From Clostridia bacterium (lineage in GTDB: Bacteria; Bacillota; Clostridia; Christensenellales; Aristaeellaceae): DNA of 63,043 bases. The notes beneath the pieces were generated by a model, which was given only the letters and a program-made list of their open reading frames with translations, was not told the DNA's origin and did not search any database. The stretch is taken from assembly GCA_030530315.1 (NCBI GenBank), contig JAUMVG010000010.1:1-63043 (forward strand). Direction: 5' to 3'. Of the stretch, positions 1 through 63,043 are shown in pieces. The translations under genes and the position numbers were made by a program. Numbering within the stretch: position 1 is the stretch's first letter; each line of letters begins with the position of its first letter.

Positions 1-249
1 GGCATAGCCGTCGTCCCCGTCATAATCGTCCGCGTATCCCGGATCGTCCTCATAATCCGCGTCCTGGGCATCATAACCGTCCTGGGCGTCGTAGTCCTCC
101 CCGACCTCAGGATTATCCAGATATTCATCATCCGCGGCGGCCTTTTTCTTGCCCTGGAACAGGCGATGGACGGTTCCATCCCCCCAGCGATAGGCAAGGC
201 CCTGATCCGACAGGTTGAATTTGAATTTTCCAATCGCATGTGTTGCCAT
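1..249 (-). CDS. Acidic hypothetical protein, N-terminal part only
   Basis: The reading frame starts with ATG at 249 and runs open to the window edge, giving 83 residues without a stop. The first 36 residues look like a folded start with the sequence MATHAIGKFKFNLSDQGLAY, followed by a basic KKK stretch and then a strongly acidic Tyr/Asp/Glu-rich tail with the near-repeat YDAQDGYDAQDADYEDD. An AAGGTGGT ribosome binding site lies about 10 nt upstream. I do not recognise the family. The acidic tail may be a linker to a domain beyond the window, for example in a regulatory or envelope protein. No function is assigned. Confidence 0.6.
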   Translation of the reverse strand, partial: MATHAIGKFKFNLSDQGLAYRWGDGTVHRLFQGKKKAAADDEYLDNPEVGEDYDAQDGYDAQDADYEDDPGYADDYDGDDGYA

Positions 250-474
250 AATTCTTTACCACCTTAACAGCATCCCATGGAATTGCGGGCTTCCGTTCGC
301 CACAGCGAAGCTTGCCCGGTAACTATTTAGAGCCATTACAAGCATACATCATATCCGCATGTCTGTCAATCATTTTGGAACAAAAAATCGAAATTTTGTC
401 ACGATCTTAATTAAGTAAATTTCATACTTTGAAATATTATTGCAAAATTTATACCAAAAAATCAAGATTTCCCA
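250..474. other. AT-rich divergent intergenic region
   Basis: This stretch separates the divergent partial gene and the capA-like gene. It is much richer in A and T than its surroundings from about 360 onward. I see no gene in it; it should hold the promoter of the minus-strand gene, but no clear hexamer pair stands out. Confidence 0.5.
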
Positions 475-503
475 TTGCCTGTCAAATGGCGATGTGTTAT
501 AAT
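475..503 (+). promoter_or_regulatory. Sigma-A-type promoter of the capA-like gene
   Basis: TTGCCT at 475-480 and TATAAT at 498-503 are separated by 17 nt. The start codon at 601 is about 90 nt downstream of the expected transcription start, and TTGGAGG stands just before it. Confidence 0.6.
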
Positions 504-600
504 GTTACAAAAGCGTACACATCGAGCGTCACTCCACCTCTCCGGAGGCCGCCCATTTGCCACGCGGACGCATTGCTTCATATTATTGGAGGTATAGACC

Positions 601-1893
601 ATGTCCAACAAGCCGGTAAAAGGAATCCGAATCGGTAATTATCGCATCACACCCCTGGGCCTGGCGGTGCTGGCCGTGCTGCTGGTGGCCCTGCTCGCCG
701 TCATCGTGCTGACGGTCTTCCATCCCTTCGGCAACCAGGACGTGGCCACGCCAAATGTGACACAAACGGCCTCCCCCACCGAGGAAGTCGAAGCCACGCC
801 CACGCCCGCGCCCACGCCGGAGCCCACCGCCACGCCGGAGCCGGAGCCCCGCAGCGCGACGATCCGCTCCCTGGGTGAAATTGCCATCCAGCAGAACCTG
901 CTGCGCGCCGCGGTCAACGAGAACACCTTCAATTTCGACGACATGTTCTCCGAGATCTCCGAGGTCATCGGCAGCGCGGACTACACCGTGGCTGACGTCG
1001 AGGGCACCCTGGGCGGCAGCACCGAGTATTCCGGCAGCACCCGCATGATCACGCCCCCGTCGCTGATCGGCACGCTGAAGAACTGCGGCGTCGACATGCT
1101 GATGCTGGCCAACGACCACGCGCTGGACGGCGGCTTCGCCGAGCTGCAGGCCACCCTGCAGAACTGCGCCTCCGAGGGCATGGACTACGTGGGCGCCGCC
1201 GCCTCCGCCGAGGAGCGCGCCACCCCCGTCATCAAGGACATCAACGGCATTAACGTCGCCTTCCTGGCCTACACCGAGAGCCTCAACGGCAACGAGAAGA
1301 ACACCGATGCCGCCGCCATCGAGTACGGCGTCAACCTCATCTCCAAGTCCAACGCCAAGAAGGACATCGAAAACGCCCGCGCCGCCGGCGCCGACGTGAT
1401 CATCTGCTACTGCAGCTGGGGCGAGATGCTGAACCCCAACCCCACCGACACCGAAAAACTGATCGCCCAGAAGCTGGTGGAGTGGGGCGTGGACGTCATC
1501 ATCGGCTACAACCCCCACGTGGTGCAGCCCGCCACCTGGCTGGAGAGCAAGGACGGCGAGGGCAACGTGCACCGCACGCTGCTGCTGGGTGCCACCGGCA
1601 ACATGCTGTCCGACCAGTACGGCCAGTATGACAACGGCATCATCTTCCAGTTCACCATCCAGGAGACCGAGTACGGCCACTTCGCCATCACCGAGCCGAC
1701 CTACATCCCCACCTTCGTATGGCGCAGCGAGACCGAGGATGGCAAGTACGACTACCGCTCCCTGGCGGTGGGCCAGTGGCTGGACACCGCGCCGGAGGGC
1801 ATGGCCTACGCCGACGCCGCCCGCATGCGCCAGGTCTGGGCGGACCTCCAGGCCGTCATGGGCACCGAAGTCGCCGCTCTGTCCGCCGAATAA
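601..1893 (+). CDS. CapA family protein (poly-gamma-glutamate capsule biosynthesis-like)
   Basis: The 430-residue product has one N-terminal membrane segment (about residues 18-40, LAVLAVLLVALLAVIVLTV), a Thr/Pro/Glu-rich linker (about 50-80, TPTPAPTPEPTATPEPEP), and then a CapA/PGA_cap calcineurin-like metallophosphatase-fold domain. Family-like elements are DVEGTLGG, ANDHALDGG, and the PHVVQP segment near residue 305. Members are membrane-anchored outside the cell and are linked to poly-gamma-glutamate or other capsule polymers, but the reaction is not firmly known. It is a single gene: a promoter lies upstream and a rho-independent terminator directly follows. No capB or capC neighbours are present, so a role in PGA synthesis itself is doubtful. 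The usual CapA start motif GD(V/I)M is weak here (LGEIAIQ), which may mean altered catalysis. Confidence 0.85.
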   Translation: MSNKPVKGIRIGNYRITPLGLAVLAVLLVALLAVIVLTVFHPFGNQDVATPNVTQTASPTEEVEATPTPAPTPEPTATPEPEPRSATIRSLGEIAIQQNLLRAAVNENTFNFDDMFSEISEVIGSADYTVADVEGTLGGSTEYSGSTRMITPPSLIGTLKNCGVDMLMLANDHALDGGFAELQATLQNCASEGMDYVGAAASAEERATPVIKDINGINVAFLAYTESLNGNEKNTDAAAIEYGVNLISKSNAKKDIENARAAGADVIICYCSWGEMLNPNPTDTEKLIAQKLVEWGVDVIIGYNPHVVQPATWLESKDGEGNVHRTLLLGATGNMLSDQYGQYDNGIIFQFTIQETEYGHFAITEPTYIPTFVWRSETEDGKYDYRSLAVGQWLDTAPEGMAYADAARMRQVWADLQAVMGTEVAALSAE

Positions 1894-1908
1894 AGCAGTC
1901 CCAAATCC

Positions 1909-1941
1909 AGCGCCGCGCGTCAAACCCGCGCGGCGCTTTTT
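1909..1941 (+). terminator. Rho-independent terminator after capA-like gene
   Basis: An 11-bp stem, AGCGCCGCGCG paired with CGCGCGGCGCT, is followed by a run of T. It sits 16 nt after the stop codon at 1893. Confidence 0.85.
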
Positions 1942-1984
1942 GCACCGGAAACGAACAATTAATCAACCACAAAGGAGCCTGCCC

Positions 1985-3010
1985 ATGTCCTTCTCCGACG
2001 AACTCCTCGCCTGGTACGACCAAAACGCCCGCGAACTGCCCTGGCGGGGCCAGACCGACCCCTATCGCGTCTGGCTGTCCGAGATCATGCTCCAGCAAAC
2101 CCAGACCGAGACGGTCAAGGGCTATTACGCCCGCTTCCTCGACCGCTTTCCCACGGTGTCCGCGCTGGCGGCCGCCCCGGAGGAGGAGGTCCTCAAGCTG
2201 TGGGAGGGCCTGGGCTACTACTCCCGCGCCCGCAACCTCCACGCCGCCGCCAGGCAGGTCGCAGGCGAGCTGGACGGCCGCTTCCCTATGAGCGCCGAGG
2301 CCCTGCGCAGGCTTCCCGGTGTCGGCCCCTACGCCGCCAACGCCATCGCCTCCATCGCCTACGGCGAGCCCGTGCCCGCCCTGGACGGCAACCAGGCCCG
2401 CGTGCTCTCCCGGGTACTCGCCTGGGAAAGCGAGCTGCGCACCCCCTTTGACCTGCTGGAGCCTGCCCTGGAGTTGATCAGCCGGGAGCGTCCCGGCGAC
2501 TACAACCAGGCGCTGATGGACCTCGGCGCGATGATCTGCACTCCCAGGCAGCCGGACTGCGCAAGCTGCCCCGTGGCGGGGCATTGCCGGGCCTTCGCGG
2601 AGGACGCCGCGCAGGACTTCCCCCGGAAGCCCGCGCCCGTCCCCAAGCGGGAGGAAGCGTGGACGATCCTGCTGATCCGCCTGCAAGGCCGCCTGCTGGT
2701 CCGCCGCCGCCCCAAGGGCCTGTTGGGCGGCCTGTACGAATTTGTCGCCCTGGAGGGCCACCCCTCCTCCGACGCCCTGACCGCGCGGCTGGCCGGGCTG
2801 GGCGTCGCCGAGCCCCGCCTCATTCGCCCGCTGCCCGACGCCAAGCACGTGTTCACCCACAAGGTCTGGCGCATGCGGGGCTGGCTCGCCCAGTGCGACG
2901 CCGCGCCGGAGGGCTTCATCCCCGTGGACGCCGCCGGCCTCGACGCCCTCCCCTTCCCCTCCGCCCTGCGCGTCTACCGCGAGATCGCGGAGGACCTCCT
3001 GCGGGATTGA
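1985..3010 (+). CDS. mutY: A/G-specific adenine glycosylase MutY
   Basis: The 341-residue protein removes adenine mispaired with 8-oxoguanine in base excision repair. It has the helix-hairpin-helix LPGVGPYAANAI (about 110-121), the catalytic Glu33 in WLSEIMLQQTQTE, the catalytic Asp134 in LDGN, and a 4Fe-4S cluster motif Cys185-x6-Cys192-x2-Cys195-x5-Cys201. The last 120 residues form the NUDIX-like domain that recognises 8-oxoguanine. The start at 1985 follows AAAGGAG; a much longer frame extends upstream but overlaps the capA-like gene and its terminator and is rejected. Length and motifs are ordinary for the family. It appears monocistronic; a strong hairpin shared with the convergent purL follows at about 3209. 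Confidence 0.95.
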   Translation: MSFSDELLAWYDQNARELPWRGQTDPYRVWLSEIMLQQTQTETVKGYYARFLDRFPTVSALAAAPEEEVLKLWEGLGYYSRARNLHAAARQVAGELDGRFPMSAEALRRLPGVGPYAANAIASIAYGEPVPALDGNQARVLSRVLAWESELRTPFDLLEPALELISRERPGDYNQALMDLGAMICTPRQPDCASCPVAGHCRAFAEDAAQDFPRKPAPVPKREEAWTILLIRLQGRLLVRRRPKGLLGGLYEFVALEGHPSSDALTARLAGLGVAEPRLIRPLPDAKHVFTHKVWRMRGWLAQCDAAPEGFIPVDAAGLDALPFPSALRVYREIAEDLLRD

Positions 3011-3208
3011 CCCACCCTAAACCAAGGAACCTCCCGCAATAATGGCTCTTCATGGTAATTTTGGGAATAACACCACCCTGTTAAGGCGATGCGATGTACA
3101 GATCCCGTGTTTCACAATGCTTACGCGAACGCTTCGTTCAGAATCACAGGACTTCATCTCGGCGTCATCCTGAGCAGAGCGAAGGATCCGTACGTTTTCT
3201 TAGTCAAC
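3011..3208. other. Intergenic region with a dispersed short repeat
   Basis: The gap between convergent mutY and purL contains no credible gene. Around 3162-3190 lies GTCATCCTGAGCAGAGCGAA followed by GGATC, a type of short repeat scattered through many gut Firmicutes genomes (from memory). A diverged relative, CGCAGCGAAGGATC, occurs near 62870. Confidence 0.5.
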
Positions 3209-3250
3209 AGCGCCCCGACCACGGCCCTTAAGGCCGTCGATCGGGGCGCT
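3209..3250. terminator. Strong hairpin between convergent mutY and purL
   Basis: AGCGCCCCGA and TCGGGGCGCT form a perfect 10-bp outer stem, with ACGGCC/GGCCGT pairing inside it. It lies 199 nt after mutY and 123 nt after purL, so it may end transcription from both sides. There is no long T run on the plus side. Confidence 0.55.
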
Positions 3251-3372
3251 TCTCTGCGTCTTATGTCACGTATGAACAGCTGGCCGCGCCTCGCATGAAG
3301 GACAACCGGGCACAGGCGCGTCGACGCGCCGCCCATCCAGTCCTCATCCCATCCGCGCGGGCACACCCTCCG

Positions 3373-6300
3373 TCATCCGAAGTAGTCCACCGCGCCGCGG
3401 AACATGCCGTTGTCGTAATTGCCGGGCACGTTGACGTACAGGTCGACGTTGAAGCCCACGCGCTCGGAGTGCGCCATCTTGCCGAACACCCGGCCGTCGG
3501 GAGAGGTGATGCCCTCGATGGCGGCGCAGGAGCCGTTGGGATTGCACAGGATGTCCATGGTGGGTTCGCCGTCGAGGCCGCAGTACTGGGTGGCGATCTG
3601 GCCGCCCTCGGCCAGCCGCGCGATCACCGCGTCGGAGGCGATGAACTTGCCCTCGCCGTGGGACACCGGCGCGAGATACACGTCGCCCACCTGGGTGTAC
3701 ATCAGCCACGGGCTCTTGTTGCTGGCGATGCGGGTCCGCACCAGACGGGACTGGTGGCGGCCGATGTCGTTGAAGGTCAGCGTGGCCTCGGTGCACTGGT
3801 CGGCCTCCCGGATCTCGCCGTAGGGCACCAGGCCCAGCTTGATCAGCGCCTGGAAGCCGTTGCAGATGCCGCCCATCAGGCCGTCGCGCTGATTCAGCAG
3901 CGCGTGCACCCGGTCGCGCACCACGGGGTTGCGGAAGAACGCGGTGATGAACTTGCCGGAGCCGTCGGGCTCGTCGCCGCCGGAGAAGCCACCGGGGATG
4001 AATATGATCTGGCTCTGGTCGATCTTCTCCGCGAAGGCCTGGGCGGACTCGGCCACCGCCTGGGCGGACATGTTGCGGATCACCATGACCTCGGGTTCGG
4101 CCCCGGCCTTGATGAACGCGCGGGCGGTGTCGTATTCGCAGTTGGTGCCGGGGAACACCGGGATCAGCACCCGGGGCCGGGCCACCTTGATGGCAGGCGC
4201 GACCCGCTTTTCAGCAGCATAATTGAACGCCTGGGGCTTGTCGTAGGTCTTTTTCACGGTGGCCGGGAACACCTCGTTCAGTCGGCCCTCGTACAGCGCC
4301 TCCAGCTCGTCGGCGGGGATGCTGACGCCGCCGCACGTGAACGCGCGCTCAGCCGTGGTCTCGCCGATCACGTCCGCGCCGTCAGAGGCGTACTCCACCA
4401 GGAAGCTGCCGTAGACGGGGGTGAACAGGTCCACGCCCTCACGGAAGGTCACGCCGAAGCCCTCGCCGAGGGCCATGCGGAACGCCGCGGAGGCCGCGCC
4501 GCCCTTGCCCACCGCCCAGGCGGTGAGGATGGAGCCGTCCTTGAGGCCCGCGTCCACCTTCGCAAACAGCGCCTTCTGGCTCACCGGGTCGGGGGTGCCG
4601 TTCGCGCGATAGTCGGGCTTCAGCCAGCCGATCTTCGAGCCGGCCCTCTTGAACGCGCCGGACTTGAGGTTCCCCGCCGGGCAGACGCCCACGGCGAAGG
4701 ACACCAGCGTCGGCGGCACGTGGATATCCTCGAAGGAGCCGGACATGCTGTCCTTGCCGCCGATGGCCGCCGCGCCGAAGTCCAGCTGCGCGTCCAGCGC
4801 GCCCAGCAGCGCCGACAGGGGCTTGCCCCAGGCGGTCTGGCTGTTCATGCGCTCGAAGTACTCCTGGAAGGTCAGGTGCACGTTGTCGGTGCCGTTGCCC
4901 ACGGCCACCAGCTTGGCGATGGAATCCACCACCGCGAGATACGCGCCGCGATAGGGGCTCTTCTCGCTGATGGCCGGGTCGAAGCCGTAGGCCATCACGC
5001 TGGCGGTGTCGCTCTCGGTGCCCTCCACGGGCACGCGGCTGGCCATGGCCTGGGCCGGGGTCAGCTGGCGGCTGCCGCCGAAGGGCATCATCATGGACGA
5101 AGCGCCGTTGGTGCTGTCGAAGCGCTCGGCCAGGCCCCGCTGGGAGCAGGTGTTCAGGTCGGAGACGGCGGCCTTCATGCCCTCGGCAAAGTCCATCATC
5201 AAGGCGGTCTGCGCCTTGTCCTGGGCCTTCACCACCACGTCGGTGTGCTTCGGGGCGCCGTTGGAATTGAGGAAGTCGCGCTTGACATCCACGATGGTCC
5301 GGCCGTTCCAGTGCATCACCAGCCGGGGGCTCTCGGTGACGGTGGCCACCACGGTGGATTCGAGGTTCTCGGAATCCGCCAGCGCCATGAACGCGGCCAC
5401 GTCCTTCTCCTCCAGCACCACGGCCATACGCTCCTGGGATTCGGAGATGGCCAGCTCAGTGCCGTCCAGGCCCTCGTACTTGCGGGGCACGCGGTTCAGG
5501 TCGATGTCCAGTCCGTCGGCCAGTTCGCCGATGGCGACCGACACGCCGCCCGCGCCGAAGTCGTTGCAGCGCTTGATCATGTGCACGGCGTCGGGATTGC
5601 GGAACAGCCGCTGCAGCTTGCGCTCCTCGGGAGCGTTGCCCTTCTGGACCTCCGCGCCGCAGGTCTCGAGGGAAGCCTCGGTGTGGGCCTTGGAGGAGCC
5701 CGTCGCGCCGCCGCAGCCGTCGCGGCCCGTGCGGCCGCCCAGCAGGATCACCTTGTCGCCGGGGGCAGGCACCTCGCGCCGCACCTCATAGGCCGGGGCC
5801 GCGCCCACCACCGCGCCGATCTCCATGCGCTTGGCGGCATAGCCGTCGTGGTAGATCTCTTCAACCAAACCTGTGGCCAGGCCGATCTGGTTGCCATAGG
5901 AGGAGTAGCCCGCCGCCGCGGTGGTCACCAGCTGGCGCTGGGGCAGCTTGCCCTTGATGGTGGCCTCCACCGGGCGGGTGGGATCCGCCGCGCCGGTGAC
6001 GCGCATGGCCTGGTACACGTAGCCGCGCCCGGACAGCGGGTCGCGGATCGCGCCGCCGATGCAGGTAGCCGCGCCGCCGAAGGGCTCGATCTCCGTCGGG
6101 TGGTTGTGGGTCTCGTTTTTGAACAGCAGGAGCCACTTTTCGGTTTTGCCGTGCACGTCCACATCCATCTTGATGGTGCAGGCGTTGATCTCGTCGCTCT
6201 CATCCATGTCGGTCAGGATGCCGCGGGCCTTCAGCACCTTCGCGCCGATGGTCGCGATGTCCATCAGGCACACGGGCTTGGTGCGGCCAAGCTCGTCCCG

Positions 6301-7053
6301 CACGGCCAGATAGCGCTGATAGGCTTCCTCCACATCCTTGTCCTCGAAGGTCACATTGCCCAGCTCGGTCAGGAAGGTGGTGTGGCGGCAGTGGTCGGAC
6401 CAGTAGGTGTCGATCATGCGGATCTCGGTCAGCGTGGGATCGCGGTACTCGGACCTGAAGTATTCCTGGCAGAAGGCGATGTCCGCCGCGTCCATGGCGA
6501 GGCCGTACTTCTTGATGAAGTCCCTGAGTTCATCCCCGGAATAGCCGATGAAGCCGGTCATGGTCTCCACGGTCTCGGGGATGGCGAACTTGGTCTTGAG
6601 GGTCTCCACCGTCGCCAGGGACGCCTCGCGGCGCTCCACGGGGTTGATGACGTGGCGCTTCACGGCGGCGATGTCCTGTTCGGACAGCTCGCCCTCCAGG
6701 ATGTACACCGTGGCGGTGCGCACGTCCGGGCGGTCGCACTGCACCAGCAGCTGGATGCACTGGGCCGCGGAGTCGGCGCGCTGGTCGAACTGGCCGGGCA
6801 GATATTCCGCCGCGAACACACAGCCGGTATACTCGGGCATGTCATAGCTCACGGCGTCCAGCATGGGCTCGGAAAACACGTTGGGCACGGCCTTCTCAAA
6901 CACCGCTTCGTCGATGTTCTCCACGTCGTAGCGGTTGATGATCCTGACGCCCGTCAGGCCCTTGATGCCCAGGAAGGATTTCAGTTCGCCGTACAGCGCG
7001 CTGGCCTCGTGGTCGAAGCCGGGCTTCTTTTCAACGTATACGCGATAGACCAT
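3373..7053 (-). CDS. purL: Phosphoribosylformylglycinamidine synthase, long single-chain form
   Basis: The 1226-residue enzyme converts FGAR, glutamine and ATP to FGAM, step four of IMP synthesis. Domains in order are an N-terminal PurS-like part (about 1-160), the ATP-grasp-unrelated AIRS-type synthetase core with SDHCRHTTF and ETHNHPTEIEPFGGAAT (about 260-370), a second AIRS-like half, and a C-terminal class I glutamine amidotransferase. The nucleophile is Cys in GGICNGFQ near residue 1065; the triad continues with His and Glu in MAHSERV. The length fits the clade II long form common in Clostridia and streptococci. I chose ATG 7053 because AAGGAG stands just upstream; the open frame continues further back into the heptamer-repeat region and is not credible there. 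It is the last gene of the pur operon, 343 nt after purD. Confidence 0.95.
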   Translation of the reverse strand: MVYRVYVEKKPGFDHEASALYGELKSFLGIKGLTGVRIINRYDVENIDEAVFEKAVPNVFSEPMLDAVSYDMPEYTGCVFAAEYLPGQFDQRADSAAQCIQLLVQCDRPDVRTATVYILEGELSEQDIAAVKRHVINPVERREASLATVETLKTKFAIPETVETMTGFIGYSGDELRDFIKKYGLAMDAADIAFCQEYFRSEYRDPTLTEIRMIDTYWSDHCRHTTFLTELGNVTFEDKDVEEAYQRYLAVRDELGRTKPVCLMDIATIGAKVLKARGILTDMDESDEINACTIKMDVDVHGKTEKWLLLFKNETHNHPTEIEPFGGAATCIGGAIRDPLSGRGYVYQAMRVTGAADPTRPVEATIKGKLPQRQLVTTAAAGYSSYGNQIGLATGLVEEIYHDGYAAKRMEIGAVVGAAPAYEVRREVPAPGDKVILLGGRTGRDGCGGATGSSKAHTEASLETCGAEVQKGNAPEERKLQRLFRNPDAVHMIKRCNDFGAGGVSVAIGELADGLDIDLNRVPRKYEGLDGTELAISESQERMAVVLEEKDVAAFMALADSENLESTVVATVTESPRLVMHWNGRTIVDVKRDFLNSNGAPKHTDVVVKAQDKAQTALMMDFAEGMKAAVSDLNTCSQRGLAERFDSTNGASSMMMPFGGSRQLTPAQAMASRVPVEGTESDTASVMAYGFDPAISEKSPYRGAYLAVVDSIAKLVAVGNGTDNVHLTFQEYFERMNSQTAWGKPLSALLGALDAQLDFGAAAIGGKDSMSGSFEDIHVPPTLVSFAVGVCPAGNLKSGAFKRAGSKIGWLKPDYRANGTPDPVSQKALFAKVDAGLKDGSILTAWAVGKGGAASAAFRMALGEGFGVTFREGVDLFTPVYGSFLVEYASDGADVIGETTAERAFTCGGVSIPADELEALYEGRLNEVFPATVKKTYDKPQAFNYAAEKRVAPAIKVARPRVLIPVFPGTNCEYDTARAFIKAGAEPEVMVIRNMSAQAVAESAQAFAEKIDQSQIIFIPGGFSGGDEPDGSGKFITAFFRNPVVRDRVHALLNQRDGLMGGICNGFQALIKLGLVPYGEIREADQCTEATLTFNDIGRHQSRLVRTRIASNKSPWLMYTQVGDVYLAPVSHGEGKFIASDAVIARLAEGGQIATQYCGLDGEPTMDILCNPNGSCAAIEGITSPDGRVFGKMAHSERVGFNVDLYVNVPGNYDNGMFRGAVDYFG

Positions 7054-7118
7054 TGTGAAGTCTCCTTGCTTATGATTCGTAGGGGACGACAACTTGGAAG
7101 TTGTAGGGCTGAAGCCCA

Positions 7119-7369
7119 GGGAAAAGGGATAAGGGAAAAGGGAAAAGGAATAGTGACTGCCGCACAGAGAATCAATCCTTTGATACAAAGGCGGAGAGGT
7201 TGTTCCTTTCACGAAATGCTTTGTTTTACGGTATGTTTGAGGGTTACGGCCTCTCAGTCATCGACTACGTCGGTGCCAGTTCACCTGAGAAGTGAATCAA
7301 GAAGGTTACGCTCCTGCGTGGCAACTACTTTTCCTTTTCCCTTTTCCCTGTTCCCTTTTCCCTGACTCT
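7119..7369. repeat. Heptamer repeat locus A (inverted pair, purD/purL gap)
   Basis: Five 7-bp units at 7119-7153 (GGGAAAA, GGGATAA, GGGAAAA, GGGAAAA, GGAATAG) face an inverted array at 7329-7369 (TTTTCCC, TTTTCCC, TGTTCCC, TTTTCCC, TGACTCT). About 175 nt lie between them; I see no gene there, only a small CCTTTGATACAAAGG hairpin. In the minus-strand transcript the arms could pair into a long G-rich/U-rich stem. The right arm is 27 nt behind the purD stop. Confidence 0.85.
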
Positions 7370-7396
7370 TACAAATCCCAAGTTATCTCCCACTCA

Positions 7397-8670
<1,274 letters not shown>

Positions 8671-8674
<4 letters not shown>

Positions 8675-9348
8675 GGTCTCTCCTCCCCTGCCTGCAGGCA
8701 AAAGTGTCCTTCCAGTATGGCCAGCGTTTCCTTCGGCGGGCGGGCATCGTCCCGCTTCAGCACAAAAAAGCCGCTGTCCTCGTATCTTCGATAGTTTTCC
8801 GGGCTGTTGATGCGCGCCAGGATCGCGCGATAGTTTGCCAGCGTCGCCTCCGGGTCCTCCGACTCCAGCATCCGCTGGTACAAAAACTGTTTCTCCGCGT
8901 CCGGGCGGTCGAAGAAGCGATTCACGGACACAATCGGGTCCGCGAGCATCACCGCGACGCGGCGGTAGTCGGAGATCTCCCACAGGACCTCCAGCGGGAT
9001 GTTGGTGTCCACGAACACCTTCCGCCCGCCCTCCGTGCGCCGGATCAGCTCCACCAGCTCCAGCGAAGCGCCTTCCTCGGCGCAGCCCTCGATCCATGCC
9101 GCGTACTGCTCCGGCGTCCGGTTCACGAACTCCTGCCAGCCGGACATGGTCTGGAAATAACAAAGGTTCGGCTGGCACTCTCTGTCGACCAGCCCGAACA
9201 GCTTTTCGTTGTAGTTTTCCCCGCACCAGACGCCGCCGTGCTTCTCGGCCAGCATGCGCACCATGGTGGACTTCCCCGCGTAGGCCGTGCCCGTGATGAA
9301 GTACACGTTCTCAAGCAGCCGCCGCAGGATGTTGTCTTCGATATTCAT
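8671..9348 (-). CDS. P-loop NTPase of unknown role embedded in the pur operon
   Basis: The 225-residue protein has a Walker A motif GTAYAGKST at about residues 19-27, right after a short amphipathic N-terminus, and a plausible Walker B-type VFVDTNI near 115. The small size and the single nucleotide-binding fold resemble nucleoside/shikimate kinase-like or AAA-type P-loop proteins, but no substrate motif is recognised. It sits between the AICAR transformylase gene and purD; its stop overlaps the purD start as ATGA, so it is co-translated with purine genes. I chose ATG 9348 over the upstream ATG 9486, since the latter lies against heptamer array B and has no ribosome binding site. A salvage kinase or a regulatory ATPase are possible; neither is shown. 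Confidence 0.8.
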
Positions 9349-9486
9349 GGTACCTACCCATGTCCGGGCTCCCAAAGACCGGCTTCTCGGCCTCTCACCG
9401 ACCGCACCGATGTCAGCATCGTCACAGCCGGGAATTGTGGGGCCGAAAGGCCGCGCTTTGAGAGCCCGGATAAGCGAGCCCTTCAT

Positions 9487-9656
9487 GTTCAGAGTTCAGA
9501 GTTGAGAGTTGAGAGAAAGTCAGCCGCGCGAGAATCGAATTTTGATCTATATCATCTGTTCCCGCGAAAAGCCCAAGTTTTATGGCAGACAAAGTATCTT
9601 CCTTCGCCCTTCGGCACTCTTTATCTTAACTCTTCACTCTTAACTCTAAACTCTCG
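9487..9656. repeat. Heptamer repeat locus B (inverted pair)
   Basis: Four units at 9487-9514 (GTTCAGA twice, GTTGAGA twice) face four inverted units at 9626-9653 (TTAACTC, TTCACTC, TTAACTC, TAAACTC). The insert of about 110 nt has no open frame. The right array ends 5 nt before the stop codon of the AICAR transformylase gene at 9659. Confidence 0.85.
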
Positions 9657-9658
9657 CT

Positions 9659-10837
9659 TTAGTGGTGGAACAGCCTGATCCCGGTGAAGGCCATGGCCAT
9701 GCCGAACTCGTCGCACTTGGCGATCACCTGGTCGTCGCGGATGGAGCCGCCGGGCTGGGCGATGCAGGTCACGCCGCTGCGCTTGGCGCGCTCGATGTTG
9801 TCGCCGAAGGGGAAGAAGGCGTCGCTGCCCAGCGCCACGCCGGTCACGGTGTCCAGCCAGGCCCGCTTCTCCTCCCGGGTCAGCGGCTCGGGGCGGCGGG
9901 TGAACAGGCGCTCCCAGCGGCCCTCGCCCAGCACGTCCTCCCAATCCTCGGAGATGTACACGTCGATGGCGTTGTCGCGGTCGGGACGGCCGATGTCCTC
10001 CCGGAAGGGCAGGTTCAGCACCTTCTCGTGCTGGCGCAGGTGCCAGTTGTCCGCCTTGCCGCCCGCCAGGCGGGTGCAGTGGATGCGGCTCTGCTGGCCG
10101 GCGCCCACGCCGATGGCCTGGCCATCCTTGGCGAAGCAGACGGAGTTGGACTGGGTGTACTTCAGCGTGATCAGCGCCACCAGCAGATCGCGCTTCTCGG
10201 CGTCGGTCAGCGTCTTCTTGGCGGTCACCACATTGGCGAGCATCTCCTCGTCGATCTTCAGCGCCTGGCGGCCCTGCTCGAAGGTGATGCCGAACACCTG
10301 CTTGCGCTCGATCTCAGCGGGCACATAGGCGGGGTCGATCTTGATGATGTTGTAGCCGCCCTTGCGCTTCTCCTTCAGCACGGCCAGCGCCTCGTCGGTG
10401 TAGCCGGGGGCGATCACGCCGTCGGAGACCTCGTGGCGGATCAGCTGGGCCGTGGGCAGGTCGCACACGTCGGACAGGGCGATGAAGTCGCCGAAGGAGG
10501 ACATGCGGTCCGCGCCGCGGGCCCGGGCATAGGCGCAGGCCAGCGGGGAGAGCTCCATGTCCTCGGGCACGAAGTAGATCTTCCGCAGCACATCGCTCAG
10601 CGGGTTGCCGATGGCCGCGCCCGCGGGGCTGACGTGCTTGAAGGACGCCGCGGCGGGCATGCCGGTGGCCGCCTTCAGCTCACTGACCAGCTGCCAGCTG
10701 TTCAGCGCGTCCAGGAAGTTAATGTAGCCGGGCCTGCCGCTGAGCACCTCCAGGGGCAGCTCGCCGCCCTCGAGGAAGATGCGGGAGGGCTTCTGGTTGG
10801 GGTTGCAGCCGTACTTCAGTTGAATCTCATGTGCCAT
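9659..10837 (-). CDS. Stand-alone AICAR formyltransferase
   Basis: The 392-residue protein matches the AICARFT half of PurH and lacks the N-terminal IMP cyclohydrolase (MGS-like) domain. It transfers a formyl group from 10-formyl-THF to AICAR, giving FAICAR. Typical elements are LKYGCNPNQKP at the N-terminus, SFKHVSPAG with the catalytic Lys-His pair (about 66-74), KYTQSNSV and the C-terminal SDAFFPFGDNIERA and AQPGGSIRDDQV. The start ATG 10837 follows GGAGGGTTCATC. The missing cyclohydrolase is supplied by the purO gene 13 nt upstream, so the pair replaces bifunctional PurH. A heptamer array follows the stop. Confidence 0.93.
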   Translation of the reverse strand: MAHEIQLKYGCNPNQKPSRIFLEGGELPLEVLSGRPGYINFLDALNSWQLVSELKAATGMPAAASFKHVSPAGAAIGNPLSDVLRKIYFVPEDMELSPLACAYARARGADRMSSFGDFIALSDVCDLPTAQLIRHEVSDGVIAPGYTDEALAVLKEKRKGGYNIIKIDPAYVPAEIERKQVFGITFEQGRQALKIDEEMLANVVTAKKTLTDAEKRDLLVALITLKYTQSNSVCFAKDGQAIGVGAGQQSRIHCTRLAGGKADNWHLRQHEKVLNLPFREDIGRPDRDNAIDVYISEDWEDVLGEGRWERLFTRRPEPLTREEKRAWLDTVTGVALGSDAFFPFGDNIERAKRSGVTCIAQPGGSIRDDQVIAKCDEFGMAMAFTGIRLFHH

Positions 10838-10850
10838 GATGAACCCTCCG

Positions 10851-11564
10851 TCAATGGTTGGCGTTGATGATGAAGGCGTCGCTCTCGCCGGTGGCGAGGT
10901 CGCGGGTGCAGACCCACAGCGACACGCGGTTGTCGGCGTTCAGGCCGTTCCACAGCTCCCCGGCGATCTCGGAGGCGCTCCCGTCGCCGATGGCCACGGT
11001 CTCCGGGTCTCCCACGAAGCTGGGAATGGGCTTGCCGTCCTTCAGATAGGTGTGCAGGAAGTAGCCCTTGCCCGCCTCCACCTTCTCGTACTCCCAGAAC
11101 ACCCGGTGGCAGCAGCTGCCCTCGGCGTCCCCGGCGCGCAGGATGCCCATGTCCAGGCTGAAATCGCCGTCCGCGAAGGTGGCCATGGCGCTCACGCGGG
11201 GGGTGAAGTTCGGGGCGTCCGGCTCGAAGGTACGCTCCCGCAGGGCCTCGGCGAAGGTCGCGCCGTCGCCGACATACTCGTAGATCGTGTCAGTCTGGTC
11301 GCCGTTGGTAACGATCACCTTGTCGTCGATCTCCCGCACGGGCCAGTAGATGATCAGGCTGGGATCCTCCATCTTCGACGGATCAAAGGCCTCGGTGCGA
11401 AGCCCCGAGGGCTCCTTCACGAACACGCGGTTGCGGCTGTTTACGCTGCGGCCCATGATGAAGTAGGCCATCACGGCCCGGCGGCCGTCCGCGCTCTTGC
11501 CCACAATGATGCCCCGGCCCGGATAGGTCGTCGCGCCGACGGCCTGCGCTGCGGATTGAATCAT
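10851..11564 (-). CDS. purO: IMP cyclohydrolase, PurO type
   Basis: The 237-residue protein matches the PurO family first described in archaea, which closes FAICAR to IMP and is unrelated to the PurH cyclohydrolase domain. Visible family features are YPGRGIIVGKSADGRRAVMA near the N-terminus, IMGRSVNSRNRVF (about 40-52), and PRVSAMATF near the middle. The start at 11564 follows a strong AAGGAGG. It is directly followed by the stand-alone AICAR transformylase, which supplies its substrate. The family is known in some Firmicutes, so recent transfer from archaea is not implied. Its presence explains the one-domain transformylase next door. Confidence 0.9.
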   Translation of the reverse strand: MIQSAAQAVGATTYPGRGIIVGKSADGRRAVMAYFIMGRSVNSRNRVFVKEPSGLRTEAFDPSKMEDPSLIIYWPVREIDDKVIVTNGDQTDTIYEYVGDGATFAEALRERTFEPDAPNFTPRVSAMATFADGDFSLDMGILRAGDAEGSCCHRVFWEYEKVEAGKGYFLHTYLKDGKPIPSFVGDPETVAIGDGSASEIAGELWNGLNADNRVSLWVCTRDLATGESDAFIINANH

Positions 11565-11672
11565 AGGAAAACCTCCTTAGAATAATCGAACAATTGTTGG
11601 GACAATGTCAGTATCCGGATTGCCGCTGCGTTTTCAACCGATCATCCGATATGGCACGGCAGCAACCATTCC

Positions 11673-11693
11673 TGTTCCCTGTCCCCTTTTCCC
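11673..11693. repeat. Heptamer repeat locus C (single array after purN)
   Basis: TGTTCCC, TGTCCCC and TTTTCCC run directly into the reversed stop codon of purN at 11693. The units match those of locus A. No inverted partner was found in the 108 nt up to purO. Confidence 0.7.
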
Positions 11694-12310
11694 TAAACCG
11701 GATTTTGCGAAGCAAGACCCAGCTCCCTTGCCACCTCTTCCGCCGCCTTCGGTAGCAGGATCCACTCGGCCTGCTCCATCACCCGGCGCTGGAGCACCTC
11801 CGGGGTGTCCCCCGGCAGGATCTCCACGGCCTTCTGGGCGATGATGCGCCCGCCGTCGGGAATCTCGTTCACGTAGTGCACCGTCGCGCCGGTCACCTTC
11901 ACGCCGTAGTCCAGCGCCGCCTGGTGGACCCGCAGCCCGTAGAAGCCCTCCCCACAAAAGGAGGGGATCAGGGACGGGTGCACGTTGATGATCCGCTCCG
12001 GGAAGTTGGCCACGAAATCCGCGGACAATATGGCCATGAACCCGGCGAGGATCAGCATGTCGATGCGCTTTTCCCGCAGGATCTCCAGCAGCCGCGCCTC
12101 GAAGTCGCGCCTCGGCTCCCCCTTGGCCCGCAGGCACAGGGCGGTCTCGATGCCCGCCCGCTTCGCCCGCTCCAGGGCGAAGGCCTCCGCGTTGTTGGAG
12201 ACCACCAGCGCCAGCTCCCCGTGGGGAAGCTCGCCCCTGGCCGCGGCATCGATCAGCGCCTGCAGATTCGTGCCTCCGCCGGACACCAGCACCGCGATGC
12301 GCGTCCTCAT
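11693..12310 (-). CDS. purN: Phosphoribosylglycinamide formyltransferase (GAR transformylase)
   Basis: The 205-residue enzyme formylates GAR with 10-formyl-THF, step three. It begins with the phosphate-binding [16 protein letters not shown]. The catalytic trio is Asn109 and His111 in INVHPSLIP and Asp152 in NEIPDGG. The SFCGEGFYG segment is a Clostridia-type variant of the usual loop. The start ATG 12310 overlaps the purM stop as ATGA, so the genes are coupled. The stop codon TAG is embedded in heptamer array C. Confidence 0.97.
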
Positions 12311-13350
12311 ACCAGCGCCACCCGCTCGTCGCCGGGCACGACCTCGCCGATGATCCGCGCGTCCTCGCCCGCCTCGCGCAGCACGCTCACCGCGCGGTCC
12401 GCCTCCGCGGCGTCCACGGCGACGCACATGCCGATGCCCATGTTGAAGGTGTTGTACATGTCCCGCATGGGAATGTTGCCCGCGCTGGCAATGCGGTCAA
12501 ACAGCGGGTGCCCGCCGATGCGTTTCAGCTCGATACAGGCCGTCAGCCCCTCTGGCAGGCTCCTCGGAATGTTCTCGTAGAAGCCGCCGCCGGTGATGTG
12601 GCTGACGGATTTCACCGTCACCGCCTCCGCCAGCTTCAGGATGGGCTTGACGTAGATCCGGGTGGGGGTCAGCAGCGCCTCGCCCAGGGTGGTTCCCAGA
12701 TCGTCGCAGTAGAAGTCCAGGCCGCCATTCTCCACGTCGAACACCTTGCGCACCAGCGAGAAGCCGTTGCTGTGCACGCCGGAGGAAGGCAGGCCAATCA
12801 GAGCGTCCCCGGCACTGACGGTGTCCGGCTTGAACAGCTTGTCCCGGTCCACCACGCCCACGGAGAAGCCCGCCAGGTCGTACTCGTTTTCGGGATAGAA
12901 GCCGGGCATCTCGGCGGTCTCGCCGCCGATCAGCGCGCAGCCCGCCTGCACGCAGCCCTCGGCCACGCCGGAAACGATCTGCGCAATCTTCTCCGGCACG
13001 TTCTTGCCGCAGGCGATGTAGTCCAGGAAGGTCAGCGGCTTCGCGCCGCAGCACACGATGTCGTTGACGCACATGGCCACGCAGTCGATGCCCACGGTGT
13101 CGTGCTTGTCCATCAGGAAGGCCAGCTTCAGCTTGGTGCCCACGCCGTCGGTGCCGCTCACCAGCACGGGGCGGGTCAGGCCGGTCATGTCCAGCTCAAA
13201 CAGCCCGCCAAAGCCGCCGATGCCGGACACCACCCCAGGGATGTTCGTCCGGGCGATGTGCCGCTTCATCAGCTCCACGGCCCTGTAGCCCGCCGTGATG
13301 TCCACGCCTGCCGCGGCATAGCTTTCAGATCTCGATATGTTCTTCGCCAT
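12307..13350 (-). CDS. purM: Phosphoribosylformylglycinamidine cyclo-ligase (AIR synthetase)
   Basis: The 347-residue enzyme closes FGAM to AIR with ATP, step five. It has the glycine-rich substrate loop [14 protein letters not shown], the [20 protein letters not shown] segment, the [14 protein letters not shown] motif and the C-terminal [13 protein letters not shown], all typical. The start ATG 13350 follows GAGGAGATTT. It is the first gene after heptamer locus D and its stop overlaps the start of purN. Confidence 0.97.
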
Positions 13351-13368
13351 ATAAATCTCCTCAAATAA

Positions 13369-13815
13369 GAGTTGAGAGTGAAGAGTTAAGAGTGGAGATT
13401 GAATTGTGGATCAATCCATTCCAGACAGGGTCTTGGTCGTCGCCGTCAGGATTTTGCGGATTTCCACCGCATCTTCCTGTATACTGTTATACTCTTCTTG
13501 GCTGATAAACCCAGTATCCATCAGCAGCTCTATCCAGTACTGTGTCTCAGCGCATTCCTTAAGAGCTATGTAGACCTTTGCTCCAAAGTCCTTCTTGCTG
13601 ATCGCACATTCAGCCTCAGCCAGATTTGCGCCGATGGCAGTTCCGCTTCTCAGCAGCTGTTTGGATAATACATATTCCTTTTTCTCATCACAGAGATAAG
13701 AATATAGCTTGACAATTCGGATGGCAAACCGCTTGCTCTTGTCAAACCCCGCGCCTATCTGTTTGCTCCATCTTTCTTGACTCTCAACTCTAAACTCTTA
13801 ACTCTGAACTCTACT
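13369..13815. repeat. Heptamer repeat locus D flanking an S23 gene
   Basis: Four units at 13369-13396 (GAGTTGA, GAGTGAA, GAGTTAA, GAGTGGA) face five inverted units at 13777-13811 (TTGACTC, TCAACTC, TAAACTC, TTAACTC, TGAACTC). The right array runs through the purF stop codon at 13811. The 380-nt insert holds the four-helix-bundle gene at 13411-13771, in lower-GC DNA than its neighbours. The layout resembles a 23S rRNA intervening sequence, where an S23 ORF sits between inverted repeats. Confidence 0.9.
13411..13771 (-). pseudogene. Four-helix-bundle (S23, 23S rRNA intervening sequence) protein, one-base frameshift
   Basis: The span is 361 nt, one base more than 120 codons. From ATG 13771 the frame reads MEQTDRRG, then breaks at a four-base G run (13747-13750 on the plus strand). 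Removing one base joins it to FDKSKRFAIRIVKLYSYL and then EYVLSKQLLRSGTAIGANLAEA, followed by KVYIALKECAETQYWIELL, which are hallmark segments of the S23/Avd-like four-helix-bundle family. The corrected product is 119 residues. No standard start codon exists in the downstream frame. The family binds RNA or assists reverse transcriptases in some settings, but its role is unclear. The break may be a real mutation or a sequencing or assembly error. The gene is bracketed by inverted heptamer arrays and its G+C is lower than that of the pur genes, which suggests transfer. Confidence 0.8.
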
Positions 13816-15229
13816 CATCGATTCCGCGTTCGAACCGGGTCTTGTCCGGCTTCCTGGGCGGGGTGCAGGGGTACTTGCCGTCAAAGCAGGCAGTGCAGAA
13901 TCCAGTGGTGTTCTCCGCCAGCTTGTGGGCGTTTTCGCAGGACAGGTAGCCCAGCGAATCGACGCCGATGATCTGCCGGACCTCCTCCACGGTGCGGTTC
14001 CAGGCCACCAGGTTCTCCTGGCTGTCCACATCCGTGCCGAAGTAGCAGGGGTACAGGAACGGCGGCGCCGAGGAGCGCATGTGCACCTCGGTGGCCCCGG
14101 CGTCCCTCAGCAGCTGCACGATGCGGGCACAGGTGGTGCCGCGCACGATGCTGTCGTCCACCAGCACCACGCGCTTGCCCTTCACCGTGGCGGAGACGGG
14201 GTTCAGCTTGATGCGCACCTTGTTCTCCCGGTCGGACTGGGTGGGCTGTATGAAGGTGCGGCCGATGTACTTGTTCTTGATAAAGCCGATGCCGTAGGGA
14301 ATGCCGGAGGTCTTGGCGTAGCCGATGGCCGCGTCCAGGCCGCTGTCCGGCACGCCGATGACCACGTCCGCGTTCACCGGGTGCTCAAGCGCCAGGAAGC
14401 TGCCGGCCCGCTGCCGGGCCATGTGCACGCTGCTGCCGTCCACCACGGAGTCCGGCCGCGCGAAGTAGATGTACTCAAACACGCACAGCGACTTCTCGCA
14501 CTCGCCCACGTGGCTCTCGTCGCTGCGCAGGCCGTTCTTGTCCACGATGACCACCTCGCCGGGCTTTACGTCCCGCAGGAAGGTGGCGCCCACGGCGTCC
14601 AGCGCGCAGGTCTCTGAGGCGAAGATCACGCTGCCGTCCGGCCGGCTGCCGACGCACAGTGGATGGAAGCCGTGGGGGTCGCGGGCCGCGATCAGCTTCG
14701 TGGAGGACATCACCACGAAGGAATAGGCGCCGTCCAGGTGATCCATCGCCCGGCTGACCGCCTCCTCGATGGAGGCGGAGCGCAGCCGCTCCCGAATGAT
14801 GATGTGGGCGATGATCTCGGAATCGCTGGTCATGTGGAAGATGGAGCCGCTCAGCTCCAGCTCCTCCCGCAGCTCGCTGGCATTGGTCAGCGAACCGTTG
14901 TGCACCAGGGACATCAGGCCCTTCACGTGGTTGACCACGATGGGCTGGGCGTTCTGCACCGGGTTGATGCCCGCCGTACCGTAGCGCACGTGGCCCACGG
15001 CCATGTTGCCCTTGCCGAGGTAGTCCATCTCGTCCTTGGAGAACACTTCCTCCACCAGGCCCGCGTCCTTGTGGGTGCGCAGGCGGCCCCGCTCGTTCAC
15101 GGTGATGCCCGCGCTCTCCTGGCCACGGTGCTGCAGCGCGAACAGCGCGTAGTAGCAGTCGGAGGCCACGTCTATGACCTTGGGATTATAGATGCCGAAT
15201 ACGCCGCATTCCTCATGGATATTGCTCAT
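13811..15229 (-). CDS. purF: Amidophosphoribosyltransferase (glutamine PRPP amidotransferase)
   Basis: The 472-residue enzyme catalyses the committed step, PRPP plus glutamine to phosphoribosylamine. A seven-residue propeptide precedes the nucleophile Cys8 in HEECGVFG, and the Ntn-hydrolase domain spans about 8-230. The PRPP loop is VVLVDDSIVRGTT (about 355-367). Cysteines in CVFEYIYF, PCYFGTD and GFCTACF fit the four ligands of the B. subtilis-type 4Fe-4S cluster that makes the enzyme oxygen-sensitive. The start ATG 15229 follows AAAGG; an upstream ATG at 15268 lacks a site. The stop codon lies inside heptamer array D. Confidence 0.97.
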   Translation of the reverse strand: MSNIHEECGVFGIYNPKVIDVASDCYYALFALQHRGQESAGITVNERGRLRTHKDAGLVEEVFSKDEMDYLGKGNMAVGHVRYGTAGINPVQNAQPIVVNHVKGLMSLVHNGSLTNASELREELELSGSIFHMTSDSEIIAHIIIRERLRSASIEEAVSRAMDHLDGAYSFVVMSSTKLIAARDPHGFHPLCVGSRPDGSVIFASETCALDAVGATFLRDVKPGEVVIVDKNGLRSDESHVGECEKSLCVFEYIYFARPDSVVDGSSVHMARQRAGSFLALEHPVNADVVIGVPDSGLDAAIGYAKTSGIPYGIGFIKNKYIGRTFIQPTQSDRENKVRIKLNPVSATVKGKRVVLVDDSIVRGTTCARIVQLLRDAGATEVHMRSSAPPFLYPCYFGTDVDSQENLVAWNRTVEEVRQIIGVDSLGYLSCENAHKLAENTTGFCTACFDGKYPCTPPRKPDKTRFERGIDE

Positions 15230-15320
15230 ACGAATACCTTTCGCTCCTTTGAAGGTTGGAAAAAACAAGACCCGTTACTTTGGCGAGGCGGGACACTCCA
15301 ATCCAAAACAGCTATCTGAC

Positions 15321-15355
15321 TGTTGCCCGCTGCCTCTTGCCTGTTGCCTTCTGAA
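15321..15355. repeat. Heptamer repeat locus E (single array after purC)
   Basis: TGTTGCC, CGCTGCC, TCTTGCC, TGTTGCC and TTCTGAA run directly into the reversed purC stop codon at 15356. No inverted partner is apparent in the remaining 90 nt up to purF. Confidence 0.75.
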
Positions 15356-16066
15356 TCACTTCCCGGTCAGCCGCCGCATGACCTCCTGATAGGCGTCCTC
15401 GACGCCGCCCAGGTCCCTGCGGAAGCGGTCCTTGTCCAGCTTTTCGCCGGTGTCCTTGTCCCAGAAGCGGCAGGTATCGGGGCTGATCTCGTCGGCCAGC
15501 ACGATGGTGCCGTCGGGAAGGCGTCCAAACTCCAGCTTGAAGTCCACCAGGGTGATGTTCAGCTTCAGGAAGTAGTCCTTCAGCACCTCGTTCACCTTGA
15601 AGGCGTAGCGCTCGATGGTGTCGATCTCCTCCGCCGTGGCCAGCTTCAGCGCCAGCGCGTGGTAGCGGTTCAGCAGCGGGTCGCCCAGGTCGTCGTTCTT
15701 GTAGGAGAACTCGATGGTCGGCGCGTCGAACACGATGCCCTCTTCCACGCCGTAGTGCTTGGCGAAGCTGCCCGCGGAGATGTTGCGGATGATGACCTCC
15801 AGCGGCACGATGGAGACCTTCTTCACCAGCGTGTCGCGGTCGCTCAGCTCCTTGACGAAGTGGGTGGGCACGCCGTGCTGCTCCAGCATCTGCATCAGCA
15901 TGTTGCTCATGCGGTTGTTGATCGCGCCCTTGCCGGCGATGGTGCCCTTCTTCAGGCCGTTGAAGGCGGTGGCGTCATCCTTGTAGGAGACGATGTACAG
16001 GTTGTCGTCGGAAGTCGCGTAAACCTTCTTGGCCTTGCCCTCGTAGAGCTGCTTCAGCTTTTCCAT
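15356..16066 (-). CDS. purC: SAICAR synthetase
   Basis: The 236-residue enzyme joins CAIR and aspartate with ATP to give SAICAR. It begins [18 protein letters not shown] and has the family motifs [14 protein letters not shown] and [12 protein letters not shown] with the aspartate-site residues. I chose ATG 16066 because GGGAGG lies 9 nt upstream; ATG 16072 two codons earlier is only 3 nt from it. The next gene upstream is purE, 44 nt away. Heptamer array E begins at its stop. Confidence 0.96.
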
Positions 16067-16110
16067 GGTCATTTTCCTCCCAATTTCTATATGGCTTGTG
16101 TGTTTGGTGA

Positions 16111-16608
16111 TCAAAGGTTGCTGTATTCCGCAGAAATGCGCGCGTCCTTCTCCAGCGACTTCGCCGTCTGCGCCGCGCGATACGCCGCCAGCCGTTCGGT
16201 CAGCGCCTCGTCCGACAGGGCGATGATCTGCGCCGCCAGCAGCGCCGCGTTGGTCGCGCCGTCGATGGCTACCGTGGCCACCGGCATGCCCGAGGGCATC
16301 TGCACCGTGCTCAGCAGCGCGTCCAGGCCGTCCAGCGTGGAGGACTTCATCGGAACCCCCACCACCGGAAGGATCGTGTTCGCCGCCATGGCGCCCGCCA
16401 GGTGGGCCGCCTTGCCCGCCGCCGCGATGATCACGCCGTAGCCGTCGTCCTTCGCGCCCTTGGCGAACTGCGCCGCCGCCTCCGGCGTGCGGTGGGCGGA
16501 GAGAATCCGCACCGCGTAGGGAATGCCCAGGTCCTTCAGCGTCTGCATCGCGCCTTCCATGGCCTTCAGGTCGCTGTCGCTGCCCATGATAATGGCTGCC
16601 TTTTTCAT
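16111..16608 (-). CDS. purE: N5-carboxyaminoimidazole ribonucleotide mutase (AIR carboxylase subunit)
   Basis: The 165-residue enzyme interconverts N5-CAIR and CAIR. It has [12 protein letters not shown] (about 6-17) and ILSAHRTPE with the catalytic His39, then [13 protein letters not shown] and VVGVPM. This pattern is the class I form, which needs PurK to make N5-CAIR; purK is not in the window and must be elsewhere if this is right. I chose ATG 16608 since GCGGAGG lies 9 nt upstream; ATG 16617 abuts that site. It is the first gene of the pur operon. Confidence 0.95.
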
Positions 16609-16627
16609 ACTGCTCATCCTCCGCGCC

Positions 16628-16705
16628 TCAGGGCCCGCCGCTTTCATCATCCCCGATGAAAAATACAGGACAACCCCTCCTTGGGATTGCCCGCCGGACG
16701 GCCAT
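16628..16705 (-). CDS. Possible 25-codon leader ORF in the pur mRNA leader
   Basis: ATG 16705 opens a 25-codon frame ([20 protein letters not shown], then ESGGP) with AAAGGAGG ten nt upstream, inside the roughly 130-nt leader between the pur promoter and purE. Its stop lies 20 nt before the purE start. It has no recognisable family and no purine-linked codon bias, so it could be a regulatory leader peptide or chance. Confidence 0.3.
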
Positions 16706-16740
16706 CGCGGCGCGCCTCCTTTGAGTTTATCTTCCTGAAC

Positions 16741-16770
16741 AGTATAGTCCCGAAGCCTCGGTCAAGTCAA
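16741..16770 (-). promoter_or_regulatory. pur operon promoter
   Basis: On the minus strand TTGACT (16765-16770) and TATACT (16741-16746) are 18 nt apart. The spacer contains the inverted pair CCGA/TCGG. The expected start is about 130 nt before purE. Confidence 0.75.
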
Positions 16771-16774
16771 TATC

Positions 16775-16880
16775 AAAAGCGAATATTTAACTTCGTCCTG
16801 AAACGAACGTTCGTTATAATCCGAACATTCATCTCAAAACTTAATGTTTTTTGTCCGCATTTCTCAAATAACCGAACATT
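16775..16880. promoter_or_regulatory. PurR box array upstream of the pur promoter
   Basis: ATAACCGAACATT at 16868-16880 matches the B. subtilis PurBox consensus AWWWCCGAACWWT perfectly, and TAATCCGAACATT at 16817-16829 differs at one position. Degenerate relatives are the palindrome CGAACGTTCG at 16804-16813 and AAAAGCGAATATT at 16775-16787. They lie immediately upstream of the -35 element, as in B. subtilis. This implies repression by a PurR-type, PRPP-responsive repressor encoded elsewhere. Confidence 0.8.
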
Positions 16881-17214
16881 CAACCTTTTCGCAAGAAAAT
16901 ACAGTTCATCCCTCGTTTCCCTTGGAACAGCCTTATTTTTTTTAGTTGGATTCGCCAATTATCGCCGTCAAAATGTGACATTGCCGGAAAGCACATTAAG
17001 CATATTGCCCAATTCTCAACATTCGCCATTTGTATATTCATTCATTGAAATTTCATTTATATGCACAGATGACGCCCATTCCCAGGGGACCGACGCCTCC
17101 ATCCTCCGGGCGGCGCAATGAAAAATTAATGCGGTTCAGGCAAAACGAGCGATCCCGTAGGTAAACTTCCCGTGTTCAACTTGAAACATTCTATGAACAT
17201 TCCGCGCCATCGCA
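16881..17214. other. AT-rich divergent intergenic region
   Basis: No credible gene is seen. The region is AT-rich up to about 17060. TTCAACTTGAA at 17175-17185 is an inverted repeat, and AACATTC is repeated at 17186-17192 and 17197-17203 just upstream of the following promoter; these may bind a regulator of the ABC operon. Confidence 0.45.
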
Positions 17215-17243
17215 TTGACAGCCTCAGCGCCGGAGGGTACAAT
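17215..17243 (+). promoter_or_regulatory. Promoter of the Cys-rich protein/ABC operon
   Basis: TTGACA at 17215-17220 and TACAAT at 17238-17243 are 17 nt apart. The first start codon is at 17268, preceded by AAGGAG at 17251, so the mRNA leader is short. Confidence 0.8.
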
Positions 17244-17267
17244 ACGCACAAAGGAGCGAAGAAACCC

Positions 17268-17552
17268 ATGATCGATACGCGCCGCAGGCGGCTTTCCTGG
17301 CTGTTCGCGCTGGTTCTGCTGGCAGAGCTGGCGCTGTTGTGCTGTGCCTCGGCCCAGGTCGCCTGCCACTGCTGCCCGAAGCACGGCCGCTGTGCCATCT
17401 GCGAATGCCTGCGGGCGGAGGGGCGGCAGTTCCGCCTCGCCCTTCCCGTAGCGATCCTCGCGCTGCTGGCCGCCTGTGCCGCCGCGCCGCTGCCGGCGGC
17501 CACGGCACGCTCCTTCACACTCTTTTCCCTCCGCGTGCGCCTGAACGATTGA
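17268..17552 (+). CDS. Small two-TM protein with Cys/His-rich loop
   Basis: The 94-residue protein has a membrane segment at about residues 8-25 (LFALVLLAELALLCCA), a short extracytoplasmic loop containing CHCCPKHGRCAICECLRA, and a second hydrophobic segment (about 63-80). The loop resembles the small Firmicutes proteins with a CxGxxCPIC-like motif that I recall beside metal-linked ABC genes; this is memory, not a search. I chose ATG 17268 for its AAGGAG site and because the upstream ATG would lie before the promoter. It leads an operon with an ABC ATPase, permease and lipoprotein. Binding of zinc or another soft metal is an inference from the Cys/His pattern. Confidence 0.7.
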   Translation: MIDTRRRRLSWLFALVLLAELALLCCASAQVACHCCPKHGRCAICECLRAEGRQFRLALPVAILALLAACAAAPLPAATARSFTLFSLRVRLND

Positions 17553-17612
17553 CGCCTCCGCCGGTCTCTTCCGGCAAGCGGCAACCACGCGCACAATATT
17601 AGGAGGAACATC

Positions 17613-18272
17613 ATGATCACCACGCGAGATCTGCGCATGCGCTTTTCAGACGGCACCGCCATCCGCTATGACGACCTGCGCTTCGAGGACGGCAAGTCCT
17701 ACGCCCTGCTGGGGGCCTCCGGCTGTGGAAAGACCACGCTGCTGAACCTGCTGGCAGGCATTCTCATCCCCGCCGGGGGCGAGATTCAGATCGACGGCCG
17801 GAGCACCTCCGGCTGGACGCAAAAGGCCCGCGACGCATACCGCATCGCCCACATCGGCTGTGTCTTCCAGGACTTCAAGCTGTTGGAGGAGATGACCGTC
17901 GCGGACAACATCAGCCTGCTGCGCCTGGAGGGCGTGGACGTCTCCGGCATGGACGCCCTGCTGGACCGGCTGGGCATCCTGCGGCTGAAGAAGCGCCGGG
18001 TGCAGCGGCTCTCCGGCGGCGAAAAGCAGCGCGTCGCCATCGCCCGGGCGCTCATCAAGCACCCCGCCCTCATCCTCGCCGACGAGCCCACCGGCAACCT
18101 GAACTTCGAGACCGGCGAGGCCGTCGTGGCCCAGCTGATCGAAAACATGGGCGCGGGCACGCTGATCACCGTCACCCACGACGACCGCCTGGCGCCCCGC
18201 TTCGACTGCGTCATGGACATGAACGCCATCGCCCACTTCGAGTCCGGAAGGGAGGCGGATGCCCGTGCTTAG
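17613..18272 (+). CDS. ABC transporter ATP-binding protein (MacB/LolD-like)
   Basis: The 219-residue ATPase has Walker [10 protein letters not shown] (about 34-42), a Q-loop in [13 protein letters not shown], signature [15 protein letters not shown], Walker [11 protein letters not shown] and the switch His in VTHDDRL. The length and the ADEPTGN form fit the MacB/LolD/FtsE group, whose members couple to FtsX-like permeases and move or act on extracytoplasmic substrates rather than importing with a binding protein. It starts after AGGAGG and overlaps the permease gene by 14 nt. Confidence 0.92.
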
Positions 18273-19533
18273 GTTCGCGCTAAAGAGCATGGCCGTCCGC
18301 AAGGCGAAGCTGATCATGACGGCGCTTTCCGTCATCATCACCGCCAGCGTGGCCCTGATGGCCTACAACATCTCCACCCAGGTCTCCGAGGGCATCGTGA
18401 ACACCGCCGCGAAGTACGACATGATCATCGGTCCCTCAGGCAGCGCCACCCAGCTGGCGATGAACACCATGTTCTTCACCGACAAGCCCCTGGGCACCAT
18501 CCCCTATTCGGTGGTGGAGGACCTGCAAAACAGCGGCCTGGTGAACCAGGCCATCCCCTTCAGCATGGGCGACAGCTACAATGCCGCCCCCATCGTGGGC
18601 ACCGACGCCGCCCTGCTCGCGGACAAGCCCCTGAAATCCGGCGCCATGTTCGCCCAGGCCATGGAGGCCGTGGTGGGCTATGACGTGGCCCGGCAGTACG
18701 GCCTCTCCCCCGGGGACAGCATCGTCACCTCCCACGGCCTCGGCGGCAGCGGCGAGGCCCACGCCGCCTCCCCCCTCCGCGTCACCGGCGTGCTGGCCCG
18801 CACCAACACCGCCTACGACACCGCCGTGTTCACCCCCATTTCCACCATCTGGGCCCTTCACGACCACGAAGACGAGGATCATGACGCGGATCAGGGCGAG
18901 GCCCTCGTCGAAGGGCAGGCAGCCGAAGGCGATCACGCAGACGCCCACGGCGATGACAGTCCCGCCGGCGCCGGCGTCCATGGCGACCACGGCCACGCCG
19001 AGGAGGGCGAGATCTGCGCGGTGCTGGTGCGCTCCACCGGCTTCAACGCCTGGTCCCGGCTCTCCGCCATCTACGGCGGCGATTCAAACTACCTGGCCAT
19101 CAACCCCAACACGGTGCTGCGGGAGGTCATGGACAACGTGGACCTCAGCCGCCGGATCGTCTACATCCTCTGCGCCGTGATCCTGGTGATGAACCTGTTC
19201 GTGGTGTCGGTCATCGCGCTGCTGAATATGGTCGATTCCCGCCGGGAGATCTCGCTGATGCGCCTGATCGGCATCAGCATGAAGAAGATCAACCGCCTCT
19301 ACCTGATCCAGAACGCCCTCGCGGGCCTCGCCGCTGCGGCCCTGTCCCTGGGCCTTTCCCGGCTGTGCCTGCTGGCCATCCGGCGCTTCGTCGCGAGCAT
19401 GGGCATCGTGCTGGACGCCGCCCGGATCTATCCCATGGAGTGGGTCATCCTGCTGGCGGTGTTCCTGCTCAGCATCCTCCCCACAGCGGTCTGCACCCAC
19501 AGCATGTCCCGCCGGGCCACGCTGGAAGCCTGA
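18259..19533 (+). CDS. FtsX/MacB-like ABC permease with acidic His-rich loop
   Basis: The 424-residue permease has an N-terminal membrane segment (about 15-38), a long extracytoplasmic domain, and three C-terminal membrane segments (about 295-420), the usual MacB/FtsX plan. Unusually, the loop at about 200-252 is packed with His, Asp and Glu: [15 protein letters not shown], then [11 protein letters not shown] and [13 protein letters not shown]. Such stretches are typical of zinc or nickel transport proteins. Together with the Cys-rich first gene and the lipoprotein that follows, this suggests a metal-related unit. The substrate is not established. Confidence 0.85.
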
Positions 19534-19569
19534 CGTTCCTTCCTATCCCAATCTCAAAGTGAGGTAAAC

Positions 19570-20469
19570 ATGAAAAAGCTCATCGCACTGGCCCTCGCGC
19601 TGGTCCTCGCCGCCGCCCTGCTCTCGGGCTGCGGCAAGGGCTCCGCCGAGGCGCAGCCCCTCAGCTTCGCGGAATCCGCGAGCCTGGACACCATCAAGGC
19701 CCTGAACGGCAAGCAGGTCACCCTCACCGGTTACATGGCCACCCTTTCACCCCTCAGCGGCGCGTACATCTACCTGATGAACCTGCCCTACCAGAGCTGC
19801 CCCTTCTGCGTGCCCAACACCCAGCAGCTGGCCAACACCATGGCGGTCTACGCGGCAAAGAACGCCAAGTTCACCTACACAGACCGGCCCGTCCGCATCA
19901 CGGGCCGCATGGAGGTGGGCGATTTCAGCGATGAATACGGCTACACCTACAACTACCGCATCGTGGACGCCAGCTATGAGACCGTGGACCTCTCCGAAAT
20001 CTCCTCGGACTACGCCCTCTACAACGCCCTGGCGGAGGACGGCGTCATCGCCGACGTGAATGCCATGTTCGATTACCTGCTGTTCATCTGCCAGTGGACG
20101 GAGTACCAGGGCGGCTACACCGACGAAAACGGCAACCAGCTCTCCTACTATCTCTATCCCGGCGACGTCGAGAACGCCCTGGCGGACGACAGCGCCTACG
20201 GCTACGCTGCCCAGGCCTCCGCGGACTACTACCCGGGCCTGATCCGCCGGGTCAGGGCGGTCAGCGCCGACGGGCTCGAGGACCTCGTGGCCATCCTGGA
20301 ATCCGCCCAGGCGGTGGAGCAGCGCGCCCGCGCCGAGCTGGCCGACCAGCAGTACAGCTACGACGACGAGGCGGACAAGTACGAGCTGATCCACGGCCAG
20401 GAGCTCTCCGACCTGTTCTACGACGTCTATGGCCAGTTCTCCCAGTGGCTGACCCGGTATCAGCTGTAA
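19570..20469 (+). CDS. OB-fold-like lipoprotein
   Basis: The 299-residue protein has a lipoprotein signal peptide ending in LLSGC (Cys21). Residues 40-135 contain LNGKQVTLTGYMATLSPL and YQSCPFCVPN, a small beta-barrel-like domain with a CxxC pair, followed by a Tyr/Asp-rich helical domain. It follows the permease by 36 nt after GAGG and closes the operon. The CxxC together with the His-rich permease suggests a surface metal-handling role, but I do not know a tested homologue. A terminator follows at 20549. Confidence 0.8.
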   Translation: MKKLIALALALVLAAALLSGCGKGSAEAQPLSFAESASLDTIKALNGKQVTLTGYMATLSPLSGAYIYLMNLPYQSCPFCVPNTQQLANTMAVYAAKNAKFTYTDRPVRITGRMEVGDFSDEYGYTYNYRIVDASYETVDLSEISSDYALYNALAEDGVIADVNAMFDYLLFICQWTEYQGGYTDENGNQLSYYLYPGDVENALADDSAYGYAAQASADYYPGLIRRVRAVSADGLEDLVAILESAQAVEQRARAELADQQYSYDDEADKYELIHGQELSDLFYDVYGQFSQWLTRYQL

Positions 20470-20548
20470 CAATCCTGCAGGATTGCCAGCGGGTCCCTGC
20501 AAAAACCGCTCTGTCTTCCGAATCACATACATTTCCAGGCATAAAGCA

Positions 20549-20587
20549 CGGGCAGGCATCCCATTCGATGCCTGCCCGCGCCTTTTT
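20549..20587 (+). terminator. Rho-independent terminator of the ABC/lipoprotein operon
   Basis: CGGGCAGGCATC pairs with GATGCCTGCCCG, then GCGCC and five T residues follow. Confidence 0.85.
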
Positions 20588-20702
20588 ATCGTTTGTTTAT
20601 CCCGCCATATCAGCTTTCCCCTTTGGGGAAGGTGGCATGCGGCACAGCCGCAAGCCGGATGAGGTTCCCCCGTCCCGGCATTGCGCTCTTCCTCGCCCGA
20701 CG

Positions 20703-21260
20703 TCAGCCGGCCAGCCGGATGCTGCCGATGATCCGCTTCAGCAGCGCCACGTCCTCCTCCGAGGGCTCCAGCGTCCGGTCGCTGTCGGCATTGCCCACAT
20801 AGGCGAGGAACGACAGCTCACGGCCGTCCACCACCGTATCCGCACAGAAGTAGGGACCCTCGTCGTCCTCGGCGCTGAGCACCACGATGGGCACGCCGTT
20901 CGTCCACAGCGTTCCGAGGTACTTCGGATCGTCGTCCTCGTAATCCTCCATCAGGGCCACGACGCAGGCGTCCAGGCTGTCCTCGCTCACGCCGTCCCAC
21001 AGCGCCTCGTAGTCCTCGTCCAGGTCGCCGAAGGCCGCGCACTCGATCACCAGCCCGACATCCGTGGGGGCCTCGAGCACGCCCAGCTCCTCATAGTCCT
21101 CGTCGGACCACAGGCTGCCGGTGTCCACGATCCAGTCTCCGGGAACCGAGAGCGTGTAGTAGCTCGTGGTGAACGCCTGGGTCAGCTCCTCGGCGCAGGC
21201 GCCTGCGGTCAGCGCCGCCGCCAGGGCCAGCGCCAGCAGTACCAATGTGACTCGCTTCAT
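20703..21260 (-). CDS. Secreted protein of unknown function, acidic
   Basis: The 185-residue protein has a signal peptide (about 1-22, LVLLALALAAALTAGACA) and a mature domain with SYYTLSVPGDWIVDTG, an architecture like small secreted proteins with PsbP/Mog1-type folds that begin with a Tyr/Phe-x-Val-P-x-x-W motif. It is rich in Asp and Glu. I chose ATG 21260 because GGAGGT is about 7 nt upstream; ATG 21266 is too close to that site. It is 32 nt after the beta-galactosidase gene and probably co-transcribed. No function is assigned. Confidence 0.7.
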   Translation of the reverse strand: MKRVTLVLLALALAAALTAGACAEELTQAFTTSYYTLSVPGDWIVDTGSLWSDEDYEELGVLEAPTDVGLVIECAAFGDLDEDYEALWDGVSEDSLDACVVALMEDYEDDDPKYLGTLWTNGVPIVVLSAEDDEGPYFCADTVVDGRELSFLAYVGNADSDRTLEPSEEDVALLKRIIGSIRLAG

Positions 21261-21292
21261 GTTCATACCTCCCACGGGATCCTCGCCCGATG

Positions 21293-24990
<3,698 letters not shown>

Positions 24991-25035
24991 AGCAACCTCC
25001 AAAACCGCCGGTGATCCCAGCATCTCGTTATCACA

Positions 25036-25064
25036 AATATACACGAACCGGCGCAAAATGTCAA
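25036..25064 (-). promoter_or_regulatory. Promoter of the secreted protein-lacZ operon
   Basis: On the minus strand TTGACA (25059-25064) and TATATT (25036-25041) are exactly 17 nt apart, about 45 nt before the start codon at 24990. Confidence 0.8.
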
Positions 25065-25177
25065 CAGTCGCGGGCAAAAGCAGGCGGATCGGGCCGCCTT
25101 CGGCCCAAAAAGCCGGCCGCCCGGCGCGCATCCGCCGGGCGACAGGCCATTCATCATGCAGTTTCAGTTATAATCCG

Positions 25178-26548
25178 TCACTCCTGCACCACCACGGTCG
25201 TGCCGGAGGGGCAGTTGTCGTAGATCCACTTGGCGGCCTCCAGGGGCAGGCGCACGCATCCGTGGGAGGCCCGATGGCCCAGTCCGCCGTCCCCGGGCTT
25301 GCCCTTGGGCTGGCTTACGGTGTTGGAGTGGAACAACACGCCGCCCACGATCTGGTAGGCCCACTTGGCGTAGCAGTGGAACTGCTTGAAGTAGTACCAC
25401 TCGCCGCCGGCCTTGCCGCCGGCCTGGTAGGTGCCCAGAGGCGTGGGAGTGTCCTTCTTTCCGGTGGCGCACTTGTAGGTGTGGATCGGACCCTCATAGG
25501 TGGAGCCGGTCCACTTGCCCACGTACACCCGCTGGTCGCCCACGTCCACCACCAGCTTGTAGGGGAACACGTACTCCTCGCCCTCGAGGGCCTTGGTGGA
25601 GAACAGCACCCGCTGGGTCTGCTCGTCGGCGATGCCCGTCTCCTGCAGGCCGTTCTTGCGCTGGAAGTACTTCAATGCCATTTCAGACAACGCGCCAAAG
25701 GCGCCATCCGCCGCGTAGAGGTAGTTCAGCTGGTGAAGCCGCGTCTGGACCCTCAGCACCTCGTTGCCGGTATCGCCCTTCTTCACCGTCGTGCGGTAGA
25801 TCTGGAAATCCCGGTCGCCGTCCACAAACTCCATCAGCGCGGGGGTGATGGTCGCGTCCGTGGCGGAGTTGTCCACCGGCACGTTCAGCGGCAGGTCGAA
25901 CACCATGTCCATCTCGGCGAACATGCCCTCGGAGTTGAGCTCGGGCGTGGGAGAGGGCGTGGGCGTCACGCCGAACATCGGGTCAAAGTCATGTATGTAT
26001 GCCTTGAACTGTATGATCGCCGCCTCCGTGCCGCTGCCGGAGACGCCGTCCACCTTGCCGCCGTAGAAGCCCCACAGGCCCAGCACGGACTGCACGCGGG
26101 TCACCTCGCCGCCGAACATGGTGCTGTCCTCCGAGGCGGGCACCAGCGTGGACAGGTCGGAAAACAGCAGTTGCTGGGTGGCCGCGTCGGCGATGCCGGT
26201 ATCCTCCAGGTTGTTGTTGCGCTGGAAGGCGCGGACCGCCGTCTCGGTGTTCTGGCCGAACACGCCATCCGCCGCGTCCCGCAGGTAGCCCAGCTCGATC
26301 AGCCGGTTCTGCATGAACACGATGTAGGCCATGCTGTCCTCGCCGTCCCGGTCGCCCAGCTGCAGCGTGGGATACTGGCCGGCAGCCGCCGGGGCCTCCG
26401 CCTGAGGCTCACCCTGCGCGGCAGACTCCTGGCCGGCCTCCATGTTGCCGAACAGGGCCTCCTGGCCCGAGATGGCCCAGCCGCACTGGGGAACCGTCAT
26501 CAGCAGAACAACCAGCATCAACACGCAAAACACGCGCCGCACTCGCAT
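25178..26548 (-). CDS. L,D-transpeptidase with three peptidoglycan-binding repeats
   Basis: The 456-residue secreted enzyme has a signal peptide (about 1-25) and three PG-binding-1-like repeats: VFMQNRLIELGYLRDAADG, VTRVQSVLGLWGFYGGKVDG, and LRVQTRLHQLNYLYAADG, the first and third continuing with an AVRAFQ/ALKYFQ-type helix and ending at LLF or VLF. A TPTPSPTPE linker lies between the second and third. The C-terminal YkuD domain carries the catalytic SHGCVRLP motif near residue 430. Such enzymes make 3-3 cross-links in peptidoglycan or attach proteins to it. ATG 26548 is 5 nt after GGAGGT and is preferred to ATG 26560. It is a single gene between operons. Confidence 0.93.
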   Translation of the reverse strand: MRVRRVFCVLMLVVLLMTVPQCGWAISGQEALFGNMEAGQESAAQGEPQAEAPAAAGQYPTLQLGDRDGEDSMAYIVFMQNRLIELGYLRDAADGVFGQNTETAVRAFQRNNNLEDTGIADAATQQLLFSDLSTLVPASEDSTMFGGEVTRVQSVLGLWGFYGGKVDGVSGSGTEAAIIQFKAYIHDFDPMFGVTPTPSPTPELNSEGMFAEMDMVFDLPLNVPVDNSATDATITPALMEFVDGDRDFQIYRTTVKKGDTGNEVLRVQTRLHQLNYLYAADGAFGALSEMALKYFQRKNGLQETGIADEQTQRVLFSTKALEGEEYVFPYKLVVDVGDQRVYVGKWTGSTYEGPIHTYKCATGKKDTPTPLGTYQAGGKAGGEWYYFKQFHCYAKWAYQIVGGVLFHSNTVSQPKGKPGDGGLGHRASHGCVRLPLEAAKWIYDNCPSGTTVVVQE

Positions 26549-26701
26549 ACGCACCTCCATCGGCGGCCAGCGCCGCCGTTCACACACATTCATACGGGCG
26601 GACAGAATCCGCCGCCTCAGTGCTACCATTATAGCGCCGCATTCCGCCAAATAAACGGCGATTCCTTTAAGTTTTGTAGTATAAATACCACTGATCGCGC
26701 G

Positions 26702-26851
26702 TCATTCCGCGGGCGCTTCCGTGGGCGCCTGGATCAGCACCTCGCCCGTCTCCACCACCTGGAAGCGGCAGCCGCCCAGCAGCAGCGCCGCCAGCAGCAG
26801 GACCACCGCCAACAGCGCCGCGCGCCTGCACGCGCCATTGCCTTTTTTCAT
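26702..26851 (-). CDS. Small lipoprotein
   Basis: The 49-residue protein has a lipoprotein signal sequence with LLLGGC (Cys at about 28) and a short mature tail, RFQVVETGEVLIQAPTEAPAE broken after 20 residues. GGAGG lies 9 nt before ATG 26851. It follows the terminator of the isomerase gene. It is too short for a fold, and the TEAPAE tail resembles a linker, so it may be a lipid-anchored peptide or a degenerate remnant. Confidence 0.6.
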   Translation of the reverse strand: MKKGNGACRRAALLAVVLLLAALLLGGCRFQVVETGEVLIQAPTEAPAE

Positions 26852-26875
26852 GAAGGATACCTCCCCTGCCGCGAG

Positions 26876-26923
26876 AAAACCGCCGCAGCCGCCCGACAAG
26901 TCGGGAGACTGCGGCGGCTGCGG
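26876..26923 (-). terminator. Rho-independent terminator after the isomerase gene
   Basis: On the minus strand CCGCAGCCGCC pairs with GGCGGCTGCGG, followed by CGG and TTTT, 15 nt after the stop at 26938. Confidence 0.8.
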
Positions 26924-26937
26924 TCTGCCGTCGCGGA

Positions 26938-28425
26938 TTACGCGAAGGGATTCTCGCTCTTGTAGTAGCAGCCCTTGGGCTGGTTGAAGGAGATCTTCTC
27001 GATGCCCAGATACTTGAGCACCTCGAAGATGGCCTTGCCGGCATGGCCGAAGGCCACGGCGCCGTGATGGGGATAGCCGTCCTCAATCAGCACATGGCGA
27101 TAGAAGCGGTTCATCTCGGGGATGGCGAACACGCCGATGCCGCCGAAGGACTGGGTGGCCACGGGCAGGACCTCGCCCTCGGCGATGTAAGCCTGCAGCA
27201 CGCTGTCCTTGTTGCCCTGGAGGCGATAGAAGGTGATGTCGCCGGGAGCGATGTCGCCCTCGAGGGTGCCGCGGGTGATGTCGGGCTCGCCGCCGCCCTC
27301 AAGGCCGCGGTTCATGATCAGCTGGTACTTCATCGTGCCGCAGCTGAGCCTGCACATCGGGGTGTTGCCGCAGTGGAAGCCCATGAAGGTCTCATTGTGG
27401 CGATAGTTGAACTTACCCTCAATGCTCGCCTTGTACATGTCGGCGGGTACGCTGTTGTTGATGTCCAGCAGGGTAACGGCCTCGCCGGTCACGCAGGTGC
27501 CGATGTACTCGGACAGGGCGCCGTAGATGTCCACCTCGCAGGCGGTGCAGATGCCCATGCCGGTCAGGCGGCTGTTGACGTAGCAGGGCACGAAGCCGAA
27601 CTCGGTCTGGAATGCCGGCCAGCACTTGTTGGCCATGACCACATACTTGGCGGTGCCCTTGTTGGCCTCGATCCAGTCGAGCAGGGTCAGCTCATACTGG
27701 GCCAGCTTCGGCAGGATGCCGGGATACTTGTTGCCCTCGCCCAGCTCGTCCTCCATCTCCTTGATCTTGGCGGGGATGCGGGGATCGTTGGCATGCTCCT
27801 TGAAGGCCTTCAGCAGGTCCAGCTCGGAATTCTCCTGCACGTTCACGCCCAGCTTGAAGATCGGGGCGATGGGGGCGTTGCAGGCCAGGAAGTCGAAGGG
27901 ACGGGGACCGAAGGTGATGATCTTCAGGTCCTGCAGGCCCAGGATCGTGCGGGCGATGGGCACGAAGTCGATGATCTCGTTGGCGCAATACTCGGCGTCG
28001 CCCACGGGATACTCGGGGATATAGGCCTTGATGCCGCTCAGCTTCAGGTTATAGGAAGCGTTCAGCATGCCGCAGTACGCGTCGCCGCGATCGCTGCTCA
28101 GCACGCCCACGTTCTCTTCAGCCGCCGCGATGTACATCACGGGGCCGCCGAACTTCTTGGCGATCAGGGTCTCGGGGCCCTCGGGGCCGAAGTTGCCCAG
28201 GAACACGACCAGCGCGTTGATGCCGGACTTCTGGATCTCCTCATAGGCCTCGTTCACGTTGGCGTCGATGCCGCCCTCGATGATCGTCTGACACTCATAG
28301 ATGTCGAAGTTCTTTTCCTTCAGCTTCGCCACGATCGCCTTGCGGCGCTTCTCGGAAAGCGTAATCGGGAAGCAGTCGCGGCTGACCGCAACGATGCCCA
28401 TCTTGACCTGCGGAATGTTGTTCAT
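26938..28425 (-). CDS. L-fucose/L-arabinose isomerase family protein
   Basis: The 495-residue protein matches the cytoplasmic FucI/AraA-fold isomerases, with the N-terminal Rossmann-like part (GIVAVSRDCFPITLSEKRR), an ALVVFLGNFGPEG segment and C-terminal metal-site candidates such as Glu in QTEFGFVPCY (near 270) and His in MGFHCGNTP. These enzymes convert aldoses to ketoses with manganese. The exact sugar cannot be read; family members without tested substrates are common. A good promoter and AAGGAGGAG site precede it and a terminator follows, so it is its own unit, with no fucose kinase or aldolase nearby. Confidence 0.8.
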   Translation of the reverse strand: MNNIPQVKMGIVAVSRDCFPITLSEKRRKAIVAKLKEKNFDIYECQTIIEGGIDANVNEAYEEIQKSGINALVVFLGNFGPEGPETLIAKKFGGPVMYIAAAEENVGVLSSDRGDAYCGMLNASYNLKLSGIKAYIPEYPVGDAEYCANEIIDFVPIARTILGLQDLKIITFGPRPFDFLACNAPIAPIFKLGVNVQENSELDLLKAFKEHANDPRIPAKIKEMEDELGEGNKYPGILPKLAQYELTLLDWIEANKGTAKYVVMANKCWPAFQTEFGFVPCYVNSRLTGMGICTACEVDIYGALSEYIGTCVTGEAVTLLDINNSVPADMYKASIEGKFNYRHNETFMGFHCGNTPMCRLSCGTMKYQLIMNRGLEGGGEPDITRGTLEGDIAPGDITFYRLQGNKDSVLQAYIAEGEVLPVATQSFGGIGVFAIPEMNRFYRHVLIEDGYPHHGAVAFGHAGKAIFEVLKYLGIEKISFNQPKGCYYKSENPFA

Positions 28426-28477
28426 AGGTATCTCCTCCTTGCTTGGTACATAAATGCATTCTTAACCCGATAATCCA

Positions 28478-28506
28478 ATAATAGCATGCTTTACAATCAT
28501 AGTCAA
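28478..28506 (-). promoter_or_regulatory. Promoter of the isomerase gene
   Basis: TTGACT (28501-28506) and TATTAT (28478-28483) on the minus strand are 17 nt apart, about 53 nt before the start codon. Confidence 0.75.
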
Positions 28507-28582
28507 GGGGTTGTTTTTCTTTCTCCGCAACCCCGGCGCAACGGCGGAAATGTAAAGAAAGCGCGCAGACCCGCCCCGCCCG

Positions 28583-29779
28583 TCAGTAAATGTCCCGGCT
28601 GCCGGTGTAGGTGGTGCCGTCGTTCAGCGTCAGCACCGTATACTTCGCGGAGATCCAGCAGGCCTCGCCATAGTAGCTGCAATGGTACCAGCAGGTGCCG
28701 GTGGCGTCCTTTTTCGCGTCGCCCAGGTAGCCCAGCACCTCGCCGCCGAACAGCAGGCCGAAGATCTCGTTGTCCACGCCGGGGCCCACGCGCATCAGCA
28801 GGTCCGTTCCCGGGTTGACGGCGCTCACCGTGCCCTCGCAGGAGCGCAGGTAGCTCGTCTGGAAGCTCAGCGACTGGGGCAGCAGCACGTCCAGGTAATC
28901 CAGGCACACATAGCCGGTCATGCCGTCGTACTCGGCCTCCACGAAGCAGCGGTCGTTGCCGTAGTAGGCGGCGTTGGACTGCACCCGCACCGTCGCCCCT
29001 AGAGGCACCTCAGCCAGCGCCTGGGCCTTGGTGGAGGGCGTGGCGCGCAGCGTCACGAAGCTCTGGCAGTTGACCACCTTCGCGTCCACCGGAAACTGCA
29101 GTCCCTCCGCGCCGTCCTCCCCCGCTTCAGGCGCCGGGGTGTAGAAGAAGCCGCCCAGCTCGCCCTGCGCCGCGGGCGCGGCCGTGGGCGCGGCGGTCTC
29201 CTGGGGCAGCGGCTGGCCGCTGAAGCCCGCGTCATCCGTCACGTTATAGAAGCTGTTTTCGGGCAGCTCGGTCCAGGTGATCTGGACCTCCCGCATCCGC
29301 ACCCACACCAGGAACGCCTCGGGAAGCTCCGCCACATCCGTGCCCTTCAGGAAGAAGCGCAGCTCCGCGCCCTTTGAAAGTCCGCCGGGCTGGGTGGGCA
29401 CGCAGAGCACGCCGTCCGCCACGTAGGGCTCTCCCTGCTCCCAATCCAGCTGCGAAACCTTCGCGTCCAGCTCCGTCTCGCCCGCCTGGGACAGCCCGGA
29501 CAGCTGCCCTGTAAAGGCGCACTCGTACTGCGTCCCCTGGTAGGGCGCGCCGTCCAGCTCGCCGCTGTCGCCCATGTCCATGTCGATGTAGTAGCCCTCG
29601 AAGCTGCCGTCCGCGCTGAGGTGCAGCTCGGTGTGCCACGCCCCCACGCCGCTGGCCAGGTAATAGCTGCCCACCAGTTGGGAGAACGAGCCCTCTGCCG
29701 ACGCGGTCAGGCTCCAGCCCAGCGCCGCACCGGCAATGACCATCGCCAGCGCGATTATCCAGTACAGTGTCCTCTTCAC
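28583..29779 (-). CDS. Membrane-anchored protein with C-terminal SH3 domains
   Basis: The 398-residue protein starts with GTG 29779 and has an N-terminal signal or anchor (about 5-28). Residues 30-185 form a beta-rich domain of unknown type with repeated SADGSFEGYYIDMDMG-like strands. After an Ala/Pro/Thr linker (about 200-215) come two bacterial SH3-like domains: VVNCQSFVTLRATPSTKAQA and a second beginning SCEGTVSAVNPGTDLLMRVG. The first is close to the repeats of the secreted protein at 52553. SH3b domains often bind cell-wall peptides. GAGG lies 10 nt upstream. Confidence 0.75.
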   Translation of the reverse strand: MKRTLYWIIALAMVIAGAALGWSLTASAEGSFSQLVGSYYLASGVGAWHTELHLSADGSFEGYYIDMDMGDSGELDGAPYQGTQYECAFTGQLSGLSQAGETELDAKVSQLDWEQGEPYVADGVLCVPTQPGGLSKGAELRFFLKGTDVAELPEAFLVWVRMREVQITWTELPENSFYNVTDDAGFSGQPLPQETAAPTAAPAAQGELGGFFYTPAPEAGEDGAEGLQFPVDAKVVNCQSFVTLRATPSTKAQALAEVPLGATVRVQSNAAYYGNDRCFVEAEYDGMTGYVCLDYLDVLLPQSLSFQTSYLRSCEGTVSAVNPGTDLLMRVGPGVDNEIFGLLFGGEVLGYLGDAKKDATGTCWYHCSYYGEACWISAKYTVLTLNDGTTYTGSRDIY

Positions 29780-29851
29780 AGTCCTTTCACCTCATCCCCC
29801 GTCGCGCTCCAGCCGCGCCGGGTCCTTTCTTTTCGATCCCAAGATCCCATG

Positions 29852-29900
29852 AAAAGGGCCGCCCCAAGCGCCGGGAGAGCCGGTCGGCGGCTCCCCGGGG
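29852..29900 (-). terminator. Terminator-like hairpin after asnS
   Basis: On the minus strand CCCCGGGGAGCCG can pair with CGGCTCTCCCGG and outer GGGG, and CGGCCCTTTT follows. It lies 20 nt after the asnS stop. Confidence 0.5.
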
Positions 29901-29919
29901 TTTGAGACGGCCTCTTTGA

Positions 29920-31317
<1,398 letters not shown>

Positions 31318-31361
31318 GGTTTTTCCCTCTTTCGAGCCGATTGTCGGCCTGCTTTTCAACT

Positions 31362-31390
31362 ATTATACTGGATTGAATGTTAACTGTAAA
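31362..31390 (-). promoter_or_regulatory. asnS promoter
   Basis: TTTACA (31385-31390) and TATAAT (31362-31367) on the minus strand are 17 nt apart. Confidence 0.75.
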
Positions 31391-31530
31391 GCGCGACGGC
31401 GCACATTCGGCGGCGCCCACACCGCGCTCTGCTCGCCGATCCCGGGTTCTTTCAGCCAAGTTAACATAAAACGACCGTCATTTCGGTCAAAATTGACATT
31501 CGCCGCCTTTTCAAAGGTCCGGTTCCATGG

Positions 31531-31536
31531 TACAAT
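31531..31536 (+). promoter_or_regulatory. Extended -10 element of the glycosyltransferase gene
   Basis: TGGTACAAT gives an extended -10 with TACAAT at 31531-31536. The -35 position holds only TTTTCA. Upstream, GTCAA-AA-TTGAC (31487-31498) is an inverted repeat that could be an operator. Confidence 0.5.
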
Positions 31537-31580
31537 GCAAGGTACATGATAATGAAAACGCTACAGGGAGGTCGCCTCCT

Positions 31581-32603
31581 TTGAAACTGATCACCTTTAC
31601 CGTCCCCTGCTACAACTCCGCGGCCTACATGGACAAGTGCATCCAGTCGCTGCTGCCCGCCGGTGAGGAAGCCGAAATCATCCTGGTGGACGACGGCAGC
31701 ACGGACGACACCCCCGCCATCGCCGATCGCTACGCCGCGGCCTATCCCGGCGTGATTCGCGCCGTGCACCAGCAGAATGGCGGCCACGGCTCCGGCGTCA
31801 ACCAGGGCATCCGCAAGGCCAACGGCCTGTACTTCAAGGTGGTGGACTCCGACGACTGGCTGGACGGGGACGCCCTGGCCGCGCTGATGGAGCACCTGCG
31901 GCGCTTTGCCCGCATGGACGACCCCATCGACCTGGTCCTGTGCAACTACGTCTACGAGCACGTGGAGGACAACACCCAGCGGGTGGTGCGCTACCGCAAC
32001 ACCCTGCCGGTGGACCAGATCTTCGCCTGGGCGGACGTGGGCCACTTCAACGCCACCCAGTTCCTCACCATGCACTCCACCGTGTACCGCACCGAGGTGC
32101 TGCGCCAGGCGGGCATCTCCCTGCCGTTGCACACCTTCTATGTGGACAACATCTTTGTCTACCAGCCCCTGCCCTCGGTCCACTCGCTGTACTACATTGA
32201 CGTGGACCTGTACCGCTATTTCATCGGCCGCGCGGACCAGTCCGTGACGGAGGAGAACCTGATGCGGCGCATCGACCAGCAGATCCTCGTGACCAAGCTG
32301 ATGGCGGACGCCCACGACCTGGAGGCCCTGGAGCAGGACAACCGCCGTCTCGCCGCCTACATGTACCACTATCTCTCCATCATGCTGATGATCTGCACCA
32401 TCTACCTGATGCTGTCCGGCACCGAGGAGAACCTCAAGAAGTCCGACGAGCTCTGGGCGTGGCTGAAGGAGGTCCATCCCGCCACCTTCCGCCGCATGCG
32501 CTATCGCAGCGCCAACGTCGCCTTCCTGCTGCCCGGCAAGGCGGGCCGCGACATCGACATCTTCTTCTACAAGCTGCTGCGCAAGATCTACAAATTTAAT
32601 TAA
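31581..32603 (+). CDS. Family 2 glycosyltransferase
   Basis: The 340-residue GT-A enzyme has the opening strand ITFTVPCYNSAAYMDKCIQS, the nucleotide-sugar Asp pair in ILVDDGSTDDT (about 32-42), and the acceptor-region motif VVDSDDWLDGD (about 94-104). There are no clear membrane segments except a hydrophobic stretch near 260 (LSIMLMICTIYLML). The acceptor cannot be read; likely a wall or surface glycan. I prefer the TTG start at 31581, nine nt after GGGAGG. The frame also has ATG 31527, but that codon overlaps the -10 element and would lie before the transcript start. It is monocistronic. Confidence 0.85.
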   Translation: MKLITFTVPCYNSAAYMDKCIQSLLPAGEEAEIILVDDGSTDDTPAIADRYAAAYPGVIRAVHQQNGGHGSGVNQGIRKANGLYFKVVDSDDWLDGDALAALMEHLRRFARMDDPIDLVLCNYVYEHVEDNTQRVVRYRNTLPVDQIFAWADVGHFNATQFLTMHSTVYRTEVLRQAGISLPLHTFYVDNIFVYQPLPSVHSLYYIDVDLYRYFIGRADQSVTEENLMRRIDQQILVTKLMADAHDLEALEQDNRRLAAYMYHYLSIMLMICTIYLMLSGTEENLKKSDELWAWLKEVHPATFRRMRYRSANVAFLLPGKAGRDIDIFFYKLLRKIYKFN

Positions 32604-32673
32604 GCGCCGGCAGGCTGAGCCTGCACCCATTTGCTGCCGCCATTAAGCGCAGGGCGCTTAACCCCATTTGCTA

Positions 32674-32926
32674 CCGCCTTTAAGCGCAGGGCGCTTAACC
32701 CCGATTGCTACCGCCTTCCTATTATCAATTCCCAGCGCCACTGATCCAAGCGCCGGGAATTGTCGTTGATACGATTCAGTTTTGCTCGGGCAACGCCTGC
32801 ACCAATCTGCCGCCTTTAAGCGCAGGGCGCTTAACCCCGATTGCTACCGCTTTTCTATTATCAATTCCCGGCGCCACTGATCCAAGCGCCGGGAATTGTC
32901 GTTGGTGCGATTCGGTTTTGTTCGGG
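32674..32926. repeat. Two 117-bp direct repeats at the tetR 3' end
   Basis: Copies at 32674-32790 and 32810-32926 are over 90 percent identical by eye. Each contains the hairpin AAGCGCAGGGCGCTT and a second inverted pair, CCCGGCGC/GCGCCGGG, in a CAATTC...GAATTG frame. A third, partial copy of the first hairpin lies at 32643-32658. The second copy encodes the last 20 or so codons and stop of the tetR gene; in the first copy the same frame is broken by a TGA. The structure fits a local tandem duplication and may also terminate both convergent genes. Confidence 0.8.
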
Positions 32927-33569
32927 AGGGGCCATGTAGCCCACCTTGCCGCTGTCGATCAATTCTTCCCAGGCCTGCTTGTTGTTGTCCTTTGTCGAAA
33001 GCTGGGGCTCCCAGGTCATGGGCATCTCAAGCCGGTTTTCCAACAGTCGCTTCCACAGCGCGGCCTGCGCCTCGTCCGTCGGCCTTGGATGGCACAGCGT
33101 GACGATGTCCTTCATACTGACGCCCTTGCCCGCGACCACCTGGCGGTTGAGGCCGTCCAGGATGTCCTCGATGGACGCGCCGTAGGCCCTCTTGAAGTCC
33201 ACCAGGCACTCGGGGCGGCTGTTCTCCTCCATGTCGAAGTGGTTCATGCTCAAAAGCTTCAAAAGCATGCTCCGCTTCTCCAGGGAATGGGCCAGCATGC
33301 TGGCGAAGGACTCGGCGCTCATGGTCGTATAGTCGCTGGCCATGGCGTCCAGCTCCTCCACCCAGCGCTCACGCTCCTTCTGCATCAGGGCGAGGAAGAT
33401 CTCCTCCTTGGTCTGGAAGTAATTATAAATCGAGGTGCGCGTGAAGCTGGTCGCCCCGGCGATGTCCTTCAAGGTGATCTCCTTGAAGCTCATGGTCTGG
33501 TAGAGCTTTTCACACGTGGAAATGATCTCCTCCCGGCACGTTCGTCAATTCCACGGAACCCTTGGGCAT
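32861..33569 (-). pseudogene. TetR/AcrR-family regulator, frameshifted near the N-terminus
   Basis: Translation most naturally begins at ATG 33569 (GGAG seven nt upstream) with MPKGSVELTNV, but that frame ends after 18 codons. The homologous continuation REEIISTCEKLYQTMSF lies in another frame, and the shift falls at about 33531-33540. From there the protein is intact: HTH with EITLKDIAGATSFTRTSIYN and YFQTKEEIFLALM, then about 150 residues of ligand domain. Without the upstream part the helix 1 of the HTH is lost. Either the gene is inactive, or internal ATG 33493 is used, or the sequence has a two-base error. The C-terminus lies in the second 117-bp repeat. It is just downstream of the cobalamin-type importer on the same strand. 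Confidence 0.75.
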
Positions 33570-33732
33570 GTCAATACTCCCTTCGCCGCACGGCAGCGGC
33601 CTTTCGCGCTGCCATTATAGCAGAATTATGACGTGGCGCCAGCATAGATCGCTTGTATATTGACACCGCGTCTGTAACACTCACAAGCTCATGCCGATGC
33701 CGGGAAAAAGCCCGTGGCAGGCGCTCTTCGCT

Positions 33733-34476
33733 CTATACGCCGATGATCAATCGTCCCCCGTGCTCAACGGTTCGAATCGTCGTATCAAACGCCTCATTCA
33801 GTATTTCGGCGCAAAGCACGTCCCCCGGTGCACCGGAGGCAAGCAGCGCTCCGTCCTTCATGACGTGTATGCAGTCGCAATATCGTGCCGCCAGGTTCAG
33901 ATCGTGCAGCGTGATAATGACCATGCCGTCAAACGCCCGCAGCATTTCCATCAACTCCACCCGATAGCGGATGTCCAGATGATTGGTAGGTTCATCCAAT
34001 ATGATGACCTCCGGCTGCTGAACGAGGCAGCGCGCGATCATCACGCGCTGACGCTCGCCGCCGCTGAGCGTGTGGATGCGCCGGTCCCGCAGTTCCCACA
34101 GCCGCGTCTGCCGCAATACCTGCCCGGTGACCGCCTCGTCCTCCCGCCCATAGGGCATCATCACCTTCTTGTAGGGGTAGCGTCCTGACCGAACGACCTC
34201 GCAGACTCGCAGATCCGCCTCCGGATAGGTCTGCATCATCACCGCCACGCGCCGGGCGTAGTCCCGGCTGGAATACGCCTCAATGGGCTGATCATCCACC
34301 CACACGTGACCCTTTGCCGGGTACTGCCGGTAGATGTGCCGCAGCAGCGTGGTCTTGCCGCAGCCGTTGGGGCCGATGATGCCATGGATCTTCTTTCCCT
34401 CGAAGACCGCGCTGACGCCGTTCAGGATGCGCTTGCTGCCCGCGGAAAAGCAGAGCTCCTTCACCTCAATGCGCAT
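33733..34476 (-). CDS. ABC importer ATP-binding protein, cobalamin/siderophore class
   Basis: The 247-residue ATPase has Walker A GPNGCGKTT (about 35-43), the Q-loop MMQTYPEA, signature LSGGERQRVMIARCL and Walker B VIILDEPTNHLD, followed by the switch His in ITLHDLN. The DEPTNHLD form is typical of BtuD/FepC/FhuC-class subunits. Its start overlaps the permease gene by 11 nt, with GGAGGGTGTACC upstream. The cobalamin riboswitch before the operon points to corrinoid import (a BtuD role). Confidence 0.9.
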   Translation of the reverse strand: MRIEVKELCFSAGSKRILNGVSAVFEGKKIHGIIGPNGCGKTTLLRHIYRQYPAKGHVWVDDQPIEAYSSRDYARRVAVMMQTYPEADLRVCEVVRSGRYPYKKVMMPYGREDEAVTGQVLRQTRLWELRDRRIHTLSGGERQRVMIARCLVQQPEVIILDEPTNHLDIRYRVELMEMLRAFDGMVIITLHDLNLAARYCDCIHVMKDGALLASGAPGDVLCAEILNEAFDTTIRTVEHGGRLIIGV

Positions 34477-35473
34477 GGTACACCCTCCGAATCATCAGTA
34501 TGAACACCGGCGCGCCGATGAAGGCGGTCATCACGCCGATGGGCATCTCCTGAGGCGCGAAAGCCGTGCGGGCCACGGTATCCGCCAGGGTCAGAAAGCA
34601 GCCGCCCGCCAGCGCGGAGGACAGCACCAGGTATCGATGGGCGCTGTCGACCATCCGGCGCATGATGTGCGGAATGATGAGCCCCACAAAGCCCACCAGC
34701 CCCGCCACCGCCACCACCACCGACACTGCCCCGGCCGAGATGACGATGAGTATGAGCTGCATCAGCCGGACGTTCATGCCCGACTGCGCCGCCACGTCCT
34801 GTCCCAGCAGCAGCAGGTCCAGTTCCTTTTCGACCAGTCGGCACAGGACCAGCAGCGCGGCCAGCGCGACCAGCGCCATGCGCACATCGCCCCAGTTGCT
34901 GCCGGAAAAGGAGCCCGTCAGCCAGTATTGCGCCGACCGGGCCTGAGCCTCGTTGCTGGAGCAATAGATGATGAAGGTCGTCGCCGCCTGGAAGAAGGCC
35001 GAAACGCCCATGCCCGTCAGCACCAGGCGGATGGGGCTGGTGCTCTTCCCCTGCAGCGCCACCACCAGCGCGATGGCGACGAAGCTGCCCACGAAGGCGG
35101 AGAATACCACGTGCCCCGCGGGCAGAAAGCCGAACCAGCGGAACACGATCGTCCCCGCCGCGCCGGCGCTGGCCCCGGAGGACACGCCCAGCACGTAGGG
35201 CTCCGCCAGCGGGTTGCCCGTGAGGGTCTGCATCAGTATGCCCACCACGCTCAGCACCGCGCCGGCCAGCATCGTCAGGCAGACCCGCGGCAAACGCACC
35301 TGCGTGACCAGGTTATACAGGTTTTTGTCCGCCGGTTCACAGCGGGCAACAAAGGCCCACAGGCTTCCCCATACCGCGCCCGGCTCCAGCGTCACCGTTC
35401 CCCAGAACAGCGCCAGGAAGGCCGTGACACAGGCCAGGAGGAACAGCCCAAAGCAAATTGCAGATTTCTTCAT
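34466..35473 (-). CDS. FecCD-family ABC permease, probable cobalamin importer
   Basis: The 335-residue protein fits BtuC/FecCD permeases with about ten membrane segments. Family motifs include RLPRVCLTMLAGAVLSVVG (about 65-84), NPLAEPYVLGVSSGASAGA, and the coupling-loop GLVGFVGLIIPHIMRRM (about 245-262). A GC-rich hairpin (GCCCGCGG/CCGCGGGC, about 35489-35512) separates it from the binding-protein gene, which could lower its expression relative to that gene. The site upstream of its ATG is weak. Confidence 0.9.
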   Translation of the reverse strand: MKKSAICFGLFLLACVTAFLALFWGTVTLEPGAVWGSLWAFVARCEPADKNLYNLVTQVRLPRVCLTMLAGAVLSVVGILMQTLTGNPLAEPYVLGVSSGASAGAAGTIVFRWFGFLPAGHVVFSAFVGSFVAIALVVALQGKSTSPIRLVLTGMGVSAFFQAATTFIIYCSSNEAQARSAQYWLTGSFSGSNWGDVRMALVALAALLVLCRLVEKELDLLLLGQDVAAQSGMNVRLMQLILIVISAGAVSVVVAVAGLVGFVGLIIPHIMRRMVDSAHRYLVLSSALAGGCFLTLADTVARTAFAPQEMPIGVMTAFIGAPVFILMIRRVYHAH

Positions 35474-35522
35474 CGCAATAGAAAGAAGCCCGCGGGATTG
35501 CCGCGGGCCGTGATCGTATGTA

Positions 35523-36500
35523 TTATGCCGCCTCTTCCAGCGTCACGCCATGGATCTCCTCGGCCAGGCGCACCAGCGCGTCCACGCTGCGCACACCGGG
35601 GGTGATCTCAGACAGGCGCACCCGCACGAAGTTGCCGTTCTTCACGGCATCCAGGTCGGCCAGCGCGGGGTTGCTCTTGAGGTTCTCCACCTTGGCATCG
35701 AAGTCGTCGGTGTTGCGGATGGAGGTGGAATAGTCGCAGATGATGATGTACTGGGGGTTCTCAGCCAGCACGGTCTCCCAGCCGGCGTAGTCCCAGGTCT
35801 TGTCCACGCCCTTGCCGGACAGGATGTTGTTCGCGCCGATGAGCTTCAGCAGGTTGGTGGTGTAGCCCTCGAAGGCGGTATAGATCTGGTCGTCCTCGTC
35901 GGTGGAATCGTAGATGAAGCAGGTGACCTCGTCCAGGCCGGCCAGCTTCTCCTGCACCGCGGCCAGCTTTTCCTTCTCGGCGGCCACATAGGCCTCGGCG
36001 GTCTCCTGGGCATCGAAGATCTTGCCATACATCAGCAGATCGTCGAACAGGGTATCCAGCGTGGCGTCGGTGCGCAGCATGGATTCCGGCACGAAGATGG
36101 GCACATTCTGAGCCACGATATCCTCGGCGGGGATGGCGCGCTGGGTGAAGGGCACGGCCCAGCCGGTGGTGAAATCCGGCTCGGCGGCCATGAACACCTC
36201 GTAGGCGGGCCACTTCTCGGCCAGCACGGGCACCTTGGCGTATTCATCGGCCAGGGACTCGTAGATCTCCTCCTCCAGGAACGCGGTGCCGGCCATCTTG
36301 TCGGCCAGGCCCAGTGCCAGCATCATTTCAGTGGTCGCCTGAGACATGGAGACGGCCTTCGCCGGGGCGGCATCGACGCTGAAATCATAGTCGTTGCCGT
36401 TCAGGTTCTGGCTCCAGGTGACGGGATACTGGCTCTCCGCCATCGCGACAACGGACAGCGCCAGCAGGCACACGAGCAGCAGGGAAACGATTTTCTTCAT
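35523..36500 (-). CDS. Periplasmic-type substrate-binding protein, probable cobalamin (BtuF-like)
   Basis: The 325-residue protein has a signal peptide (about 1-21, SLLLVCLLALSVVAMA) and the two-lobed class III binding-protein plan, with the N-lobe AVSMSQATTEMMLALGLAD (about 50) and C-lobe segments NNILSGKGVDKTW and PQYIIICD. Unlike most Gram-positive binding proteins it has no lipobox Cys at the cleavage site, so how it stays at the cell is unclear. GAAGGAG precedes ATG 36500. The preceding cobalamin riboswitch supports a corrinoid substrate over iron-siderophore. Confidence 0.85.
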   Translation of the reverse strand: MKKIVSLLLVCLLALSVVAMAESQYPVTWSQNLNGNDYDFSVDAAPAKAVSMSQATTEMMLALGLADKMAGTAFLEEEIYESLADEYAKVPVLAEKWPAYEVFMAAEPDFTTGWAVPFTQRAIPAEDIVAQNVPIFVPESMLRTDATLDTLFDDLLMYGKIFDAQETAEAYVAAEKEKLAAVQEKLAGLDEVTCFIYDSTDEDDQIYTAFEGYTTNLLKLIGANNILSGKGVDKTWDYAGWETVLAENPQYIIICDYSTSIRNTDDFDAKVENLKSNPALADLDAVKNGNFVRVRLSEITPGVRSVDALVRLAEEIHGVTLEEAA

Positions 36501-36559
36501 GGGACACACTCCTTCTTCACCGGAAAGCGCGGTGAATTTAATGGAAAGCTGCGCCTTGC

Positions 36560-36745
36560 AGCGCGACTGCGCGCGAATGTGTTCTGGCTCATGCTTCAAC
36601 GCTTGGCTTCGCCTTCCCAGCCCGTTTGGGGCCAGTGACCGGCAGTTTTCCTGCCATGAAGCCTCGCTCTGCAAATACAGCAACGCCCTTGCGCGGGAAT
36701 CTCACCCGACTTCCTGGTGCGATCACACACCAAAATTCGCGTCAG
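36560..36745 (-). promoter_or_regulatory. Cobalamin riboswitch
   Basis: Reading the minus strand, the leader contains in order GTCGGGTGAGATTCCCG, GGGCGTTGCTGTA, GGTCACTGG, CTGGGAAGGCG, and the B12 box GAGCCAGAACAC. This order and wording match the cobalamin aptamer. A CACCG/CGGTG hairpin stands right before the GAAGGAG site of the binding-protein gene and may form part of the expression platform. The element should repress import when corrinoid is plentiful. Confidence 0.85.
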
Positions 36746-36911
36746 CCATTCAGCTTTCATAACAAGTATATAAGGTCTCCTTAGTTATTTCAATCAAACT
36801 CATGTAAACCTTCCGAACTTTGACCACGGATATAAAAAATACCTCCGGTATCGCAGGCAGGAGGCGACGCGCGTTCGCCTTCCTTCCCCGCGCTTTTTGA
36901 CCCGCGCGCGG

Positions 36912-36940
36912 TTGCCAGGCTCCCCCATTTTTGTTATAAT
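36912..36940 (+). promoter_or_regulatory. Promoter of the sirtuin gene
   Basis: TTGCCA at 36912-36917 and TATAAT at 36935-36940 are 17 nt apart, about 100 nt before the start. The region from 36746 to 36911 holds the divergent riboswitch promoter area and no gene. Confidence 0.65.
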
Positions 36941-37046
36941 TTTATCAGTATATAGTGGGAGTGTGATCGACGGATGGATGAGCGCCGGGGATTTTGACCG
37001 TCGACACGCTTCCGCCGGACCGTGACCGCCTCAGGGAGGATAAGGT

Positions 37047-37817
37047 ATGAAGCATCCTTTCAATCGCATGACAGACGACCAGAAGCTCTCGGCCTTCCGG
37101 GTCATGCTCGACAGCGCCGCCTCCGCGGTGTTCCTCGGCGGCGCGGGCGTGTCCACCGAGAGCGGCATCCCCGATTTCAGGAGCAAAGACGGCCTGTACC
37201 ACAGGACCGAGAAGCGGTTCGCCCGCTACCAGCCGGAGTACCTCCTGTCCTATGAATGTCTGCGGAACGAGCCGGACGTGTTCTTTGACTACTACCGCAG
37301 CCATCTGGACGCGAGGGTCGTGGAGCCCAACGCCGCGCACAAAACCCTTGCCCGGTGGGAGAAGGAGGGCCGGCTGAAGGGCATCGTCACGCAGAACATC
37401 GACGGCCTGCACCAGAAGGCCGGCAGCGTCAACGTCCAGGAGATCCACGGCACGACGTGGCGCAATCACTGCACCATCTGCAACGCCGCCTACGGCGTGG
37501 ACTTCATCTTCGAGAGCACAGCCAAGCCCCGCTGCCCGAAGTGCGGCGGGATGGTGCGCCCGGACGTGACCCTGTACGGGGAATTCCTGCCGAAGGAGGC
37601 CCACGACAACGCCCGTCGCATGATCCGCGACGCGGACCTCCTGATCATCGGGGGAACCTCCCTGCAGGTCGGCTCGGCGGCGGGACTGGCCCGCCAATTC
37701 AGCGGCGGGCGCCTCGTGACCATCAACAAGAGCAAGACCATGATGGACAGTGAAGCCGACCTCGTCTTCCACGACAGCATCGGGAAGGTATTGACGGAAG
37801 TGGACGCGCTGCGATAG
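37047..37817 (+). CDS. NAD-dependent protein deacylase, sirtuin family
   Basis: The 256-residue protein has GGAGVSTESGIPDFRSKDGL (about 31-50), the NAD-site TQNIDGLH (about 114-121), the general-base His in EIHGT, and a zinc ribbon CTIC...CPKC (about 142-170), then GGTSLQVGSAAGL. All catalytic residues are present, so an active class U/III bacterial CobB-like deacylase is likely. It removes acyl groups from lysine and releases nicotinamide. GGGAGG precedes ATG 37047. It is single, followed by a terminator-like stem. Confidence 0.93.
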   Translation: MKHPFNRMTDDQKLSAFRVMLDSAASAVFLGGAGVSTESGIPDFRSKDGLYHRTEKRFARYQPEYLLSYECLRNEPDVFFDYYRSHLDARVVEPNAAHKTLARWEKEGRLKGIVTQNIDGLHQKAGSVNVQEIHGTTWRNHCTICNAAYGVDFIFESTAKPRCPKCGGMVRPDVTLYGEFLPKEAHDNARRMIRDADLLIIGGTSLQVGSAAGLARQFSGGRLVTINKSKTMMDSEADLVFHDSIGKVLTEVDALR

Positions 37818-37881
37818 CTGCCGCGGGGAGGGATTCCCTTCCTCTGCGCCTCCCTTCTCCGCGCGGAGGCCCTCATACAAA

Positions 37882-37909
37882 CGAACCGGGTGCGTCTGCA
37901 CCCGGTTCG
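37882..37909. terminator. Bidirectional terminator-like hairpin
   Basis: CGAACCGGGTGC and GCACCCGGTTCG form a perfect 12-bp stem with a four-base loop, between the convergent sirtuin and ABC ATPase genes. The T run is short. Confidence 0.65.
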
Positions 37910-37996
37910 CTTACCTGAAATCGTACATTAGGGCGTGTTTCCAGAATACCTGAAGCGCATGCTCGGAATTATAAACACGCTCTTTGATCCTTTTGC

Positions 37997-39073
<1,077 letters not shown>

Positions 39074-39103
39074 AACACTGCCTCCTTGAGAATGTACGTA
39101 ATA

Positions 39104-40240
39104 TCAGTTTGCGCAGGATTGCATGCGCTTGATCTCGGTATAGCACAGCACGAAGGGCGCTACGCCCTTGGCATCGTTCTTCACCACCGGCTCGGAGATG
39201 TAATAGCCGTAGCTGCCGTCCCGCCGGCGGTTGTTCTCCGGGCCAAGACCCGCCACCAGGCAGATGCCGCCCAGATTCATCTCGTCCCCGTCGAAGGACA
39301 GGTACTTGTCGATGATGCCGTCGAAGGTGGCCTGTCCGTGTTCAACGAACTCCGGGGACAGAACCCCCAGCCGCGCCCCCTTGAGCATGGCGTAGGCCAG
39401 CATGGCGCTGCCGCTGGATTCGAGGTAGTTGCCCTCTTCGCCGGGCTTGTCCGGCACCTGCCAGTACATGGCGGTGTCCGGATCGTGGTATTGCCATGCG
39501 CTGCGCATCAGGTCCGCGAAGATGTCCCGCAGGCTGTCGCGCCCCGCCCCGGCGGGCAGCAGCTCCATCAGGTCCGCCAGCGCCACGGCGAACCAGCCGA
39601 TGCTGCGCAGCCAGAAGCTCCTGGAAAGCCCGGTTTCCGGGTCGGCCCAGAAGGCGGATTTGCTGGCGTCGTAGCCGTGGTAATAGAGGCCGGTCGTATC
39701 GTCCCGCATGTGTGCCCGAACGGTCTGCACCTGCCGGAGAATATCGGAGTAATCTCCCTTGCCGAAGTGACCCTCGTACAGCGCCAGGAAGGGCATGGCC
39801 ATGTAGATGCCGTCCAGCCACACCTGGTTGGGATAGATCTGCTTGTGCCAGAAGCTGCCCTCGAAGGTACGGGGCTGCTCATCCAGCGCGCGGTGCAGCG
39901 TCTCGGCGGCACGGCGATACTTTTCCAGGCCCGTCCTGTCGTACAGCGTGAACAGCACCCGGCCCTCGTTGATGTCGTCCAGGGTGTGTTTGTCCGCCTC
40001 GAAGGTGCGGATGCCGCCGTCCTCGCTCACAAAGGCGTCGATGAACCGCTTGGCGAAGTCGAAATAGCGCTGGTCGCCGCAGATGTCGGCCATGGCCAGC
40101 AGCGCGGTGATCATGCAGCCGTCGATGTAGTTCCAGTTGGTGGGCTTGCCTTCCCGGGTCTTTTCCAGGTTCCAGGCCGTGCGCTCGGGCGAGGACTTTT
40201 CGACCAGGCTGAGCACATAGCGGTCAATGGCTTCGTACAT
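39104..40240 (-). CDS. GH105 unsaturated rhamnogalacturonyl hydrolase
   Basis: The 378-residue protein matches the YteR/YesR (GH105) six-hairpin enzymes that cleave unsaturated galacturonyl residues from rhamnogalacturonan-I oligosaccharides made by lyases. The catalytic Asp lies in QVWLDGIYMA near residue 141; other family landmarks are WNYIDGCM, WHKQIYPNQ and YLESSGSAMLAYA. There is no signal peptide, so it acts inside on imported oligosaccharides. I chose ATG 40240 (GAGG 8 nt upstream) over GTG 40249. It follows the GH28 gene after the MITE-like insertion and precedes an ABC ATPase. Confidence 0.9.
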   Translation of the reverse strand: MYEAIDRYVLSLVEKSSPERTAWNLEKTREGKPTNWNYIDGCMITALLAMADICGDQRYFDFAKRFIDAFVSEDGGIRTFEADKHTLDDINEGRVLFTLYDRTGLEKYRRAAETLHRALDEQPRTFEGSFWHKQIYPNQVWLDGIYMAMPFLALYEGHFGKGDYSDILRQVQTVRAHMRDDTTGLYYHGYDASKSAFWADPETGLSRSFWLRSIGWFAVALADLMELLPAGAGRDSLRDIFADLMRSAWQYHDPDTAMYWQVPDKPGEEGNYLESSGSAMLAYAMLKGARLGVLSPEFVEHGQATFDGIIDKYLSFDGDEMNLGGICLVAGLGPENNRRRDGSYGYYISEPVVKNDAKGVAPFVLCYTEIKRMQSCAN

Positions 40241-40264
40241 GGCACACACCTCGGTTCATTCGGT

Positions 40265-40537
40265 GTAACTATTCAGTCCTCCCAACAGCTAACTTGCGGA
40301 GAGGTATCGGAGGGACAGAGTCCCTCTGATGTTCAAATCGTTTCCGGCGGCATGTACGGCAGAAACGGGGGTATTTTTGCGTCGGGAAGCCTGTCGACCA
40401 GAGCAAAAATACCTTCCTTGCAGATTTGCCGCTCGGAAACCCGAAGGATTTTAGGCAAACCTGGAGGGGGTGGCCTCGGCGGGGGAGCTTGCTCCCCCGT
40501 CCGACAGTAACTATTCAGTCTATGACTGAATAGTTAC
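40265..40537. mobile_element. MITE-like element with 14-bp terminal inverted repeats
   Basis: GTAACTATTCAGTC at 40265-40278 and its exact inverse GACTGAATAGTTAC at 40524-40537 bound a 273-bp stretch without an open frame. A third, direct copy at 40507-40520 pairs with the right end as a hairpin with a three-base loop. The right end supplies the final codons and stop of the GH28 gene (NYSVID). A non-autonomous transposon remnant is the simplest reading; no target duplication was identified. Confidence 0.75.
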
Positions 40538-42089
40538 CTTCGGTGATGATTTCATCCACGCCCTTGGAGACGACGGCGTCCCCGGCCTGCCCCGCCACGG
40601 CGACGTTCTTCAGCGCCACCCGACGGACGTTTTCAAAGTACAGGCCCAATTTGCACCGCTCCGGCGCGTTTGTGAACATGGAGGGCACGCCGGGTTTGGC
40701 GTCTGCGGCGAAGCTCACGCGGACGTTCTCGAACGCCACCTCTTCGATGGGCATCTCCGGCAGACCGTCGCAGTAGCACGCGGCAGCCTGGGCGTCCACG
40801 CAGTCCATGTTCGAAAAGCGGAATCTGCCCAGACGAGGCGTCCGGTCGTCCACCGGCAGGGCGTTCCTGCCCTGGACGTACTCCGAGTCGCCGTCCGGGT
40901 CCACGCAGCGATACCACATGTTCATCACGATGGGGGTCACGACGCCCTCCATGCGGATGTTGTCGAAGGCGATGCCGTCGATGTCGCAGTCACGGCCCCG
41001 GCCACGGCGGGTCTTGATCCTAAGGCCCCGATCCGTCTGCTTGAACAGGCACTGGCTCACCGTCAGCTCCTTCACACCGCCGGAGATCTCGCTGCCCAGC
41101 GTCACCGCCCCGTGGCCAAAGGCCATCAGGCAGTTGCGGATGGTGTGGCGGCTGGCTGGCGCAGGGCACAGCTTGTGCAGCTCCAGCTTGCCGGACTTGA
41201 TGGCGATGCAATCGTCGCCCACCGAGAAGCGGCAGCCCACGATGTCAACGCCGTCGCAGCACTCAGGGTCCAGGGCGTCGGTGTTGGGGCTGTCCTTGGG
41301 AGCGGACACGGCCACGTCGTAGAAGGCCACGTTCTTGCTGAAATAGGGGTGCAGCTGCCAGGAGGCGGAGTTGGCGGCGTCCACGCCGTGCAGCGCCACG
41401 TCCTCGCAGCGGTTCAGGAATATGAGCCTCGGCCGCGCCACGGGGTCGGCCTTGAAGGTCTGCCACCAGGTGCCGTTCTGGGCGTTGCCATCCACCCGGC
41501 CAGGGCCGACGATGGCGATGTCCCGGGCGTACTCGGCGGTGATCAGCGCGGCGTACATGTCCCGGGCCAGGCCCTCGAAGGTGCCGAAGTGGACCCTCTC
41601 GCCGCCGTCGAGGTCGTCCGCCATGGCGGGCAGCACGGGATAGGCCGCCTTGTCCGTCAGGCCCAACAGCGTCGCGCCCTTCCTGAGCTCCAGCGTCATG
41701 TGGCTCTTCAGGAAGATCGGGCCGGTGAGGTAAGTCCCCTCGGGGATGACCAGCCGTCCGCCCTCCGGCAGCACGCAGATGGCCCGCTGGATCGCCGCGG
41801 TGTCGTCCGTGACGCCGTCTCCCACCGCGCCGAAGGCCCTGACGCTGACGGCGCAGGTCTCGGGTTTGGTGCGAATCGTCAGAGACGCCTCGTCCTCCCC
41901 CATTTTGACCTCAACGGTATATCCCCGGTCCGGCTCGAGGCCGAACAGCGAGAACACATTGGTCTCGCCCTCCAGCGCCTTCACGCCGTCGAGGTACACC
42001 TCATAATCCGCCGGGGCATAGTAAGGGCGGGTATTGTCCAGCTCGAAGCAGGCGGATGTGGAACCCAAATAGACGCATCTGAATTCCAT
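40515..42089 (-). CDS. GH28 polygalacturonase family protein
   Basis: The 524-residue protein has an N-terminal fibronectin-like domain (about 1-75) and a right-handed beta-helix starting with the pectate-type VSVRAFGAVGDGVTDDTAAI. Catalytic GH28 motifs are NTDALD (about 268), GDDCIAIKSG with two Asp (about 291), GHGAVTLGSE (about 325) and RIKTRRGRG (about 355). It hydrolyses galacturonan or rhamnogalacturonan backbones or releases terminal units. No signal peptide is present, so it works in the cytoplasm like other importer-linked GH28 enzymes. The last residues NYSVID and the stop are encoded in the terminal repeat of the MITE-like element, so the natural C-terminus may have been lost. Confidence 0.93.
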   Translation of the reverse strand: MEFRCVYLGSTSACFELDNTRPYYAPADYEVYLDGVKALEGETNVFSLFGLEPDRGYTVEVKMGEDEASLTIRTKPETCAVSVRAFGAVGDGVTDDTAAIQRAICVLPEGGRLVIPEGTYLTGPIFLKSHMTLELRKGATLLGLTDKAAYPVLPAMADDLDGGERVHFGTFEGLARDMYAALITAEYARDIAIVGPGRVDGNAQNGTWWQTFKADPVARPRLIFLNRCEDVALHGVDAANSASWQLHPYFSKNVAFYDVAVSAPKDSPNTDALDPECCDGVDIVGCRFSVGDDCIAIKSGKLELHKLCPAPASRHTIRNCLMAFGHGAVTLGSEISGGVKELTVSQCLFKQTDRGLRIKTRRGRGRDCDIDGIAFDNIRMEGVVTPIVMNMWYRCVDPDGDSEYVQGRNALPVDDRTPRLGRFRFSNMDCVDAQAAACYCDGLPEMPIEEVAFENVRVSFAADAKPGVPSMFTNAPERCKLGLYFENVRRVALKNVAVAGQAGDAVVSKGVDEIITEGNYSVID

Positions 42090-42093
42090 GGCT

Positions 42094-42723
42094 TCACTCT
42101 CCCTTGGCGGCGGCGCGCTTCGCGTCGGCGAGCATCCTGCGGGCCGTGCGTTTGATGGTGATGAACAGCATGTCCCACGCGGTGGTGAACACGCCGAACA
42201 GTATCGGCCCCACGCCCAGACCCGGCGCGCCCAGCGATGTCAGCGCAAAGTTCAGCACGTTGTAAGTTGTCACAACGCAGAGCAGCAGCACAAAGGCATA
42301 GGCCAGATTGAGCGGCAGGGTATAAAAGCCCTTCTGCGGGAACATCATCCAGCGATCGTTGCCGCCGGGAGTCTTGGCGTAAAACCGATAGAGGTTGTTG
42401 GTCAGCAGGTCCGTAATAAACCCCATCGCCAGGCCCAGCACCACCAGCTGGTCCAGCCAGTGGTTCAGGTAAGTTCCAAGTCCCCACAGGAAGAAGAAGC
42501 AGGTCGCGCCGTAAAACCAGAGCTTGATCAGCAGTGCCTTGGCGGTATTGCCGAGCCTGATCTTCGGGCCGGAACGGTACTTACGCAGCTCGGCCTCGCT
42601 GACCTTCGGGGAATTGGACGCGTCCGCCGTGACCAGATCGTCCACGGCCTCGAGGTTCAGTTTGTAGTAATCCGCCGCGACGCGCTTGTCCTCCGCCGGC
42701 GAATGCCTCTTATTCCTGGCCAT
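42094..42723 (-). CDS. Small polytopic membrane protein of the sugar ABC locus (1)
   Basis: The 209-residue protein has a cytoplasmic N-terminus of about 60 residues rich in charge and about four membrane segments (near 65-85, 90-110, 125-150, 160-185). A FYAKTPGGNDRWMMFPQKGF loop lies between segments two and three. No family is recognised. It is 4 nt before the GH28 start and 6 nt after the next membrane protein, so it is in the operon. A role in assembling or modulating the importer is possible but not shown. Confidence 0.7.
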   Translation of the reverse strand: MARNKRHSPAEDKRVAADYYKLNLEAVDDLVTADASNSPKVSEAELRKYRSGPKIRLGNTAKALLIKLWFYGATCFFFLWGLGTYLNHWLDQLVVLGLAMGFITDLLTNNLYRFYAKTPGGNDRWMMFPQKGFYTLPLNLAYAFVLLLCVVTTYNVLNFALTSLGAPGLGVGPILFGVFTTAWDMLFITIKRTARRMLADAKRAAAKGE

Positions 42724-42729
42724 CAGGGA

Positions 42730-43293
42730 TCAGGCGTCCTCTCCGCTGATGTCGATGACGCCCATGCTGCCGTTATCGGCCACGTCCACGTTGGTGTTGA
42801 TCTTCTTAAGCGCCTTGGAGTACACCGGCAGCAGCGCCACCAGCGCCGCGCCGATGATCAGAATGATCCGGTGCACGCTGAGCATGCGCATGGCCGCGTT
42901 GATATACTGCTTGTCCGCGCTCACGGTGATGGGATTGACCTCGCGGGTCAGCGCCTCCGTGATGCGGCCCTGGTAAAACACACCGCAGAAGATGATGATG
43001 GCCACCATGACAAACATCAGGCACAGCATGGGCTTGTTCACCTTTTTGCGGTGCGGAAAGGCGTTCAGGAAGCACACCAGCATCAGGATCGAAAACAGCA
43101 TGGTTGCGAAGCCTGCCAGGCCCATGCCCGGCAGATTGATGTAAGCCGTGGTGTCGGAAATCTTCGTCAGGTTCAGCGAATAGTACAGAAACGCAAAGGC
43201 GAAGGCGATCAGGGCGACGGTCTGGGGCTTGCGCTTGAGCGCTACGAGGCGCTTGCGCAGGAATTCATGAATACCCTTGGGCTGACTTGCCAT
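42730..43293 (-). CDS. Small polytopic membrane protein of the sugar ABC locus (2)
   Basis: The 187-residue protein has a basic N-terminus (MASQPKGIHEFLRKRLVALK) and four membrane segments at about 25-42, 58-78, 88-106 and 140-160; the loop before segment four contains TVSADKQYINAAMRMLSVHR. It starts three nt after the second UgpC gene. Its tail ends in an acidic DNGSMGVIDISGEDA. It resembles the proteins at 44383 and 44850 in size and layout. Family unknown. Confidence 0.7.
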   Translation of the reverse strand: MASQPKGIHEFLRKRLVALKRKPQTVALIAFAFAFLYYSLNLTKISDTTAYINLPGMGLAGFATMLFSILMLVCFLNAFPHRKKVNKPMLCLMFVMVAIIIFCGVFYQGRITEALTREVNPITVSADKQYINAAMRMLSVHRIILIIGAALVALLPVYSKALKKINTNVDVADNGSMGVIDISGEDA

Positions 43294-43296
43294 GAC

Positions 43297-44370
43297 TCAC
43301 CGATCTCCTTTCCGAATGGCGTTGGTGGTTTCCTTGTCGAAGAAGTGCTTGCGCTTGAAGCTCACGTTCACGGTGTCGCCCGGCCTGTAGTTTGACCAGC
43401 CGCGCAGCTTGGCGGTGATGCGGATCCCCTCGCCCAGGTGGCCGTGTACCAGCGTGTTCATGCCCAGGTTCTCGTTGCTGAATACCTTGACCGTCAGGTC
43501 GCCGCCTTCAGCGATGCCCTCCGGCCGCACGCCCAGGATGATGGCCTTGCGGTTGTAGGCCGCGAGAGTCGCCCTCTCCTCGTCCGACAGCGGCACGGTG
43601 AAGCCCTTGCCCTTGAGCATGCCGTCCTCGAAGGTGACGTCGAAGAAGTTCATGGGCGGAAGGCCGATAAAGCCTGCCACGAAGGTGTTGACGGGCGAAT
43701 CGTACAGCTCCAGCGGCGTGCCGATCTGCTGCACGTGGCCCATGGACATGCACACGATGCGGTCCGCCAGGGTCAGCGCCTCGGTCTGATCGTGGGTGAC
43801 GTACATCATCGTGGCGTTCAGCCGCTTGTGCAGCAAGAGGATCTCGCGCCGGGTCGCGCCGCGCAGCTTGGCGTCGAGGTTCGACAGCGGTTCGTCAAAC
43901 AGGAACACCTTGGGGTTGCGAACAATGCTTCGACCCATGGCCACGCGCTGCCGCTGGCCGCCGGAGAGCTGCGAGGGCTTCTTGTTCAGCTGGCTGGTCA
44001 GGCCCAGGATCTCCGCGGCCGCCAGGACCTTCTTATGGATGACGTTGGGGTCCTCCTTGCGCAGCACCAGCGAGAAGGCCATGTTTTCATAGATGGTCAT
44101 GTGGCCGTACAGCGCGTAATTCTGGAACACCATGGCCATATCGCGGTCCTTCGCGGGCACGCGGGTGATGTCCCGGCCGTCCAGCAGCAGCTGGCCGTTG
44201 GAGATGTCCTCCAGGCCCGCCACCATGCGCAGCGTAGTGGATTTGCCGCAGCCGGAAGGGCCCACCAGCACGATCAGCTCGCCGTCCTTGATATCGATAT
44301 TAAAATCGAATACCGCCTGGACGTTGTTGTCGTAGATTTTGTCGATATGATGTAAACTCAGCTCTGCCAT
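43297..44370 (-). CDS. ugpC: MsmK/UgpC-type sugar ABC ATP-binding protein (second copy)
   Basis: The 357-residue ATPase has Walker A GPSGCGKST, signature LSGGQRQRVAMGRSI, Walker B FLFDEPLSNLDAK and the C-terminal regulatory OB-fold domain with ILGVRPEGIAE. It is an importer ATPase for oligosaccharides. It lies inside the operon between pairs of small membrane proteins, unlike the first copy at its end. GGAGGGCGCAC precedes ATG 44370. Confidence 0.92.
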   Translation of the reverse strand: MAELSLHHIDKIYDNNVQAVFDFNIDIKDGELIVLVGPSGCGKSTTLRMVAGLEDISNGQLLLDGRDITRVPAKDRDMAMVFQNYALYGHMTIYENMAFSLVLRKEDPNVIHKKVLAAAEILGLTSQLNKKPSQLSGGQRQRVAMGRSIVRNPKVFLFDEPLSNLDAKLRGATRREILLLHKRLNATMMYVTHDQTEALTLADRIVCMSMGHVQQIGTPLELYDSPVNTFVAGFIGLPPMNFFDVTFEDGMLKGKGFTVPLSDEERATLAAYNRKAIILGVRPEGIAEGGDLTVKVFSNENLGMNTLVHGHLGEGIRITAKLRGWSNYRPGDTVNVSFKRKHFFDKETTNAIRKGDR

Positions 44371-44382
44371 TGTGCGCCCTCC

Positions 44383-44853
44383 TTACTCCAGCCCGGCAAC
44401 ATGCGCCTGAAGCGCGCGGCTCTTTTGCAGGTTGACCGCCGCCGCCGCGAACAGGCAGATCGCCGAGATCACGAGGTAGATGACCACCCGGACGAACTGT
44501 CCGTTGCTCATGGCCAGCATCTCCGCGCCGCTGACGGTGACTGTGGTGGCGTGGGCCTTCATGGGCAGTATGAATATCCGCGCGATCTGTATGATCCCAA
44601 GCGCGCAGAGCACGTAGGAATATCCGCTTTTATAGTTTTTGACCCCCTCGGAGGACAGGAACGTCGCCAGCATGAACACCAGGTTATACAGGATCGACGC
44701 GCCCATCAGGAGGTTGTAATAGAAATCCACGTTGGTCTTGTAGATGCTGACAAAGTAAAACACATTGAACACGATGGCGACCAGCGCCAGTCGGGAAGAG
44801 GTGGTGTTCTTTGTGTATCTCATGCGGTCCAGCTTGACGGACTGTTCATTCAT
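44383..44853 (-). CDS. Small polytopic membrane protein of the sugar ABC locus (3)
   Basis: The 156-residue protein has four membrane segments (about 23-42, 45-65, 78-100, 125-145) and the loop KAHATTVTVSGAEMLAMSNG. The TVSGAEM/MSNGQF wording recalls TVSADKQYIN in the protein at 42730, so the two may be related. ATG 44853 overlaps the stop of the next gene as ATGA. Family unknown. Confidence 0.7.
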   Translation of the reverse strand: MNEQSVKLDRMRYTKNTTSSRLALVAIVFNVFYFVSIYKTNVDFYYNLLMGASILYNLVFMLATFLSSEGVKNYKSGYSYVLCALGIIQIARIFILPMKAHATTVTVSGAEMLAMSNGQFVRVVIYLVISAICLFAAAAVNLQKSRALQAHVAGLE

Positions 44854-45443
44854 GATGCCGACACCGCCTTTCCAGCCTCGATCAGTCTTCTCTCGTTCTT
44901 CATCAGGCTCGCCTTCCACACCGCGCCAATCACCAGCAGCGCCACCACGATCAGCGCGAAGGCGAATATGGCGGTGTTGACGTCGAACCAGAAGGTGGAG
45001 TTCGTATAGGTGCCCGCGCGGGACAGGCGGCGCTCCAGCTGCTCAAAGTCCACGGTGGACAGGTACTGGGCCTTGAAAGCCGCGATCTGGCCGTGCGCCC
45101 ACAGCGCAACGCCAATGTTGGCCACAGCACTGATGCAGATGGCGGCGTAATTGCCAATGTAGTACTTGCGGCGCGAATGGGTGTTCGTGATGAACAGCAG
45201 CACGGACGACAAAACCAGCCCGATGCTCGCGCCCAGCAGGGACTGGTTGAAGCCCTGCATATCGTAGTAGATCATGGCGCCGGCCACCTTGACCGAAGTC
45301 GGATCGTCGGGCACCGGGACCATGGTATACAGCATGTCGTACAGGTCCGTCATGATGCCCAGCGCGTACAGGAATACCAGCGCGCTGGCCGCGATGGACA
45401 GATAGCACGCGATGCGCTGCATTTTCATCTGTTTCTTATACAT
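44850..45443 (-). CDS. Small polytopic membrane protein of the sugar ABC locus (4)
   Basis: The 197-residue protein has four membrane segments (about 10-30, 68-88, 97-117, 155-177). The extracytoplasmic loop after segment one carries TMVPVPDDPTSVKVAGAMIY. Its start follows GGGGGAAGG. It stands directly downstream of the solute-binding protein gene, beyond heptamer locus F. Family unknown. Confidence 0.7.
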   Translation of the reverse strand: MYKKQMKMQRIACYLSIAASALVFLYALGIMTDLYDMLYTMVPVPDDPTSVKVAGAMIYYDMQGFNQSLLGASIGLVLSSVLLFITNTHSRRKYYIGNYAAICISAVANIGVALWAHGQIAAFKAQYLSTVDFEQLERRLSRAGTYTNSTFWFDVNTAIFAFALIVVALLVIGAVWKASLMKNERRLIEAGKAVSAS

Positions 45444-45529
45444 GTCGACCTTCCCCCGATCAATCGGCCGGCCCCTCCCCCGCGGTTGTGCGAGGGAGGG
45501 CGGCCATTTGGTAACTTTGTGGGTTCACA

Positions 45530-45640
45530 GTGCGGAGGGTGGAGGGTGGAGCTGAAACGCCGCTTTTCGTCAGCCTTCAATCAGAGGAAATCCGCAGGAT
45601 TTCCACCTGAACTCCACTCTTGACCCTCAACTCTAAACTC
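45530..45640. repeat. Heptamer repeat locus F (inverted pair)
   Basis: Three units at 45530-45550 (GTGCGGA, GGGTGGA, GGGTGGA) face four inverted units at 45613-45640 (TCCACTC, TTGACCC, TCAACTC, TAAACTC). The short insert contains the hairpin GGAAATCC-GCA-GGATTTCC. The right array ends 3 nt before the binding-protein stop codon. Confidence 0.8.
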
Positions 45641-45643
45641 TGT

Positions 45644-47695
45644 TTACAGGCTCTCGTAGTAGCTCAGCAGGCGGGTCCAGGCGTCGCCCTTGAGCAGCAG
45701 GTAGTCGAAGCCGAACCAGGCGGTGTCCACGGTCTGGGCAGCCTCCTCGGGGCTGGTCATGCCGTCCAGGGTCATGCCCTTGACGATGATGTCGACGAAC
45801 ACGTTCTCGCCGTCCTTGCCCAGGTTGTACTTGCCCTTGGCGGTCAGCTCGGTGTAGGTGTTCAGCTCGTCGTTCTCGACCTTGGTGTTGGGCAGCACGG
45901 TGGGCACGGAGGTGTACCAGGGGTTCTCGGTGATGGCCAGCTCGGGGTGCTTGATGGTGCCCAGGGCGATGGCGTTGGAGATATAGCCCGCGCCTTCCTT
46001 GCCGACCTCGTGGGTGCACTGATACTCAAAGGCCTGGCTCTTGACGAAGGACAGGGTGGAGCCCAGGTACATGCGGGCGTAGTTGGTGTAGTTGCCGTTG
46101 GCCTTCTCCCACAGCTCGGCGTAGGTGGCGTCGGCGATGACGGGCATCTCTTTGCCGTTGAACACGAAGGTCTCGTAGGAGCCGTCGTCCTTGGTCTTGA
46201 TGAAGGCGTCGGGGCCGTAGCTCATCAGGATCTGGCCCTTCTCGGAGTAGGCGTAGTCGATCAGGGACAGCGCGGCATCCAGCTTGGCGGGGTCGGACTC
46301 GACGCCGGCCTTGGAGATGGCCCAGCCGTCGGTCTTGACGGAGCGCCAGGACTCGGTGAAGCGCATGTACACGCCGTTCTCGTCGGTGCCGTCGAACCAG
46401 CGGGCCACGGGGGGCATGACCGCCATGTACTTCTCGCCTTCCTGCAGCTTGGTGGCGTTCATGATGGTCTGGGTCTGGTTGTAGTCATAGCTCATGAAGC
46501 CCAGGTCGTTCTCCAGGTAGGTGCCGCTGTTCTCCTCGGAGGAGTCCAGGAACGCCTTGGAGATCAGGCCCTCCTGAGCCATGGCGTTCATGCGGGCCAT
46601 GGCCTCGTAGGCCGCGGTCTCCTGGCGGGCGTCGTGCAGCTCGTTGTCAGCGCCGACATACAGGTAGTCCTGGCGGGACTCCATGCCGCGCACGCCGAAC
46701 AGGTGGCCGGCCAGGCGGATCATATCCACGCGGCGCTGGTTGTTGGCCTCCTCGCGGGTGAACAGGCCCTGCACGGAATCGGTGCCGTTGAGGGTCTGGG
46801 GATTGGCGACCACGCAGCGCAGCAGGGCGACCATTTCATCGGCGTCCCAGGCGGCGTTCTGGCCCACGAACAGCTTGGAGCGCTCGGTGCCGTAGTAGCC
46901 GTCGTAGGCCGCATCGATATAGGCGCGCAGCATGTTGACGGCCTCGACGCCGTTCATGGCGCCCTTCTCGTTCATGGCGGCCACGATGTTGCCAGCGGCG
47001 TCGTAGTTCTTGGTGACGATCTCAGTGGCGGTGCCATCGGCGGTCACGGTCTCGATCTCCACGGTGCCGGAAGTGGGCATGTAGGGCTCATAGACCGCGG
47101 CGGCCAGGTCGTTGCAGGCGTCGGCGGCAAACTCGCCCTCGCCGTCCAGCAGCTTCTGTACCCAATCCACGCGCATCAGGGGCATGCGCTCGATGTCGTT
47201 GACACCGTCGAAGTAGGGGCTGAAGTAGATCGCGCCGGTGGAGGTGTTGCCGGTGATGGACAGGCGCACGATGGGGTTGGCGTCCAGGTAGGCCTGGAAG
47301 TTGGGCAGCTTGTCCATGTGCTCGGCCAGGTTGACCAGGCTGCCGGCCTCGCCGTACTCAGACAGCGTGGCGGCGGTGCCGCTGATCATGTCGATCTCGT
47401 TCAGGCGGTCCTTCCAGAACTCGAACTCCTTGGAGGAGTTGTTGCCCTGGTACTTGTCCTCGAACTTGACGCCCAGGATGTTCTCCAGCTCCACCCAGGT
47501 GGGCTTCAGGTCGCCGGTGTTGTAGGTGTTGCCGTCGGCCAGGGTCACGCCGCTGCCCGCCGTCTCGGCGTCAAAGGCGATGCCCGTCTTGGTGCTGTTG
47601 TAGCCGGTGGCCATGCGCAGCACGGTTCCTTCGGCCATCGCGGCGCAGGACAGCAGCATCGCGCAGGCCAGCAGGATCGAAAGCAGTTTCTTCAT
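45644..47695 (-). CDS. Extracellular solute-binding protein for oligosaccharides (LplA/YtcQ-like)
   Basis: The 683-residue protein starts with a signal peptide (about 1-21; LLSCAAMAE could be a lipobox, with Cys17, but the Ala after Cys is less typical). The mature part is an unusually large cluster B/family 1 binding protein with DLKPTWVELENILGVKFEDK, NFQAYLDANPIVR and SWRSVKTDGWAISK. With LplB- and LplC-type permeases upstream it fits the long binding proteins of rhamnogalacturonan importers. AAGGAGG precedes ATG 47695. Heptamer arrays flank it on both sides. Confidence 0.9.
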   Translation of the reverse strand: MKKLLSILLACAMLLSCAAMAEGTVLRMATGYNSTKTGIAFDAETAGSGVTLADGNTYNTGDLKPTWVELENILGVKFEDKYQGNNSSKEFEFWKDRLNEIDMISGTAATLSEYGEAGSLVNLAEHMDKLPNFQAYLDANPIVRLSITGNTSTGAIYFSPYFDGVNDIERMPLMRVDWVQKLLDGEGEFAADACNDLAAAVYEPYMPTSGTVEIETVTADGTATEIVTKNYDAAGNIVAAMNEKGAMNGVEAVNMLRAYIDAAYDGYYGTERSKLFVGQNAAWDADEMVALLRCVVANPQTLNGTDSVQGLFTREEANNQRRVDMIRLAGHLFGVRGMESRQDYLYVGADNELHDARQETAAYEAMARMNAMAQEGLISKAFLDSSEENSGTYLENDLGFMSYDYNQTQTIMNATKLQEGEKYMAVMPPVARWFDGTDENGVYMRFTESWRSVKTDGWAISKAGVESDPAKLDAALSLIDYAYSEKGQILMSYGPDAFIKTKDDGSYETFVFNGKEMPVIADATYAELWEKANGNYTNYARMYLGSTLSFVKSQAFEYQCTHEVGKEGAGYISNAIALGTIKHPELAITENPWYTSVPTVLPNTKVENDELNTYTELTAKGKYNLGKDGENVFVDIIVKGMTLDGMTSPEEAAQTVDTAWFGFDYLLLKGDAWTRLLSYYESL

Positions 47696-47721
47696 GAATG
47701 GTTCCTCCTTGATTAATATGA

Positions 47722-47888
47722 GTTTGGAATGTGGAGTGCGGAGTGTGGAGTTATAGATTGCCCGGGAACGATACAACGTCAGTACGTCCGGCAAATCCGA
47801 TGTATTCACGGGAACAAACCCTCGTTTTCCCGCAATCATCGGTTCACGGCTTACTTTAACTCCACACCCAACTCTCCAAACTCCACTC
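47722..47888. repeat. Heptamer repeat locus G (inverted pair)
   Basis: Four units at 47722-47749 (GTTTGGA, ATGTGGA, GTGCGGA, GTGTGGA) face five inverted units at 47854-47888 (CTTTAAC, TCCACAC, CCAACTC, TCCAAAC, TCCACTC). The right array ends exactly at the reversed stop codon of the LplC-type permease at 47889. The insert of about 105 nt has no open frame. Confidence 0.85.
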
Positions 47889-48779
47889 TTATTCCTTCAC
47901 GCCGCCGGCGTTGGTGCCCTTGGCGAAGTACTTCTGGATGAAGGGATAGATGATGAGGATCGGCACGATGGAGCACACGATCAGCGCGTAGATGACAGAA
48001 TCGGAAGCGTAGGTCTCGTTCCAGCCCGCCATGGTCTCGGAATTGGTATAATCCTCGAGCGTCAGTCGAATGAAGACCTGCAGCGGATGCTCGTGGGAGT
48101 TGGAGATCATCTGCCGCGCCCAGAAGTAGCCGTTCCAGCGGGAAATGGCGAAGAACAGCGCCACGGTGGCGATGGTCGATTTGGACATCGGGATGAACAC
48201 CTTGGACAATACGCCGAACTCCGTCGCGCCGTCCACGATGGCAGCCTCCTCGATCTCGGAGGGCACATTCTCAAAGGCGTTTCTCAACAGGATGATATTC
48301 ATGGCCGCCATGCCCATGGCGATGACCACCAGCCACTTGTCGTCCATGATGCCCATCGAGTTGAACACCTTCTTGGTGGCCAGGTAGTTCAGGTACTGGG
48401 GCACGATGCCGGCGGAGAACCACATGGTGAACACCAGGTAGAAGTTGAACACCTTGCGGAACAGAAGCCGCTTCTTGGACAGCGCATACGCGCCGAGGAT
48501 CGACACGCCCAGCGCCCACACCGTGCCGAAGACGGTCAGGAACAGGGTATTGGAATAGGAGTTCCAGAACATATTGTCGTTGAACATCCGGCGGAAGGCG
48601 TCGAACTGGATGTCCTTGGGGAACAGCACCACCTCGCCGTAGTCCACCGCGTGCCGCCCGCTGATGGAGGCCGACACCGCGTACAGGAACGGGTACAGGC
48701 AGCCCAGGGCGAACACCGTCAAAAGCGTATAGCTGACGATCTTGAAGATCAGCTCGGAGACCTCAAGCTTTCTTTTCAC
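47889..48779 (-). CDS. Sugar ABC permease, LplC/YtcP type
   Basis: The 296-residue permease has six membrane segments and the inner-membrane EAA loop EEAAIVDGATEFGVLSKVFI (about 185-204). It belongs to the MalG-type branch with large binding proteins. I prefer the GTG start 48779, since GGGGGG lies 6 nt upstream; TTG 48785 would abut it. It forms a heterodimer with the LplB-type permease encoded just upstream. Confidence 0.92.
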   Translation of the reverse strand: MKRKLEVSELIFKIVSYTLLTVFALGCLYPFLYAVSASISGRHAVDYGEVVLFPKDIQFDAFRRMFNDNMFWNSYSNTLFLTVFGTVWALGVSILGAYALSKKRLLFRKVFNFYLVFTMWFSAGIVPQYLNYLATKKVFNSMGIMDDKWLVVIAMGMAAMNIILLRNAFENVPSEIEEAAIVDGATEFGVLSKVFIPMSKSTIATVALFFAISRWNGYFWARQMISNSHEHPLQVFIRLTLEDYTNSETMAGWNETYASDSVIYALIVCSIVPILIIYPFIQKYFAKGTNAGGVKE

Positions 48780-48791
48780 ATTCAACCCCCC

Positions 48792-49850
48792 TTAGTACAG
48801 CGACACGTTGGAGGCCTTGCGGGCAACCGTGTTCGCACCGATGACCAGCAGCATGCCCACCACGTTGTTCATCATCTCAGCGGCGGAGGCGATGCCCTTC
48901 TGGGCGCCTGCCAGGCCGTAGCGCTGGGCGAAGGTGGAGACCACGTCGGCGGTCACGTAGGTGTTGTTGTTGTACAGCAGAAGCACCTTTTCATAGCCGA
49001 TGTTGAGCAGCGAACCGATGCGCATGATCAGCATGATGACGATGGTGGAAAGTATGCTGGGCAGCACCACGTAGCGCATCTGGGCCATCTTGCCCGCGCC
49101 GTCGATCTGCGCCGCCTCGTAGCTGGTCGGGGAGATGGCGATGATGGCCGCGAAGAACACGATGCTGTCATAGCCCGCCGTCTCCCAGATGCCGCTGATC
49201 TGGTAGATGCCGCGGAAGAAGTTGGGGTTGTTCAGCAGGCCGCTCTGCGCCATTTCATTGGAGATCAGGCCGATGCTGGCCAGGAACCGGGATACGATGC
49301 CCGCGCCGCTGGTCAGGGAGCCCTGCTTCACCAGCATCATCACCAGCGAGGTCATGACGACGGTGGACATGAACTTCGGCAGGTAGGTCAGCACCTGGTA
49401 GACGCTGCGGGCGATGTTGGAGCGCACCTCGTTGAAGAACAGCGCCAGAATGATCGGCATCGGGAACCCAAAGCACAGCCCGTAGAAGCTCAGCAGGAAC
49501 GTGTTTCTCAGGGCCCGCCAGAATTCCAACGACATGCCGCCGGTTCCGCCGCCCACCAGCAGGCTCTTGAAGTAGGAGAAGCCGGCGAAATACTGCTCGG
49601 ACACCGACTTGACCTGGTCCCCCACCTTGAACGCGCCCAGCAGCTCGTACATGGGCAGGTAGCGCCAGAACAGGAAGACCAGAATCGTGGGCAGCAGCAT
49701 CACGTACAGCCGCCAATCCTTGAGGATCGTGCGCCCAACGTGCAGCCAGTAGTGCTTTTCAACGTCGTCCCGCACGATCTGTTCAGGGTCCTCGCGATAA
49801 GTGCCGCTTGCCTGATCATAAATCAGATAATCCGCTCCCTTATCTCTCAT
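48792..49850 (-). CDS. Sugar ABC permease, LplB/YteP type
   Basis: The 352-residue permease has an N-terminal cytoplasmic extension of about 45 residues, six membrane segments and the EAA loop YEAAQIDGAGKMAQMRYVVL (about 250-269). AGGAGG lies 6 nt before ATG 49850, and the start overlaps the previous stop as TGATG. Typical of rhamnogalacturonan and alginate-type oligosaccharide importers. Confidence 0.92.
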   Translation of the reverse strand: MRDKGADYLIYDQASGTYREDPEQIVRDDVEKHYWLHVGRTILKDWRLYVMLLPTILVFLFWRYLPMYELLGAFKVGDQVKSVSEQYFAGFSYFKSLLVGGGTGGMSLEFWRALRNTFLLSFYGLCFGFPMPIILALFFNEVRSNIARSVYQVLTYLPKFMSTVVMTSLVMMLVKQGSLTSGAGIVSRFLASIGLISNEMAQSGLLNNPNFFRGIYQISGIWETAGYDSIVFFAAIIAISPTSYEAAQIDGAGKMAQMRYVVLPSILSTIVIMLIMRIGSLLNIGYEKVLLLYNNNTYVTADVVSTFAQRYGLAGAQKGIASAAEMMNNVVGMLLVIGANTVARKASNVSLY

Positions 49851-50434
49851 CAGAATCCTCCTCTTTCCTCTTTCTCCTGCTCGTGTACGCGCAGCAGGTA
49901 GTGCTTTTGATCCTCAAAGATGCCGTCCAGCCGCCGGGCTATCCATATCAGTACCAGCGTGAACAGCAGCGTGACCACGTCGGTGGTGAAGAAGCCCAGC
50001 GCCGCCGCGATGGGATTGCCCATCAGGACCGCCAGAACCGCACGGCCCAGCTGCATCAGCAGCGTGACCGCCAGCGCGAAGGCCAGGGACTTCGCCGTGC
50101 TCTCCCGGATGCCCTCCGGCGTCCATTGTTTCCTTATTGCCAGCGCCCCCAGGGCCACCAGGTTTCCGATTATGTAAATGATGTACTGCGCGCCGCTCGC
50201 CCGGGACATGAAGCAGAACACCGCCCCGCCCAGCCCCGCGTGGATCGCCGCCCAGGGGCCCCAGCGCATCAGCACGATGGCCGTCACCGCGGGGACCACA
50301 GACACCGCCCAGGGCTCGCTCGGAAACCACCGCCGCGCCGCCGTGACCACGATGGTCTCGAACACCGCCATGATCAGGGCGAACATGAACAGGTCCATCG
50401 CCCGGTACTGCGCGACCGATCGCCGCCCGTTCAC
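49850..50434 (-). CDS. Integral membrane protein of the pectin locus (5)
   Basis: The 194-residue protein has five or six membrane segments and a basic C-terminal tail (about 165-194). It begins with GTG 50434, which overlaps the SDR stop as GTGA, and it ends overlapping the permease start. A later ATG 50398 is possible, but it has no better site. It does not resemble the four small proteins further downstream, and no family is recognised. It may be a transporter-associated or substrate-specific membrane subunit. Confidence 0.7.
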   Translation of the reverse strand: MNGRRSVAQYRAMDLFMFALIMAVFETIVVTAARRWFPSEPWAVSVVPAVTAIVLMRWGPWAAIHAGLGGAVFCFMSRASGAQYIIYIIGNLVALGALAIRKQWTPEGIRESTAKSLAFALAVTLLMQLGRAVLAVLMGNPIAAALGFFTTDVVTLLFTLVLIWIARRLDGIFEDQKHYLLRVHEQEKEERGGF

Positions 50435-51234
50435 GGCTGCTTACCTATATAAGCAAGGATGCCGCCATCGACATAGAGTATGTGGCCGTTGACGAAGTTG
50501 GAGGCATCGGAAGCCAGGAACACCGCCGGGCCCATCAGGTCCTCGGCCTCGCCCCAGCGTCCCGCCGGCGTCTTGGCCACGATGAACTGATCGAAGGGGT
50601 GGCGGCTGCCGTCCGGCTGACGCTGTCTCAGCGGCTCGGTCTGGGGCGTGGCGATATAGCCGGGGCCGATGCCGTTGCACTGTATGTTCGCGCCGCCGTA
50701 CTCCGAGCAAATGTTGCGCGTCAGCATCTTCAGCCCGCCCTTGGCCGCGGCGTAGGCGGAAACGGTCTCCCGCCCCAGCTCGCTGGTCATGGAGCAGATG
50801 TTGATGATCTTGCCATGACCCTTTTGGATCATCCCCGGGATGACCGCCTTGGCGCAGATGAACGGAGCCACCAGGTCGATGTCGATCACCTGCCGGTAGT
50901 CCGCGGCGGACATCTCCAGCATGGGCACGCGGCGGATGATGCCCGCGTTGTTCACCAGGATGTCGATGACCCCCAGCTTCGCCTCGATCTCGCGCACCAT
51001 CCTTTCCACCTGGGCCTCGTCGCTCACGTCACCAATGCAGCCCATGGCGTCGATGCCCTTGGCGCGATAGTCTTCCAGCGCCTTGTCGAGGTGCCTTTCG
51101 TCCCGGCAGTTGAAGGCGATTCTCGCCCCTGCCGCAGCAAACGCCTCCGCTATCGCAAAGCCAATGCCGTAGGCCGCGCCGGTAATCCACGCCACCTTGC
51201 CATCCAGGCGAAACGCATCCATGCCGAAGCCCAT
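50431..51234 (-). CDS. SDR-family oxidoreductase, KduD/gluconate 5-dehydrogenase-like
   Basis: The 267-residue enzyme has the NAD(P) motif TGAAYGIG (about 19-26), NNAG (about 95), the catalytic Ser in NICSMTS, and YxxxK as YAAAK (near 165). The C-terminal RHPFDQFIVAKTPAGRWG resembles enzymes acting on uronate-derived ketoacids such as 2-dehydro-3-deoxygluconate or gluconate. This fits a locus for galacturonan breakdown. Start choice is uncertain between ATG 51234 and ATG 51246: AAGGAG abuts the latter and is 12 nt from the former. It is the first gene of the operon, with a promoter and operator-like repeat upstream. Confidence 0.88.
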   Translation of the reverse strand: MGFGMDAFRLDGKVAWITGAAYGIGFAIAEAFAAAGARIAFNCRDERHLDKALEDYRAKGIDAMGCIGDVSDEAQVERMVREIEAKLGVIDILVNNAGIIRRVPMLEMSAADYRQVIDIDLVAPFICAKAVIPGMIQKGHGKIINICSMTSELGRETVSAYAAAKGGLKMLTRNICSEYGGANIQCNGIGPGYIATPQTEPLRQRQPDGSRHPFDQFIVAKTPAGRWGEAEDLMGPAVFLASDASNFVNGHILYVDGGILAYIGKQP

Positions 51235-51281
51235 GTCGACAATCATCTCCTTGCAGTCCAATACCTTATACAAAATCGACA

Positions 51282-51302
51282 ACCTGACAAATCTTGTCAG
51301 GT
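51282..51302. promoter_or_regulatory. Operator-like inverted repeat before the pectin locus
   Basis: ACCTGACAA-ATC-TTGTCAGGT is a perfect 9+3+9 inverted repeat, located about 35 nt downstream of the expected transcription start and 35-50 nt before the SDR start. A dimeric repressor bound here would block transcription; GntR- or LacI-type sugar-acid regulators are candidates, none being encoded nearby. Confidence 0.65.
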
Positions 51303-51342
51303 GGAAATTGAACATTTAAACATATTTCTTGAGAGTATAATT

Positions 51343-51372
51343 ATTATAGATGATTTGCAGTGTCAGAGTCAA
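51343..51372 (-). promoter_or_regulatory. Promoter of the pectin utilisation locus
   Basis: TTGACT (51367-51372) and TATAAT (51343-51348) on the minus strand are 18 nt apart. Confidence 0.75.
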
Positions 51373-51524
51373 CAAAGCGCCGCCCCGCTTAACGAAATTA
51401 ACCGTCTGTTAACATATTTCCGCTGCCATCTTCTATGGCCGGCTGTTTCCCGACAGTATCCATCCCCTCACGGTGATGCCGCGCCTCCCCGGCTCAACCG
51501 GCAGCCATCCAAATCCCCGATCCC

Positions 51525-52409
51525 TCACAGGTCCTCCGCGGTATACGGCACGATCCCCTTCAGCTCCCCGGTGCTCGCCTTGTTCATGCGGTTCTTGAAC
51601 CGGCACAGGAACTGCTCCGGCTCCTGGTCCTGGTAGCCCCTTTTCTCAAAGGCCTCCCGCTCGAAGACCACCGAATAGATGTACACGTCGATCAAATCGC
51701 CGGTCCTGGTATCCCGCCGCTGCGTGTAGGCGGAGAGCAGCACCCGCTCCATGCGCGGGGTCACGGCAAAGAAATGGCTGGCGCAGAACATGCCCAGGCC
51801 GAACACGCACTGCGCGTACTCCTCCCGCAGCTCCTTCTGGCTCTTGTCCTTTTCCTTCAGCTGGCCGGAGCTGAGCCGCACCAGCTTCCGGGTGGGCAGA
51901 TGCTCGATCTCCGGCAGATCCAGGTCGACCATCAGCACGCCGTCCTCGTACTCATAGCTCGCGTGGAAGTCGATGGGCAGGTTCAGCGAACCGAGCCACT
52001 TGCCGATCTTCTCCTCCACCTCGTCCCCGTCCGGGGCCGTGGCCAGCTGGCGCGGGGAGTAGTCGGCGGGCAGCGTTTCAGACAGCGCGCCGATGTGCAC
52101 GAAGGCATCGGTCAGCGCGTTGTAGGCCTCCAGCTCGGCCTCCAGGGCCGCCTCGTCGGGCACGCCCTTCAGCGCGCCGGAGGGCGTGCTCTTCGCCTTG
52201 GACGCGCCCTGGCTCTTCTTGTCGCCGGAGAAGTCCAGCACCTTTTTGCGGTCGTAGAGCCCGGTGCCGGGGATGCTGGTGTTCAGGAACACGCCCTTCG
52301 CCCCCACGTTCGCCGAGATGCCCTTGCCGCCGATGGTGGCCGTCACGCCGGATTTGGAAAAGTTCAGCTTCAACCCCTTGAATATCTGTATGCTCTTTCT
52401 GAAGCGCAT
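51525..52409 (-). CDS. DUF4236-containing protein
   Basis: The 294-residue protein begins with the DUF4236 signature MRFRKSIQIFKGLKLNFSKS, then GVTATIGGKGISANVGAKGV and SIPGTGLYDR (to about 55). This small glycine-rich beta domain is common at the start of bacterial proteins of unknown role. Residues 80-294 form a separate soluble domain with no recognised family (LNLPIDFHASYEYEDGVLMV; ERVLLSAYTQRRDTRTGDL). GAAAGGG precedes the start. It is divergent to the SH3 protein gene and stands alone. Confidence 0.85.
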   Translation of the reverse strand: MRFRKSIQIFKGLKLNFSKSGVTATIGGKGISANVGAKGVFLNTSIPGTGLYDRKKVLDFSGDKKSQGASKAKSTPSGALKGVPDEAALEAELEAYNALTDAFVHIGALSETLPADYSPRQLATAPDGDEVEEKIGKWLGSLNLPIDFHASYEYEDGVLMVDLDLPEIEHLPTRKLVRLSSGQLKEKDKSQKELREEYAQCVFGLGMFCASHFFAVTPRMERVLLSAYTQRRDTRTGDLIDVYIYSVVFEREAFEKRGYQDQEPEQFLCRFKNRMNKASTGELKGIVPYTAEDL

Positions 52410-52487
52410 GGTATCACCCTTTCGTCCGCTTTCGCTGCCATCATTTTACATGATTTGCGCCAAAAACACAACCCACCTCGTTTTTCA

Positions 52488-52519
52488 TTGACTTTCCCTG
52501 CGAAATACTTTAATATAAT
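52488..52519 (+). promoter_or_regulatory. Promoter of the SH3-repeat protein gene
   Basis: TTGACT at 52488-52493 is followed after 17 nt by TAATAT (52511-52516), overlapping a TATAAT at 52514-52519. The start GTG is 34 nt further. Confidence 0.6.
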
Positions 52520-52552
52520 GGCGGGAACACACAGAGCAAGGAGGTCATCCCC

Positions 52553-53326
52553 GTGAAGAAACTGCGCACCCTGTGCTGCGCCGTCCTGGCGCTGGCCCTG
52601 CTGTTCGCTGTCGGCGCCGCGAGGGCCGAGGCCTATTCCTACGGCACGTCCTACGACTACCTGATCGGCGCCATGGAAGTGGTCAACTGCCAGTCCTGGA
52701 CGTCCCTGCGCGCCTATCCGGACTCCTACTCCACCCGCCTGCTGAAGGTGCCCCTGGGCGCGGTGGTCACCAACTGCTACTATCAGGACGACAAGTTCAC
52801 CTACTGCGAATACAACGGCGTGGGCGGCTACATCCTCACCAACAACCTGTCCTTCATCTACGGCCCCGTGGGCTACGAATACCCGGAACAGGACTACCTG
52901 GGCAACATGCAGATCGTCAACTGCCAGTCCTACGCCTCCCTGCGCAACTACCCCGACACCTCCGCCGACCTGCTGGTGCGGGTACCCCTGGGCGACATCG
53001 TCACCAACGTGTTCTACCACGACGACCGCTTCAGCTACTGCATCTACAACGGCATCGAGGGCTACATCCTGAACCGGAACCTCTCCTGGGTCTCCGGCGG
53101 CACCAATGCCCAGAGCTACGATTCCACCTGGATCGGCAACGCCTGGATCGTAAACTGCGGCTCCTGGGCCTCCCTGAGGGAGCTGCCGGATACCTCTTCC
53201 TACCGCCTGGCCAAGGTGCCCCTGGGCGACATGGTCACCGACGCCTACTACGTCAACGACCGCTTCGCCTGCGTCACCTGGAACGGCATCGTGGGCTACA
53301 TCCTGGTAGACAACCTGGGCTGGTAA
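52553..53326 (+). CDS. Secreted protein made of three SH3-like repeats
   Basis: The 257-residue protein begins with GTG, with AGGAGG upstream, and has a signal peptide (about 1-25). The mature protein is three tandem modules of about 65-70 residues, each with a V-N-C-x-S-x-x-S-L-R core: MEVVNCQSWTSLRAYPDS (about 43), MQIVNCQSYASLRNYPDT (about 118), AWIVNCGSWASLRELPDT (about 198), followed by VPLGxxVTxxYY and NGIxGYIL. The conserved Cys of each module is unusual for SH3b domains. Cell-wall or peptide binding outside the cell is likely. A structured repeat follows at 53364. Confidence 0.85.
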   Translation: MKKLRTLCCAVLALALLFAVGAARAEAYSYGTSYDYLIGAMEVVNCQSWTSLRAYPDSYSTRLLKVPLGAVVTNCYYQDDKFTYCEYNGVGGYILTNNLSFIYGPVGYEYPEQDYLGNMQIVNCQSYASLRNYPDTSADLLVRVPLGDIVTNVFYHDDRFSYCIYNGIEGYILNRNLSWVSGGTNAQSYDSTWIGNAWIVNCGSWASLRELPDTSSYRLAKVPLGDMVTDAYYVNDRFACVTWNGIVGYILVDNLGW

Positions 53327-53363
53327 CCACAACCCGGAATGATTGGCAGAGTCTGCAGACCTT

Positions 53364-53526
53364 GAAAAAGCCTGTAAGGCAAGGCGGCAAGCCTGCAAAT
53401 AAGGGAGCTTGCACGGTTGCAAGTGACCGCCATTTGCAGGCGCTGCCAACACAGCAAGCAAAAACAGCATCCGCTTTATTCCAATCGGATGCTGTTTTTG
53501 CGTTTACAGGCTTTATCAGCGGTCTG
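53364..53526. repeat. Structured intergenic repeat, copy 1
   Basis: This roughly 160-bp element shares long blocks with the copy at 59481, such as AAGGCAAGGCGGCAAGCCTG and TTGCAGGCGCTGCCAACNCA. Its outer ends AAAGCCTGTAA/TTACAGGCTTT pair, and an inner hairpin AACAGCATCCG/CGGATGCTGTT ends in a T run. It lies between the convergent SH3 and spoIVB genes and its right end covers the spoIVB stop codon. Confidence 0.8.
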
Positions 53527-54772
53527 CCCCGCACGCCTCCAGCATCGTCTCTACCATTATCCCATAGCCCATGGCCGGGTCGTTCACCATCACATGGGTC
53601 ACCGCGCCGACGAGGCGGCCGTCCTGGATCAGCGGGCTGCCGGACATCCCCTGCACGATGCCGCCGGTCACCGCCAGCAGTTCAGGGTCCGTCACCCGGA
53701 TCACCATCGCCCGCGCCGCGCTCTCGTTCGCGCCGGAGAGCCGCACAATCTCGCAATCGTACTCCCGGGCAGCGCCCCCGTCCACGGTGGTCAGCAGCGT
53801 CGCCGCCCCGGTGTGCACCTGCCCCCGCGTGGCGACAGGCAGCCCCTCGGCGTACAGCCCGCCGTCCAGCGGCGCCTCCGCCTGGCCGTAGATTCCGTAT
53901 TCCGTGTTCAGCTCAACGGTCCCCAGCGCCTGGGTCCCCCCGAGGAAGTCCCCGGTCAGCTCGCCCGGGCTTCCCTCCCGGCTGGGCGTGACGCCCACCA
54001 CCCGGTTGCGGTAGATGCCGCCCTCGCCCACCGGCATCAGCACGCCGGTGTCCACGTCCGTGATGGCGTGGCCCAGCGCGCCGAAGCGGCCGGTCTGCGG
54101 GTCATAGAAGGTCAGCGTGCCCACGCCCGCGGTGCTGTCCCGCACCCAGGCGCCCAGCCGGTACCGGCCGTCCCGGTCGTCCAGCGCCGGGGTCACGTCG
54201 CACTCCACCACGCCGCCGTCCCTCAGCACCGACAGCCGCGCCGGACCGCCGTCCGCCAGCGCTTCGGAGAGCTGTTCGGCCCCGGTCACCGCCGTACCGT
54301 CGACGCTTCGGATCACGTCCCCGCTCTTAAGCCCTGCCAGCCGCGCCGGGCTGGCGATCTTTCCCAGATCGGAATTGCCGACCACCACCACGCCGCCTGT
54401 GCGCATCGCCACGCCTACGGACTGGCCGCCCGGCACCAGCCGCCTCTGGGGCTGCACCGACAGCTTCACCGTGCGCAGGGGCACCAGCCCCAGCAGCCGG
54501 AAGGTCAGCTCCCCCTCGCCATCGTCTCCCGCCGTCAGCCGCAGCGCGCCGCCCGCGCTTCCCGGCTCCGTCTCCACCTGCGCGATTGCGCCGCCCTCGC
54601 AGCTGGTCTCCGCCCGCACCGCCGCGGAGACGGGGATCACCGTCACCGAGCCCGCGTCCAGCACCATGCGGTCCGGCAGCCGCGACAGCGCGCCGATCTG
54701 CGGCGACAGCATCAGCGCCATCACCGCCGCCGCCAGCGCCGCCGAGAGCCGCCGCCTCGCCCTCTGTCCCAT
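53516..54772 (-). CDS. spoIVB: SpoIVB-family serine peptidase
   Basis: The 418-residue protein is the S55 peptidase that in endospore formers is made in the forespore and triggers pro-sigma-K processing by cleaving SpoIVFA. It has an N-terminal signal anchor (about 8-28), a PDZ domain with LAGLKSGDVIRSVDGTAV (about 145-162), the catalytic His in GALGHAITD (near 235) and the Ser in GMSGSPLIQ (near 377), plus IRVTDPELL. All family motifs are present, so it should be active. ATG 54772 follows AAGGGGG; longer upstream frames are unlikely. The last residues and stop lie inside the structured repeat, as in a repeat-supplied terminus. Confidence 0.93.
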   Translation of the reverse strand: MGQRARRRLSAALAAAVMALMLSPQIGALSRLPDRMVLDAGSVTVIPVSAAVRAETSCEGGAIAQVETEPGSAGGALRLTAGDDGEGELTFRLLGLVPLRTVKLSVQPQRRLVPGGQSVGVAMRTGGVVVVGNSDLGKIASPARLAGLKSGDVIRSVDGTAVTGAEQLSEALADGGPARLSVLRDGGVVECDVTPALDDRDGRYRLGAWVRDSTAGVGTLTFYDPQTGRFGALGHAITDVDTGVLMPVGEGGIYRNRVVGVTPSREGSPGELTGDFLGGTQALGTVELNTEYGIYGQAEAPLDGGLYAEGLPVATRGQVHTGAATLLTTVDGGAAREYDCEIVRLSGANESAARAMVIRVTDPELLAVTGGIVQGMSGSPLIQDGRLVGAVTHVMVNDPAMGYGIMVETMLEACGADR

Positions 54773-55157
54773 GTTGCGTGCCCCCTTCTCTTCCCATTTG
54801 GCCCGCGCCGCGCATAATCGCCCGCGGGAGCAGAAACACTGTGTGCAGCGGCCATCGCCCGCGCGCCGTTTTTGAAAGCGCCTGCCGTCCAAAGGCGCCG
54901 CCGCTGTCCTCCGGCGCGCCAAAAGCGCCAAAGCCCGCCCCGTCGCGTTGTTTTCGCCCGCTCGCGTCCGACGCAAATCGCGCCGCGAACCATCCGCTAA
55001 TTTTACCGGACGCGCCGCCCGCTATGCTGGCAATTGCCCCGCGTTGTGGGAATGCCTGCCGGTTCCGCGCCCCGCCCACAGCTTGCCATACTTTACCAGC
55101 ATACCATGATTTTAACCTTCTTTTTCACCATTTATGCCGATTAATCCTGAAAATCGG
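54773..55157. other. GC-rich divergent intergenic region
   Basis: No gene is supported between spoIVB and tilS. It is GC-rich until about 55090 and turns AT-rich towards the tilS promoter. The spoIVB promoter should lie here and would be forespore-specific, but I could not define it. Confidence 0.4.
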
Positions 55158-55186
55158 TTGCTTATTTTTTTTAAACCGATTATAAT
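55158..55186 (+). promoter_or_regulatory. Promoter of tilS-hpt-ftsH
   Basis: TTGCTT at 55158-55163 and TATAAT at 55181-55186 are 17 nt apart. AATCGGTT (55153-55160) and AACCGATT (55174-55181) form an inverted repeat spanning both hexamers, a possible operator. Confidence 0.7.
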
Positions 55187-55214
55187 AGTATCTGATATTG
55201 TGGAGGATTGTACG

Positions 55215-56552
55215 ATGCGCGAAGTGAGCCGGAGGCAACCGGATTTTTCCGCCGCGCGGGGCAGCCGTCTGCTGATCGCCCTGTCCGGCGGCGCGGATTC
55301 CGTGGCCCTGGCGGTGATGCTGGCCGAGGCCCGGGAGCGGGAGAACCTCGCGCTGTTCGCCGCCCACGTGGACCACGCCATCCGCCCCGAGAGCGCGGCG
55401 GACGCCCAGTGGTGTCGCGCGCTGTGCGCTCGCCTGGACATGCCCTTCCACTCTGTCCGCTTCGACGTGCCCGCCGAGGCCGCCCGAACGGGCGAGGGCC
55501 TCGAGACCGCCGGGCGGCGGCTGCGCTACGGCTGGCTGCGCGCCCTCAAGGGCGAGCTCGGCGCGGACGCCATCGCCCTGGCCCACCACATGGACGACCA
55601 GGCGGAGACGGTGCTGATGCACCTGGCCCGGGGCACGGGCCCCGAGGGCATCGCCGGCATGGCCGAGCGCTCCGGTGACCTCTACCGCCCGCTGCTGTCC
55701 TGGCGCAAATCCGAACTGACCGACTACCTCGCGCGGCGCGGCTTCTCCTGGCGGGAGGACGCCACCAACGCCGTGCCCGACACCCCGCGCAACGCCCTGC
55801 GCCTGAACGTCCTGCCCGCGCTGGAGGACGCCTATCCGGGGGCCGTGCCCGCCATCGCCCGTTATGCCCGTTCCGCCCGCCTGGAGAGCGACTTCGTCGC
55901 TGAAGCGGCAGCCCGCTGGCTGGCGGCAAACCACATTCGCGGCTCCTACGGCAGCCTGCTGCGGTCGCCTGAGAAGGCGCACCCCGCGCTGCTGCGCCGG
56001 GCCCTGCGGCAGCTCTGCGGCACGGACATCCCCTGGGAGCGGCTGAACGCCGCCGCCGCCCTGGCCGAAGCAGACCGGGGCCGGGAGGAGATCTCCGGCG
56101 GCCTGATGGCCGAGCGCGGCCGGATGGGGCTCTACCTGCTGGACCGGGCGGCCCGCCCGCCGGAGCCGCGGCCCCTCGCCCTGCCGGGAATCACAAGGCT
56201 GCCCGGCGTTTGCGAAATCGCCGCTGAGCCTGCCCCGCCGGTGCCCGTCCGGGATGATCCCCTGCGCCAGGTGCTGGACGCCGACGCCCTGGAGGGCGCG
56301 GTGCTGCGCACCCGCCGGGAGGGCGACCGCATCCGCCCGCTGGGCTGCGGCGAAAAGCTGCTCTCGGACTACTTCACCGACCGCAAGCTCGACCGTCCCC
56401 TGCGGGACTGGACGCCCCTGCTGGCCCGGGGAAAGGACATCCTCTGGGTGTGCGGCATGGGCATTGCTCAGTCCGCCGCCATCAGCGAGGCCACCCGAAG
56501 GGCCGTGGCGCTGACCTGTTGTTATATCACCAAAACCCAACCGACAGACTAA
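55215..56552 (+). CDS. tilS: tRNA(Ile)-lysidine synthase
   Basis: The 445-residue enzyme modifies C34 of the CAU anticodon of tRNA-Ile2 to lysidine, using lysine and ATP. The PP-loop SGGADS is at residues 24-29; ALAHHMDDQAETVLMHLARG and GIAGM follow in the catalytic domain (about 20-210), and a C-terminal TilS substrate domain with TRREGDRIRPLG and KLLSDYF completes it. GGAGG lies 9 nt before ATG 55215, while ATG 55134 precedes the promoter. It is first in the conserved tilS-hpt-ftsH order. Confidence 0.95.
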   Translation: MREVSRRQPDFSAARGSRLLIALSGGADSVALAVMLAEARERENLALFAAHVDHAIRPESAADAQWCRALCARLDMPFHSVRFDVPAEAARTGEGLETAGRRLRYGWLRALKGELGADAIALAHHMDDQAETVLMHLARGTGPEGIAGMAERSGDLYRPLLSWRKSELTDYLARRGFSWREDATNAVPDTPRNALRLNVLPALEDAYPGAVPAIARYARSARLESDFVAEAAARWLAANHIRGSYGSLLRSPEKAHPALLRRALRQLCGTDIPWERLNAAAALAEADRGREEISGGLMAERGRMGLYLLDRAARPPEPRPLALPGITRLPGVCEIAAEPAPPVPVRDDPLRQVLDADALEGAVLRTRREGDRIRPLGCGEKLLSDYFTDRKLDRPLRDWTPLLARGKDILWVCGMGIAQSAAISEATRRAVALTCCYITKTQPTD

Positions 56553-56579
56553 TGATGAAATGATGAGGAGGACACGACC

Positions 56580-57128
56580 ATGGAAAAGGACATCGCAAGG
56601 GTATTGCTTTCACAGGAGCAGATTCAGACCCGCGTCGAGGAGATGGGCAGGCAGATCGCCTGGGACTATCGGGGCAAGAACCCCGCCATGGTTTGTATTC
56701 TGAAGGGCGCGGTCATGTTCTACACCGACCTGCTGCGCGCCATGCCCATCCAACTTTCCATGGATTTCATGGCGGTTTCCAGCTATGGCAAGCGCACCAA
56801 GTCCAGCGGCGAGGTGGAGATCCGCAAGGACCTGTCCACCTCCATCGAGAATCGCCACGTCATCATCGTGGAGGACATCATCGACTCCGGCTTCACCCTC
56901 ACCTACCTCACCCGCATGCTGGCCGCCCGCGGCGCCGCCTCCATCAAGGTGTGCACGCTGCTGGACAAGCCCAGCCGCCGCGCGCCGGGTATCACCCTGA
57001 AGTCCGACTATTCCGGCTTCGTGGTGGGCGACGAGTTCGTGGTGGGCTACGGCCTGGACTATGCCGAGGCCTACCGCAACCTGCCCTACATCGGCGTACT
57101 GAAGCCCGAGGTCTACGAAAACAACTGA
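56580..57128 (+). CDS. hpt: Hypoxanthine phosphoribosyltransferase
   Basis: The 182-residue salvage enzyme makes IMP or GMP from hypoxanthine or guanine and PRPP. The PRPP motif [13 protein letters not shown] is at about 94-106; [12 protein letters not shown] and the base-site [10 protein letters not shown]-like segment [18 protein letters not shown] are present. GAGGAGG precedes its ATG, 27 nt after tilS. It ties this operon metabolically to the de novo purine operon at 3.4-16.6 kb. Confidence 0.96.
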
Positions 57129-57223
57129 CCGGCTCAAATGTCTGCCGGCCCAAACCATCATGACGGGCCCGCGGCCCGTCCGGCAAACCATCCATCGTCA
57201 CCCCGAAAGAGAGGACAGCTGAC

Positions 57224-59263
<2,040 letters not shown>

Positions 59264-59290
59264 GCAACGGGAAAACAGCATTGCGACAAA

Positions 59291-59315
59291 GCCCGCCGCG
59301 CGATGCGCGGCGGGC
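59291..59315 (+). terminator. Hairpin after ftsH
   Basis: GCCCGCCGCGC-GAT-GCGCGGCGGGC is a perfect 11-bp stem 27 nt after the stop. A T run is missing. Confidence 0.5.
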
Positions 59316-59480
59316 GAAACTATGCCGTTCCTAAAATCCTTCCCACTGGAATACTTAATGCCCGGAAAGCAGTCCCGCAGATCGTCCTCCAAAGCCTTCC
59401 CCCTTGGGGGACCAAACGCCTGGAAAACAGTCCTGTGGACTGTTTAGGATGTTGATAAAGTCAACATCCTGACAGATTGA

Positions 59481-59643
59481 TGAAAAGCCTGCAAGGCAAG
59501 GCGGCAAGCCTGCAAAAAAGGGAGTTTACCCGGTCGTAAATGACCGCATTTTGCAGGCGCTGCCAACGCAGCAAGCAAGAATCCCACCTGCTTTTCTTCC
59601 ATCAGGTGGGATTCTTGCGATTGTGGGCTTTGTCAGCGGTCTG
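59481..59643. repeat. Structured intergenic repeat, copy 2
   Basis: Second copy of the element at 53364, again between convergent genes (ftsH and the PRTase-like gene). Outer arms AAAGCCTGCAA and TTGTGGGCTTT still pair as RNA through G-U pairs. The inner hairpin is replaced by AATCCCACCTG/CAGGTGGGATT, with both arms changed together relative to copy 1. The right end TCAGCGGTCTG is shared. Confidence 0.8.
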
Positions 59644-59690
59644 AGGGGGCTCCCCCTTCGGAGGAGCCCCCGGTATTTGATCGTCTGCCG

Positions 59691-60329
59691 TCACAGCTTG
59701 GAATACCCGAAACTGTTCACCAGCGCGTCCAGCCGCTGGCCCGCCTTGCACCAGGGGCAGTCCACGGCGTCGCAGGAGCGGTAGTCCGGCAGGTCGTTGG
59801 GGTTGAACAGGCTGTGCACGGGCAGATCTCCCATGTGGTCGATGGTGGCGAATATCGAGGCGATGCCCACGGCGGTGCCGCCGTAATAGGCGATGGTCTC
59901 CAGGGCGGACTTGGCCGTGTAGCCGGTGGACACCGAGGCCATCAGCACCAGCACCTTCTTGCCCACGATCATCGGCGCGGTGTTTTCACGGAAGATCAGC
60001 TGGCTGCCCACCGTGCGCTCCGGCGTCATCACGTACATATCCTGGTTCTGGTTGATGTTCATATAGCCAGTCTTGGTCATTTCACTGGCCATGCAGGAGG
60101 CGATCACCTCGGTGCCGTCCAGGCACAGGATCGTGTCGATCATGGTGCTGCTCTTGAATGCGCTGGCCAGCTCCTGCGCCACCTTGCGCGCCTCGGACAG
60201 GCAAAACTTTTGGCTGGTGACGTCGATATAATAGTTGATGTGGCTGTGTCCCGTGGCAAAATGCCCCTTCATAACCTTCAAGAGGATGTCTGCCTTCGAC
60301 GTGGGGTGTTTGATCATTTCCAGGCTCAT
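59691..60329 (-). CDS. Phosphoribosyltransferase-like protein (PyrE-like)
   Basis: The 212-residue protein has the type I PRTase layout: DTILCLDGTEVIASCMASEM in the front half and GKKVLVLMASVSTGYTAKSA at the PRPP loop (about 122-141), but the usual acidic pair of the VVDDVxTTG motif is replaced by MAS. The C-terminus carries a DCPWCKAGQ motif, an added Cys pair. Orotate PRTase activity is therefore doubtful; a regulator or an enzyme for another base is possible. GAGGAGG precedes its start, a clear promoter lies upstream, and it is monocistronic. Confidence 0.75.
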   Translation of the reverse strand: MSLEMIKHPTSKADILLKVMKGHFATGHSHINYYIDVTSQKFCLSEARKVAQELASAFKSSTMIDTILCLDGTEVIASCMASEMTKTGYMNINQNQDMYVMTPERTVGSQLIFRENTAPMIVGKKVLVLMASVSTGYTAKSALETIAYYGGTAVGIASIFATIDHMGDLPVHSLFNPNDLPDYRSCDAVDCPWCKAGQRLDALVNSFGYSKL

Positions 60330-60379
60330 GGTGTTCCTCCTCTTCCCGGGGACGCGCCCCGCCGCATATCTTCCCCGTC

Positions 60380-60408
60380 ATTGTAACATGTTTACTCAAA
60401 TTTTACAA
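60380..60408 (-). promoter_or_regulatory. Promoter of the PRTase-like gene
   Basis: TTGTAA (60403-60408) and TACAAT (60380-60385) on the minus strand are 17 nt apart. Confidence 0.65.
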
Positions 60409-60511
60409 CCTTTTTTCGCCGCCGTCGGCAACTTTTTCCACAGTTTGCCGTCAAACCCCTATCGGGAAACCGGCATGCAAGGGTGTATAATGAGGTAAGG
60501 AGGTGAGCCCC

Positions 60512-61423
60512 ATGCCATTGAGATTCGGCAGAAACTATTCAGCGGTCAGCGAAGAGCTGTTCTCCGCGATTTCCGCCTACATCGACGCGGTCTACGCGGG
60601 CGCTCCCGCCGACGCCCTTCACGACCCGAACCGCGCCCGCTTCTCCGGGGCGTCCCTCCCCGCGGACGCGTTCGCGCCAGAGGACGCCGATTACGCGCCG
60701 GGACCGGGCGCCTTCGAGGAGGATGACTTTGACCTGGAGCTCTCCTCTGGCCCAATAGCCGACGATTTCGGCTTCGAGCCATCAGCAAGTTCGATGGCCG
60801 ACGCCTGGGCCGCGCCGCCCCCGCCCGCCGCTCCGGCCCGCGAAAGCGCGCCTCAGCCCCAGCCGGAGGCCGCGCAGCACAAGGCCGAGGCGGAAGCGCC
60901 CCGGAGGGCATCGCTTCGCAGGGCCGAGGCCCTGCGCCGGGAACAGCTCCGCAGGCCGCGGGACCGCGAGGACAAAGCCGCGCCGCGCCGTGCCAAGACC
61001 TCGCGGGGACTCGGCGGGCTGTTCCGCCGCGCCGAGCCCGATGCCGCGCCCCGGGCGAGCCTGGAGGCCATGCTGGCCCAGATCGACGAGAGCTTCGGCC
61101 AGACGCTGCTGCGGCGCATCGACGAGCGGCACCTCACCGACGCCCAGTGCTACAAGCGGGCCAACGTGGACCGGCGGCTGTTCAACAAGATCAAGAACAA
61201 CCCGGACTACCGCCCCGGCAAGCAGACGGTGCTGGCCTTCGCCATCGCCCTGCGGCTCTCCCTGGAGGAGACCCGGGACCTGCTGATGAAGGCGGGCTAC
61301 GCCCTGTCCCACAGCAGCAAGTCCGACATCGTCGTGGAATACTGCATCCTCAACGGCATCTACGACATCATCGAGATCAACCAGGTGCTGTTCCGGCTGG
61401 ACCTCCAGCCGCTGGGATACTGA
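60512..61423 (+). CDS. Protein with disordered middle and C-terminal HTH-like domain
   Basis: The 303-residue protein has a short N-terminal helix region (PLRFGRNYSAVSEELFSAIS), an acidic then Ala/Pro/Arg-rich low-complexity middle (about 40-180), and a compact C-terminal domain of about 110 residues. That domain reads TLLRRIDERHLTDAQCYKRA, VDRRLFNKIKNNPDY, LAFAIALRLSLEETRDLLM and SDIVVEYCILNGIYDIIEIN, resembling XRE-like HTH modules that I recall behind macrodomains in other Clostridia. GGAGG is 8 nt before ATG 60512; a TATAAT lies at 60486-60491. The HD gene follows after 19 nt, so they form an operon. Confidence 0.75.
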   Translation: MPLRFGRNYSAVSEELFSAISAYIDAVYAGAPADALHDPNRARFSGASLPADAFAPEDADYAPGPGAFEEDDFDLELSSGPIADDFGFEPSASSMADAWAAPPPPAAPARESAPQPQPEAAQHKAEAEAPRRASLRRAEALRREQLRRPRDREDKAAPRRAKTSRGLGGLFRRAEPDAAPRASLEAMLAQIDESFGQTLLRRIDERHLTDAQCYKRANVDRRLFNKIKNNPDYRPGKQTVLAFAIALRLSLEETRDLLMKAGYALSHSSKSDIVVEYCILNGIYDIIEINQVLFRLDLQPLGY

Positions 61424-61442
61424 ATCGAAGGGAGCTGAGCGC

Positions 61443-61877
61443 ATGATCTATACCCCCCTGACCATTGACGCGCTGAAGTGCGCCTGGGATGCCCACCTGG
61501 GCCAGCTGGACAAGAGCGGGCTTCCCTACATCTTCCACCCCTATCACCTGGCCGAGCAGATGGACGACGAGGTCAGCTGCGCGGCGGCGCTGCTGCACGA
61601 CGTGGTGGAGGACACCGACGTCACCCTGGATGAGCTGCGCCAGCGCTTCCCCGCCGAGGTGACGGACGCCGTGGCGCTGCTGACCCACGACAAGTCCACG
61701 GACTACTTCGACTACGTGCGGGCCATCCGCGCGAACCCTGTGGCCAGGAAGGTCAAGCTGGCCGACCTGGCCCACAACTCCGATCAGTCCAGACTGGCCT
61801 GGGCCAGCGTCTCCCCGGAGCGCCTGCGCCGCCTGCGGGAGAAGTACGCCCGCGCAAAGGAGCTGCTGGAGGAGTAA
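61443..61877 (+). CDS. HD-domain protein, SpoT/MESH1-like alarmone hydrolase candidate
   Basis: The 144-residue protein is a minimal HD domain of the RelA/SpoT hydrolase type: PYIFHPYHLA (metal His32), LLHDVVEDTDV (metal His52-Asp53 and the catalytic Glu56-Asp57 pair) and VKLADLAHNSD (metal Asp108). There is no synthetase or regulatory domain, as in small alarmone hydrolases. (p)ppGpp or a related pyrophosphorylated nucleotide is the probable substrate, by family only. It follows AAGGGAG and is coupled with the HTH protein gene. Confidence 0.85.
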   Translation: MIYTPLTIDALKCAWDAHLGQLDKSGLPYIFHPYHLAEQMDDEVSCAAALLHDVVEDTDVTLDELRQRFPAEVTDAVALLTHDKSTDYFDYVRAIRANPVARKVKLADLAHNSDQSRLAWASVSPERLRRLREKYARAKELLEE

Positions 61878-61906
61878 GCAGCTGCCACCTCCATTCGTAA
61901 CATATC

Positions 61907-61945
61907 GCGTCCCACGGCAAAAACCCCGTGGGGCGTGTTTATTTT
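61907..61945 (+). terminator. Terminator of the HTH-HD operon
   Basis: GTCCCACGG and CCGTGGGGC form a stem, followed by GTGTTTATTTT. It is 31 nt after the HD stop. Confidence 0.7.
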
Positions 61946-62000
61946 GGATTTTCCGAGTCAGCGGATTTTCTTGGAACACAACGACAACCATGCGAAAAAT

Positions 62001-62044
62001 GTCGCCTGCCAGGCGACCACGCCGCCTGCGAACGGGGCTATAAT
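62001..62044 (+). promoter_or_regulatory. VWA gene promoter with palindromic operator
   Basis: GTCGCCTG-C-CAGGCGAC (62001-62017) is a perfect 8+1+8 inverted repeat covering the -35 zone of a TATAAT at 62039-62044. No good -35 hexamer is visible, which suggests that an activator or repressor acts at the palindrome. Confidence 0.6.
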
Positions 62045-62088
62045 ACAACCATCGAACGGGAAAACCCCGGGAACAGGAGGACAAAACC

Positions 62089-62742
62089 ATGAAAAAGAAT
62101 CTGACTGAGCTGGTCTTCATACTCGACCGCAGCGGCTCCATGCAGGGCCTGGAACCGGACACCATCGGCGGCTTCAACTCCATGCTGGAGCGCCAGAAGG
62201 CCGAACCCGGCGAGGCGCTGGTCTCCACCGTGCTGTTCGACAACGATTGCCAGGTCATCCACGACCGGGTGGACATCCAGAACGTCAAGCCCCTGACCGA
62301 CAAGGAATACTTCGTCCAGGGCTGCACCGCCCTGCTGGACGCCATCGGCGGGGCCATCCACCACATTGCCCTCGTGCACAAGTACGCCCGGCCTGAGGAC
62401 GTGCCGGAGCACACGCTGTTTGTCATCACCACCGACGGCATGGAGAACGCCAGCTGCAAATACTCCAGCGACGAGGTCAAGAAGATGATCCAGCGGGAGA
62501 AGGAGCAGTACGGCTGGGAGTTCCTGTTCCTCGGCGCGAACATCGACGCCGTCGAGACCGCGGGCCGCTTTGGCATCTCCTCGGACCGCGCCGTGAACTA
62601 CCACGCGGACAGCGAGGGCACCCGCCTGAACTACGAGGTGCTCAGCGACGCCATCTGCGAGACCCGCTGCGGCGCTCCGCTGGACGCCGGCTGGAAGGAC
62701 CGCATCGACCGGGATTTCAAGACCCGCACCCGTCGGCGCTGA
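62089..62742 (+). CDS. VWA-domain protein
   Basis: The 217-residue cytoplasmic protein is a von Willebrand A domain with an intact MIDAS: DRSGSM (Asp13, Ser15, Ser17), Thr in GCTALLDAI, and Asp in ITTDGMEN. There is no signal peptide. In Clostridia such stand-alone VWA proteins often lie near macrodomain, HD, PP2C or TerD-type genes; here the HTH-HD operon is directly upstream but separated by a terminator and promoter. It probably binds a partner through the metal site. CAGGAGG precedes ATG 62089. Confidence 0.88.
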   Translation: MKKNLTELVFILDRSGSMQGLEPDTIGGFNSMLERQKAEPGEALVSTVLFDNDCQVIHDRVDIQNVKPLTDKEYFVQGCTALLDAIGGAIHHIALVHKYARPEDVPEHTLFVITTDGMENASCKYSSDEVKKMIQREKEQYGWEFLFLGANIDAVETAGRFGISSDRAVNYHADSEGTRLNYEVLSDAICETRCGAPLDAGWKDRIDRDFKTRTRRR

Positions 62743-62946
62743 TCCGAGCCAGGAAAGCGGACAATCCCCGTCTGGGTGTACCGGCGATCCCCGCGCTGGG
62801 GGGCTTGCAATCCCCGTACCGGGCCGGTTCCCCGCTGTTGTGTCGTCCCGGGCGAAGCCGCGATAGCGGCGCAGCGAAGGATCTTCGCTCCCCGCGACGC
62901 TTCGCCAGGCATGGCAATACCGACAGGATGCGCTCCCGCCATCATC
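62743..62946. other. Intergenic region after the VWA gene
   Basis: No gene is supported. AATCCCCG recurs at 62763, 62787-like and 62810, and a CGCAGCGAAGGATC segment near 62870 resembles the dispersed repeat near 3170. Confidence 0.4.
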
Positions 62947-62994
62947 AAAACGGAGGGCTGCCCCAGCCTCGGCTGGGACAGCCCTCCGTTTTTG
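62947..62994 (+). terminator. Rho-independent terminator
   Basis: AAAACGGAGGGCTG pairs with CAGCCCTCCGTTTTT around an inner CCCAGCC/GGCTGGG stem. It is strong in both directions. Confidence 0.85.
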
Positions 62995-63043
62995 GTTCTT
63001 CACGGAAAGTTGTGGGATTGTAGCCAAGGAACAGGTAGAGCAA

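Follow-up and report, generated by a model that had tools for sequence, protein, structure and literature searches.

The purF-purM element and its S23 frame

The window, i.e., the entire stretch of DNA that was analysed (63,043 nucleotides of the genome designated G000), carries an S23 element in the spacer between the purine genes purF and purM (Table 1). A first-pass annotation of this DNA had proposed that an S23 gene, readable once a one-base shift is allowed for, lies here between inverted heptamer arrays, and each part of that description is confirmed. The arrays are detected by TRF, and the minus-strand frame matches both PF05635 (positions 13444-13743; 100.3 bits, E 2e-28, cut-off 33.8) and TIGR02436 (positions 13441-13761; 105.3 bits, cut-off 24). 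A run of four C on the plus strand is present in the window sequence at the place of the shift. The frame is open, yet no ORF with an ATG, GTG or TTG start is listed for it, and the upstream ATG leads to a stop in another frame. The window element is probably a copy broken by a one-base shift, for which a sequencing error and a true mutation would look the same in the present assembly.

The predicted model of the window protein consists of four helices (pLDDT 96.3) and resembles 2rld (TM 0.97), the solved structure of BT_0352 of Bacteroides thetaiotaomicron, as well as 2gsc, with Avd less near. Both the profile scores and the fold, the latter from the predicted model, place the protein in the S23/four-helix-bundle family. 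The two arms are inverted copies of each other, with units AGAGTTA and, after reverse complementation of the other arm, TGAGAGT, which differ by one mismatch after rotation. Apart from S23, the coding strand of the 447-nt element holds no sizeable frame, and no transposase, recombinase or reverse transcriptase of its own was found within it. Elsewhere in the window, a cobalamin riboswitch was noted at 36579-36714 (minus strand), as was a 136-bp repeat in nearly two copies with AAGCGCAGGGCGCTTAAC hairpins at 32626-32926.

Table 1. Positions of the S23 element, its neighbours and the cargo-free members in the window
Feature	Position	Strand	Basis and remarks
S23 element, arm to arm, in the purF-purM spacer	13367..13813	-	Arrays, S23 frame and inverted arms; empty junction in G027, G021 and G019
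5' arm (S23 sense), period-7 array AGAGTTN	13780..13813	-	TRF; overlaps purF stop codon, starts -2 nt from the stop
3' arm (S23 sense), inverted period-7 array	13367..13403	-	TRF; inverted-copy comparison
S23/four-helix-bundle reading frame, no in-frame start codon	13441..13761	-	Profile matches; one-base shift at 13747-13750 relative to upstream ATG
purM, downstream neighbour	12307..13350	-	ORF list; named from translation
purF, upstream neighbour	13811..15268	-	ORF list; named from translation
Cargo-free member, AGTTNAG arms	9487..9654	-	Abuts stop codon of gene 9659-10837; interior resembles other genomic copies
Cargo-free inverted pair, unit AGGGAAA, 180-nt interior	7118..7363		TRF; pair scan
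Cargo-free inverted pair, AGTGTGG-type unit	47725..47889		TRF; paired by eye, left arm scored solo in the array count
Degenerate inverted pair GGAGGGT / CTCCACTCT...	45534..45640		TRF; paired by eye, left arm scored solo in the array count

Heptamer arrays and S23 genes across bacteria

S23 loci were drawn from the relatives of the genome, its family and its phylum, from named genomes (by similarity) and from named plasmids, as a fetched subset of the S23 matches listed; the 215 loci were reduced to 211 by dropping one duplicate (L047) and three loci with short flanks. Period-7 arrays were scored when they lay no more than 260 bases from S23 on the side in question. The first-pass annotation had linked S23 genes to heptamer-bounded units, a link that S23 genes elsewhere without such arrays would have reduced to chance. 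Arrays lie on both sides of S23 in 137 of the 211 loci, on one side in 34 and on neither in 40, compared with 4 two-sided cases at 1,621 control places elsewhere in the same loci, none of these four with matching units; the link thus withstands this comparison and goes beyond chance. Likewise, a smaller earlier set of 149 loci gave 106 two-sided cases versus 1 of 1,698 controls, while periods 4-6, 8-10 and 12 yielded none and period 11 yielded one. Chance occurrence of period-7 arrays is ruled out by the control places and by the other periods. In 118 of the 137 two-sided loci, the unit of one arm equals the reverse complement of the other when one mismatch is allowed (87 of them have none), whereas units match this well in 9.5% of mismatched pairs of loci in the 149-locus set.

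The rate of two-sided arrays varies among the sets: 34/49 for the relatives, 13/22 for the family, 9/12 for the plasmids and 59/78 for the similarity-chosen set (80 loci, L053-L132), whose rate is biased upwards because its 18 query proteins all came from two-sided loci. The phylum sample of 50, composed of the thirty best-scoring loci (17/30) and 20 others hand-picked from the remaining list (5/20), has two-sided arrays in 22 loci, with matching units in 16 of these 22. The arms match less often in the best-scoring thirty of the phylum (11/17) and in the plasmids (6/9).

From arm to arm the elements have a median length of 476 nt (quartiles 443-516), with a median arm of 32 nt, or about 4.5 units; 127 of 264 arms measure 31-33 nt. 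Read in the S23 sense, the unit has the consensus A-R-T-K-V-R-N, with an alignment score of 411 versus 298-322 when column order was shuffled within loci; the consensus was derived from the same loci that it describes (126 kept, arms agreeing in <60% of columns left out). Across 57 similarity-chosen loci of many phyla, the first four positions agree with the consensus at 95% (A), 95% (R), 90% (T) and 95% (K). Agreement is lower in the phylum sample, where the 22 loci give 68%, 95%, 76% and 65% at these positions. The unit varies from locus to locus, yet it is common to both arms of one locus.

Unit type tracks S23 lineage, not insertion site. Above 80% S23 identity, units are equal within one mismatch in 93% of 28 pairs, compared with 1-8% below 60% identity. 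Among 132 loci (those with arm agreement in <60% of columns excluded), unit distance falls as S23 identity rises (Mantel r -0.26, unreached in 2,000 permutations), as it does among pairs below 60% identity (-0.14, likewise unreached by permutations). Within the genus of the window genome, AGGG units accompany 14 of 15 group-A S23 genes and none of 17 group-B genes, and several genomes hold both groups. The rule is loose outside the genus, where GGG occurs in 3 of 18 A-like loci and in 3 of 96 B loci; Nostoc edaphicum, from another phylum, has an A-like S23 with AGGGAAC arms. A phage search with one group-A S23 gave no match.

Arm lengths correlate weakly within loci (Spearman 0.24), and arms can vary in length independently of each other (L159/L160, L245/L247). 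The close relatives L159 and L160 differ by one unit (7 nt) in one arm, and the close relatives L240 and L252 by one unit in both arms, L252 being the shorter. Concerted change of arm length is not claimed, L252 speaking for it and L245/L247 and L159/L160 against it.

A third S23 subfamily has no heptamer arrays, as judged by eye, and may represent a parallel solution or a different element. Its loci (L020, L025, L027, L028, L029, L043, L048, L050, L051, L138, L145, L152, L226 and L227) instead show, mostly upstream and by eye, long composite palindromes in which a tag links the short hairpins; this tag, private to the locus (GCGATAT, ATGATG, ATGAAG, GTGATAT and others), is direct in one half and reverse-complemented in the other.

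Arrays also occur apart from S23. In 453 kb of the window genome there are 31 period-7 arrays versus 0-7 for periods 4, 5, 8, 10, 11 and 13, the 41, 39 and 50 arrays of periods 6, 9 and 12 being as expected from coding sequence. S23 was undetected in 8 of 28 genus genomes, four of which still have arrays at purF-purM. Such arrays could be ordinary slippage-prone intergenic repeats, with S23 among them by chance as a passenger or host gene. In keeping with this, arrays lacking S23 are the commoner kind (in the 453 kb, S23 accompanies two of seven inverted pairs, and a further 17 arrays are solo), and unit number differs between close relatives. This reading is nevertheless very improbable and is largely refuted by the excess of two-sided arrays over control places, by the tracking of S23 lineage by the unit, and by the occurrence of S23 loci with two-sided arrays in many phyla and in named plasmids.

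Filled, empty and cargo-free sites

Junctions at purF-purM, at gyrB-gyrA and at the L324 site were read by eye. Among 17 readable purF-purM junctions, S23 is present in G000 only; three are empty (18 nt in G027, 33 nt in G021, 48 nt in G019), and the remaining 13 contain solo or paired arrays or remnants, mostly of other units. Of the 25 gyrB-gyrA loci, ten hold S23 flanked by arrays of four unit types, three are empty (27, 31 and 48 nt), one has an internally deleted S23 (G024), one is cut by a contig end and ten have other sequence. The S23 tree is ordered by unit type rather than by insertion site: two gyrB-gyrA S23 genes with AGTAGGG units group with AGTAGGG S23 genes of a second site with moderate support (91/86, 92/86), two others fall in no supported group, and the AACAGGG pair forms a firm clade (100/99).

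Three Nostoc plasmids carry an S23 element within a DNA cytosine methyltransferase gene, part of which is missing, and the gene is intact in two relatives. At a second Nostoc plasmid site, two plasmids have an S23 element, two a short native spacer, one a cargo-free array pair and one other sequence. The L324 site holds a cargo-free element in G000 and a different element, with another unit, in the nearest relative G023; in the other 18 loci fetched, from 26 genomes with a match, no heptamer element was seen by eye. The element is thus mobile, being present or absent at orthologous sites, as follows from the empty sites, the hot spots with different elements, the methyltransferase gene that is interrupted in some plasmids and intact in relatives, and a dispersed cargo-free family. 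A check for target duplication produced one candidate, an 8-nt repeat at the L327 site that is not flush with the right arm, and the Nostoc insertions have imprecise junctions with target loss.

Several side observations concern these sites. The empty methyltransferase gene (L253, L254) has CAATTCG at the very position where the arrays of the inserted element, themselves built of CAATTCG, start (L240, L241, L252); that the target supplies the unit is not claimed, since this is a single Nostoc case for which microhomology is an equally good reading. The gyrB-gyrA spacer of several species (L258, L264, L265, L268, L270, L285) contains an unrelated palindromic repeat, CTCCCTCAGTC...GAGGGAGCC. Some genome bins may mix strains, as two gyrB ends with different neighbours occur in one bin in both G011 (C2, C69) and G022 (C173, C344). 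S23 elements also lie within defence and CRISPR operons (L235, L243, L244, L246), between hsdS and hsdR, drmD and mmeI, or cas6 and cas4.

The dispersed cargo-free family, to which the window copy with AGTTNAG arms belongs, has a common interior of about 105 nt, and its arms are of the unit class of the S23 element in the window. One interior, used as a query, matched 14 places in the window genome, including two fragments of a single element, with the window copy below the cut-off; among the 27 other genomes of the genus the same interior was found at 1-3 places in four and at none in 23. The first-pass annotation had suggested that heptamer loci without S23 could be cargo-free derivatives. 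This is partly borne out, by the gyrB-gyrA element of G024, whose S23 appears by eye to be internally deleted, and does not extend to the repeated family, which resembles the S23 element in its arms alone: no similarity of its interior to that element was found. MITEs are short non-coding copies with inverted ends, and the family, judged on its arms and interiors, likewise consists of short, dispersed and apparently non-coding copies, which have inverted ends and were amplified in a single genome. It differs from MITEs in that its ends are tandem 7-nt arrays with no clear target duplication, and we know of no matching transposase. Near heptamer arrays at L161, L310 and L320, another dispersed element was noted, with ends like GAGTGTGTTTCTAAA / TTTAGAAACAGACTCT.

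Orientation within the genus was determined with a codon model trained on the purine genes of the window. Among 36 S23 loci, 31 are co-directional with both neighbours and none is against both; one of the others has an opposed upstream gene, and four lack one neighbour. Cargo-free copies, both neighbours of which were called in 13 of 14, face with them in 7 cases and against them in 6 (Fisher p 2.4e-4 for the contrast with S23 loci). Because operon genes share direction anyway, this contrast is the telling part. A cruder gene caller applied to all sets gave 56 loci with both neighbours, 7 against both and many unclear; it placed L017 against its neighbours, contrary to the codon model, under which L017 lies with them. 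Of 11 S23 pairs, four are saturated; the other seven have dN/dS ratios of 0.03-0.09, five of them at dS >1. These ratios indicate that the S23 protein is under purifying selection, which, combined with its shared direction, implies that either the element or the host requires S23, whose expression probably comes from read-through.

Purifying selection on S23 and the predicted stem would also suit a regulatory role, in which the arms are kept as an RNA stem for S23 or the host (operon attenuation or mRNA processing) and movement is incidental. The position of the insertions points the same way: of the 29 own-genus loci whose upstream frame is clear, 28 have the start of the 5' array at -7 to +26 nt relative to the stop codon of that frame (the exception, L007, has its start at 114). 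Such a role is quite unlikely to explain the arms, given that sites are empty in near relatives and occupied by other elements in others, that cargo-free copies face either way, and that one insertion breaks a gene.

Mechanism and relation to other systems

The gene and its arms are co-inherited and occur together in many phyla and sites, these sites are filled or empty depending on the species, and cargo-free copies have spread. It is fairly probable that S23 and its inverted, private 7-nt arrays constitute a small mobile element that moves as DNA, with S23 as an arm-binding helper. Under this proposal, S23 would be a helical bundle without catalytic activity, expressed by read-through of the host operon, and, to judge from its fold and co-inheritance, would bind the arms in a folded (cruciform or hairpin) form. 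Host replication or repair enzymes, or an unrecognised enzyme acting in trans, would copy the element into a new place, and copying across the folded ends would keep both arms alike, so that the unit would drift as one. Insertions would survive mainly directly after stop codons or in RNA loops, with the paired arms closing the insert off.

A different route would run through RNA: the arms would pair in the transcript, RNase III would excise the insert as it does in 23S rRNA, and a reverse transcriptase aided by S23 would copy the RNA back, as in a diversity-generating retroelement (DGR) with its Avd protein. Several observations are consistent with this route. S23-bearing copies are co-directional with host genes, some S23 loci lie in 23S rRNA and RNase P RNA, and the arms of the window element are predicted to pair as RNA (z -5.1 versus shuffles). 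In addition, the predicted model of the window S23 resembles Avd in the DGR reverse-transcriptase complex (8ub7_E, TM 0.81, E 0.073; also 4dwl_D, TM 0.79), and three of seven S23 proteins tested match DivGenRetAVD below the cut-off (best 47.9 bits versus 80). None of the seven S23 proteins reaches the Avd cut-off, and the window protein gave no match to the Avd profile and is not assigned to the Avd equivalog.

The RNA route is rather unlikely in view of the following results. Searching G000, a 94% complete genome, for RVT_1 gave 0 matches, and RVT_1 is present in 8 of 28 genus genomes and in 6 of the 20 that are S23-positive; a reverse transcriptase in trans is thus not required, unless one was missed. 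In a wobble test on 126 loci, 59 arm transitions were tolerated by pairing of the sense RNA versus 64 that were not, and with no bias to G.U-compatible changes the test gives no support to RNA pairing as what keeps the arms alike. The cargo-free copies, moreover, are without orientation bias. The lack of wobble bias and of an RVT_1 match in the same genome favours the DNA route. For that route, Y1_Tnp was considered as a transposase in trans: it occurs in 16 of 28 genus genomes and gave no match in 8 of the 20 S23-positive ones, and so is not universal among S23 carriers. Searches of the genus genomes for RVT_1 and Y1_Tnp yielded no moving enzyme for the element, and no clear target duplication was found.

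Dispersed palindromic intergenic repeats with a linked RAYT (Y1 transposase) gene and many gene-free copies are known as REP/BIME. The S23 element shares with them the dispersed intergenic repeats, the linked protein gene and the many gene-free copies, and differs in that its linked protein is S23, for which we know of no nuclease motif, and in that its ends are lineage-private 7-nt tandem arrays. No Y1 transposase gene linked to the repeats was found in the window element; one Y1_Tnp lies on another contig of G000.

Intergenic period-7 arrays have also been described as heptameric repeats of Nostoc, Xanthomonas (GGGAATC) and Beggiatoaceae (TAACTGA), with 70 and 75 close inverted heptamer pairs reported in two Xanthomonas genomes (PMC4692102). 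GGGAATC and TAACTGA are each one mismatch from ARTKVRN, a weak likeness, since 77% of letter-shuffled units are equally close. A count of S23 gives 0 in the available portions of the heptamer-repeat papers PMC4692102 (Xanthomonas) and PMC4679880, and in the open-access literature, as represented by listings and parts of papers, no link between S23 and heptamers was found apart from the Coxiella heptamers (PMC4990558).

The intervening sequences (IVS) of 23S rRNA are also close to the S23 element. They consist of an S23 ORF within terminal inverted repeats and are similar to it in size and patchy distribution, and the window copy has terminal inverted repeats that form a stem in the predicted fold. 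It differs in its location between two purine genes and outside rRNA; no rRNA was detected by Rfam in the window. The Coxiella IVS (428 nt) has tandem GACAGAT heptamers ahead of its S23 ORF, in a copy number that varies among strains (PMC4990558). The same paper refers to earlier suggestions that IVS are what remains of transposition or of mobile elements, and it gives reasons for thinking that S23p is not made in Coxiella; those sections of it that were available make no mention of private units common to both arms or of mobility across the genome.

The first-pass annotation had likened the window element to these IVS, and the likeness proves to be more than analogy. Rfam, run on 20 of the 50 phylum-sample loci, placed five S23 loci within the 23S rRNA gene (L203, L213, L219, L223 and L225) and a sixth within RNase P RNA. 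Each of the six has an inverted stem, 29-35 nt long (e.g., GGTTAGATGTTAGAGGTTAGAAGTTGGA in L203), with a best period of 7 on at least one side; the array threshold is reached on both sides in L203 and L217 alone. In light of these period-7 stems and of the Coxiella IVS heptamers, the IVS looks like a special case, best seen as an S23-heptamer element inserted in a structured RNA.

Taken more broadly, these results may define a class of transposable element that is undescribed in the searched literature and lacks a polymerase or transposase of its own, a proposal that could equally well prove right or wrong. Its members would combine a non-catalytic S23 bundle with inverted 7-nt arrays that share an A-R-T-K core and are otherwise private in their letters, the arms being rewritten together by fold-back copying while the lineage drifts. 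The IVS of 23S rRNA, the RNase P RNA insertion and the four-helix genes found here and there in operons for defence and metabolism would be its traces, and so, perhaps, would the heptamer repeats known from Nostoc, Xanthomonas and Beggiatoaceae. Three puzzles would thereby be joined, namely, the origin of the 23S rRNA IVS, what the widespread and unexplained S23 genes do, and why intergenic heptamer repeats are so abundant. S23 genes inside operons (cas6|S23|cas4, drmD|S23|pglX and hsdS|S23|hsdR), which could be mistaken for defence genes, would be explained as well. The mechanistic question that this raises is how two separate arms keep one private 7-letter word, and S23 would gain a testable job, that of binding the heptamer arms.
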